Virus record (IMG/VR): IMGVR_UViG_3300035670_000610 | Coordinates: 1-38,287 of that record | DNA: 38,287 nucleotides | Strand: one strand, 5' to 3' | From: a virus | Shown: piece by piece, positions 1 through 38,287 of the stretch | Layout of the letters: each line of letters starts with the position of its first letter | Position numbering within the stretch: position 1 is the stretch's first letter | The notes under the pieces: model-generated | What the model was told of the DNA's origin: nothing | Seen by the model: the letters and a program-made list of their open reading frames with translations, nothing else | The model's database searches: none | Translations under genes and position numbers: made by a program

Positions 1-2
1 CG

Positions 3-137
3 CTTCGCGAAAGCACCGGACGCACGGGTGGGAAGACCGTCACTTTTTCGATTGGCAATGAGCCGCTCGCGCGGATGACGAGTGCGAGCCGCCTGGATGT
101 CCTCGTCGGACAGGCGCGTAACGCGGCTCGATTTTGA
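3..137 (+). CDS. Partial flanking ORF cut by the phage left end
   Basis: The frame is open from the window edge for 44 codons with coding-like composition, including the stretch TVTFSIGNEPLARM. Its TGA stop at 135-137 is supplied by the first three bases of the phage terminal repeat. This fits a chromosomal gene read rightward and truncated by insertion. I do not recognise the protein family. The sequence could also be a natural gene end, but a stop formed exactly by the element's first bases makes interruption more likely. Confidence 0.45.
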   Translation, partial: LRESTGRTGGKTVTFSIGNEPLARMTSASRLDVLVGQARNAARF

Positions 138-168
138 AATGGGTCTAGAGTCCGCTGAAATGGGTCTG
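135..168 (+). repeat. Left terminus: two tandem transposase-type binding sites
   Basis: TGAAATGGGTCTA starts at 135, and a second copy, TGAAATGGGTCTG, starts at 156. The 21-bp period is two helical turns. The first copy is the exact inverted partner of the right end at 38187-38199. Spaced sites at an end match the way MuA and related transposases bind. The outermost bases are TG. Confidence 0.75.
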
Positions 169-189
169 AGCCCCCCCTCAAGCGGGACC

Positions 190-1296
190 TTACCAGGGGC
201 CGACGCGGAGCCTGGTGATTTGGTAATGCAGCGACACAGCGGACGAAATGGCTGGAGGCTCCACCCAGTCGGACGTCTGTCCTACGCCCAGGGTTAATGC
301 GCCGTCCTCCTCGACGGCGTCGGTCGCGTTCCGGAGCTCCCAACTCGCGCGAAGAGTGGCCGCGCCAGTGTTAACCAAGCGCCAGCGGTGCGTCACGGCG
401 CGCACGTCCGCGCCGCCAAAAGTGAAGACGCCCACCGTGACCAGCGACCCGACTGCATGCGAAAATGCGCCAGGATCGCTTGTTGCCCGCCATGCCGCCT
501 CCAGCCACTCCCAGGAATGGGTGGTGACGACCGGCGTGGCCTCGTTGGCAGCGGAAATCGCGGCCGCGAACACTGTGGCATGGCTCGTCACCTCCTCCTC
601 GCTGGTCGATTCCACAAGCTCGCCATAATCGAACTCCGGGTCAAAATTCGTGTCGTAAACCAGCGCCGCGCACTCATCAGGCCCCCCGCCGGGCTCCCAG
701 GTCTGAATGACGCCGCTAGCCTCAATGGTCGAGATGATGGAGCCATTCGTCCATTCGTCGGTCGTGGTGAGCTTGATGAGAAACGAGTCAGGCGTGCTGG
801 CAGCCCCCTGGGAGCAAATGGACGCGTAGGCCAGTTTTTCCTCCACCTCCAGGCGCATTGAGGCCATTCTAGAGGCAACCACCGGCAGACGGTAGCCGTC
901 CGGCCCGGCGCTGAGGGTGTTGGCAGGCGGAGCGAGCTTGCGGAGCACGTCCTCGATCTGCCCCAGGGCGGTCGAGTGTGAGGCCAGTCCGGCCGGCGTG
1001 ACGCCCGGTGGCTGCGTGGCATCCTTGCGGCCGTTCATCTGCGCCAGAAGGCGAGCCCAGAATTTCGGACCAACCACGTACACGCGATTGGGCGCAAACT
1101 TCGCGCCTTCCACCACGAGCGGCAATGACCCGGGGCCGCTGGTAGCTCCAGGCGTCTTTCCCTTGGGAGCCGCGCCGGGTGCATTGAGCTGGGTGCGAGC
1201 CTTGAGCGCCTCGCAGATTCGGTTGAGCACGCGACCGCTGAGCAGCCGCGCCCCAGCGCCGGCGGGCGTCTGGATCTGCGGGGCGGGCCTGGTCAT
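190..1296 (-). CDS. Distal tail protein candidate (368 aa, unrecognised)
   Basis: Last gene of the leftward arm; its stop is 55 bp from the phage end. I place the start at ATG 1296, which overlaps the stop of the upstream gene as ATGA. The longer open frame upstream of 1296 only shadows the neighbour. The N-terminal ~100 residues are basic and Ala/Pro-rich. The C-terminal part is Thr/Val-rich, predicted beta, ending in RLRVGPW. Position after the tape measure suggests a tail-tip or distal-tail role. No family was recognised. Confidence 0.75.
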   Translation of the reverse strand: MTRPAPQIQTPAGAGARLLSGRVLNRICEALKARTQLNAPGAAPKGKTPGATSGPGSLPLVVEGAKFAPNRVYVVGPKFWARLLAQMNGRKDATQPPGVTPAGLASHSTALGQIEDVLRKLAPPANTLSAGPDGYRLPVVASRMASMRLEVEEKLAYASICSQGAASTPDSFLIKLTTTDEWTNGSIISTIEASGVIQTWEPGGGPDECAALVYDTNFDPEFDYGELVESTSEEEVTSHATVFAAAISAANEATPVVTTHSWEWLEAAWRATSDPGAFSHAVGSLVTVGVFTFGGADVRAVTHRWRLVNTGAATLRASWELRNATDAVEEDGALTLGVGQTSDWVEPPAISSAVSLHYQITRLRVGPW

Positions 1297-1940
1297 AGCG
1301 GCACGAACTGGAAGACGTACTGCCAGGTCTCGCGGATGAAATGCGCCTGTGGATCGCTCCCCGCGATGGTGTCGATGTCCACATCGGTCATGACCCACCC
1401 ATTGGGGATGTTGATCCGCTGGGCCGCCAGCGTGGCCCAGGAAGGCGAGCGCACGGGCGTGGTGATTGCGGGCGTGCCAGCGGTGCCCACCAGCGCGGTC
1501 GGAATCGTGCCCCCGATTTGCACGTAGCCGATCTCGATGGAGGGGTTCGCCTCCCGCACATTCGCCGGGACTTCGGCATCGCCCAGATCCAGCGCGTCGA
1601 TCTGCATGATCTCGTTCGTCGCCAGCCGGCGGGCGGTCGTGGGCTTGTCGGCGCGGATGCGGCCTTCGTAATGCAGCGCCACTTGCCAGATGTGGCCGCC
1701 GCGCCGCTGCGGCGTGGCGTTGCGGAGCCAGAAGTCCTTGTTGCCGTAGCGCTTGCCCAGCGGCCACATCTCCATGACTTCCAGCGCTGTCTTGGCTTGC
1801 CCGCGAAAGTCGCAGATCACCGTCACGTCGAGGTGGTCGAAGCCGTGCTCCTGGGGCGTCGGCACCGGGCTCAGTTCCGTCCACACTCCGGCGGAGAGCG
1901 AGGTGAGGACGGCTGTTCTGGCGCGGTCGGAGAGAGGCAT
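1293..1940 (-). CDS. Tail-associated protein (215 aa, unrecognised)
   Basis: Translationally coupled to the next gene by an ATGA overlap at 1293-1296. It follows the tape measure gene after a 26-bp gap containing an AATGACG tandem repeat. The sequence is beta-rich with many aromatic residues. I see no catalytic motif or membrane segment. Position between tape measure and the left terminus fits a tail-tip component, but this is inferred from position alone. Confidence 0.75.
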   Translation of the reverse strand: MPLSDRARTAVLTSLSAGVWTELSPVPTPQEHGFDHLDVTVICDFRGQAKTALEVMEMWPLGKRYGNKDFWLRNATPQRRGGHIWQVALHYEGRIRADKPTTARRLATNEIMQIDALDLGDAEVPANVREANPSIEIGYVQIGGTIPTALVGTAGTPAITTPVRSPSWATLAAQRINIPNGWVMTDVDIDTIAGSDPQAHFIRETWQYVFQFVPL

Positions 1941-1966
1941 GAATCAAATGACGAATGACGAATGGG

Positions 1967-3703
1967 TCAGGTGGCGACGGCGAGCGTGTCGAGCTTGGCT
2001 TTCATGTGCATCACGGCTTCGGCCAGCGGATGCGCGCCGCTGGCAGCCTTCGCGGCGCTCGCGGCGGCCTCGCGGCGCTGCTGCTGAGCCTTCGCGGTCC
2101 CGGGCGGCGGCACGTTCGGGGTGAAGGCGGGTTTGAGGCCGGTGGTGCCGTTGACGGAATGCAGCCAGCCGAGTCCACCGCCCATGTAAGTCTTTTTCAT
2201 GCCGCTGCCGCCCGTGGCCTGGCCCACGGCATCACTGGCGTTTTTGAACGCGCCTGAACTGAAGGCGGCAGCCGTTTTGCCTTTGCCACCTGTGTCGAAA
2301 CCGTTGGCCTTTTGCCAGGATGATCCGGCCTTAAAACGCCCCAACTCTCCCGGCTTGAAGCCAAACTCCTTGGCGGCCTGGAGCGCGTCAAACTCCGCCA
2401 GCCCGCCAAACCCCGCGTTGGCTCCGCTCTTCGCGTAGCTGAAGCCCATGATCTTTTTGCGGCCGGCCTCGGCGCTGTCCTTGTCCGTCTTGGCTTTGCT
2501 CTGCGCCTTGTTCGCGGTTTTGGCGTCATCATCAGTGGTTGCGTTGAGCTTCTCTGCCCAGTTGGTCGTTTCCTGGAGGGCTTTAGTAGCCTCCGTTGCC
2601 GTTCCGATGATGTTTTGGAGCGCTTTAACGTGGGGCGTCTCATCCATCGGTTTGCCAGTGGTGATCGTCTGCCAGATCCCACGGACCATCTCCAAGTCCC
2701 CCATGATCGCAGCCGCCACCATGGAGCTCAGCTTCTCCAGTGAGCCCATGATAAGGCTCGGCAGGTTCCGGAAATGCTCCACGATCGCGTTGAAGGCGCG
2801 AATGCGGGCAATCATCATCACGTGATAAAAAGCCTCACCCACCTTCCCCTTCTCAATTGCTTTGGCGATCAGGGTGCTGGCGCTCCCTGTGATGCTGACG
2901 AGCTGAGTCAGATACCCCTTCACCGGCCCGTCATTGATCGGCTTGCCGATCTCGCGAAACACCGCGCCGATGTTGTCCTTCAGCGTGCTCCACAGGCCGA
3001 TGGTGGTCTTGCTCTGCTTCTCCATGCTGGATGCCCAGCGGCCGCCTTCGCCGGCGAGCTGCTGGAGGGCCTTTTGCATGTCGGAGAACCCCACCTTGCC
3101 CTCGCTCATGAGGTCGTTCAGGCCAGCGGTTGAAACGCTCAGCGCCTCGGCGAGCGATTGTTTGATCTCGCCCGCGCCGGCCTCCACGAATTGCTGCATG
3201 TCCTCGGCGTAGATCTTGCCCTGGCCAGCCATCTGTCCGTAAACGGTGGCGAGATTGCCGATGTCGGCCCCGGTGGCCGCGCTCACGTTGCCCAGCGCCA
3301 TGAGCTCGTCTTTGAGGGCTGCTGTGGGCACGCGGGCCGCCAGCAGCTTCTTTGCAGCCTCGGCGAGCTGCGGCAGCTCGAAGGGCGTCTGCGCACCCAT
3401 GGCTTGCAGCTCCGCCAGCGTGGCCTGGGCCTGCTCCATGGAGCCCGTAAGGGTCTCGAATTGAATCAGCGTCTGCTCGGCAGCGGCGGCCGACTTGACC
3501 GCGAATCCCGTGGCGGCAGCGGCCGCCGTGGCGAGCACGGTGACCATGCCGGCGACAGCGGCGGAGACCTTCAGGAACGCGCCCGACGACACTGAGCCCG
3601 CCTCTTTGCTGCCCGCGATGAATCGCCCCTGCTCATCACGCGCCTTCTTCATCGGCCCGGAAAATCCGTCCGACAGCTTGAGCATGTATTCGAGCGTGTT
3701 CAT
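1967..3703 (-). CDS. Tail tape measure protein
   Basis: 578 aa. It has the typical tape-measure domain: a segment like FETLTGS, then a helix, TPFELPQLAEAAKKLLA, and a repeated helical core through about residue 260. A hydrophobic Ala/Val-rich segment lies near residues 45-75. These features match the TP901/Mu-type tape measure family, which sets tail length and is ejected into the host. It is short for the family, predicting a short siphovirus tail. The stop codon lies in a tandem-repeat gap and the start is next to a GTTCGC array. Confidence 0.88.
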   Translation of the reverse strand: MNTLEYMLKLSDGFSGPMKKARDEQGRFIAGSKEAGSVSSGAFLKVSAAVAGMVTVLATAAAAATGFAVKSAAAAEQTLIQFETLTGSMEQAQATLAELQAMGAQTPFELPQLAEAAKKLLAARVPTAALKDELMALGNVSAATGADIGNLATVYGQMAGQGKIYAEDMQQFVEAGAGEIKQSLAEALSVSTAGLNDLMSEGKVGFSDMQKALQQLAGEGGRWASSMEKQSKTTIGLWSTLKDNIGAVFREIGKPINDGPVKGYLTQLVSITGSASTLIAKAIEKGKVGEAFYHVMMIARIRAFNAIVEHFRNLPSLIMGSLEKLSSMVAAAIMGDLEMVRGIWQTITTGKPMDETPHVKALQNIIGTATEATKALQETTNWAEKLNATTDDDAKTANKAQSKAKTDKDSAEAGRKKIMGFSYAKSGANAGFGGLAEFDALQAAKEFGFKPGELGRFKAGSSWQKANGFDTGGKGKTAAAFSSGAFKNASDAVGQATGGSGMKKTYMGGGLGWLHSVNGTTGLKPAFTPNVPPPGTAKAQQQRREAAASAAKAASGAHPLAEAVMHMKAKLDTLAVAT

Positions 3704-3709
3704 GGTTTA

Positions 3710-3752
3710 GTTCGCTGTTCGCCGTTCGCAGTTCGCGATTCGCTGTTCGCGG
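3710..3752. repeat. GTTCGCN short tandem repeat array
   Basis: About six heptamers of the form GTTCGC plus one variable base fill the gap between the tape measure start and the stop of the next gene. The last unit runs into the TTAA that supplies the neighbour's TAA stop. No ribosome-binding site is evident. Confidence 0.85.
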
Positions 3753-4184
3753 TTAAGCCGTGGCCGCGCCGGATTGCAGGAGCTGGCGGGCGTTGAAGCT
3801 GATTTGGGTGGCGCTTTTGACGATGGCCAAAACCGCGCCGTAATCGCCCGTCGCCAGATCGGCCACGGGCATCATCTTGCCGGCGGTGCGGCTCAGCACG
3901 AGCACGGTGTTGATGGCCAGGCCGTGGGAGCCGAGCGTCAGCGCTTCGTCCAGGTCGATGTATTCGACCGGCTGTCCGCCGGCGGCCACGGCATTGCAGG
4001 CCATGCCGGCAGGCACGCGGGCCGCCGCCGTGGCGCTGTCGCCATCGGCCAGGTTGGCGACGCCGGCAGAGACGTAAACGATGTCGCCCTGGGCCAGCGC
4101 CGCGCCACTGATCGCCCGCTGACGGGTGGCGAGCGCGGCAGCGCTGAAGGCGAGCGAGGCGGCGGTGATGGAGAGGTCGGCCAT
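3753..4184 (-). CDS. Small virion protein, decoration-like (143 aa)
   Basis: Ala/Val/Gly-rich, predicted all-beta, with no membrane span and no cysteine cluster. It lies between gp36 and the tape measure, where neck or tail-terminator proteins usually sit. The phrase GAALAQGDIVYV recalls head-decoration (DUF2190-like) proteins and resembles in style the protein at 6585-7406. Function is inferred from position and composition. Confidence 0.7.
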   Translation of the reverse strand: MADLSITAASLAFSAAALATRQRAISGAALAQGDIVYVSAGVANLADGDSATAAARVPAGMACNAVAAGGQPVEYIDLDEALTLGSHGLAINTVLVLSRTAGKMMPVADLATGDYGAVLAIVKSATQISFNARQLLQSGAATA

Positions 4185-4186
4185 AA

Positions 4187-4262
4187 GTCAGTGCGTCAGT
4201 GCGTCAGTGCGTCAGTGCGTCAATGAGTCAGTGAGTCAGTGAGTCAGTGAGTCAGTGAGTCA
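4187..4262. repeat. GTCAGTGN short tandem repeat array
   Basis: About nine octamers GTCAGTGC, then GTCAGTGA. The last three bases provide the TGA stop (reverse strand) of the gp36-like gene. The same octamer recurs at 14255-14309, 16980-17005, 23928-23960, 26899-26960 and 31620-31657. Confidence 0.9.
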
Positions 4263-4694
4263 GCAGAGCGGGCGGCCGGGAGCGCCGAGGGCGCTATCGA
4301 AGGTGATGATGCTCGCGGGCGGATCGATCACGGCGGCGTCGGTATTGGGCTCGACGCTGAGTTTGAGGTCACCGGCGGAGATCATGGCGAGCGTCTTGCG
4401 GAAGGCATCGGCGCGGCCCTTCCAGGGGTTCTCATTGTCCGGCGTGCTACGGCGGCGGTAGCACAGCTCGCAGGCGAAGGCCGTGGCGGCGCGCTTGATG
4501 ATCTTGGGCATCGGGTCAAACGTGAGCGGCACGGCGAAGCGGCCTTCAAGGAGCGCATCGACCTCCTCCTGCACGATGGCCTTCACGGCGTCCCAGGCAT
4601 CCACCACGCCATCGTTGTCATCGTCGAGCGCCTGGATGAGGAACTGCGGCGGGATCTGGCCGCTGAGATCGGCGAGGGCGAGGTAGTCAGACAT
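4260..4694 (-). CDS. Mu gp36-like head-tail connector (DUF1320)
   Basis: 144 aa. The protein opens MSDYLALADLSGQIP and continues with a helical Asp-rich segment and a C-terminal helix pair including RADAFRKTLAMISAGD. This is the DUF1320/gp36 pattern found just after the major capsid gene in Mu-like phages, where it forms part of the head-tail connection. Order in this operon (capsid, disordered protein, tiny membrane peptide, gp36) is consistent. The stop is provided by the adjacent repeat. Confidence 0.8.
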   Translation of the reverse strand: MSDYLALADLSGQIPPQFLIQALDDDNDGVVDAWDAVKAIVQEEVDALLEGRFAVPLTFDPMPKIIKRAATAFACELCYRRRSTPDNENPWKGRADAFRKTLAMISAGDLKLSVEPNTDAAVIDPPASIITFDSALGAPGRPLC

Positions 4695-4761
4695 GCCCGG
4701 AGCGTAGAGCGGCGGGCGGAGGGCGGAGAGTCAGCGGGCGCGTGTTGCGGGGTGTCTGTGG

Positions 4762-4872
4762 CTGTGGCTGAGGTCGTTGACCTCAGGGGGCGGCCTCAGC
4801 GAGGCCAGCTACAGCTTAGCTGTGGCTGAGGTCGTTGACCTCAGGGGATGGCCTCAGCGAGGCCAGCTACAG
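4762..4872 (-). repeat. Two tandem double-hairpin palindromic elements
   Basis: Two ~53-bp copies, at 4762-4814 and 4820-4872. Each has a GGCCTC/GAGGCC stem-loop and a TGAGGTC/GACCTCA stem-loop enclosed by outer complementary ends CTGTAGCTG and CAGC(C/T)ACAG. Read on the minus strand, the transcribed one, they have the same orientation as the right-arm copies read on the plus strand. They lie between the tiny membrane peptide and the gp36-like gene. They could act as transcript stabilisers or weak terminators; no T-tract follows. Confidence 0.85.
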
Positions 4873-4875
4873 AGC

Positions 4876-4953
4876 CTACTCCCCCAGCGTGTCATCGAGC
4901 ACGAAGAACACGATCACGCCAAGCAGGAAGCCGAGGGCCGCCGCGACAATCAT
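4876..4953 (-). CDS. Tiny single-span membrane peptide (25 aa)
   Basis: Its ATG at 4953 overlaps the stop of the upstream gene as ATGA, supporting translation. The product is almost entirely one hydrophobic helix (VAAALGFLLGVIVFFVL) followed by DDTLGE. A phage membrane peptide among head genes is unusual. It might be a lysis or superinfection-exclusion peptide, or a local membrane factor. No family was recognised. Confidence 0.6.
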   Translation of the reverse strand: MIVAAALGFLLGVIVFFVLDDTLGE

Positions 4954-5510
4954 GGCTTGCGGCCTTGCTTCGCGGCACGGGCCGCGAAGATGTCATAGGG
5001 CGGCGGCGTGCGGTAGCGGGGATGGCCGTCGCGGGGTTTGCCAGCGGCCACGCGGTGCTTTTGGGCCAGGGCGATGGCGGGATGCGGCTCGCTGGGGAGC
5101 GCCGACGAATCGTCGGCTTGATTGGTTGGCGACGAGTCGTCGCCACTCCCGATTTCACCAGCGCCCTCGCCTGCGTTCGCAGGGTCAACGGGCTCGTTGG
5201 GCTGATTGAGGCCCTCCTGCGAAGCGGACTCCGCAGGGGGCACAATCAACCCGGTGGTGTTCGCGGGTTGATTAGTGGATTCATCCAATGAAGGCGCCTG
5301 CGGAGGAGAAACCCCCAAAACCTCCGCATGAGCCGGTTCATCGGTCGCTGTGAATGCGCCAGCGGCTGAAGGTGGTTCCCCGCCTGCATCGCTGAGCGAA
5401 GCACTGCGGGCAGGGATGGCGGGCGCTGCCACAGGAGGGCAGACCTCTGCGTCTGCCGACTTCGGCAAGACAGGAGTCTTGCCCTCCGGTTTGTGTGCTC
5501 GTTTCGCCAT
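4950..5510 (-). CDS. Proline-rich disordered protein (186 aa)
   Basis: I choose ATG 5510. The nine codons upstream (MVSSFKFQA) are translated tandem repeat TTTCAAG. The protein is Ala/Pro/Ser/Glu-rich and probably unstructured, with a more ordered basic C-terminus (RTPPPYDIFAARAAKQGRKP). Residues ~12-29 are encoded by a 54-bp palindrome shared with another gene of this phage. It sits between the capsid and gp36 genes; in that slot Mu-like phages carry small variable proteins. Function unknown. Confidence 0.65.
   Translation of the reverse strand: MAKRAHKPEGKTPVLPKSADAEVCPPVAAPAIPARSASLSDAGGEPPSAAGAFTATDEPAHAEVLGVSPPQAPSLDESTNQPANTTGLIVPPAESASQEGLNQPNEPVDPANAGEGAGEIGSGDDSSPTNQADDSSALPSEPHPAIALAQKHRVAAGKPRDGHPRYRTPPPYDIFAARAAKQGRKP
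5434..5487. repeat. 54-bp palindromic element inside a coding region
   Basis: Outer arms GGAGGGCA/TGCCCTCC, inner arms TGCCGA/TCGGCA and a weaker middle stem. It is read in frame by the disordered protein and encodes PVLPKSADAEVCPP. A homologous 54-bp copy lies at 17450-17503 in another gene, and half copies lie at 20098-20123 and 26654-26678. Confidence 0.8.
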
Positions 5511-5540
5511 CGCTTGAAACTTGAAACTTGAAACCATGAA

Positions 5541-5557
5541 CCGCGAGAGGCTCGCGG
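5541..5557 (-). terminator. Hairpin after the major capsid region
   Basis: Perfect 7-bp arms CCGCGAG/CTCGCGG with a 3-nt loop, between the stop of the capsid gene and the start of the next gene, beside a TTTCAAG repeat. No T-tract follows on the minus strand, so it may be a processing or attenuation hairpin rather than a strong terminator. Confidence 0.4.
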
Positions 5558-5564
5558 ACTACGA

Positions 5565-6527
5565 TCACAGCGCGTTGTCCGCGCCAGTGGAGCCGATGAT
5601 GAGCTGGGGGAGGCCGAAGCCCACAGCGGCACGCTGGTAGGCCTGGTAGCGGAAGACGTGGCGGTCGAACGCGTCCTTGTGCGTGTTCGGATCGTCTTGC
5701 GCGTAGAAGCGCGGGCTGGTCTCCGTCTGGTCGATGATCGCACGCACCGGCTCGCCCACGTTGACCACGAACCAGTAATCCTGGCGGGCGCTCGTGTTGA
5801 GGTGCTTGAACTCGATCAAGTCGGCATCGCCACGGTAGATGTTGCTCACCGCGATGTCGCTCGTTGTGCCAGCTTCGAGGATCGTCTCGGCATTGAGGAT
5901 CTTCTTGAAGGTCGTGGCCCACTTGCTGGAGCAGATGACCATGAGCTTGCTGCCCACGTTCATCGGCTCGCCGTTCGGGTCGAGGATGTAATTGAGCTTC
6001 TGCTTCGCCGCCTCCCAGGAGCCAGCGGAGGGCTTCTCCGTCATCTTGTTGTCGAAGGTGCCGGCGTCCAGCAGGCCGGGCAGATGCGGCTTGCTGTCGG
6101 CGAAGAAGTTCGTGCCGGTGTAATCCAGCGTGCTGAAGCCGTCGATGAGGAGCTGAGCCAGGAAGCGGTCCGGGCGACGACGCACAGCGTAGCCGAGCAT
6201 GGTGAACTTGTTGTTGAACTGCGCGGCCTCGCCACGCTCGATGGCGGCCTGGGGCACTTCGACGCTGGCTTCGAGCTCCTCGTTTTCGATCCGATGCTGG
6301 GCACGGGCGGTGACCTGCACCTTGATCTGGTCTTTGAAGCGCTTCATCACCGGCAGGGCGACCAGCATGTCATAGACGTTGACGGCGGCGGAGCTGGACT
6401 GCTTCTCGGCGATCAAGTCCGTGACGCTCTTCGCGCCTTCGGACTCGAAGCCTTTGAACATGACGGTTTTCCAGTCCTCGCGAAGGCGAGTCCGGGCGGC
6501 GGCGGAGTTGATGTCGATGGCGGGCAT
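5565..6527 (-). CDS. Major capsid protein, Mu gpT-like
   Basis: 320 aa. The opening AIDINSAAARTRLREDWKT and the body with YDMLVALPVMKRFKDQ, the NNKFTMLGYAVRRRPDRFLAQLL segment and the central TGTNFFADSKPHLPG loop match the Mu-like major head subunit family (gpT), which has an HK97-type fold. It follows the protease/scaffold and a decoration-like protein, the standard order. ATG 6527 is preceded by a CTAAGGG repeat rather than a Shine-Dalgarno sequence. Confidence 0.92.
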   Translation of the reverse strand: MPAIDINSAAARTRLREDWKTVMFKGFESEGAKSVTDLIAEKQSSSAAVNVYDMLVALPVMKRFKDQIKVQVTARAQHRIENEELEASVEVPQAAIERGEAAQFNNKFTMLGYAVRRRPDRFLAQLLIDGFSTLDYTGTNFFADSKPHLPGLLDAGTFDNKMTEKPSAGSWEAAKQKLNYILDPNGEPMNVGSKLMVICSSKWATTFKKILNAETILEAGTTSDIAVSNIYRGDADLIEFKHLNTSARQDYWFVVNVGEPVRAIIDQTETSPRFYAQDDPNTHKDAFDRHVFRYQAYQRAAVGFGLPQLIIGSTGADNAL

Positions 6528-6540
6528 GGGGAGCGGAGTG

Positions 6541-6582
6541 GGTGCTAAGGGCTAAGAGCTAAGGGCTAAGGGCGGAGAGTCA
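6541..6582. repeat. CTAAGGG/CTAAGAG short tandem repeat
   Basis: About four GCTAAGGG-type octamers followed by GGCGGAGAGTC fill the gap between the capsid start and the stop of the upstream gene. Repeat identity differs from neighbouring gaps. Confidence 0.8.
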
Positions 6583-6584
6583 GA

Positions 6585-7406
6585 TCAGGTTTCGGCGGTC
6601 CAGGTGCCGGAGTAGTCGAGCACGTCCCAGGTGCCGGCAGTGAGGCAGATCAGGTGCACGTGCTCGCGCACGGCATCGGCGGAGAGGTATTTGCCCGCCG
6701 CGCCTTGCGCGCCGGTGGAAGGCAGGGCGATGGTCTCGGTGCCGTTCGGGTCGATGCGGAGCTCCTGTGCGGCTTCGAGCAGGAAGTAGAACTCCAGGCC
6801 CACGGTGGCGGCCGGAAGGGCAAAGACGGCCGCGCCGGAAGCGCCGGCATTGGAGATCACCGCGCCGCTGTCGCCAGCAGTCAGGGTGGCACCATCGGCA
6901 TCCACGATCACACGGCGTGCGCGGCTCAGCGGCTGGAAGGCCACATTGGCGGCCGGGCTGATGAGCACCCAGCAGTAGCCGGTGCCTTCGAGACCGACCA
7001 GAATGCCCGCGATGCGGTCCGCGCCGGTGCCCGCCGGGACGCCCACGGTGTGGTCATCGATCACGCGCACCGGGCGGTAGAGGCTGGCGGCGGTCACATT
7101 GCCATCATTGGCCAAGCGGAAGACGCCGACTTCGGGCGAGACTTTGAGATCACCCTTCGCGCCAAGTAGGTTGTCCACCGTGTCGCCGGTGTTCACGCCG
7201 ATCACGCGGGCCTCGGCCGGCATGGCGGGGTCTGCATACTGCGCCTGGCTGAGAAGCGGGTCGTAAGCGACCATCACGCCTTGATAGATCTTGTGCGCTG
7301 CCTTCACCGGCAGACCGGGGGCGGCGGTGTCCACGTTGTGATGCGGATAGACGGCCTCAGCGGGGCTGAGTTTTTGGACGGGCCAGATGCCAGCGGCGGA
7401 GCTCAT
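6585..7406 (-). CDS. Capsid decoration / DUF2190-like head protein (273 aa)
   Basis: Located between protease/scaffold and the major capsid protein. The N-terminal part includes AHKIYQGVMVAYDP and the alternating small-residue beta pattern typical of decoration proteins. The C-terminal ~110 residues resemble a second beta domain with GAAGKYLSADAVREHVHL. Capsid decoration or stabilisation is the likely role, by family resemblance and position. Confidence 0.7.
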   Translation of the reverse strand: MSSAAGIWPVQKLSPAEAVYPHHNVDTAAPGLPVKAAHKIYQGVMVAYDPLLSQAQYADPAMPAEARVIGVNTGDTVDNLLGAKGDLKVSPEVGVFRLANDGNVTAASLYRPVRVIDDHTVGVPAGTGADRIAGILVGLEGTGYCWVLISPAANVAFQPLSRARRVIVDADGATLTAGDSGAVISNAGASGAAVFALPAATVGLEFYFLLEAAQELRIDPNGTETIALPSTGAQGAAGKYLSADAVREHVHLICLTAGTWDVLDYSGTWTAET

Positions 7407-7414
7407 GGTTTAGA

Positions 7415-7460
7415 GAGAGGTGGAGACTTGGAGTGGTGGAGACTTGGAGACGGGAAGAGA
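7415..7460. repeat. GGAGACTT short tandem repeat
   Basis: Three to four GGAGACTT-type units with GGAGACGGG between two head genes. The same word recurs at 9066-9112, 14205-14250 and 23221-23255. Confidence 0.8.
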
Positions 7461-7964
7461 TCAGCGGTTGGCGTATTTTTTGCGATCCTCGTCGGACACG
7501 CCGGTCATCTCGGAGACGGCTTTGGCTTCGGGAGCTTCGCTGTGCAGCGTGGAGAGCGGGATCACGCCTTCGAGCGTGCGGGCCGACATCGGCACGGTCA
7601 CGGGCAGCTCGGCGCAGAGCTTCTTCAGATCATCCAGCGCCATCGACTTGGCGATGCTTGGCACCTGCTTTCCCTCGCGCACGGCGGCGGCGATGATCTC
7701 GCCACGCTGGCTTTCGAGCTGCTGGGTGGTGAGGAGCTTCAGGGTCTCACCCTGCTCTTTGAGCGTGGCGGCCAGCAGCTTCAGCTCGTCACTCGTGCCG
7801 GCGGAAAGGGTCTTGTTTTTCTCCATCTCCGCCTTCGCGGCGGTGAGCTCCTTTTCACCCGCGCTCATCTTTTCAGTCAGAGCAGCCAGCACTTCGTCAG
7901 CGGTGGCAGTGGCGGCAAGGTCGAGCATCTCGGCGAGTTTGGCGATGAGTTGTTCGGGTGTCAT
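7461..7964 (-). CDS. Internal-start scaffold protein, Mu gpZ-like
   Basis: An in-frame ATG at 7964 opens MTPEQLIAKLAEMLD exactly where the scaffold domain of the protease gene begins. In Mu, scaffold Z is made from an internal start of gene I. Here the start follows a GTTCGC array and a Ser/Thr linker. The product would be 167 aa, highly helical, with two coiled-coil stretches. Separate expression is inferred from the Mu parallel. Confidence 0.5.
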   Translation of the reverse strand: MTPEQLIAKLAEMLDLAATATADEVLAALTEKMSAGEKELTAAKAEMEKNKTLSAGTSDELKLLAATLKEQGETLKLLTTQQLESQRGEIIAAAVREGKQVPSIAKSMALDDLKKLCAELPVTVPMSARTLEGVIPLSTLHSEAPEAKAVSEMTGVSDEDRKKYANR

Positions 7965-8513
7965 GGTGGAGGAGGTGGAGTTCGCGGTTCGCAGTTCGCG
8001 GTTCGCAGCGGTCGGAGTCTGCATGGATCCGGCGGTGGAGAGGAAGACAAGTCCGGGAGTTGCGCCATGACGGCAGAGGGCCACGCTGTGCAGGCCGATG
8101 ACCTCGTTGCGGTCGTTCACTTTCACGACAGGCGAGAGGTCTCCATAGTGGCCGCCAGCGGCGAAGGCTTTGCCCTCCGGCGTCCAGCTCGACATCACCA
8201 GGTAGATGCCCTCCCCGGCCACGAGCTGAAGCGTGCCATAGCCGGCGATCTTCACCGGCTCGCCCGCGTAGGTCGGAGAGCCTGGCACGCTGTTGTGCTC
8301 GAAGTCCAGCGCGATGCGGTCCCAGTTCTGCGCAGCATTGAACGCGGCGAGCTGGCGCATCGTCGTGTCATCGCAGATCACCACGCCCTTGGTCGTGGCA
8401 TGCTCGCCCCAGGCCAGCACAAGGATCTTCGGCGGCAGCCCCTGCTCGCCCTGGGCAGGATCGAATTGCGGGGCGTTGGCGCGGAGAGTGAGGAGTTCGA
8501 GCGGCTTGGACAT
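7461..8513 (-). CDS. Head maturation protease and scaffold, Mu gpI-like
   Basis: About 350 aa from ATG 8513. The TTG four codons upstream is less likely. The N-terminal domain carries DFEHN (D70, H73), the catalytic signature of Mu-type phage protease (peptidase family U35), followed by ALCRHGATPG. A linker at ~169-183 (ANRELRTANSTSS) is translated GTTCGC repeat. From residue 184 the protein is a Lys/Glu-rich coiled-coil scaffold. This is the Mu I/Z arrangement, in which the protease domain processes the scaffold during head assembly. Confidence 0.9.
   Translation of the reverse strand: MSKPLELLTLRANAPQFDPAQGEQGLPPKILVLAWGEHATTKGVVICDDTTMRQLAAFNAAQNWDRIALDFEHNSVPGSPTYAGEPVKIAGYGTLQLVAGEGIYLVMSSWTPEGKAFAAGGHYGDLSPVVKVNDRNEVIGLHSVALCRHGATPGLVFLSTAGSMQTPTAANRELRTANSTSSTMTPEQLIAKLAEMLDLAATATADEVLAALTEKMSAGEKELTAAKAEMEKNKTLSAGTSDELKLLAATLKEQGETLKLLTTQQLESQRGEIIAAAVREGKQVPSIAKSMALDDLKKLCAELPVTVPMSARTLEGVIPLSTLHSEAPEAKAVSEMTGVSDEDRKKYANR
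7979..8009. repeat. GTTCGCN repeat in the protease-scaffold linker
   Basis: Four heptamers GTTCGCN are read in frame as RELRTAN-type residues, and they lie exactly between two functional domains of one protein. Confidence 0.85.
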
Positions 8514-8518
8514 GGGCG

Positions 8519-8596
8519 GAGACAATCAGACAATGAGACCCTGAGACAATGAGACCCCGGCGGTTCCGTCTCGTTGTCCGCTTGTCTGATTGTCTC
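8519..8596. repeat. Tandem repeat forming a fold-back hairpin
   Basis: A 15-bp perfect inverted pair (GAGACAATCAGACAA at 8519-8533, complement at 8582-8596) surrounds further GAGACAAT/GTCTCGTT repeats that also pair imperfectly. It lies in the gap between the gpG-like and protease genes, so the leftward transcript would form a long stem-loop there. Confidence 0.75.
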
Positions 8597-8616
8597 ACGT
8601 CTCATGGCCTCCTGTT

Positions 8617-9063
8617 TCACTGCCCCGCCTCGCCGATCAGCGCATCGACGACGTCCTGGATCTCATCGCGCACATCCCCGGTGAGCTGGTTCTCGACCAC
8701 GGGAAAGAAGGGGCGGGACGGGATGCCGCTGCCGCGCCCGCTGGTCTTGTCACTGCCGAGCTGATGCACGGCGGCATAGATCTTGGGGCTGCCGATCTTC
8801 ACGCTGTCCGCGCCCTGCACCTGCGTGTGGATGCTCTGACGGAGATCGCCGGACTTGATGAGCAGCGGATGCTTCGCGGCCTTCTTGCGGGCGGGCCACG
8901 GCTTCGGTCGCAGGTCTGGCTCGTCAAAGGCCCGCACCGCGTGGGATTCGATCACGGTGCCGACGCCGAGCAGGATCTTCTTCCTGAGCTCGTCGTCCGC
9001 GAGTGACGCGAGCCGGGGGCTGATGTCGTCGCGCTTGAGTTCGAGGGTCAGGGAGTCGGCCAT
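8617..9063 (-). CDS. Virion morphogenesis protein, Mu gpG-like
   Basis: 148 aa. The pattern of an N-terminal helix, ARKKAAKHPLLIKSGDLRQSI, VKIGSPKIYAAVHQLG and IPSRPFFPV is the Phage_tail_S/gpG family, involved in tail completion or head-tail joining. In Mu it follows MuF, and here it does too, except that a five-gene cassette intervenes (9157-11256). ATG 9063 follows a GAGACAGG-type repeat. Confidence 0.88.
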   Translation of the reverse strand: MADSLTLELKRDDISPRLASLADDELRKKILLGVGTVIESHAVRAFDEPDLRPKPWPARKKAAKHPLLIKSGDLRQSIHTQVQGADSVKIGSPKIYAAVHQLGSDKTSGRGSGIPSRPFFPVVENQLTGDVRDEIQDVVDALIGEAGQ

Positions 9064-9065
9064 GG

Positions 9066-9112
9066 TGGCGAGACTCGGAGACAGGGAGACCGGGAGACAG
9101 GGAGACCCGGAG
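9066..9112. repeat. GGAGACNN/GAGACAGG tandem repeat
   Basis: Five to six GGAGAC-based units fill the start region of the gpG-like gene, next to the end of the methyltransferase cassette. Confidence 0.8.
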
Positions 9113-9156
9113 ACTTGCGGCGAACGTCCGCTGCATTGAGCCTCGCCCAGGCTCAG

Positions 9157-9855
9157 TCAATGAGCTTCCTTGTTAGCCGCCTTGAGTCTCGCAACTATCG
9201 GGCGCGTCAGAAACTCAGAATAGGCCGGCGGAATTGCCTGCGAGAGTTCGTTGCCAGTCATCCAGTCTATCCCCATCGCCTCCGGCCCGACGTATCGCCC
9301 AATGTCACCGACCACAGTCACGAAGCCGCCAGCGTCCCAGTGCCCGCGGCGGTTCTTCTTGCGGCGATTCACTGCTACCGGATGTTTCGGGTGTGGCAGC
9401 GGATGAGGTTTCAGCGGGACATTGCTCTCGAAGATTCGATGCCGGTAGGCGCGCAGCCCGAACATCACGGCGCACAGCATCACGTCCACGCGAAGCGGGG
9501 CGCCCACGACATTTTCGAGGATGTATGGCCCGCCCCACGCTTCGAGTTTTGCCCGTGTCCGCTCGATGAAGCATTCGTAGTGCTTGCCCACACGAGCGCG
9601 CAGCGCGGTGTGTTCCTGACACGGCGGGCTTGCCCACACGAAATCGAAGCCAGACAGGTCGGCTTCCAGGGCGTCTCCGAGATGGAATACGAAAGGGAAG
9701 TTCTTTTGCGGTTTGATGTCCCAGCCTTCCACGTCGAAGCCAGCGCGGTGGAGTCCGACCGCTGCCCCGCCAGCCCCGCAAAAGAGGTCTGCGCAACGAA
9801 GGCGGCTAACCATACGCTGCACCGAATGCCGGGATTGCGTCTCAGGCGAGTTCAT
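9157..9855 (-). CDS. C5-cytosine DNA methyltransferase
   Basis: 232 aa. Motif I is DLFCGAGGAAVGLHRAGF (residues ~24-40), motif IV is SPPCQ with catalytic C79, motif VI is LENV (~113-116), a RHR variant of motif VIII follows, and the end carries motif IX/X-like ELSQAIPPAYSEF. It is shorter than typical Dcm-type enzymes (usually over 300 aa), with a small target-recognition region. No cognate nuclease is visible, so it is probably an orphan anti-restriction methylase protecting phage DNA. It lies inside a cargo cassette in the head operon. Confidence 0.93.
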   Translation of the reverse strand: MNSPETQSRHSVQRMVSRLRCADLFCGAGGAAVGLHRAGFDVEGWDIKPQKNFPFVFHLGDALEADLSGFDFVWASPPCQEHTALRARVGKHYECFIERTRAKLEAWGGPYILENVVGAPLRVDVMLCAVMFGLRAYRHRIFESNVPLKPHPLPHPKHPVAVNRRKKNRRGHWDAGGFVTVVGDIGRYVGPEAMGIDWMTGNELSQAIPPAYSEFLTRPIVARLKAANKEAH

Positions 9856-9894
9856 GGCGTTTCTGTCCCGGCATCGGTGAGCTTGTTGTTCGCC

Positions 9895-10143
9895 TCAATC
9901 ATAAATTGCTTCGTAGTGCTCCACTTCTTTCCTCCGTCGCTGAAGGCTGAAAAGTCGATCTTCGTAGAATCCTTTCACTTTGCCACGCATGACCGGATCG
10001 TCACTCAACAGACAGTCCTCCATGATCTCCAAGCACTCTTCTTCTGTGCATCTGCCAGCGATCTCGCGAAAGGCGAACAAATTATCGCACTCAACCGCAT
10101 GAGCGGTCGAGTTGCTGGGGAAGTTGAAGTCAGGGGCGCTCAT
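9895..10143 (-). CDS. Small hypothetical protein (82 aa) in the methylase cassette
   Basis: Overlaps the end of the upstream gene by 14 nt. It is acidic and helical, with three cysteines near EECLEIMEDCLL. Local GC is lower than in the surrounding head genes, consistent with acquired cargo. No family recognised. Confidence 0.6.
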   Translation of the reverse strand: MSAPDFNFPSNSTAHAVECDNLFAFREIAGRCTEEECLEIMEDCLLSDDPVMRGKVKGFYEDRLFSLQRRRKEVEHYEAIYD

Positions 10144-10837
10144 GCGGTGAGTGGATTTGGGTGTTCGCCATAAATGCGATGCGTATCAGCTCATCGCGGA
10201 ACTCGAGCGGTGTGGCGTTCGCCGCTCGATGGCCTGTTGAGTCGCGCCACTTGTCCATGCCGCCTCTCCAGTCCTGATTCTTTGAGATTGTGCCTCGGCT
10301 GTCTGGCGTGTGCCCCCAGCGTAGTGCCGGCAGCTTTTCGGCGGGGACTCCATAGACGTAGAGCCACGTTGCTTTCTTGACCGGATGCCCGTAGCGGCCT
10401 TGCTCGATGTAGCACGAGTATCCGCCGCACGTTCCCGCCGTCCATCCTTGGCGCTTTGTGTCCGGCCTTGGCAGGCCGTAGTGTGCCCAGGCCTTCGAGA
10501 AGGCGGGGTGCTCGATTACGCCGCCATTGGCGCGGACGGCTTTCAGCGCAGCCTCGAAGCACCCGCCATCGTCTCCTACTTTCAGGCCGTGCCGCACTTC
10601 ACAGAAGCGAGCCAGACGCGACCAGCGAGAGCATGGCGGATGCGCCACGACAGGCAGTGTTCCGTCATAGCGGCGAGCGTCCCGACTTTCGGGCCATGCG
10701 TCCACCGTGGGCAGTTTGGAGTAGCAGCCATCGGCCTGCACGAACAACGCAGCCACCAATGGCGAACAAGGCGCTGCACCCAATGACTGCCCCGCGAAGC
10801 CGTCCGGTGATTCGATAGTCTGGAGAGGGGCAGTCAT
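10130..10837 (-). CDS. Phage PPC-motif protein, methyltransferase-like (235 aa)
   Basis: Start ATG 10837, coupled by ATGA to the upstream frame. It carries VAHPPCSRWSRL, then an Asn/Gly-rich segment with GGVIEHPA, then KKATWLYVYG. I recall this order from a phage family of unknown activity. PPC plus EHP resembles motifs IV and VI of C5-methyltransferases, but the SAM motif DLFCGxGG is not evident. It sits directly before a true methylase. A DNA-modification role is inference. Confidence 0.75.
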   Translation of the reverse strand: MTAPLQTIESPDGFAGQSLGAAPCSPLVAALFVQADGCYSKLPTVDAWPESRDARRYDGTLPVVAHPPCSRWSRLARFCEVRHGLKVGDDGGCFEAALKAVRANGGVIEHPAFSKAWAHYGLPRPDTKRQGWTAGTCGGYSCYIEQGRYGHPVKKATWLYVYGVPAEKLPALRWGHTPDSRGTISKNQDWRGGMDKWRDSTGHRAANATPLEFRDELIRIAFMANTQIHSPHERP

Positions 10838-11076
10838 GGGTGAGCTTTGTCGTTCGCCAGACCTGCTTTCTCCGCGAGCCATGCGGTTCCACATGCGACG
10901 GCCTCCGCTTCGGACTTCCACTCGCCGGGCAGCGCGACACCTGCCGAGAAGGCAGTGACTACCACGTCGAGTCGTTCGGCGCTGATTGTGACTTTCGCCG
11001 TGACGCCTTTTTTCAGGAGCCACTTGGCGCGATAAGACGCTCTCAGGAAACGAAGTCTTGTTTCGCCGTGCCATAG
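10834..11076 (-). CDS. Coding frame without a standard start (up to 80 codons)
   Basis: Directly after the TAG of the upstream 59-aa gene, the same frame stays open for 80 codons with protein-like content (KKGVTAKVTISAERLDVVV, GEWKSEAEAVA). It ends in ATGA overlapping the next start. No ATG or GTG exists near its beginning. Options are readthrough of TAG 11079-11077, a CTG start near 11046, a GTG at 10965, or a frameshift from ATG 11074 in another frame. No family recognised. Confidence 0.5.
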   Translation of the reverse strand, partial: LWHGETRLRFLRASYRAKWLLKKGVTAKVTISAERLDVVVTAFSAGVALPGEWKSEAEAVACGTAWLAEKAGLANDKAHP

Positions 11077-11256
11077 CTAGACGTTCGCCTCAAACTGAAT
11101 GCCGTTGTCGCCCTCAATGGGTTGAGTGTGCTCGATCTCGCTCAGCCAGATGAGCGGCGGGATGCCTTGGGGGAAGGCTTTGCAGCGAGGCGTGGAGGCG
11201 GGCGCGTCGGGGTCGAGGTGGATGCAGTCGAGGCAGAGAGGGGGGAGTGTGGTCAT
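11077..11256 (-). CDS. Small conserved phage protein with CxxC-H-C motif (59 aa)
   Basis: Starts MTTLPPLCLDCIHL and continues CKAFPQGIPPLIWLSEIEH, PIEGDNGIQFE. This pattern (CxxCxH, then CxAFPxGIP, then GDxGIxFE) recurs, from memory, as a small protein near structural genes in many phages. The Cys/His set suggests a structural zinc site. It follows MuF after a GGGACAGT repeat. Role unknown. Confidence 0.8.
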   Translation of the reverse strand: MTTLPPLCLDCIHLDPDAPASTPRCKAFPQGIPPLIWLSEIEHTQPIEGDNGIQFEANV

Positions 11257-11257
11257 G

Positions 11258-11286
11258 GTAGGACAGTGGGACAGTGGGACAGTGGG
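11258..11286. repeat. GGGACAGT short tandem repeat
   Basis: Three to four GGGACAGT units fill the gap between the 59-aa gene and the MuF-like gene stop. The same word recurs inside the coding region at 26572-26600. Confidence 0.85.
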
Positions 11287-12969
11287 TTAGACCGTCGCGG
11301 GGAATTGTGAGTTGTATGCCCGCTCGATAAGGCGGCCGATCTCGACGGCGAGTGGGCGGGGCGTGGGGGCGTGGCGGTATTCGGTCCAGGCCTCGGCGAT
11401 CATCTCAGCGATGTTGGTGGTGCCGTAGATGCTCAGTTGATCGGCGGCCTCGGCGCGGCTGAATTGGGATACGCGATTCCGCCACAGGTCGAGCAATTCC
11501 GGCTGGCGACGCAGACCGAGCAGGGCGTCCATGGCGTGCCCCAGTTCGTGCGTGGTGATGTGCGCTCCGGGCGGCGTGCCCTGGATGGTCTTGGGCCACC
11601 AGCCGCTCGTCACCGCGCGATCCATGGCCGCGATCTCGGCCGCGATGGGGTTCGCGCCCTTCTTGTTCATGACGAGGATGTCCTTGCCCTTCCCCCGGGC
11701 GGAGTAGAACGCGGAGGCCTTGGGCATGCGCGTGATCTTCCGGCTCAGGTAACGGTCGATCATCTCGCGCTTGCGGCGGTCGATCTCATCCTGGGGCCAG
11801 CTTGAGTTGCTCCAGTAGAGGTCCGCGTAGTGCTGCGCCTCCGCCAGGAAGCGTTCACGGATATAATCGCCCTGCGCCGCGTTGGTGCCGATGAAGTCGA
11901 AGCGTTGCGCCAGCGCGGGGAAGTCGCGCAGATGAGCCAGGACCACGTCGTTCATCTGCTGTGCGACCGCGAGATCCGCGCCCTTGAAATTCACCGTGGC
12001 ATCCGCCGCCGCGCCGGCCGCGCGGATCTCCGCCTGGAGGCTCTGCGAGAGGCTGGCAATCGTCGGCTTGAGCGCCTTCACGGCTGCTTTCTTCACCGCC
12101 TTCTTGGCGCTGGCCTTGCCTTCACCGATCCACTGGCTCACGGTCACCCCTTTGGAGATCTCCGTCTTCTTCGCCCAGGCCTCAAAGGCGGCCAGCACTT
12201 CCGGCTGGTCGTCGTAGCGGGCCTTGATCAGCTTCCAATCGTGCTGGATGTTGCCAGGAATGGACCACGGCGCATCGGCCCACGTGGGCGTGCGGTTGAG
12301 CGGCTTGCCATCCGGCAGGCGTTGATTTTTATCGATCAGCGTCGCCTCGCGGTCGGTGAACACTTCCGGCTTCGCGATCTGTGTCGGGAGCAAATGGCCA
12401 TCCTTCTGACTCTCCGCCCTCTGCTCTCCGCTCTGTGCCATCATGCGCTCCATGCCCGCCTTCGTGAGCGGCACCACCAGGCAGCGGCAGCCCCAGTCCC
12501 ACGGCGGGAAGATGCGCTGCCAGATGTCGTGGCCCGCCGGGAAGATTTTCCCATTCAGCGCGGCGTGGCTGGGCCTCACGTTGCCATCGCCATGCGTCTT
12601 GTACTGCCAATAAGGGAAGACATCGATCTGCTGCATCAGGCGGCGGTAACGGCTGGCGGCGTAGGCGCGAAAGACATGCGTGCGCAGCAGCAGCTCCGCG
12701 CGGCGCTGGCTGGCCTTGCCGCCGAGGTCATCGACCAGCTCCGCCGCGATGGCCCGGCGTGCCTTCTCCCAGGTCTGTGCCCCCGCTGGCACGGCGGCGA
12801 TCACGTCGCGCACCTTGGCCATTTGGTCTCCGACATCCAGGCCGGTGATGGTGAACGCATAGGCCCGCAGCTCCGGGAGCATCTCATCCATCACCTCGCG
12901 GGACACGAGCGGCAGCTCCGCGATGCGGCGGACGGCTTCTTCGTGGGGCAGTGGGGTGAAGGTGAACAT
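11287..12969 (-). CDS. MuF-like head protein with C-terminal zincin domain
   Basis: 560 aa. Residues ~85-170 form the MuF domain (RTHVFRAYAASRYRRLM, DGNVRPSHAALNGK, PPWDWGCRC), a minor head protein that binds the portal. A linker at ~178-190 (QSGEQRAESQ) is translated tandem repeat. The C-terminal half ends in a metallopeptidase signature: HELGH at 474-478 and a likely third ligand in NIAEMIAEAW (E522 or E526). This is the architecture of MuF polymorphic toxins, where an enzyme domain rides on a virion protein. No immunity gene is obvious. Confidence 0.88.
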   Translation of the reverse strand: MFTFTPLPHEEAVRRIAELPLVSREVMDEMLPELRAYAFTITGLDVGDQMAKVRDVIAAVPAGAQTWEKARRAIAAELVDDLGGKASQRRAELLLRTHVFRAYAASRYRRLMQQIDVFPYWQYKTHGDGNVRPSHAALNGKIFPAGHDIWQRIFPPWDWGCRCLVVPLTKAGMERMMAQSGEQRAESQKDGHLLPTQIAKPEVFTDREATLIDKNQRLPDGKPLNRTPTWADAPWSIPGNIQHDWKLIKARYDDQPEVLAAFEAWAKKTEISKGVTVSQWIGEGKASAKKAVKKAAVKALKPTIASLSQSLQAEIRAAGAAADATVNFKGADLAVAQQMNDVVLAHLRDFPALAQRFDFIGTNAAQGDYIRERFLAEAQHYADLYWSNSSWPQDEIDRRKREMIDRYLSRKITRMPKASAFYSARGKGKDILVMNKKGANPIAAEIAAMDRAVTSGWWPKTIQGTPPGAHITTHELGHAMDALLGLRRQPELLDLWRNRVSQFSRAEAADQLSIYGTTNIAEMIAEAWTEYRHAPTPRPLAVEIGRLIERAYNSQFPATV

Positions 12970-12971
12970 GG

Positions 12972-13012
12972 CGATCCGTTCGCAGTTCTCAGTTCGCAGT
13001 TCTCAGTTCGGG
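12972..13012. repeat. GTTCGCA/GTTCTCA tandem repeat
   Basis: Alternating GTTCGCA and GTTCTCA heptamers immediately upstream of the MuF start. The remaining ~40 bp to the next gene show nothing further. Confidence 0.8.
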
Positions 13013-13053
13013 CGGCGTTTGCGGAGAAGGTTTCCCCACAGATTGGTTTGAGA

Positions 13054-13386
13054 TCACCCCTTTCCTGCATCCAGAATGGCCCGCTGAACCGGTGTGATGC
13101 TATCAGCCGCCTGCTGTTTGGCGAGGGTGTCCAGCGGATCGGTGACCGGGCGGCCGGGGGTGCGCGGGCCGCCTTCCCAGGTCTGCGTCTTGGCGATGAT
13201 CTCGCCGCCCAGGCTGGCGAGCTCGGAGGGCAGTTGATGCAGCCCCTTCGATCCCACGCCATCGCCGTGCAGGGAGAACGCATAGGTGCGCGTGCGCTTG
13301 GTATTGCCACGATCCATGCGGCGACAGAGCTTCAGCGTCGCGGTGATGACGACGCTGGCGAGGATGTCGTGATCGGGAGTCTTCAT
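13054..13386 (-). CDS. Hypothetical protein before MuF (110 aa)
   Basis: ATG 13386. A mixed N-terminal region (RRMDRGNTKRTRTYAFSLHGDG) is followed by a helical part and a Pro/Asp-rich tail. It lies between the early-type repeat protein gene and MuF, near the early-to-late change within the leftward arm. No family recognised. Confidence 0.6.
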   Translation of the reverse strand: MKTPDHDILASVVITATLKLCRRMDRGNTKRTRTYAFSLHGDGVGSKGLHQLPSELASLGGEIIAKTQTWEGGPRTPGRPVTDPLDTLAKQQAADSITPVQRAILDAGKG

Positions 13387-13420
13387 TAAGGCAGTAGAAT
13401 GGGGGCAGTAGAATGAGACT

Positions 13421-14200
13421 TCAGCCCTCATCACTCCGCATGCTGCCGACTTCGGCGTAGCGTTTGCGGCGGTCCGGAGTCCAGAACTCGGCGGCGTTGG
13501 GGCCGCTGGTCTCTTCGTAGTGGCGGAGCAGATCCCACACGTCGATGAAGGTGCTCGCAGGGGCGGCGACGGTGCCGAGCACGAAACTGGAGCGGATGAG
13601 CCGGAACATGACTTCGGCGCTGATGCCGAGAGGGAGACGTTCCACTTCGGAAATGCGCATCCAGCTTTCGCGCACGCGGTATTCAGCATTGAGCTGGATC
13701 TCGCCTTGCGTGCGTGTGGCGGTGATCTCGTAAATGCCGATGGCGCGCACCTTGCCCTTCTCCGCCGGGAGCGTGGCACGGCGGCCCATGGGCCACTCGC
13801 GCGCGGCATCGCCCTCTTTGTAGCGACGCAGCTTGTCCGGCGTCCACCACTGCGGGTCTTCGCTGGTCTCCTCACGGTGCCGCAGCAGGTCGGAGATGTT
13901 GACGAGCGTGAGACTGGGCGCAGGCGAGCAGGCGAAGACAAAGCCGCCGTCGATCAGCTTCCGCGTGACCTCCGTGGTGAGGCCGCCGAGTGGCAGTGAC
14001 TCGACCTCGCCGAGACGGATCCACGCGTCATGCAGCTCCACGCGCGGCTCGAAGGTGCCGTCCTCCAGATCGTGCCAGCGGAAGATTCCGAGGCCCGGGA
14101 TGCGCTCCATCGGCACGGGCTGGCGCAGGCCGATCATGCGCGGGTGAACCGTGAGCGGCCAGACGGGGCGCGGGAAGGTGTCTTCGGTGGGGGAGGGCAT
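13421..14200 (-). CDS. Two-repeat protein of unknown function (259 aa)
   Basis: Two homologous halves of ~85 residues. Residues ~52-130 and ~168-250 share a pattern W-I/M-R-L/I-x-E-V-E, then LPLG, two helices, F-V, D-L-L-R-H-x-E-E-T-S and F/W-W-T-P-D. The gene has clearly arisen by internal duplication. The repeated unit looks like a small alpha/beta fold, perhaps DNA- or protein-binding. I do not recognise the family. It lies between early genes and MuF. Confidence 0.7.
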   Translation of the reverse strand: MPSPTEDTFPRPVWPLTVHPRMIGLRQPVPMERIPGLGIFRWHDLEDGTFEPRVELHDAWIRLGEVESLPLGGLTTEVTRKLIDGGFVFACSPAPSLTLVNISDLLRHREETSEDPQWWTPDKLRRYKEGDAAREWPMGRRATLPAEKGKVRAIGIYEITATRTQGEIQLNAEYRVRESWMRISEVERLPLGISAEVMFRLIRSSFVLGTVAAPASTFIDVWDLLRHYEETSGPNAAEFWTPDRRKRYAEVGSMRSDEG

Positions 14201-14203
14201 GGC

Positions 14204-14309
14204 GGGGAGACTTGGAGACTTGGAGGCGAGGAGACGGGGAGACTTGGAGAGCGGAGAGTCAGTGCGTCAGTGCGTCAGTGAGTCAGTGAGTCAGTGAGTC
14301 AGTGAGTCA
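14204..14309. repeat. Two adjoining tandem arrays (GGAGACTT then GTCAGTGA)
   Basis: A GGAGACTT array (14205-14250) passes into a GTCAGTGC/GTCAGTGA array (14255-14309). The last unit supplies the TGA stop of the next leftward gene. There is no other content in this gap. Confidence 0.85.
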
Positions 14310-15029
14310 GAAGGGTTCGTTCTCGGGGTCTTTGACGCGTTGGCCGGGGCGGGGGCGGAGGATGTATTCGCGAGAGCGGGAGACGGGCGCGGGAGCGGCG
14401 CCGGCGGCGGGCGGAGTCACTGAGGCAGGGAGACTTTGAGACTTGGAGACGGGGAGACTGGCGGGCTTGGCATCTCCTTGCCTGATGGTCTCCCGGTCTC
14501 CTTGTCTTTGCTTTTTGTTCCGGTTGTCGGGATCGCCGAGACCGAGCTTGGCGCGGCAGCGGTTGACGATGGTGTCATGGAGCTGCTTGAGCTGCCAGGT
14601 GCGCAGGCTGCGGATGTCGGCCCCCTTGAAGCGCTGCTGCAAAATAACAAAGAGGTAACCGTCTTTGAAGCCGGCCTTGGCCATCCAGTGGCGCAGATCG
14701 CGCACGTATTCACAACCTGGCGCGCGGTCGCAGTCGGCATTCTCAATCACCTTCACCGTGCGCTTGGTGGCGCGGCCTTTCCAAAACGGGCCCGCCAGCG
14801 CCTCGAAGTGCTGCATCACGAGGTTGTACTCGTCATTCACCATGTCCTTGAAGCTGCACACGCGCTGCGTGGCGAGCGCGACCTGCTGATGACGCCAGAA
14901 TTCATTCTGCGCGGACTTCGACGCGTTGGCCATGTCCGGCGGGATCTCAAATGCCCCGACCATGCGCTGGTGCTTCACCGCTGCGGTGGCGGCGATGCCG
15001 AGCTGGATGAGTTGGTCTTTGGACATCAT
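14307..15029 (-). CDS. Early/middle protein, possibly GemA-like (240 aa)
   Basis: Helical protein with SLRTWQLKQLHDTIVNRC in the middle, weakly reminiscent of the GemA/gp16 (DUF1018) pattern of Mu-like phages. GEMA modulates host gene expression and replication in Mu. The C-terminal ~65 residues (QRQGDRETIRQGD, SLPVSKSQSLPASV) are translated GAGAC-type tandem repeats and Pro/Ala-rich sequence. The GemA assignment is tentative. Confidence 0.6.
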   Translation of the reverse strand: MMSKDQLIQLGIAATAAVKHQRMVGAFEIPPDMANASKSAQNEFWRHQQVALATQRVCSFKDMVNDEYNLVMQHFEALAGPFWKGRATKRTVKVIENADCDRAPGCEYVRDLRHWMAKAGFKDGYLFVILQQRFKGADIRSLRTWQLKQLHDTIVNRCRAKLGLGDPDNRNKKQRQGDRETIRQGDAKPASLPVSKSQSLPASVTPPAAGAAPAPVSRSREYILRPRPGQRVKDPENEPF

Positions 15030-15052
15030 GGCAGGGATGAGGGATGAGGTTT

Positions 15053-15129
15053 TGTAGCTGAGGTCGATGACCTCAGGGGCGGCCTCAGCGAGGCCGGGCC
15101 ACAGAAGGCCTCAGCGAGGCCAGCTACAG
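15053..15129 (-). repeat. One and a half double-hairpin palindromic elements
   Basis: A full unit at 15053-15104 is followed by a half unit (GGCCTC/GAGGCC hairpin) at 15105-15129. Orientation on the transcribed minus strand matches all other copies. The half unit overlaps the stop of the next gene. Confidence 0.85.
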
Positions 15130-15375
15130 AGTGCGGTAGATGTCGAAGCCGCCGTTTTCTTTGCGCACGGTGAACTTGCGACCGGGGAAGTCTTTGGAGA
15201 CGAGCCAGGCGACTTCGTTGGCCCGCGAGCGGCTGGTGGCCTCGGCAGGACGCCAGCGCAGCACCTGGCCGGCCTCCAGGGCTTCAATGCGGGTGCGCAG
15301 GTCGTTCTTGACCCGCCCGTGACGACCCCGGCCGCAGGGCGGTGGAGTGGCGGTTTCGATGGTGAATTCGTTCAT
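15124..15375 (-). CDS. Small basic hypothetical protein (83 aa)
   Basis: Basic N-terminal half, then EAGQVLRWRPAE, KDFPGRKFTVRKENGGFDIYR. Such short beta-alpha-beta proteins with a C-terminal GFDIYR-type end resemble small phage regulators. No firm family. Start ATG 15375 is next to a GTTCGC repeat. Confidence 0.6.
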   Translation of the reverse strand: MNEFTIETATPPPCGRGRHGRVKNDLRTRIEALEAGQVLRWRPAEATSRSRANEVAWLVSKDFPGRKFTVRKENGGFDIYRTL

Positions 15376-15377
15376 GA

Positions 15378-15413
15378 TGTTGGTCGCTGTTCGCGGTTCG
15401 CTGTTCGCGGTTC
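15378..15413. repeat. GTTCGCN tandem repeat
   Basis: About four GTTCGCN heptamers between the 83-aa gene start and the stop of the MazG-like gene; the last unit runs into the stop. Confidence 0.8.
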
Positions 15414-15789
15414 AGGCCTTCAGGTGTTTCATGTCGCGATAGACCGCGAAGCTGCTGTCACCTTCGACCGCCACCCGGATGGCCATGACAGCGGTCTGCA
15501 TGGCTTCAGCGTAAACACTTCCATCGCCTTCGGAGATGAGCGCTTTGCCGAGCTCTCCCACCTCTTCGACCAGAGCCGCGAAGCTGTGAATGGAACTGGG
15601 GAATTTGCCGCGAGCACGAGCGAGCTCTTTAATGACGTGACCAACGAACACGACATCGTCTTCCGTGAGATGGTTTGCTGGCTCGCCAAAAAGCGCGGTG
15701 AGCATTTCGTTTGTGGACGGCATGCGGACCACCGTGGGGATTTTGGAGCGTTTGACGGGCTGGCGTTTGGTGATGGGCTTGGCTTTCAT
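15412..15789 (-). CDS. MazG-like nucleotide pyrophosphohydrolase domain protein
   Basis: 125 aa from ATG 15789. After a basic N-terminal tail, residues ~68-85 read FAALVEEVGELGKAL, the EExxE helix of MazG-like all-alpha NTP pyrophosphohydrolases. The following EAMQTAVMAIRVA helix lacks the usual second acidic pair, so activity is uncertain. Such proteins adjust nucleotide or alarmone pools. It lies just downstream of the MuB-like gene. Confidence 0.6.
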   Translation of the reverse strand: MKAKPITKRQPVKRSKIPTVVRMPSTNEMLTALFGEPANHLTEDDVVFVGHVIKELARARGKFPSSIHSFAALVEEVGELGKALISEGDGSVYAEAMQTAVMAIRVAVEGDSSFAVYRDMKHLKA

Positions 15790-15799
15790 GGTGTTAAAA

Positions 15800-15845
15800 A
15801 TCGAGAACGAGAACGAGAACGAGAACGAGTAGGAGGAGTAGGAGG
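15800..15845. repeat. GAGAAC and AGGAGT tandem repeats
   Basis: Four to five GAGAAC hexamers followed by TAGGAGG units fill the gap between MuB-like and MazG-like genes. It is another gap-specific repeat word. Confidence 0.85.
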
Positions 15846-15854
15846 GGATGAGGT

Positions 15855-16862
15855 TCAGCGGCGCTTTTGCTCGGTGGCGATGGCGGTGAAGAAGGCTTCT
15901 TTCGTGCTGGCCTCGCCTTTGTTGACCTCCCGCAGGAAGCGTGCGGTGGCCTTGGCGACGAATTTGAGGCAGCCGTTGCCACGGGCGGTTTCGCGCAGGC
16001 GGGCGGCGACGGCGTCGATCTCGGCAGCGGTGAGCACCACGCCCCGGGCGAGCAGGAAGGCGCGGATGTCGTCGTGTCCAAGCACAAGCTGGATGCGCTC
16101 CGCGAGGCGGTTGCCAATGAGCTGCTTCACCTCCATGTAGGTGTCCCGCGAGCTCGTGAGCCGGTCCCAGAGCTGCGGAATCGCGGTGGCGACGATGATC
16201 GTCGGCGTCAGGTTGATGAGGGCCTTCAGCGTGTTGAGGCCTTGAGGGCAAAGGTGGTGAGCCTCTTCAACAACCAGGCAGCGGCGCTGGCCTTTGAGCT
16301 TCGTGATGACCTCCTTCATCAGCGCGTCACGGCGCGCAGGCAGATCCTTGATGCCCAGCTCCTCCGCGATGGCCCGCAGCAGCGGCACGGCGGTATTGCG
16401 GTTGTCCTTCTTCCACACATCGAGCGCCTCGACCACGACCATGAGGCCGCCGTAGGGCTTGCCGAGCATCACCTGGATGGCACTGGTCTTGCCCACACCG
16501 GACTCGCCCTGGATCAGAATGAAGCGGTCATTGCCCTTCGTGAGGCGCGTTTCGAGATACGAGCGGCACAGTTCGACCGGGCCGGTCAAGGTGGGGATGA
16601 GGCTGTCATCAGCGGCGCTGTCGGCATCCTTGATCTGGCGCCAGACGTGCGCGTAGCTGTCGCTCCACTTGTCGAGGTCGAGCTGCGCATAGTCCGCACC
16701 AATGATCTTGTTGTAGGTGCGGTCTGTGCCGAGCTCCGGGTATTGACGCAGGAGCGCGGCCTTCGTCAGGCCGAAATCGGCGCGGTAGGTTTCGATGTTT
16801 GACGCGGCCTCGCTCAACTGGCGGGCGGTGTCTGTGTCAGGGGCGGGAGGGGTGGCATTCAT
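15855..16862 (-). CDS. MuB-like transposition AAA ATPase
   Basis: 335 aa. Walker A is GESGVGKT at ~119-126 and Walker B is CLVVEEAHH at ~195-203, followed by an AAA core and a C-terminal helical region. The N-terminal ~90 residues look like the small DNA-binding domain of MuB (312 aa in Mu). MuB binds target DNA, stimulates MuA and mediates target immunity. Unlike Mu, eight small genes separate it from the transposase gene, though both lie in the same leftward operon. Confidence 0.9.
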   Translation of the reverse strand: MNATPPAPDTDTARQLSEAASNIETYRADFGLTKAALLRQYPELGTDRTYNKIIGADYAQLDLDKWSDSYAHVWRQIKDADSAADDSLIPTLTGPVELCRSYLETRLTKGNDRFILIQGESGVGKTSAIQVMLGKPYGGLMVVVEALDVWKKDNRNTAVPLLRAIAEELGIKDLPARRDALMKEVITKLKGQRRCLVVEEAHHLCPQGLNTLKALINLTPTIIVATAIPQLWDRLTSSRDTYMEVKQLIGNRLAERIQLVLGHDDIRAFLLARGVVLTAAEIDAVAARLRETARGNGCLKFVAKATARFLREVNKGEASTKEAFFTAIATEQKRR

Positions 16863-17007
16863 GGGCTGTTCGGATCTGGGAGGGTTCGAGCGTCTTCATG
16901 GAGCCTCCGGTTCGCTGCTCGCGGCGGGCCGGGGGTTTTGGTTTTAAGAGGTTCGCAGTTCGCGGTTCGCGGTTTGTGACTGACTCACTGGCTACTGACT
17001 CACTGAC
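16863..17007. repeat. Gap upstream of MuB-like gene: GTTCGC and CACTGACT repeats
   Basis: Contains GTTCGCN units (around 16910-16925 and 16950-16975) and a CACTGACT array (16980-17005). A T-rich stretch GGGGGTTTTGGTTTT lies between. A 20-codon frame from ATG near 16900 exists but has no support. Confidence 0.75.
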
Positions 17008-17520
17008 TCACTGGCGCGGCGGGGGGGTGACGCCTTGGATCTGCATGGCGTGGCGCGTCACCGTGGCGTCGATGTCGGCCAGGCAGCGCTCGACCGCACC
17101 GGCGGGCAGGAGCTGGCGCTTACCGCCCCAGGCGGCGGCGCGCACCTTCAGCTCGTGACGCAGGTTGGAGAGGCGCACGAGGCGCTTCGCTTGCGGTGTG
17201 ATGTCCGGCGCCGGACTCTCCCACGAATGCAGCTCGCGGCCGGCGATGAGCTCGGCCCGGGCGTAGTTTTCGAGCTGGTCGCGCAGCTCCCGCAGGGCGA
17301 AGCTCTCGCTCTGCGCCGTCTTGGCGAACCGCTTGAAAGGCGGCAGCGTCACGAGGTGCATGTCTGTGTCCGGCACCGGACGCACGACAGCCTTCGTCAT
17401 CGCGACTGAGAGCCAGGCGTTGACGCGATCCGTCAACGCATCCGTGGCGGGAGGGCAAGCCTCCGGGCCTGCCGAAGTCGGCAACGCCGGAGCGTTGCCC
17501 TCCAGGGCGGGCGCGTTCAC
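17008..17520 (-). CDS. Hypothetical early protein (170 aa)
   Basis: I choose GTG 17520, which overlaps the upstream stop as GTGA. The N-terminal ~25 residues are encoded by a 54-bp palindrome. A second perfect hairpin (17417-17439, 9-bp arms GCGTTGACG/CGTCAACGC) follows in the coding region. The rest is helical and basic, with LRELRDQLENYARAELIAG and LVRLSNLRHELKVRAAAWGG. No family recognised. Confidence 0.65.
   Translation of the reverse strand: MNAPALEGNAPALPTSAGPEACPPATDALTDRVNAWLSVAMTKAVVRPVPDTDMHLVTLPPFKRFAKTAQSESFALRELRDQLENYARAELIAGRELHSWESPAPDITPQAKRLVRLSNLRHELKVRAAAWGGKRQLLPAGAVERCLADIDATVTRHAMQIQGVTPPPRQ
17417..17439. repeat. Perfect 9-bp-arm hairpin in coding DNA
   Basis: GCGTTGACG, a five-base loop CGATC, and CGTCAACGC, just beside the 54-bp palindrome in the same gene. 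It could be a protein-binding site or a transcript hairpin. Confidence 0.6.
17450..17503. repeat. 54-bp palindromic element inside a coding region, second copy
   Basis: Arms GGAGGGCAA/TTGCCCTCC with inner TGCCGA/TCGGCA, homologous over its length to 5434-5487. It is read in frame as PALPTSAGPEACPP. Confidence 0.8.
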
Positions 17521-17822
17521 GACACACCTCCCGGCAGAAGGTCCATCTGCGTGAGGCTGCCTTTGACGACGCACTCGAAGGCATGCCAGTCGCCCGTGCT
17601 GGTCACAGTCACTACTTCATCGATCTGCTTCAAAGGGCGACGCGGCGGGGTGATGGCGATCTCACCCGCGCCACAGTTCAGGACTTTGGCAGCGCAGGCC
17701 AGCACGGCGGACTCAGCACTGGAGGTGCTGGAGGCCTCCTTGCGGTCACGCAGATCCATGGACACGGCCTTGAATTGGCCGGCGCGCTCCCAGCGCACGC
17801 GGATAAGGCAATGCGTCCTCAT
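17517..17822 (-). CDS. Hypothetical early protein (101 aa)
   Basis: ATGA overlap with the upstream gene and GTGA overlap with the downstream gene, so it is translated in a coupled string. Predicted alpha/beta: MRTHCLIRVRWERAG, a helix with ESAVLACAAKVL, then two strands. No catalytic motif. Unknown function. Confidence 0.65.
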   Translation of the reverse strand: MRTHCLIRVRWERAGQFKAVSMDLRDRKEASSTSSAESAVLACAAKVLNCGAGEIAITPPRRPLKQIDEVVTVTSTGDWHAFECVVKGSLTQMDLLPGGVS

Positions 17823-18376
17823 GCGTCCTCCTGTCCATCCACCTTGGCGGCGGCTTTGTAGTCAAACGACACGTTGCTCTTCTTGATGCCGGCCTTGTCG
17901 GTCTGGGTGCAGGCGGAGATGAACTTGGCGGCGATGCTCTTCGGCAGGCGCTCGGCACAGGCGGCGCGGAAACGCACGCCGTTGTCAAAGAGGTTCTCCC
18001 ACTTCGAGGGCGGCTCGAAGAACTTCTTCAACGCCTTCGGAGCCTCGCCTTCGCTCATCTCCTCGCAGAGCAACGCGATCAGCTCCTTGTGCTTGTCGCT
18101 GCCATCCCGGAAGCTCTGAATGATGAGGTCGGAGGCGAAGACGATGGGCAGCTTGTGGCGCGCCCCGGAGAGCACCATGCGGCGACCTTCGCGCTTGTCG
18201 TCTTTGAGCGGCTCATGGCGCTCGCTGTGGGCGAGCGCGTAGGCCTCAAGGCGGGCCTCAATGCCTTTCTTCTCGACACTGAGCTTCTGGATCTCCGCGT
18301 TGATCTCGGCAACGCGGTCGGTGAGCGCGGGGATTTCCGCCTCGGTGGGGAGTTTGATTTCGGGTTTGGTCTTCAT
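17819..18376 (-). CDS. Early coiled-coil protein, possibly Gam-like (185 aa)
   Basis: Residues ~12-52 form a coiled coil (VAEINAEIQKLSVEKKGIEARLEAYALAH) followed by a short beta section, KLPIVFASDLIIQS, and a helical C-terminus. Mu Gam, which binds DNA ends and blocks exonucleases, has a long coiled coil followed by a small beta domain and is encoded among the early genes. The resemblance is of layout only; it could be an unrelated protein. Confidence 0.6.
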   Translation of the reverse strand: MKTKPEIKLPTEAEIPALTDRVAEINAEIQKLSVEKKGIEARLEAYALAHSERHEPLKDDKREGRRMVLSGARHKLPIVFASDLIIQSFRDGSDKHKELIALLCEEMSEGEAPKALKKFFEPPSKWENLFDNGVRFRAACAERLPKSIAAKFISACTQTDKAGIKKSNVSFDYKAAAKVDGQEDA

Positions 18377-18377
18377 G

Positions 18378-18412
18378 GTCTGGATGCTGGATGCTTGATC
18401 CTGGATGCTGGA
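18378..18412. repeat. GGATGCT short tandem repeat
   Basis: GGATGCT/TGATCCT heptamers between two early genes, related to the large array at 27499-27650 read on the opposite strand. Confidence 0.75.
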
Positions 18413-18757
18413 TTAGGAGCCGAGGCGGCCTTCGAGAATGCCGATGCGCTTGGCGATGGCGGCGAGCTCGCGGTGCTCCGGCGTGCGCTTCTCCGTGGCG
18501 CGATGCAGTTGGGTGGTGAGCTGGCGGATCTCGGCGCGGAGCGGTTTGGCAAAGGCCCTCGACTGGACGCCCAGCTCGCGGGAGAGACGCGACCAGTTGC
18601 GGTCGATCTCATCGCGCAGGCGGGCGATGCGGGCGCGATTGCGACGCTCGGCAACGCTGAGCGTCTTCGTAAGCCGCGCCTCGCGGGCGCGGAGTTGTTT
18701 GAGCTCGCGGGCTTGCTCGCGAGTCATGTCGGGCGGGGTGGTGGCGGTGGCGTTCAT
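18413..18757 (-). CDS. Coiled-coil early protein (114 aa)
   Basis: Start ATG 18757 (MNATATTPPDM). The protein is nearly all helix with heavy Arg/Glu charge (REQARELKQLRAREARL), predicted coiled coil throughout. It shares this style with the neighbours at 19092-19421 and 19470-19856. No family recognised. Confidence 0.6.
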   Translation of the reverse strand: MNATATTPPDMTREQARELKQLRAREARLTKTLSVAERRNRARIARLRDEIDRNWSRLSRELGVQSRAFAKPLRAEIRQLTTQLHRATEKRTPEHRELAAIAKRIGILEGRLGS

Positions 18758-18777
18758 GGGAATGGATGAATGGATGA

Positions 18778-19053
18778 TCACGCGGGCTTGAGATGAGCCC
18801 AGCCGGCCGATGGAGGCTCATCAGAGTCGCCATCTCTCCACGCCTGCGCTTCGAGCACAGCGGCCTGGCAGGACTCCAGGAGGTCATCCCAAGACAGGTC
18901 GTCATTGATGTCGAGTTCTCCGCTGAGGTAGCGGATCTGGTGATCGATGTTGTCGTGATTATCGTCGCCGAACGCGCTGTAATGCGGGACGTAGGCTTTG
19001 CAGGCTTGGAGGCTGGCGATTTCGGCGGCGACTTCTGTTTCGGTGCGTTTCAT
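18778..19053 (-). CDS. Acidic small early protein (91 aa)
   Basis: Start ATG 19053. Begins MKRTETEVAAEIASLQACKAY and continues with an Asp-rich stretch (FGDDNHDNIDHQI), ending WAHLKPA. Strong negative charge; it could be a DNA mimic or regulator, but there is no motif to decide. Confidence 0.6.
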   Translation of the reverse strand: MKRTETEVAAEIASLQACKAYVPHYSAFGDDNHDNIDHQIRYLSGELDINDDLSWDDLLESCQAAVLEAQAWRDGDSDEPPSAGWAHLKPA

Positions 19054-19091
19054 ATGGGTGCTGGGTGCTGGCGTGGAATGATGGTGGTGTC

Positions 19092-19421
19092 TCAGCCGGC
19101 GAGGCCGATCTGGCGGGCCTCGCGGTAGGCCTTGAGGCGGAGGCCTTCGGCGGCCTCGATCTCCAGACCGAGGGCGAGCGCGCGGTTGAAGGCGCGTTCG
19201 CTGAGAACTTCGGGGGTGGGCAGGCGGGCTTCGAGCGTGTGAATCTCGGTATAAAGACGAGAGAGCTCGATGCGGAGGCGCTGGGCATCCCGCAGCGCTT
19301 GCGGTTGCGCCGGGCTGCCGTGCCAATCACTGACACGGTCGGCGAGCTCAAGGCGGCGGGCGAGACGGGTGGCGGCGGACTGCTTGGCGCCGATGGACTG
19401 GTAGAGTTGGCGGACGGTCAT
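19092..19421 (-). CDS. Helical early protein (109 aa)
   Basis: Starts MTVRQLYQSIGAKQSAATRLARRLE, then an Arg/Glu/Leu-rich helical body. The first ~25 residues might hold a small HTH. The GATCTCT repeat lies immediately upstream. Unknown function. Confidence 0.6.
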   Translation of the reverse strand: MTVRQLYQSIGAKQSAATRLARRLELADRVSDWHGSPAQPQALRDAQRLRIELSRLYTEIHTLEARLPTPEVLSERAFNRALALGLEIEAAEGLRLKAYREARQIGLAG

Positions 19422-19424
19422 GGT

Positions 19425-19466
19425 GTTCTCGATCTCTGATTTCTGATTTCTGATCTCTGATCTCTG
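19425..19466. repeat. GATTTCT/GATCTCT tandem repeat
   Basis: Five heptamers GATCTCT or GATTTCT between two small early genes. Confidence 0.85.
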
Positions 19467-19469
19467 GCC

Positions 19470-19856
19470 TCAAAACCCATCCCCGGAGGCGTAGTGATGG
19501 GCGATCATCTCGGCGGTGGCGGGATCGTCCCAGGCGAGGCCGCTGATTTCGTTTCGCGGGGCCTCGCGGGGCGCCTCTGGCGCGTCGGAGTCGGCGGCGA
19601 GGGTTGTGACAGCGGAAACCGGCGGCGATGCGTCAAATCGCGTTTCTGCGCGTCGCGGAAAAAGTTCCGCCGTGGTGCCGTTGGCGATGAGGTCGCGCTC
19701 CACCTTGGTGAGCAGGCTCAGCTCGTGCTCGTAGGCCTCAATGCGCGTGATGATTTTGAGGATGACGCGCTTGAGGCGGCGGGCCGTGTGGTTCCGGCGC
19801 GCGCGGGCGCTGTCACGCGCGGCGCGGAGTTGTTCAAGGGAGGGAGGGCGGTTCAT
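19470..19856 (-). CDS. Early protein with coiled coil and acidic tail (128 aa)
   Basis: N-terminal basic coiled coil (RAARDSARARRNHTARRLKR), a short conserved-looking middle, and a low-complexity Ala/Pro/Asp tail ending ETAEMIAHHYASGDGF-like. First gene downstream of the transposase, separated by an AATGACG array. Unknown. Confidence 0.6.
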   Translation of the reverse strand: MNRPPSLEQLRAARDSARARRNHTARRLKRVILKIITRIEAYEHELSLLTKVERDLIANGTTAELFPRRAETRFDASPPVSAVTTLAADSDAPEAPREAPRNEISGLAWDDPATAEMIAHHYASGDGF

Positions 19857-19895
19857 GGAGTGACGAATGACGAATGCGGAATGACGAATGCGGCG
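19857..19895. repeat. AATGACG tandem repeat (GGCTTCGAG continues into the gene)
   Basis: AATGACG units at 19859-19890, directly adjoining a GGCTTCGAG nonamer array (19908-19940) inside the 3' end of the transposase gene. Confidence 0.8.
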
Positions 19896-21866
19896 TCACT
19901 CCAGGGAGGCTTCGAGGGCTTCGAGGGCTTCGAGGGCGGCGAGGGCGGCGGAGCGTGAATGGTCTTGAGCGTGGCGGGTGGGGCCGTGCGCAGTCGCATA
20001 AGCAGCGGTCTGGCCGGGGCGTCCCCGGTCGGCCTCGCCGATGCCCGCGCGGGGATCAGCCGCGCTGCGGAGGTCGCCGCCACGCTCAAGGGATTCGTCG
20101 GCAAACACGGAGGTTTGCCCTCCGACCGGCGGGGCGCCGCTGTCGAGGTTCAGCGGCGCGAGCGCGTCGCCCTCCGAAGCCGCAAGGCGAAGGAGGGGAT
20201 CGGCGCTGCCTTTGCGGATCGTGCGCACCTGGCCGCGTGACACGACGCTGGACACGCGCACGTGCTTCTTCGCCGCCTTGATGATGCGCGTCTCCGCCCG
20301 CACGGCGCTCTGGGTCTTGCGGCGGCCGTCGAAGTCGGCGGTCTCCGGCGCATCGCTCCACTGTGGAGCATGCGCGGCGTGCGGCAGGATGCCCAGCGGC
20401 AGGCCGATGGGGAAGCGGCGCGGATTCTGCGGATGGTCCGGATGCAGACCATTGAAGACATGGCAGCCGAGATCCGGGCGGGCCGGGTGGAAGGCGGCGA
20501 GCACACGCCAGCCGTGCGGCAGCCAGGCGTTCCAGTCCCACTGCGGCGCGAAGCCCTCGGCGGTGAAGAGGAAGGGCAGCTCGTAACCTTTGGCGCGCAG
20601 GCTCACGTGCGCATTGCGCACGGTGACAGCGGCCTTCACCGGCAGGAAGCGCCAGCGATGTTCAGCAGGAAGATCGCGACGCACTGCCGATGAGAACAAT
20701 TCAGCAGGCACGACCTTCTTCGCCCCGAACAAATGCGGGCGGCGCTTGGCTTCGTGGTTGAAGCGGTCCAGCACATCCGCCGAGATGTCCGCACGGGCGG
20801 CGGCGGTCGGGAATTTGGCGATGGCGCTGACGTTGCCATTCAGCGCGAGACGATGCAGGCGCGCATTGGCTTCGTGTTCGCCACGCTCGCGGCCGATGTC
20901 GAGCGTCTCATGGGCCGCGAGGTTCTGGCGATGATTGAAGCTGCCTTCGATGGTGCCCTTTTGCCGCGATTTGAAGGCCTGCATCACGCCGATGGGGCCG
21001 CCAGCGGAGATGTCGATGCCACCCCAGCGCAGCGAGGCGCACTCCGGCGTGTGCCACCAGGCTTTCGGCAGCGGGGAGCCAAACCAGAAGTTGTTGTCCC
21101 AGGGGCCGCGCTCAATGCGGGCGCGCAGCGGCAGGCCATGGGCGTCGATGAGTTCGAGCAGGAAGTCGGCCTGGTCTTCGATGCGGTAGCCGTCGCTGTC
21201 GCGGCTCACGGCGCGCATGCCGAGGTAGAAGGATGAGTACACGTCGATGGCCTTCAGCGTCTGTCGGTTCACGCGCGGCCTGCCGTCCTCGTCGATCTCC
21301 AGCCAGGGCGTGTTCTCGGATTCGTCATCAAACTCCCAGAGAGCGTTGGCGAAGAGCGGCTGGCTGGCGCCGGACTCATCCTTGTAGATGAGACCACGCG
21401 GGCGGGCGGGCTCGACTGCGGCCAAGGCTTTCGGCCCGTGGAAGGCCGCGCGCTCCTCATCGGTGAGGATGCAGGCGCGCATAAACCAGCGCGGCCAGAC
21501 TTCATCCGTGCGCTTCTCAGCGGCTCCATCGAAGACGGCGGCCAGCTTCGCGTGCGTTTCCGCCGTGCAGCAGTCCGAACGCAAAAGCAGATCCGCCGCG
21601 AGACGGCGGCTGCGCTTCGTGAGCATGCCCAGCTTCAGCACCGCGATCTCGTCCGGCGTGAGCGCGTGGTCATCACGCGGTCCCGTGGCGTAGTTTTTGG
21701 CCACGGCGGCCTCGGCATCGCCGGAGTCCTTCAGCTTCGCCAGGCGGCGGCACAGCGTCGGCTCGCTCACGCCGTAGCGCAGGGCGAGACTCTTCTGAGT
21801 CCAGCCCTGGGTGAGGAGCGTGGCGGCTTCGTGCAGTTGCATGGCGGTGAGGTCGGGCATGAGCAT
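19896..21866 (-). CDS. MuA-like DDE transposase
   Basis: About 656 aa (MuA has 663). I choose ATG 21866; the open frame above it is translated repeat. Residues ~20-45 form an HTH (GWTQKSLALRYGVSEPTLCRRL). The catalytic core has WEFDD (D180/181), WDNNF (D257) and GTIEGSFNHRQNL (E307), the expected DDE triad of rve/MuA transposases. The C-terminal ~70 residues are low complexity, ending in repeat-encoded ALEALEALEASLE. It carries out replicative transposition and integration of the phage. Confidence 0.9.
   Translation of the reverse strand: MLMPDLTAMQLHEAATLLTQGWTQKSLALRYGVSEPTLCRRLAKLKDSGDAEAAVAKNYATGPRDDHALTPDEIAVLKLGMLTKRSRRLAADLLLRSDCCTAETHAKLAAVFDGAAEKRTDEVWPRWFMRACILTDEERAAFHGPKALAAVEPARPRGLIYKDESGASQPLFANALWEFDDESENTPWLEIDEDGRPRVNRQTLKAIDVYSSFYLGMRAVSRDSDGYRIEDQADFLLELIDAHGLPLRARIERGPWDNNFWFGSPLPKAWWHTPECASLRWGGIDISAGGPIGVMQAFKSRQKGTIEGSFNHRQNLAAHETLDIGRERGEHEANARLHRLALNGNVSAIAKFPTAAARADISADVLDRFNHEAKRRPHLFGAKKVVPAELFSSAVRRDLPAEHRWRFLPVKAAVTVRNAHVSLRAKGYELPFLFTAEGFAPQWDWNAWLPHGWRVLAAFHPARPDLGCHVFNGLHPDHPQNPRRFPIGLPLGILPHAAHAPQWSDAPETADFDGRRKTQSAVRAETRIIKAAKKHVRVSSVVSRGQVRTIRKGSADPLLRLAASEGDALAPLNLDSGAPPVGGQTSVFADESLERGGDLRSAADPRAGIGEADRGRPGQTAAYATAHGPTRHAQDHSRSAALAALEALEALEASLE
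20098..20123. repeat. Half copy of the 54-bp coding palindrome
   Basis: TCGGCAAACACGGAGG through TTGCCCTCC, matching the right half of the elements at 5434 and 17450. It lies in frame in the transposase C-terminal region (QTSVFADES). Confidence 0.7.
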
Positions 21867-21896
21867 GCGGCGAGTGACGGGCGAGAGCGGGCGCGA

Positions 21897-21910
21897 TGAA
21901 ATGGGTCTAG
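21897..21910 (+). promoter_or_regulatory. Internal copy of the phage end site, upstream of the transposase
   Basis: TGAAATGGGTCTAG is identical over 14 bases to the left terminus (135-148) and lies 30 bp upstream of the chosen transposase start. After the site comes AGCGGGAC, also present just inside the left end (181-187). It could be an operator for transposase autoregulation, an internal enhancer-like site, or a relic of an older phage end. Confidence 0.65.
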
Positions 21911-22152
21911 CGGGACTTCGAGCGAAGAGCGGAGGGCGAAGAGCGGAGGGCTTTCTTTGAGCCACGCGGGCGGCTCACATTGATGCCGGACTTGCCGCCG
22001 GTGAGCTTCTTCTCGGCATCGCGGAGCGCAGCGGCTGCGGCAAAATTTTGGTCGATGATCGCCGCCTCCTTCAAGCAACGCAGCGTGACGATGCGCTCGG
22101 AGACAAGCAGCGGCTTGAGCGCCTTCGTCAGGGAGTTCATGGTGATTTTCAC
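21907..22152 (-). CDS. Small protein between ParB-like and transposase (81 aa)
   Basis: GTG 22152 overlaps the ParB-like stop as GTGA; ATG 22140 is an alternative. The middle (QNFAAAAALRDAEKKL) resembles the UVR motif of UvrB/UvrC-binding helices. The C-terminus (ALRSSPSALRSKSR) is translated AGAGCGGAGGGCGA repeat. Its stop overlaps the internal end site. Function unknown; the UVR likeness is weak. Confidence 0.6.
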   Translation of the reverse strand: MKITMNSLTKALKPLLVSERIVTLRCLKEAAIIDQNFAAAAALRDAEKKLTGGKSGINVSRPRGSKKALRSSPSALRSKSR

Positions 22153-23216
22153 GACTCGCCTCCTTTCTTGCTAAGCTTGGCAAAGAGGGCGGCGCGGACA
22201 TCGTCCGGCCAGGTGAGGGCGGAGTCGGTGAGATCCTTGATGACCTCAATGCGTCCGGCCTGATCGATGCTGCTCCATTCCTTCCACATCGTGGAGCCGA
22301 AGCTCTTGATCTTGGAGCGCAGCGTCATCCACAGCACGGGGCTGTCCTTGTTGACATCGTTGCGCACCTGCCCGGCGGTGGCGAAGTAGGAGCCCATGGC
22401 CTTCAGTGCCGCGCCGAGGCTGTAGGACTTGCGGTCATCGTCCTCGCCATCCGCCTCGATCACGCCGTTGAAGATCTTGTCCTCTTCAATCTCGCGGAAG
22501 TGTTTCGGGAGCGTGTTGTGGCTCTTCGCATCATCCGGCAGGCCGCTGGCGGCCAGGGCCTGGGCACGCCAGACGCTCCACGGCATGTCGAGCGCCATGT
22601 TGGCATCGCGGAAGGCCAGCCAGCTTTCGTTGTCGTCGGGATTGAGGTCGAGCCAGTCGGCAATGAGCTTGTCCGCACGGGTCATGTAATCCCGCTCCAG
22701 CTTCACGGCCTGCTGAAGCAGATCGACGCTGAGATTGGACTTCAGGGCGAGGGATTCGAGGGTGTCTGTTTCTGAAAGCCGATTGAATCGGCTTTCAGAA
22801 CCAGCGCGGACCGCTCGGGCATTCGCCGCGCTGGCCTCCCGGCCCGCTTGCGCGGCTTTCGCGGCCATGTGGCGGAGGGCGTAGGCGCGGGCGGATTTGC
22901 TGTAATGGCGGCGCTGGAGGAGCTTCTCACAGACCAGCTCCGCCGGGTTGCTGAACTCGATCACGTCGCAGGGCAGCTCGACGAGCTTGTCGATGCGCAG
23001 CGCGGCGAGGAGACGGTGGCGGCCGTCCTCGACCTCGTTGAGGACGTTCACTTGCAGCGGGTCGTGAATGAGGCGCTCCGGTTTGACGCCGCGCTTCAGC
23101 TTGGCGGTGAAGTCCGCCACGAGCAGCTCCACGAGGGCGCGGTCTTCGGGCGTTTGGGAGACCGCCGCGTGGACGCTGAGGTCGAATTTGTTGATCCAGG
23201 TGATGGCGCGGGACAT
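22149..23216 (-). CDS. ParB-like protein in the transposition operon
   Basis: 355 aa. GRHRLLAAL near residues 65-73 is the box of the ParB/sulfiredoxin-like N-terminal domain; a helical region with HTH-like SNLSVDLLQQAVKL follows. ParB-like proteins occur beside transposase genes in some Mu-like phages, where their role is unclear (regulation, segregation or nuclease). The coding region contains a perfect 31-bp palindrome (22770-22800). It is upstream of and coupled to the transposase genes. Confidence 0.8.
   Translation of the reverse strand: MSRAITWINKFDLSVHAAVSQTPEDRALVELLVADFTAKLKRGVKPERLIHDPLQVNVLNEVEDGRHRLLAALRIDKLVELPCDVIEFSNPAELVCEKLLQRRHYSKSARAYALRHMAAKAAQAGREASAANARAVRAGSESRFNRLSETDTLESLALKSNLSVDLLQQAVKLERDYMTRADKLIADWLDLNPDDNESWLAFRDANMALDMPWSVWRAQALAASGLPDDAKSHNTLPKHFREIEEDKIFNGVIEADGEDDDRKSYSLGAALKAMGSYFATAGQVRNDVNKDSPVLWMTLRSKIKSFGSTMWKEWSSIDQAGRIEVIKDLTDSALTWPDDVRAALFAKLSKKGGES
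22770..22800. repeat. Perfect 31-bp palindrome in the ParB-like gene
   Basis: 15-bp arms TTCTGAAAGCCGATT and AATCGGCTTTCAGAA around one central G (22785). It is read in frame as ESRFNRLSET, a peptide that looks inserted into an Ala/Arg-rich helix. It could be a parS-like binding site for the encoded protein, or a palindromic insertion. Confidence 0.85.
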
Positions 23217-23219
23217 GGG

Positions 23220-23255
23220 AGACGAGACTTGGAGACTTGGAGACTTGGAGACGGG
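23220..23255. repeat. GGAGACTT tandem repeat
   Basis: Four GGAGACTT units between the ParB-like start and the stop of the upstream gene. Confidence 0.85.
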
Positions 23256-23258
23256 AGA

Positions 23259-23918
<660 letters not shown>

Positions 23919-23921
23919 GGG

Positions 23922-23968
23922 AGGGTGCGTCAGTGGGTCGGTGCGTCAGTGGGTCAGTGGGCCGGGGC
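23922..23968. repeat. GTCAGTGG/GTCGGTGC tandem repeat
   Basis: About four GTCAGTGG-type octamers between two early genes. Confidence 0.8.
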
Positions 23969-23996
23969 CGCTGGCGATGCGGCAGGCGGCGGGGTA

Positions 23997-24347
23997 TCAG
24001 TCTTCGGCGGCGGGTTGTTCCCAGACGTCGGCGGTGATGATGCGCTGGCTGGTGAGGGCGACGAGCGGCCGGGCTTTGAGGCCTTGCTTGGCGGCCCAGT
24101 CGGCGCGGCGATCCACCACGCGGAGCGTGATGGCGCGGACGCGGTCCTCACGCTGCGCACGGGCGGCGGCGGCGTGGAGGGCGGCGTCACGTTCCGCCCG
24201 GGCCTGGTCGAGCTCCGCGCGGAGGCGGGCGATCTCGGCGACATCGCCGGACTGGACGATGACAGCCGGCACGGCACGCATGCTGCGCACGGCGCGGGCG
24301 GAGTGGGCCAGGGACTGGCGGGTATTGGAGGGGAGGGCGGTCTTCAT
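23997..24347 (-). CDS. Helical early protein (116 aa)
   Basis: Central coiled coil (IARLRAELDQARAERDAALHAAA), C-terminal QGLKARPLVALTSQRIITADVWEQP. No membrane span. Encoded next to other coiled-coil genes. Unknown function. Confidence 0.6.
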   Translation of the reverse strand: MKTALPSNTRQSLAHSARAVRSMRAVPAVIVQSGDVAEIARLRAELDQARAERDAALHAAAARAQREDRVRAITLRVVDRRADWAAKQGLKARPLVALTSQRIITADVWEQPAAED

Positions 24348-24401
24348 GTTTTCAGTTCGCAGTTCGCGGTTCAGATGCCGGGCTACCGGCGGGGGCGGAG
24401 A
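24348..24401. repeat. GTTCGCA/GTTCAG repeat and short gap
   Basis: Three to four GTTCGCN-type units (24354-24375), then ~25 bp with the small inverted repeat GCCGG/CCGGC. Confidence 0.6.
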
Positions 24402-24605
24402 TCAGTGAGGCAGGGAATGCGAGGCCCAGATGGTGACGAGGGCGCGGTGATGGCGGGCGTCGGCCCGGGCGGCGGCGAGATCCCGCTGGCAGCGGGCGGC
24501 ATCCCCCTGGGCGCGGGAGAGCAGGGCCAGGCGCACATTCGAGCGTGCCATGTCCGCCCAGAAGGCGGCGAAGAGCAGGAGGGCGAGAGCGGAGGTGAGT
24601 TTCAC
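24402..24605 (-). CDS. Small membrane-anchored early protein (67 aa)
   Basis: GTG 24605 overlaps the HTH gene's stop as GTGA. One N-terminal membrane span (LTSALALLLFAAFWADMA) is followed by an Arg/Ala-rich helix ending ASHSLPH. The layout recalls small inner-membrane spanins, but the place in the early operon argues against lysis. Unknown. Confidence 0.6.
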   Translation of the reverse strand: MKLTSALALLLFAAFWADMARSNVRLALLSRAQGDAARCQRDLAAARADARHHRALVTIWASHSLPH

Positions 24606-24793
24606 TGCGCGCCTCCTTTCAGCTCCGCCACAAGGGCGTTGTAACCATCCACGAAACGCGGGCCGTTGCGTGTGCCGGTGAGCACTTGGTAGAGATGACC
24701 AGCTGAGCAGCCGAGGCGCTTCGCGGCATTGGTCAGACCGACCGGCCACTTGCGGCCGTGGTAAATTGGAGTTGCGGGTTGCGGTTTTGCCAT
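24602..24793 (-). CDS. Ner/Cro-like HTH early regulator (63 aa)
   Basis: First gene of the leftward operon. Residues ~20-45 form an HTH (LTNAAKRLGCSAGHLYQVLTGTRNGP). In Mu the small protein Ner, encoded first in the early operon, represses the repressor and early promoters. Size, position and the divergent repressor match that role. Start ATG 24793. Confidence 0.75.
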   Translation of the reverse strand: MAKPQPATPIYHGRKWPVGLTNAAKRLGCSAGHLYQVLTGTRNGPRFVDGYNALVAELKGGAQ

Positions 24794-24831
24794 GAGATTT
24801 CCGAAATGATATTTTCCGTTTTAACTCATCC
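24787..24831. promoter_or_regulatory. Divergent lysis-lysogeny control region
   Basis: 38 bp separate the starts of the two HTH genes. It holds a perfect odd palindrome ATTTCCGAAAT (24798-24808) and a nearby half site TTTTCCG (24812-24818), likely operators. A rightward promoter fits TTGCCA (24787-24792), a 17-bp spacer and TATTTT (24810-24815), which would give a near-leaderless repressor transcript. A leftward -10 such as TATCAT overlaps it. This AT-rich stretch is unique in the window. Confidence 0.65.
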
Positions 24832-25287
24832 GTGAAAACCGCGCAAGCAAATTTTAACGCCAAGCAGCATTTTGCTTCACGCCTGGAGCAAGCCGTCGAA
24901 AGGGATGGCCGCTCAAAGGGGGCCATCGCGGCGTCCATGGGCGTGCAGGCCTCTGCGTTGAGCCGCTGGCTTTCGGGCGTGATCCCTGATGCCGACAACC
25001 TCAAAAAATTGGCGAATTCACTTCGCGTTTCCGTTCAATGGCTTTTGACGGATGAGGAAAATGAAATCAGAGAGGACGTGCGCCCCTATCACTTCACGCC
25101 GCGCGCCGGCAGCTCTATTCCCGGCCCCTTCCCGCAACCCACAGATAGCGACTCTCTCCTGGCTGGATGTCACGCCCTCCTTCACGCCATGCCGCACGCC
25201 AAAACGAAGGACCAGTTTGATTACGCCGTGCAAGGCTTTGAGGCCTTGTGGGAGCGCACGAAACTCGCCAAATACGCGGAACTTTAA
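24832..25287 (+). CDS. Phage repressor, XRE-type HTH (151 aa)
   Basis: Starts at GTG 24832. Residues ~15-75 are a classical HTH_XRE domain (KGAIAASMGVQASALSRWLSG, then ADNLKKLANSLRVSVQWLL). The C-terminal ~75 residues lack the Ser-Lys peptidase motifs of CI/LexA, so induction may not use self-cleavage. It faces away from the Ner-like gene, as a c-type repressor should. Confidence 0.85.
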   Translation: MKTAQANFNAKQHFASRLEQAVERDGRSKGAIAASMGVQASALSRWLSGVIPDADNLKKLANSLRVSVQWLLTDEENEIREDVRPYHFTPRAGSSIPGPFPQPTDSDSLLAGCHALLHAMPHAKTKDQFDYAVQGFEALWERTKLAKYAEL

Positions 25288-25292
25288 AGACC

Positions 25293-25460
25293 ATGGACTA
25301 CCTTCTCTGCTTCCTGTTTCCGCCGCTGGCGGAAGTCGAAACGATGCACGGCCCGGCGCTGGAGAAAGACAAGGCCACGGGATGGGCGGAGTTCGGCACC
25401 TTCCGCGCTCGGTTCGCAGGTGGCAAAGTCGTGGAGACCGCGATCAAGACGGAGGAATGA
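25293..25460 (+). CDS. Small hypothetical protein (55 aa)
   Basis: ATG 25293, five bases after the repressor stop. Begins MDYLLCFLFPPLAEVETM, continues GWAEFGTFRARFAGGKVVETAIKTEE, and probably forms one beta-rich domain. Ends with GGAGGAATGA, where the next tiny frame overlaps. Unknown function. Confidence 0.55.
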   Translation: MDYLLCFLFPPLAEVETMHGPALEKDKATGWAEFGTFRARFAGGKVVETAIKTEE

Positions 25461-25519
25461 TGACCACGTGGCGACCGCTCCGAAAGCTCGAACAGTTCAA
25501 GCAACTCAAACTCTCGTGA
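25457..25519 (+). CDS. Tiny frame paralogous to the start of 25706-25789 (20 aa)
   Basis: ATGA overlap with the gene before, preceded by GGAGG. The first codons (MMTTWRPL) match MTTWRPL of the membrane peptide at 25706. After that, KLEQFKQLKLS is translated AACTCAA-type repeat instead of a membrane helix. Probably a duplicate broken by a repeat, or a short leader peptide. Confidence 0.35.
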   Translation: MMTTWRPLRKLEQFKQLKLS

Positions 25520-25535
25520 GGTCAACACCACCACC

Positions 25536-25709
25536 ATGAACGAACTACTCCCCGGCTTCCTGTTTGTCATTCTCGCCATCGTGTCGGTCTTGATGCCCTT
25601 CTTTGTGATCTATATCGCCAGCACCTTGAAGCAGATGAAGAGAACCATGGATGAAATCTGCTGGTATGCGCGGCAGCGGCACGAGGCGATGAAAACGGAG
25701 GACCCATGA
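25536..25709 (+). CDS. Single-span membrane protein (57 aa)
   Basis: ATG 25536. One long hydrophobic helix (~8-30: LFVILAIVSVLMPFFVIYIA) is followed by a charged tail (LKQMKRTMDEICWYARQRHEAMKTEDP). Coupled by ATGA to the next membrane peptide. Holin/antiholin or exclusion roles are possible. No family recognised. Confidence 0.6.
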   Translation: MNELLPGFLFVILAIVSVLMPFFVIYIASTLKQMKRTMDEICWYARQRHEAMKTEDP

Positions 25710-25789
25710 CCACGTGGCGTCCCCTGCTGTGGCTGGCGCTGGCCGTGGCCAGCGTGCATGCGTTGACGGCGTTGCTGGCGTGGGGTTGA
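25706..25789 (+). CDS. Tiny membrane peptide (27 aa)
   Basis: ATG 25706 overlaps the previous stop (ATGA). Sequence MTTWRPLLWLALAVASVHAL plus a short hydrophobic end: one membrane span with almost no soluble part. Might act with the 57-aa membrane protein. Confidence 0.5.
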   Translation: MTTWRPLLWLALAVASVHALTALLAWG

Positions 25790-25821
25790 GTTGATCTCCC
25801 GCAGATTCAGGGAGGCCTGGC

Positions 25822-25875
25822 CTGTAGCTGGCCTCGCTGAGGCCAGCCCCCTGAGGTCAACGACCTCAGCCGCAG
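25822..25875 (+). repeat. Double-hairpin palindromic element
   Basis: One 54-bp copy with the GGCCTC-loop-GAGGCC and TGAGGTC-loop-GACCTCA stems inside CTGTAGCTG/CAGCCGCAG outer ends. Lies in a 141-bp gap with no gene, between the tiny membrane peptides and the DUF2730-like gene. Confidence 0.85.
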
Positions 25876-25930
25876 AGCATCTGCCGCCGCGTGAGTTCAT
25901 CGCGCACACGCGCGAGGTGAAGCGTGACGG

Positions 25931-26365
25931 ATGCTTTTCAGCTCTCTGTTCGCGGTTCTCGGTTCGTCGTTGTTGTTGCTCGCCACTGCTGGCGAGATGC
26001 CTCCGCCCAGCTCTGCGGAGGCCGTGGGGTGGGTGGTGTTGAGCATCGCGGCCGCCTGTCTGGCACTCAACCAGATCGCAGGTTTCTACTTCACACTGAG
26101 CCCCCGCAAGACACCTCCGGATCATGAGACCTACGCCACGAAGGCGGAGCTGGCGCAGGCCAAAAAGGAGCACCAGGAGAGCGATGCGCGCATTGAAAGG
26201 CGCTTTGAGGAGTGGATGGAGCAGCAGCAGGAGCAGCACAAAGAGAACATCGCGAAGCTGGAGGAGGCGATGGACAAGTTTGGCGAGTGGCAGCAGAGCA
26301 TCGAGCGCGCCCTGGGGCATGTGGAGACGAAGGCGGATGTGGCGCTGGGGAAGAGGCGGTCCTAG
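25931..26365 (+). CDS. DUF2730-like membrane/coiled-coil protein (144 aa)
   Basis: Two membrane segments (MLFSSLFAVLGSSLLLLATA; GWVVLSIAAACLALNQIAGF), then a long charged coiled coil (~65-135). Mu-like phages carry such a protein (Mu gp25, DUF2730) a few genes before the small terminase. The N-terminal hydrophobic segment is itself translated GTTCGC/GTTCTC repeat. Role unknown, possibly related to lysis or DNA packaging. Confidence 0.65.
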   Translation: MLFSSLFAVLGSSLLLLATAGEMPPPSSAEAVGWVVLSIAAACLALNQIAGFYFTLSPRKTPPDHETYATKAELAQAKKEHQESDARIERRFEEWMEQQQEQHKENIAKLEEAMDKFGEWQQSIERALGHVETKADVALGKRRS

Positions 26366-26425
<60 letters not shown>

Positions 26426-26478
26426 CTGTAGCTGGCCTCGTTGAGGCCAGTCCCTGAGGTCAACGACCTCAGCCACAG
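26426..26478 (+). repeat. Double-hairpin palindromic element
   Basis: 53-bp copy, oriented with transcription, abutting the GTTCGC array. Followed by CGCCCTN heptamers (26500-26525) leading to the next start. Confidence 0.85.
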
Positions 26479-26532
26479 AGCAAGAGACGCGTCCGGACTC
26501 TCCGCCCTTCGCCCTCCGCCCTACGCTGCGGG

Positions 26533-26745
26533 ATGGCGAAGAAAGCATCCAGCAAACTCGAAGTCAGTGAGACGGTCGGACAGTCGGACAGTGGGACAGC
26601 CGCAGAGGCCCCGCGTGGCCTGGGTGCTGACCTGGTCATCCCGGATGCGAACACGGCAAACACGGAGGTTTGCCCTCCTGCCGCCTTCAAGCCGTGCCGG
26701 CGGATCTCGCTGCGGCAGGCCCGCGAACTCCACGCGAAAGGCTGA
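26533..26745 (+). CDS. Small repeat-rich protein (70 aa)
   Basis: Begins MAKKASSKLEVSE. Residues ~14-22 (TVGQSDSGT) are translated GGACAGTC repeat and residues ~40-48 (ANTEVCPPA) come from a half copy of the 54-bp palindrome. Only the ends, including ISLRQARELHAKG, look original. A much modified small protein; function unknown. Confidence 0.5.
   Translation: MAKKASSKLEVSETVGQSDSGTAAEAPRGLGADLVIPDANTANTEVCPPAAFKPCRRISLRQARELHAKG
26654..26678. repeat. Half copy of the 54-bp coding palindrome
   Basis: CGGCAAACACGGAGG followed by TTTGCCCTCC, the same half as at 20098-20123. Read in frame as TANTEVCPP. Confidence 0.7.
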
Positions 26746-26748
26746 GCC

Positions 26749-26901
26749 ATGCAGAAGCGCGATGGATGCACCGGCAAGATGCGGCACGCCAAGAGGCGTT
26801 TCGCGCTGAAGCACATCGCGAGTCTGAAGGAGCCCGGCATGCGGACAGGATCGCGGGCATTCAATCAAGGCTGGACCGCCTCATTGGCCCCGATCCACTG
26901 A
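26749..26901 (+). CDS. Small basic protein, possibly degenerate zinc-binding type (50 aa)
   Basis: ATG 26749. Sequence MQKRDGCTGKMRHAKRRFAL through GMRTGSRAFNQGW. The order KRRFAL, then a helix, then a short aromatic end resembles small phage CxxC-WH proteins, with the second Cys/His pair missing here. The stop codon lies in the first unit of the downstream CTGACTCA array. Low certainty. Confidence 0.4.
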   Translation: MQKRDGCTGKMRHAKRRFALKHIASLKEPGMRTGSRAFNQGWTASLAPIH

Positions 26902-26960
26902 CTCACTGACGCACTGACGCACTGACTCACTGACTCACTGACTCACTGACTCACTGACAC
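26899..26960. repeat. CTGACTCA/CTGACGCA tandem array
   Basis: About seven octamers. The first gives the TGA of the preceding gene and the last lies three bases before the next ATG, leaving no room for a Shine-Dalgarno sequence. Confidence 0.9.
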
Positions 26961-26961
26961 C

Positions 26962-27498
26962 ATGACCTCCGAACGCATCCTCAACGCCGTCGCCACCTAC
27001 CTGCGCACGAAAGTCACCGCCGAGGGCGGCATGCTGGATCTGAGCGACAGCGTGGACAGCACGCTGCGGCTGCTGGGCACAAGTGCGGGACGCTTCCGCG
27101 TGATCGTGCAGTGGCAGCGCGAAGCGCCGATGGGCGAGGCACGCGGCGGAAGGACGTTGACGATGCTGGTCATCGTGCAGCAGGGCAAGGACCTGAGCAT
27201 CAACCCCGGCGATGCCGTGAGTGTTTCACGCCCGGCGTCCATGCTTCAGACCACACTGGCGGACAGCACCACGAGCAGCCTGAACAACGCGCCGCTCATG
27301 CAGCGCAACACGCAGGTGCGCACGTGGTGCCGGGCGATCAAGTTCAGCAACGCGGACATCGCGCAGCAGTGGCCGGCGATGCAGCCCGGCGCGAGCTACT
27401 GGCTCAACGATCCCAACATCCCGACACGGCAGATCGCAAACGAGTTCACGGTGGCCTTTGGAGAAAGCGCGGTGACGACGGAGAGTGTGACGGCGTGA
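26962..27498 (+). CDS. Mu gp37-like tail completion/neck protein (178 aa)
   Basis: N-terminal helix MTSERILNAVATYLRTKVTAEG, then alternating beta strands (FRVIVQWQREAPMGEA, TLTMLVIVQQGKDL) as in gp37/DUF1834-type tail terminator proteins. It precedes the first tail tube gene, which fits. Family assignment is moderate. Confidence 0.6.
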   Translation: MTSERILNAVATYLRTKVTAEGGMLDLSDSVDSTLRLLGTSAGRFRVIVQWQREAPMGEARGGRTLTMLVIVQQGKDLSINPGDAVSVSRPASMLQTTLADSTTSSLNNAPLMQRNTQVRTWCRAIKFSNADIAQQWPAMQPGASYWLNDPNIPTRQIANEFTVAFGESAVTTESVTA

Positions 27499-27650
27499 CT
27501 AGATCCTAGATCCTAGATCCTAGATCCTAGATCCTGGCATCTAGCATCTAGCATCTAGCATCTAGCATCTAGCATCTAGCATCCAGCATCCAGCATCCCG
27601 CAACGGGCATCTAGCATCTAGCATCCAGCATCCAGCATCTAGCATCCAGC
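27499..27650. repeat. Largest tandem array: GATCCTA then CATCTAG/CATCCAG
   Basis: About five GATCCTA heptamers followed by roughly fifteen CATCTAG or CATCCAG heptamers, interrupted once by CCCGCAACGGG (a small hairpin). The last unit runs directly into the ATG of the tail tube gene. No gene in this 152-bp stretch. Confidence 0.95.
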
Positions 27651-28076
27651 ATGACCTTCGCCACCACCTTCGGACCTCATGACGTGCTGCTGCTGGGCGA
27701 TGCCGTGCCGGTGCTGGGCACGGCGGTGTTAGGCGATGACTTTGGCGTGATCAAACGGGCCACGTTGGTGCGCACCGGTAAGAGGGAGATGATCCTGGAT
27801 GACGCTGAAAGCCTGCGGGTGCTGCTGATCAACAACCCTGGCTTTGAGTGCGAGCTGGAATGCTGCTTTGACGCCAGCGTGGCCGCGCCAGGATTGCTGG
27901 AAAGCATCGAGCTGCCGCTCGTGGGCGTGACCGGCCGGGTGATGGAAGGGGTCACCGTGCTGTGGGAGGAGGGCAGCGAGCGCATGCTGCGCATTCCTGT
28001 GGCGCAGTGGGACAGCATGGAGAGCGCGGAGGCGTATCGGCTCGATGAAACCGGTGCGGTGCAGGTCATCGCGTGA
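27651..28076 (+). CDS. Tail tube protein, paralogue 1 (141 aa)
   Basis: Homologous along its whole length to the first ~135 residues of 30384-31070: FATTFGPHDVLLLGDAVPVLGTAVLGDDFG here, matching FSTTFSENDVLVLGDAQVVIGTAILGDDFG there, and both reach AYRLD. It lacks the FN3 tail. Probable major or minor tail tube subunit. Family assignment is from pairing, size and context. Confidence 0.65.
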   Translation: MTFATTFGPHDVLLLGDAVPVLGTAVLGDDFGVIKRATLVRTGKREMILDDAESLRVLLINNPGFECELECCFDASVAAPGLLESIELPLVGVTGRVMEGVTVLWEEGSERMLRIPVAQWDSMESAEAYRLDETGAVQVIA

Positions 28077-28081
28077 CTGTC

Positions 28082-28224
28082 CTGAGGTCACCGACCTCAG
28101 CTACAGGCGTGGCTGTAGCTGGCCTCGTTGAGGCCAATCCCTGAGGTCATCGACCTCAGCTACAGGCGTGACTGTAGCTGGCCTCGTTGAGGCCAGCCCC
28201 TGAGGTCACCGACCTCAGCTACAG
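28082..28224 (+). repeat. Cluster of two and a half double-hairpin elements
   Basis: A half unit (28082-28106) and two full units (28113-28165, 28172-28224), separated by GCGTGRCTGT-like spacers. All are oriented with transcription. The remaining ~60 bp to the next gene contain CGCCCTN heptamers only. Confidence 0.9.
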
Positions 28225-28284
28225 AGCCTCGCAAGGGCCGCTTCAGGGCTCTCCGCCCTTTGCCCTTCGCCCTACGCTCCCGCC

Positions 28285-29676
28285 ATGGCAAAGCAGACGA
28301 TCAACCTCGGCACGACCCCGAATGACCACACCGGGGACCAGGCGCGGACTGCTTTCGACAAGTGCAATGACAACTTCAGCGAGCTCTATGACGGGCTGGA
28401 CGGCAAGGCCGACGCGACGCACACGCATGCGATCAGCGACACGACGGGGCTGCAAGCCGCATTGGACGCCAAGCTCAACGCCAACGATGCCAGCGTGACC
28501 AATGCCCGCACGCCCACCGGCGGCGCAGGTGGCGTGCTCGGCGGCACTTATCCGAATCCTGGCTTCGCGGTGGACATGGCGACCCAGGCGGAGCTTGAAA
28601 GCGGTCTGGCCACGAAGCAGCCGCTGAACGCGCTGCTGACGGCCTTCGCCGCGCTGGCGAATACCGCCGGCGTCCTGACCAACAATGGCGCGGGGGTGTT
28701 GAGCTGGGAAGCCTCCGCCGGCGGCGGCACCTGGGGCAGCATCAGCGGCACGCTGGCGGACCAGACCGACTTGCAGGCGGCGTTGGACGCCAAGGCCAGC
28801 CAGGCCGATCTCGACACTCTGTCTGACACTGTGAGCGGCAGTGATGCCGCGCTCGCGAGCCTAATCTCGGGCAAGGCGGATGTGGCGGAAGTGGCGCTCA
28901 AAGCCCCTCTGGCCTCGCCCGCACTCACCGGCACCCCCACGGCTCCGACCGCGAGCAATGGCACGAACACGACGCAGATCGCCACGACGGCGTTTGTGCA
29001 GACGGCTCTTGGCTCCTACCTGCCGCTGGCGGGCGGCACGCTCACCGGAGCACTGATCAGCAGCACCAATGGCGCTGCGAGCACGCCGGCGTGCAAATTC
29101 ACGGGCACACCGTTCAGCGGAGGGACGGCCACGACCACGAAGCCGCTGCATTTGATCGAGCCCACTGGCACCACCAGCACGGGTTGGAGCACGAGCGGAA
29201 CGATGTTTGGCGTGAATGCCGCGTCTGCCTTTGTTGGCAATCTGATCGACTTGCAGCTCAACGGCAGCAGCAAGCTGAAGGTTGGTTACGATGGCGTCAT
29301 TACAGTGCCAAACGGCGCAGGACTCACCACCTCATCGGGGTCACTCGTCTTAGGACCGGTAGCGTTCTCGGGCGGTGCATATATCACGCTGACCAGTTTT
29401 AACGTGGGATTTGGCAACGCCAGGACCACGTTCATGGATTCCAACGATTATTTTTCCGGCGGATACCAAGTGCAATTCGCTAACGCTCGCGCCGACGCCG
29501 CCGATGTGGGGCTCGTCTGGGGCTCAGCGGGCTATCTCAAGGTGTCCAACGGCTCGACCGGCGTGGGCTCTTTGCAGTTCGGCGTTCATTCTGCCCTCGG
29601 AGCCGAGACAGTGACAGGCTACATCACCGTCAAAGATGGAGCCGGAACAACTCGCAAACTCGCCGTCATCTCATAG
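28285..29676 (+). CDS. Tail fibre protein (463 aa)
   Basis: N-terminus INLGTTPNDHTGDQARTAF, then GLQAALDAKL/DLQAALDAKA repeats, and the LASPALTGTPTAPTA plus TTQIATTAFV segment common in prophage tail fibres. The C-terminal ~200 residues are Gly/Thr/Ser-rich beta structure. Predicted trimeric fibre for host recognition. It sits between two tail tube paralogues. No fibre-assembly chaperone of the usual type follows, though the next small gene could serve. Confidence 0.88.
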   Translation: MAKQTINLGTTPNDHTGDQARTAFDKCNDNFSELYDGLDGKADATHTHAISDTTGLQAALDAKLNANDASVTNARTPTGGAGGVLGGTYPNPGFAVDMATQAELESGLATKQPLNALLTAFAALANTAGVLTNNGAGVLSWEASAGGGTWGSISGTLADQTDLQAALDAKASQADLDTLSDTVSGSDAALASLISGKADVAEVALKAPLASPALTGTPTAPTASNGTNTTQIATTAFVQTALGSYLPLAGGTLTGALISSTNGAASTPACKFTGTPFSGGTATTTKPLHLIEPTGTTSTGWSTSGTMFGVNAASAFVGNLIDLQLNGSSKLKVGYDGVITVPNGAGLTTSSGSLVLGPVAFSGGAYITLTSFNVGFGNARTTFMDSNDYFSGGYQVQFANARADAADVGLVWGSAGYLKVSNGSTGVGSLQFGVHSALGAETVTGYITVKDGAGTTRKLAVIS

Positions 29677-29680
29677 CATC

Positions 29681-29971
29681 ATGACCATCACGCTCACCAT
29701 CCCTGACTCTGCGGTGGCCGCATGGACGGCCGCCCGCCTCAACCCGTTCAACGCCAGCTCCGGCCAACCGCCGCTCACCATCGAGCAGCTCAAACAACTC
29801 GAGGTTGATGAGGAGACCGCACGTCACGAGGCGGCCTATAAATCCGCGCTGCGAGCGCAAATGACCACCGTGGCCGATGAAATCATCGCGGCGGCGGGTG
29901 GTGACCTGGTCAAGATCGGCGCGGCGCTGCAAGCCGGGCGTGATGCGGCGCTGGAATCGCTGGCGGAGTAG
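29681..29971 (+). CDS. Small protein after the tail fibre (96 aa)
   Basis: ATG 29681, five bases after the fibre stop. N-terminal TITLTIPDSAVAAW, then helical (EQLKQLEVDEETARHEAAYKSALRAQM), C-terminal KIGAALQAGRDAALESLAE. It could be a fibre-associated or chaperone protein by position. Confidence 0.65.
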   Translation: MTITLTIPDSAVAAWTAARLNPFNASSGQPPLTIEQLKQLEVDEETARHEAAYKSALRAQMTTVADEIIAAAGGDLVKIGAALQAGRDAALESLAE

Positions 29972-29974
29972 GTT

Positions 29975-30006
29975 TGAGGTTTCAAGTTTCACGTTTCAAG
30001 TTTCAC
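29975..30006. repeat. TTTCAAG/TTTCACG tandem repeat
   Basis: Four heptamers between two small genes; the same word in reverse lies at 5517-5537. Confidence 0.85.
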
Positions 30007-30016
30007 GTTGCACCCC

Positions 30017-30241
30017 ATGAAGAAGCAAGTGCTCGTCAGCGAAATCGCGGCCCTGGTGGCCGCCGTCAATTCTGGCAATGCGCTGCTGGCGCAACGCCAG
30101 CTCAGCGCCGTGGGCGCGGTGCTGGAGCGGCTGCCGGAGGAGCTGCCGGAAAAGAGCGAGGAGCCAAGGGCGAAGGGCGAAGAGCCTGCCAGCGAGTCTG
30201 TGGCTGAGCCCGCTGAGGCCAGCCCTGAGGTCAATCCCTGA
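30017..30241 (+). CDS. Small helical protein with repeat-derived tail (74 aa)
   Basis: ATG 30017. N-terminal helical part MKKQVLVSEIAALVAAVNSG through LERLPEELP. The last ~16 residues (SVAEPAEASPEVNP) are encoded by a double-hairpin element that overlaps the gene end. Unknown function. Confidence 0.55.
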   Translation: MKKQVLVSEIAALVAAVNSGNALLAQRQLSAVGAVLERLPEELPEKSEEPRAKGEEPASESVAEPAEASPEVNP

Positions 30242-30320
30242 GGTCAACGACCTCAGCTACAGCGCGCCCTGTAGCTGGCCTCGCTGAGGCCAGGCCCTGA
30301 GGTCAACGACCTCAGCTACA
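30198..30320 (+). repeat. Two double-hairpin elements, the first overlapping a gene end
   Basis: First copy 30198-30262 is longer, with an extra CCCTGAGGTCAAT segment and part of it coding. The second copy (30269-30320) is regular. Both are oriented with transcription. The rest of the gap (to 30383) holds GGGATGAG-type repeats. Confidence 0.85.
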
Positions 30321-30383
30321 AGCAGCCCCAGCAACGCACGGCACCGGGCATGAGGGGCGAGGGATGCGGGATGAGGGATGGGC

Positions 30384-31070
30384 ATGTCCTCCTTCTCGAC
30401 GACCTTCTCTGAAAACGACGTGCTTGTGCTGGGCGATGCCCAGGTGGTGATCGGCACCGCGATCCTCGGCGATGACTTTGGTCGTGTGAAGAGCATGAAG
30501 GTCAAGCGCACCGGTGGTGAGGAGGAGCTGAGCAACGGCGCGGGCAGCCTGCGGGCGCACGTGATCAAGAAGCCGGGATGCGAGGCCACGATGGAAGTGT
30601 TCTTCGACGCGACCGTGACGGCTCCCAAGCTCTACGAGATCATCACGCTGCCGGTGCTGTCGATCTCCGCGCGTGTGATGCCGGGCGTCGAAGTGACCTA
30701 TGACGACGCCAAGGAGCGCGGCATGTCCATCCCCATCAAGATGTGGGACTCTCTCATCGGCACGCCGGCCTACCGGCTCGATACGCTCACCGGCACGCGT
30801 TACCTGCTCGACATCGGCATCCCCGTGCCGACCGCCACGGCCGGCAGCGGCCAGATCGTGCTTGACTGGCCGGACATCACCGACGCCACCGGCTACGTGG
30901 TGCAGGCCAGCAGCGACAGCGGCGTGACCTGGAGCACGATCAACGAGCCCAGCTCCAGCACCTACACGCACACCGTCACCACGGGCCAGACGCGCCACTA
31001 CCGCGTGGCGGCCAAGAACGCGGACGGCACCGGCGAGTGGAGCAGCACAGTCAATGCGACGGCGGCGTGA
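30384..31070 (+). CDS. Tail tube protein with C-terminal FN3 domain, paralogue 2 (228 aa)
   Basis: I prefer ATG 30384 (MSSFSTTFS) over 30378 because it aligns with the start of the paralogue at 27651. Residues ~1-135 are the tube domain; ~140-228 are a fibronectin type III domain (QIVLDWPDITDATGYVVQ, then YTHTV, RHYRVAAKN). Tail tube proteins with a surface Ig-like domain are known (lambda gpV). The tail may mix both paralogues. Confidence 0.72.
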   Translation: MSSFSTTFSENDVLVLGDAQVVIGTAILGDDFGRVKSMKVKRTGGEEELSNGAGSLRAHVIKKPGCEATMEVFFDATVTAPKLYEIITLPVLSISARVMPGVEVTYDDAKERGMSIPIKMWDSLIGTPAYRLDTLTGTRYLLDIGIPVPTATAGSGQIVLDWPDITDATGYVVQASSDSGVTWSTINEPSSSTYTHTVTTGQTRHYRVAAKNADGTGEWSSTVNATAA

Positions 31071-31071
31071 T

Positions 31072-31110
31072 CGGTTCGCAGTTCGCAGTTCGCAGTTCGC
31101 AGTTTCACCT
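31072..31110. repeat. GTTCGCA tandem array
   Basis: Five GTTCGCA heptamers between tail tube 2 and the lipoprotein gene. Confidence 0.9.
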
Positions 31111-31118
31111 TTCAAGCC

Positions 31119-38287: not shown

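What the first reader, a model, noticed from the sequence alone, without database searches (positions are those of the whole stretch)
11287..12969. MuF head protein fused to a zincin (HELGH) domain
The C-terminal ~190 residues carry HELGH plus a downstream NIAEMIAEAW glutamate, a metallopeptidase signature, behind an intact MuF domain. MuF polymorphic toxins are known to deliver C-terminal enzymes with virions. A zincin here could be injected and act on host proteins or rival phages.
Basis: partly seen in the sequence, partly recalled or inferred. Interest (0 to 1): 0.75.

Follow-up and report, generated by a model that had tools for sequence, protein, structure and literature searches.

The report
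Phage head protein carrying exchangeable protease
A Mu-like phage's minor head protein ends in an intact zinc-protease domain of the anthrax-lethal-factor/PPEP fold, which related phages swap for other enzymes together with a small partner gene; it is a new example of a known class of virion-borne effectors, and a pair of already cultured, nearly identical phages that differ mainly in this cassette makes its role directly testable.

Summary
On the minus strand, 12969-11287 encodes a 560-aa protein with a MuF domain (residues 72-165) and a C-terminal zincin: HELGH 474-478, Tyr515, Glu522. Sixty distinct relatives keep the catalytic residues. AlphaFold2 gives a confident model (pLDDT 89) whose best PDB matches are lethal factor (Z 11.7) and Pro-Pro endopeptidases (Z about 9). 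The family profile finds lethal factor by sequence (E 5.5e-7).

The C-terminal half is an exchangeable cassette. Two relatives with 77-80% identical N-termini carry a JAMM-like domain or a different zincin. DNA identity breaks at about 12.1 kb and resumes at 9.1 kb. A 59-aa gene (11256-11077) follows the zincin gene. Its family accompanies zincin, JAMM-like and ADP-ribosyltransferase cassettes, so it is not a zincin-specific immunity gene.

Best explanation: the protein is loaded at the portal, enters the host with the DNA and cleaves a host protein. Delivery, substrate and the small gene's role are inferred. MuF-metallopeptidase toxins were already reported (Jamet 2017), so this is a new member of a known kind. 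Cultured lytic Flavobacterium phages lotta8-2 and pippi8-1 are about 99% identical genome-wide, except for swapping exactly this cassette plus its small gene.

The parts
11287..12969 (-). MuF minor head protein with C-terminal zincin, 560 aa
   Evidence: open frame; Pfam MuF E 1.2e-17; PHROG 220 minor head protein/DNA pilot E 8e-42, PHROG 324 head morphogenesis matching the C-terminus
12475..12756 (-). MuF domain (residues 72-165)
   Evidence: PF04233
11290..12021 (-). zincin domain of the lethal factor/PPEP (ATLF, M34-like) fold, residues 317-560
   Evidence: AF2 pLDDT 89, pTM 0.85; VIA-align Z 11.7 lethal factor, 9.4 PPEP-3; profile vs PDB E 5.5e-7
11536..11550 (-). HELGH, residues 474-478: two predicted zinc ligands and the catalytic Glu475
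   Evidence: invariant in 60 distinct relatives, partly by selection
11425..11427 (-). Tyr515, candidate transition-state tyrosine 7 residues before the ligand Glu
   Evidence: 59 of 60 relatives
11404..11406 (-). Glu522 (AEMIAEAW), predicted third zinc ligand
   Evidence: 58 of 60 relatives
11077..11256 (-). 59-aa companion gene, Cys/His-rich (CxxCxH...C.AFP.GIP..I..H..P...GD.GI.FE), PHROG 33375
   Evidence: same family follows zincin-bearing MuF genes in at least 14 other loci, often overlapping the stop codon; invariant C8, C11, C25, H43
9119..12111 (-). exchanged segment: zincin half of the MuF gene, companion gene, ORF 10130-11074 (PHROG 12600) and DNA methyltransferase gene 9157-9855
   Evidence: blastn identity to L098 and L097 stops at 12111/12173 and resumes at 9118/9099
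7461..8525 (-). separate head maturation protease (context: the zincin is not needed for that task)
   Evidence: PHROG 328 E 2e-25

Best explanation
The gene encodes a virion-borne effector of a temperate Mu-like phage. The MuF half docks to the portal and brings the protein into the capsid in few copies (inferred from SPP1 gp7). On infection it travels with the DNA into the host cytoplasm (inferred). The C-terminal zinc endopeptidase, of the lethal factor/PPEP fold (shown by model and profile), then cleaves one or a few host proteins, most likely to help takeover, defeat a defence or tip the lysis-lysogeny choice (inferred). The zincin is one of several exchangeable warheads at this position (shown by comparison). 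The 59-aa gene downstream is a companion that moves with the cassette and most likely restrains or escorts the warhead in the producing cell (inferred).
For: MuF domain; zincin fold and lethal-factor/PPEP relationship; conserved catalytic set and purifying selection; related zincins ride on other portal-neighbourhood carriers, with Pfam hits to MuF 38, Phage_min_cap2 6, VG15 3 and Portal_Mu 2 among 54 ORFs; warhead exchange in close relatives with sharp DNA boundaries; the same swap in cultured lytic phages; a separate head maturation protease in the same genome; SPP1 gp7 is portal-targeted into the procapsid and supports initiation of infection (PMC6316719); MuF cassettes with tested antibacterial activity exist (Bxa, PMC11699363).
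Against: No experiment shows that this protein, or to my knowledge any MuF zincin, is in the virion, injected, active or toxic. The same position in most of the 10 closest N-terminal relatives carries a peptidase-like motif, which could also hint at a processing role. The companion family is not specific to zincins.
Confidence: 0.64

Rival explanations
1. The zincin is a self-processing peptidase: it trims the MuF protein or neighbouring head proteins during assembly or after entry, and is not an effector against the host.
For: Iyer et al. 2017 argue that many phage zincins process their own polyproteins, with phage P1 DdrB as the example. Many alternative cassettes at this position are also peptidase-like.
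Against: The zincin is the last domain, with no passenger to release beyond it. A separate head maturation protease exists. Some cassettes at the same position show neither peptidase motif (L101, L103, L106) and some are ADP-ribosyltransferases in other carriers. Flavobacterium phage FPSV-S1 has a 253-aa MuF without any such domain.
Confidence: 0.16
2. The zincin acts in the envelope during DNA entry (for example on a periplasmic or membrane protein), as an entry aid and not a cytoplasmic effector.
For: SPP1 gp7 loss reduces infectivity to about 25% (PMC6316719); PPEP relatives are secreted peptidases (from general knowledge).
Against: Cassettes of the same companion-linked group include ADP-ribosyltransferases, which need NAD. 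No signal or membrane segment was looked for in the domain.
Confidence: 0.1
3. The zincin is an antibacterial toxin used by lysogens against competitors, and the small gene is its immunity protein (the Jamet 2017 weapon model).
For: Small gene directly downstream, as in 89% of MuF toxins (PMC5576092); the window is a Mu-like, probably temperate phage; Bxa precedent with immunity proteins.
Against: The same architecture occurs in lotta8-1, whose genus was judged capable of lytic replication only (PMC7077304), where a lysogen weapon makes little sense. The companion family also follows JAMM-like and ADP-ribosyltransferase cassettes.
Confidence: 0.1

Closest known systems
MuF polymorphic toxins (Jamet et al. 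2017, PMC5576092; Zhang et al. 2012, PMC3482391)
   Same: N-terminal MuF domain, variable C-terminal enzyme, small downstream gene, probably temperate phage; 20% of their 191 MuF toxins carry a metallopeptidase.
   Different: They found toxin cassettes over-represented in Firmicutes and only in temperate phages; this one is in a Mu-like phage of unassigned host, and a lytic-phage example was found here. The small partner is shared across enzyme classes.
ATLF / M34-like zinc peptidases: anthrax lethal factor catalytic domain and Pro-Pro endopeptidases (PPEP-1, -2, -3)
   Same: Fold, HExxH, downstream Glu ligand and a Tyr 7 residues before it.
   Different: About 15% identity; the window protein scores no Pfam ATLF hit of its own (6 of 54 relatives do); virion carrier in place of a secretion signal; substrate unknown.
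Zincin-like MPTases of phage polyvalent proteins (Iyer et al. 2017, PMC5512222)
   Same: HExxH with an Asp three residues later (D481 here), in virion-associated phage proteins.
   Different: Single warhead at the C-terminus of one carrier domain, not a multi-domain polyprotein.
Bxa of Bacteroides stercoris (PMC11699363)
   Same: MuF N-terminus with exchangeable warhead and adjacent small gene(s).
   Different: Warhead is an ADP-ribosyltransferase; immunity tested there, not here.

Membership tests
MuF polymorphic toxin | N-terminal MuF domain | tested here: met
   PF04233 E 1.2e-17, residues 72-165
MuF polymorphic toxin | exchangeable C-terminal enzyme domain behind a conserved N-terminus | tested here: met
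   L097 and L098 (80% and 77% identical N-terminus) carry other domains; DNA breakpoints
MuF polymorphic toxin | small gene directly downstream | tested here: met
   11077-11256, 30 bases after the stop
MuF polymorphic toxin | downstream gene is a specific immunity protein | tested here: inconclusive
   family shared by zincin, JAMM-like and ADP-ribosyltransferase cassettes, although subfamilies cluster by cassette type (9 and 7 changes on the tree against 23 and 20 in shuffles; few columns)
MuF polymorphic toxin | warhead also found on other delivery systems | tested here: inconclusive
   relatives ride on other virion carriers (Phage_min_cap2, VG15, Portal_Mu); non-phage toxin systems were not examined
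MuF polymorphic toxin | toxicity and delivery | not testable with these tools
   needs expression and infection experiments
ATLF / M34-like peptidase | HExxH plus downstream Glu ligand and Tyr | tested here: met
   H474, E475, H478, Y515, E522 conserved
ATLF / M34-like peptidase | fold | tested here: met
   VIA-align Z 11.7, rmsd 3.6, 170 residues; PPEP-3 Z 9.4; Foldseek alone is weak, E 0.07-0.1
ATLF / M34-like peptidase | sequence membership by profile | tested here: met
   family profile vs PDB lethal factor E 5.5e-7; the window protein alone gives only E 0.1 and no Pfam ATLF hit
ATLF / M34-like peptidase | zinc-dependent endopeptidase activity | not testable with these tools
   needs a biochemical assay

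The most novel reading that the evidence does not exclude
The Cys/His-rich 55-75-aa companion family is a single promiscuous partner (antidote or packaging escort) for virion-borne effectors of three unrelated enzyme folds (lethal-factor-like zincin, JAMM-like, ADP-ribosyltransferase), and effector plus companion are exchanged as a unit even between near-identical lytic phages, meaning these cassettes serve early host takeover or counter-defence and are not mainly lysogen weapons.
Probability: 0.33. Interest if true: 0.74.

Novelty: new member of a known kind. Interest (0 to 1): 0.52.

Why it matters
MuF cassettes are common in phages, but their injection, targets and the role of the small downstream gene are largely untested. 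Two cultured lytic phages, lotta8-2 and pippi8-1, align over their whole genomes at about 99% identity except for this cassette plus its small gene, and both grow on one host, so the effect of the warhead can be compared almost cleanly. The shared companion family gives a handle for finding further virion effectors by genome neighbourhood.

Tried and rejected
Single-sequence search of solved structures gave only lethal factor at E 0.1, so a family profile was built. Pfam and NCBIfam see only MuF in the window protein. Foldseek against PDB gave no match at E under 0.001, so the fold claim rests on VIA-align and the profile search. The genome-collection scan gave only 5 Firmicutes MAG loci and did not identify the host. 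The idea that the small gene is a zincin-specific immunity gene was rejected after its neighbours were listed: 33 zincin, 23 JAMM-like (19 by strict motif, 4 by looser reading), 3 ADP-ribosyltransferase and 3 other, of 62 distinct; this sample is the 80 loci most similar to zincin-linked members out of 343, so proportions are biased. The companion's model (pLDDT 88) has no significant fold match in PDB. A search for relatives of the pippi8-1 warhead in viral contigs found none. Homology between pippi8-1 gp029 and the companions of similar zincins (L099, L102, L104) could not be shown. The 'structural protein' label of lotta8-1 gp028 is by sequence similarity, not mass spectrometry.

Full report
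What is there. The frame at 11287-12969 lies on the minus strand and encodes 560 aa. Residues 72-165 are a MuF domain (E 1.2e-17) and PHROGs label the protein minor head protein/DNA pilot. The surrounding genome is a Mu-like transposable phage: transposase-like ORF 19896-21965, transposition protein B-like 15855-16862, GemA-like 14307-15029, head protease 7461-8525, major head protein 5565-6527 and tape measure 1967-3703, all minus strand, with the portal on the plus strand at the right end next to a likely terminase, whose only support is a weak Pfam match. The record is an IMG/VR virus contig without end repeats.

The zincin is real. HELGH occupies residues 474-478 and the downstream helix is AEMIAEAW 521-528. 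A shuffle of the protein gives the HExxH...E..AE combination in 1 of 10,000. A scan of viral contigs returned 79 loci and a genome scan 5. In 60 distinct domains the two His, the Glu and Asp481 are invariant, Tyr515 is kept in 59 and Glu522 in 58, with the caveat that the scan patterns, and the motif filter applied afterwards, included parts of these motifs. A few relatives are split or truncated frames (L034, L045, L096, L088). dN/dS between moderately diverged zincin pairs, where it could be computed, is about 0.05-0.2, so the domain is maintained.

Fold and family. AlphaFold2 on 56 sequences gives pLDDT 89 and pTM 0.85. VIA-align ranks anthrax lethal factor first (Z 11.7, 170 residues, 3.6 A), then Pro-Pro endopeptidases (Z about 9) and Certhrax (Z 8.8). 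Foldseek alone puts the same proteins on top but at E 0.07-0.1. The family profile matches lethal factor by sequence at E 5.5e-7, and 6 of 54 relatives score Pfam ATLF at E up to 0.001. In the viral library the best matches are phage proteins called 'lethal factor' or MuF-like minor capsid protein. The Tyr-to-Glu spacing of 7 matches what I recall for lethal factor and PPEPs. This is a statement about fold and catalysis; nothing suggests action on animals, and the setting is a phage of bacteria.

It is an exchangeable cassette. The N-terminal 284 residues recur at 80% and 77% identity in L097 and L098, but L098 ends in a JAMM-like motif (HNHPAGGPPSLGD) and L097 in a different zincin (HEITH). 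More distant N-terminal relatives end in further HExxH types (L099, L100, L102, L104), a JAMM-like motif (L105) or domains without either motif, which I read tentatively as kinase-like (L101, L103) and acetyltransferase-like (L106); Pfam names none of these C-terminal parts securely. DNA identity to L098 (74-82%) stops at 12111 and resumes at 9118; to L097 it stops at 12173 and resumes at 9099. The exchanged segment therefore includes the small gene, ORF 10130-11074 and a DNA methyltransferase gene. The zincin family also rides on Phage_min_cap2, VG15 and Mu-type portal carriers.

The small gene. 11077-11256 encodes 59 aa with invariant Cys8, Cys11, Cys25 and His43. The same family follows zincin MuF genes in many loci; other zincin lineages have other small genes. 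Searching with this family and looking upstream shows 33 zincins, 23 JAMM-like domains, 3 ADP-ribosyltransferases and 3 others among 62 distinct neighbours; Pfam finds MuF in 36 of 63 upstream ORFs and ADP-ribosyltransferase families in several. On a tree of the small proteins the zincin and JAMM labels cluster far more than in shuffles (9 against 23.4 changes, 7 against 19.9), but with only 58 columns and little branch support. So the gene is a companion of several virion-effector cassettes, with subtypes that track the cassette, and not a plain zincin antidote.

A natural test system. Flavobacterium phages lotta8-1, lotta8-2 and pippi8-1 infect the same host strain. lotta8-1 gp028 is a MuF protein whose C-terminus matches the zincin profile (E 1e-16) and is followed by a companion of the family described above. 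pippi8-1 has the same first 259 residues, then a different zincin (HEIGH) and an unrelated 70-aa gene. Whole-genome comparison of lotta8-2 with pippi8-1 gives two blocks, 99.7% and 98.7% identical, that cover everything except this cassette. The authors found no lysogeny genes in pippiphages and considered them capable of lytic replication only (PMC7077304). Another Winoviridae phage, FPSV-S1, has a 253-aa MuF without the extension, so the extension is dispensable for being a phage.

Mechanism. SPP1 gp7, the best studied MuF protein, is brought into the procapsid by the portal, and virions lacking it are only about 25% infectious (PMC6316719). By analogy the window protein would be packaged in few copies and enter with the DNA, and the zincin would cut a host protein. 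Fold, catalytic residues, exchange and the companion gene are shown by computation here; packaging, injection, activity, substrate and the companion's job are inferred. A self-processing role, argued for other phage zincins by Iyer et al., remains the main rival.

Novelty. Jamet et al. reported MuF proteins with metallopeptidase cassettes in 20% of their 191 toxins, and Zhang et al. and Iyer et al. described lethal-factor-like and polyvalent zincins. The window protein is a new member of that kind. I found no paper that describes the cross-class companion family or the lotta/pippi cassette swap, but the library searched holds only open-licence papers.

Noticed in passing
34974-38181 (+) against 190-23216 (-): The portal gene (and a likely terminase gene beside it) sits at the right end on the opposite strand, far from the MuF and capsid genes. 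In relatives G001 and G010 the portal is likewise at a contig end, and in G001 the MuF gene is on the opposite strand, so this unusual order looks real.
   Followed up: partly
9157-9855 and 10130-11074 (-): A DNA methyltransferase gene and an ORF matching PHROG 12600 (unknown) lie inside the exchanged segment, absent from both close relatives at that place.
   Followed up: partly
L195 5001-6823, L196 5125-6853 (MN812205, MN812203): Near-identical cultured lytic Flavobacterium phages that differ mainly in the MuF C-terminus plus the next gene; deposited as plain structural and hypothetical proteins.
   Followed up: yes
L116, L123, L140, L160 and others: RadC-like JAMM motifs (HNHP...S..D) at the C-terminus of virion-associated (MuF or portal) proteins, each followed by a companion of the same small-protein family.
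   Followed up: partly
L042, L039, L073, L075, L081, L084, L087; L063, L065, L021, L019: Other zincin MuF lineages have their own short downstream families (FV.EPGNWHLKPGAP type; ISSAxGPA.DQAE.D.W type), so several companion families exist.
   Followed up: no
Gordonia phages such as ChisanaKitsune gp23: The zincin C-terminus also matches proteins annotated as HNH endonuclease in Gordonia phages, suggesting a further carrier.
   Followed up: no

Follow-up and report, generated by a model that had tools for sequence, protein, structure and literature searches.

The window, the 38,287-nucleotide IMG/VR virus record analyzed here as a whole, carries on its minus strand a gene for a ParB-like protein of 355 amino acids (P0001, 22149–23216) with an N-terminal motif, a palindrome-bearing linker, and an HTH-like segment. 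The ParB-type GxHR motif, DGRHRLLAAL, occupies residues 64–73 (22998–23027, minus strand), and the HTH-like segment, LESLALKSNLSVDLLQQAVKLE, lies at about residues 153–174 (22695–22760, minus strand). Directly downstream is the gene for a MuA-like transposase (19896–21965, minus strand; phrog_310, E 3.5e-7). The same strand also encodes a MuB-like AAA ATPase/DNA transposition protein (15855–16862; phrog_296, E 7.9e-19; AAA_22) and a phage DNA methyltransferase (9157–9855; phrog_363, E 3e-31), and other genes of the window specify a DUF935-type portal, a major head protein, a head protease, a tape measure, and a tail fibre. The presence of MuA, MuB, and Mu-type portal and head genes identifies a transposable, Mu-like phage, which we call W.

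The assignment of P0001 to ParB combines its motifs, the gene context, and a PHROG ParB match. No Pfam or NCBIfam ParB model matched P0001 or its family (the W family), and the PHROG match, seen for one family member, is weak (E 0.078), so that membership in the ParB family is likely, not proven. The profile match of the W family to other phage ParBs was insignificant, and two AlphaFold2 runs gave low confidence (pLDDT 40 and 43). No ParA was found among the window proteins scanned, which represent part of the ORFs and in which the AAA protein is the MuB-like one; classical partition is therefore unlikely.

A Perfect Palindrome in the ParB-like Gene

The linker codons contain the palindrome TTCTGAAAGCCGATT-G-AATCGGCTTTCAGAA at 22770–22800 (no strand assigned), in which two 15-bp arms flank one central base. 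The original prediction had described these arms as free of mismatches, read in frame as ESRFNRLSET, and too symmetrical for chance, and all three statements hold. The arms are exact, and the palindrome lies inside the ORF at 22149–23216 (minus strand), where the reading frame gives SESRFNRLSET. Among perfect palindromes in the window it ranks first in length, with the runner-up at arms of 10, and it occurs there once; with one mismatch allowed it grows to 19-1-19 (22766–22804). Sixty replicas of the window under a second-order Markov model (loops of 0–12) had perfect arms of 13 at most, and none of 200 synonymous-codon shuffles of the ParB-like gene attained 15, the best reaching 11. The palindrome is thus real and beyond chance. 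Its axis is 31 nt before the reference codon of the HTH-like segment, and its core, GCCGATTNAATCGGC (22778–22792, no strand assigned), is the proposed HTH contact region. Two candidate roles were rejected. An intrinsic terminator does not fit a palindrome in midgene with no T run on either strand, and a central gyrase site like the Mu SGS would suit the position, 40–45% along the genome, but has no other support.

The window holds other repeats. Short tandem repeats with units of 7 or 8 bases (among them GTTCGCG, AGTCAGTG, GGAGACTT, and CTAGATC) make up 73 rows in all and are mostly intergenic, for example at 3709–3754, 4186–4263, 14256–14310, 23224–23252, 26364–26426, 26896–26958, 27499–27652, and 32830–32907. 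Tandem arrays of 58–59 bp units occupy 4761–4872 and 28081–28224, and each unit holds an inverted repeat of its own (CTGAGGTC..GACCTCAG). These arrays appear to be related to each other, perhaps in opposite orientation.

Conservation of the Site in Two Related Phages

Two IMG/VR phages are colinear with W: G1 (L002, IMGVR_UViG_3300032291_003437) and G2 (L015, IMGVR_UViG_3300035703_000213), whose MuA-like transposases are 57–77% identical to that of W. We found no further W-family relatives in IMG/VR, none in 395 genomes from the phylum to which G407 belongs (probably Bacteroidota), and none among GenBank phages or plasmids. An IMG/VR scan with the 15-bp core alone returned mostly chance matches in unrelated contexts. 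The three contigs resemble one another in their Mu-type phage ends, with AGACCCATTTCA at one of them, and have unrelated flanks (L139–L142). G1 sits in a prfC-like gene (E 1.3e-10), and G2 in a RhuM-like gene, recognized by eye, with a possible 5-bp duplication, CACAC; the flanks of G2 had no NCBIfam match.

The core GCCGATTNAATCGGC is present at the homologous gene position in W, G1, and G2, and each phage has one copy of the palindrome. Read along the coding strand, the core begins in codon phase 1 in W and in phase 2 in G1 and G2, and the peptides over it differ: SESRFNRLSE in W, RKPIESAFD in G1, and MPIESARQ in G2. Outside the core, the arms TTCTGAAA/TTTCAGAA of W are a fully matched pair, and those of G1, TTATCGAAA/TTTCGATAA, are unlike them, in part through a shift of one base that is mirrored on the two sides, yet also fully matched. 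The arms of G2, TGCCAT/TAGGCA, match save at two inner positions, and RNA folding gives the same pairing; the G2 arms have only 7 perfect pairs, or 13 with two mismatches. Because the frame of the core differs and the outer arms differ yet stay matched, it is the DNA and not the peptide that is conserved. The linkers of W and G2 are equal in length, though G2 lacks the long arms. Relative to the HTH codons, the palindrome stands at −31 in W, −30 in G2, and −42 in G1.

Palindromes in Other Phage and Prophage parB-like Genes

We surveyed the parB genes of known parB-MuA-MuB phages, of viral-contig relatives, and of 398 genomes from the phylum that includes the Methylococcaceae MAG G003. The 60 genes were reduced to 46 non-redundant ones at 85% similarity, and the best palindrome of each was placed relative to the HTH codons, which were positioned by one profile alignment (by eye for the motif of W, G1, and G2). 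These genes are related and not independent, which inflates simple p-values, and we compare counts with a codon-shuffle null. In 34 of the 46 genes the best palindrome precedes the HTH codons by 12–80 nt (null mean 4.65, maximum 8); in the other 12 it falls elsewhere. A score of at least 9 is reached in 25 genes, against 1.75 (maximum 4) after synonymous shuffling, and every one of the 34 sites in the interval has an odd axis, as opposed to 57% in the null. The favored positions are −22 and −53. Examples of linker palindromes are 18-3-18 (L184), 15-1-15 (L162), 14-1-14 (L170), 13-1-13 (L160, L163, and L175), and 11-1-11 (RcapMu).

We then ran the unchanged test on new genes drawn from the class that includes G389 (a genome of the phylum-wide search), a set with similarity to the first one of ≤0.68. 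Six of its 10 distinct genes have the palindrome in the 12–80 nt interval, all with an odd axis; L226 and L234 are weak. In eight chromosomal parB controls, linker and palindrome were both absent. The motif AAACGA(N7)TCGTTT, sought in ten genomes of ∼4 Mb, is missing from four, occurs once in five and twice in one, and in every instance lies at the parB gene; sites confined to parB genes in the genomes tested are not dispersed repeats. The W palindrome is most likely an instance of something more general, seen in dozens of ParB genes from phages and prophages: a site just before the HTH codons.

Four genes (L186, L188, L194, and L195) show the same palindrome pattern and are followed, as judged by eye, by a gene for a RecA/Sak4-like ATPase and not by MuA, which extends the pattern beyond transposable phages. 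The ParB-like frame of L194 has two identical 14-1-14 palindromes, at nt 517 and 799, one before the HTH and the other 282 nt downstream.

Site Sequence and the Proposed HTH Reader

Among 34 aligned sites, half-site distance tracks HTH distance (Mantel r 0.566), and a correlation persists when N-domain distance is removed (partial r 0.307, p ≤ 0.0005). Helices reading SRRSIE, SKRSIE, ERSIQ, or ERNIQ pair with AACG half-sites, SQTAIK/SQSAIK with GAGCC, and SRTRIA/SRSVIA with GAATCC. GG in the half-site accompanies an Arg placed immediately after the I/V in the recognition helix (4/4 vs 2/27, p = 0.0005). Arm complementarity is 0.71–1.00 at distances of 2–13 from the axis and is close to background at 16 and beyond, a curve that is descriptive only because the axes were chosen as palindromic. 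A pairwise comparison is provided by RcapMu and RcWaterboi: their parB DNA identity is mostly 0.85–1.0 per 45-nt window and falls to 0.29–0.6 at about nt 361–500, the linker and HTH codons, which therefore appear to have been replaced together.

Discussion

We propose that the palindrome is probably a parS-like self-site, bound by the ParB-like protein of the gene in which it lies. This reading is supported by the fixed place before the HTH codons, the odd axis, the single copy, and a half-site sequence that varies with the recognition helix; no reader would be more economical than the HTH of the protein itself. The original prediction had offered a parS-like site for the gene's own protein as one of two readings; the comparative evidence just named favors the site, whereas the partition role that the name classically implies is made unlikely by the lack of a ParA among the proteins scanned. 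In the mechanism we infer from sequence comparison, a P0001 dimer would put one HTH on each half of the core, GCCGATT/AATCGGC, and the site would be written in codons for the loose linker that joins the N-terminal ParB domain to the HTH. Since this linker would be the only part of the gene free to spell a DNA sequence, site and reader would be inherited, and exchanged, together. The bound protein might then load onto phage DNA in cis and spread, by analogy with ParB, Noc, and KorB, and so mark the phage DNA; it might also, or instead, check transcription of the parB-MuA-MuB operon, in whose early gene the site lies.

Parts of this arrangement have precedents, and in-gene parS is already known. 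In B. subtilis, parS is found inside spo0J. KorB of IncP plasmids, a ParB-family protein with a regulatory role, recognizes odd-axis palindromic operators, but these are scattered at promoters and do not lie inside korB as the W site lies in its own gene. In the Thermus thermophilus megaplasmid, ParBm binds a palindrome within parBm, as demonstrated by EMSA with competitors (PMC4409726). That parSm resembles the W palindrome in being a ParB palindromic site inside its own gene, and differs in having 14 bp, an even axis, a position within the gene's C-terminal part, and a full parAB operon with ParA. The lactococcal plasmid pLP712 has a one-gene parB/parS tag with parS inside parB (PMC6156202); unlike the W gene, it serves plasmid partition. 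Phages with the parB-MuA-MuB gene order have also been described (PMC5488378). The alphaproteobacterial transposable phages RcapMu, RR1-B, Aussie, and POA1180 share with W an early parB-like gene, ahead of MuA where seen, and an odd-axis palindrome at the same linker position, and are unlike W in that their proteins are clear ParB family members and their half-site sequences are different. A description of the fixed placement and of site–reader coupling across phage ParBs was not found in the open-access papers searched.

Several other explanations were weighed. The palindrome might act as RNA, through a hairpin of the parB mRNA that governs the early operon at the level of translation, pausing, or stability. 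The predicted folding is strong (z −8.6 in W, −5.5 in G1, and −4.3 in G2), and matched changes in the arms suit an RNA stem equally well, but every DNA palindrome folds like that, and neither an odd axis in 34/34 sites nor half-sites that track the recognition helix would be expected of an RNA stem; we consider this reading unlikely. The palindrome could also be a cis element of self-recognition for exclusion or self-immunity, and not a loading site or operator, in the manner of aba for BstA. Like the W palindrome, aba is a cognate DNA element that overlaps the gene of its own protein in prophages, and it is allele-specific as the palindromes appear to be (PMC8585504). BstA, however, is a KilA-N protein with a function in defense, of which there is no sign here, and aba needs direct repeats. 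This idea, which is compatible with binding by the gene's own protein and differs in purpose, seems to us quite improbable.

A third possibility is that the symmetry is a functionless by-product of mutation: a short palindrome would have arisen by chance, and template switching would have lengthened and perfected its arms. Hairpin-templated correction would yield what W and G1 display, outer arms that differ with a mirrored one-base shift, and template switching may well account for the continued match of the outer arms. As a full account it is very improbable, since it leaves unexplained why sites in many families have a fixed position ahead of the HTH and why they are linked to HTH sequence. 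The least credible, to the point of near dismissal, is the original prediction's other suggestion, an insertion element, here a mobile palindromic repeat of the RPE/REP type inserted in frame. A palindrome read in frame within a tolerant linker would suit such an element, but the linkers of W and G2 are equal in length, W, G1, and G2 have a single copy each, copies in the host genomes tested are at parB only, and the matches of the genome-wide scan resemble terminators in unrelated taxa. Of the searches that the original prediction had recommended, the one of relatives found the core in G1 and G2, and in the host genomes tested, for the motif AAACGA(N7)TCGTTT, copies were at parB genes only.

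We return to the parS-like self-site and what it may mean beyond W. To our knowledge, few divergent orphan ParB-like proteins have a known DNA site. We give about even odds to a general form of the proposal: orphan phage ParB-like proteins would constitute a broad self-addressed class, in which the gene spells its own site beside the codons of the reader and recombination swaps both as one cassette, so that specificity shifts without losing the match. A 2025 survey described divergent ParB-like proteins, often from plasmids or prophages, as almost always orphan and without a ParA-binding motif (PMC12704722). If the proposal is true, dozens of orphan ParB-like proteins would have a binding site that could be read off their own genes, and their targets would become directly testable. 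The pairs of site and helix would form a natural data set for decoding DNA choice by the ParB HTH, and they would show a protein and its address staying linked through recombination.
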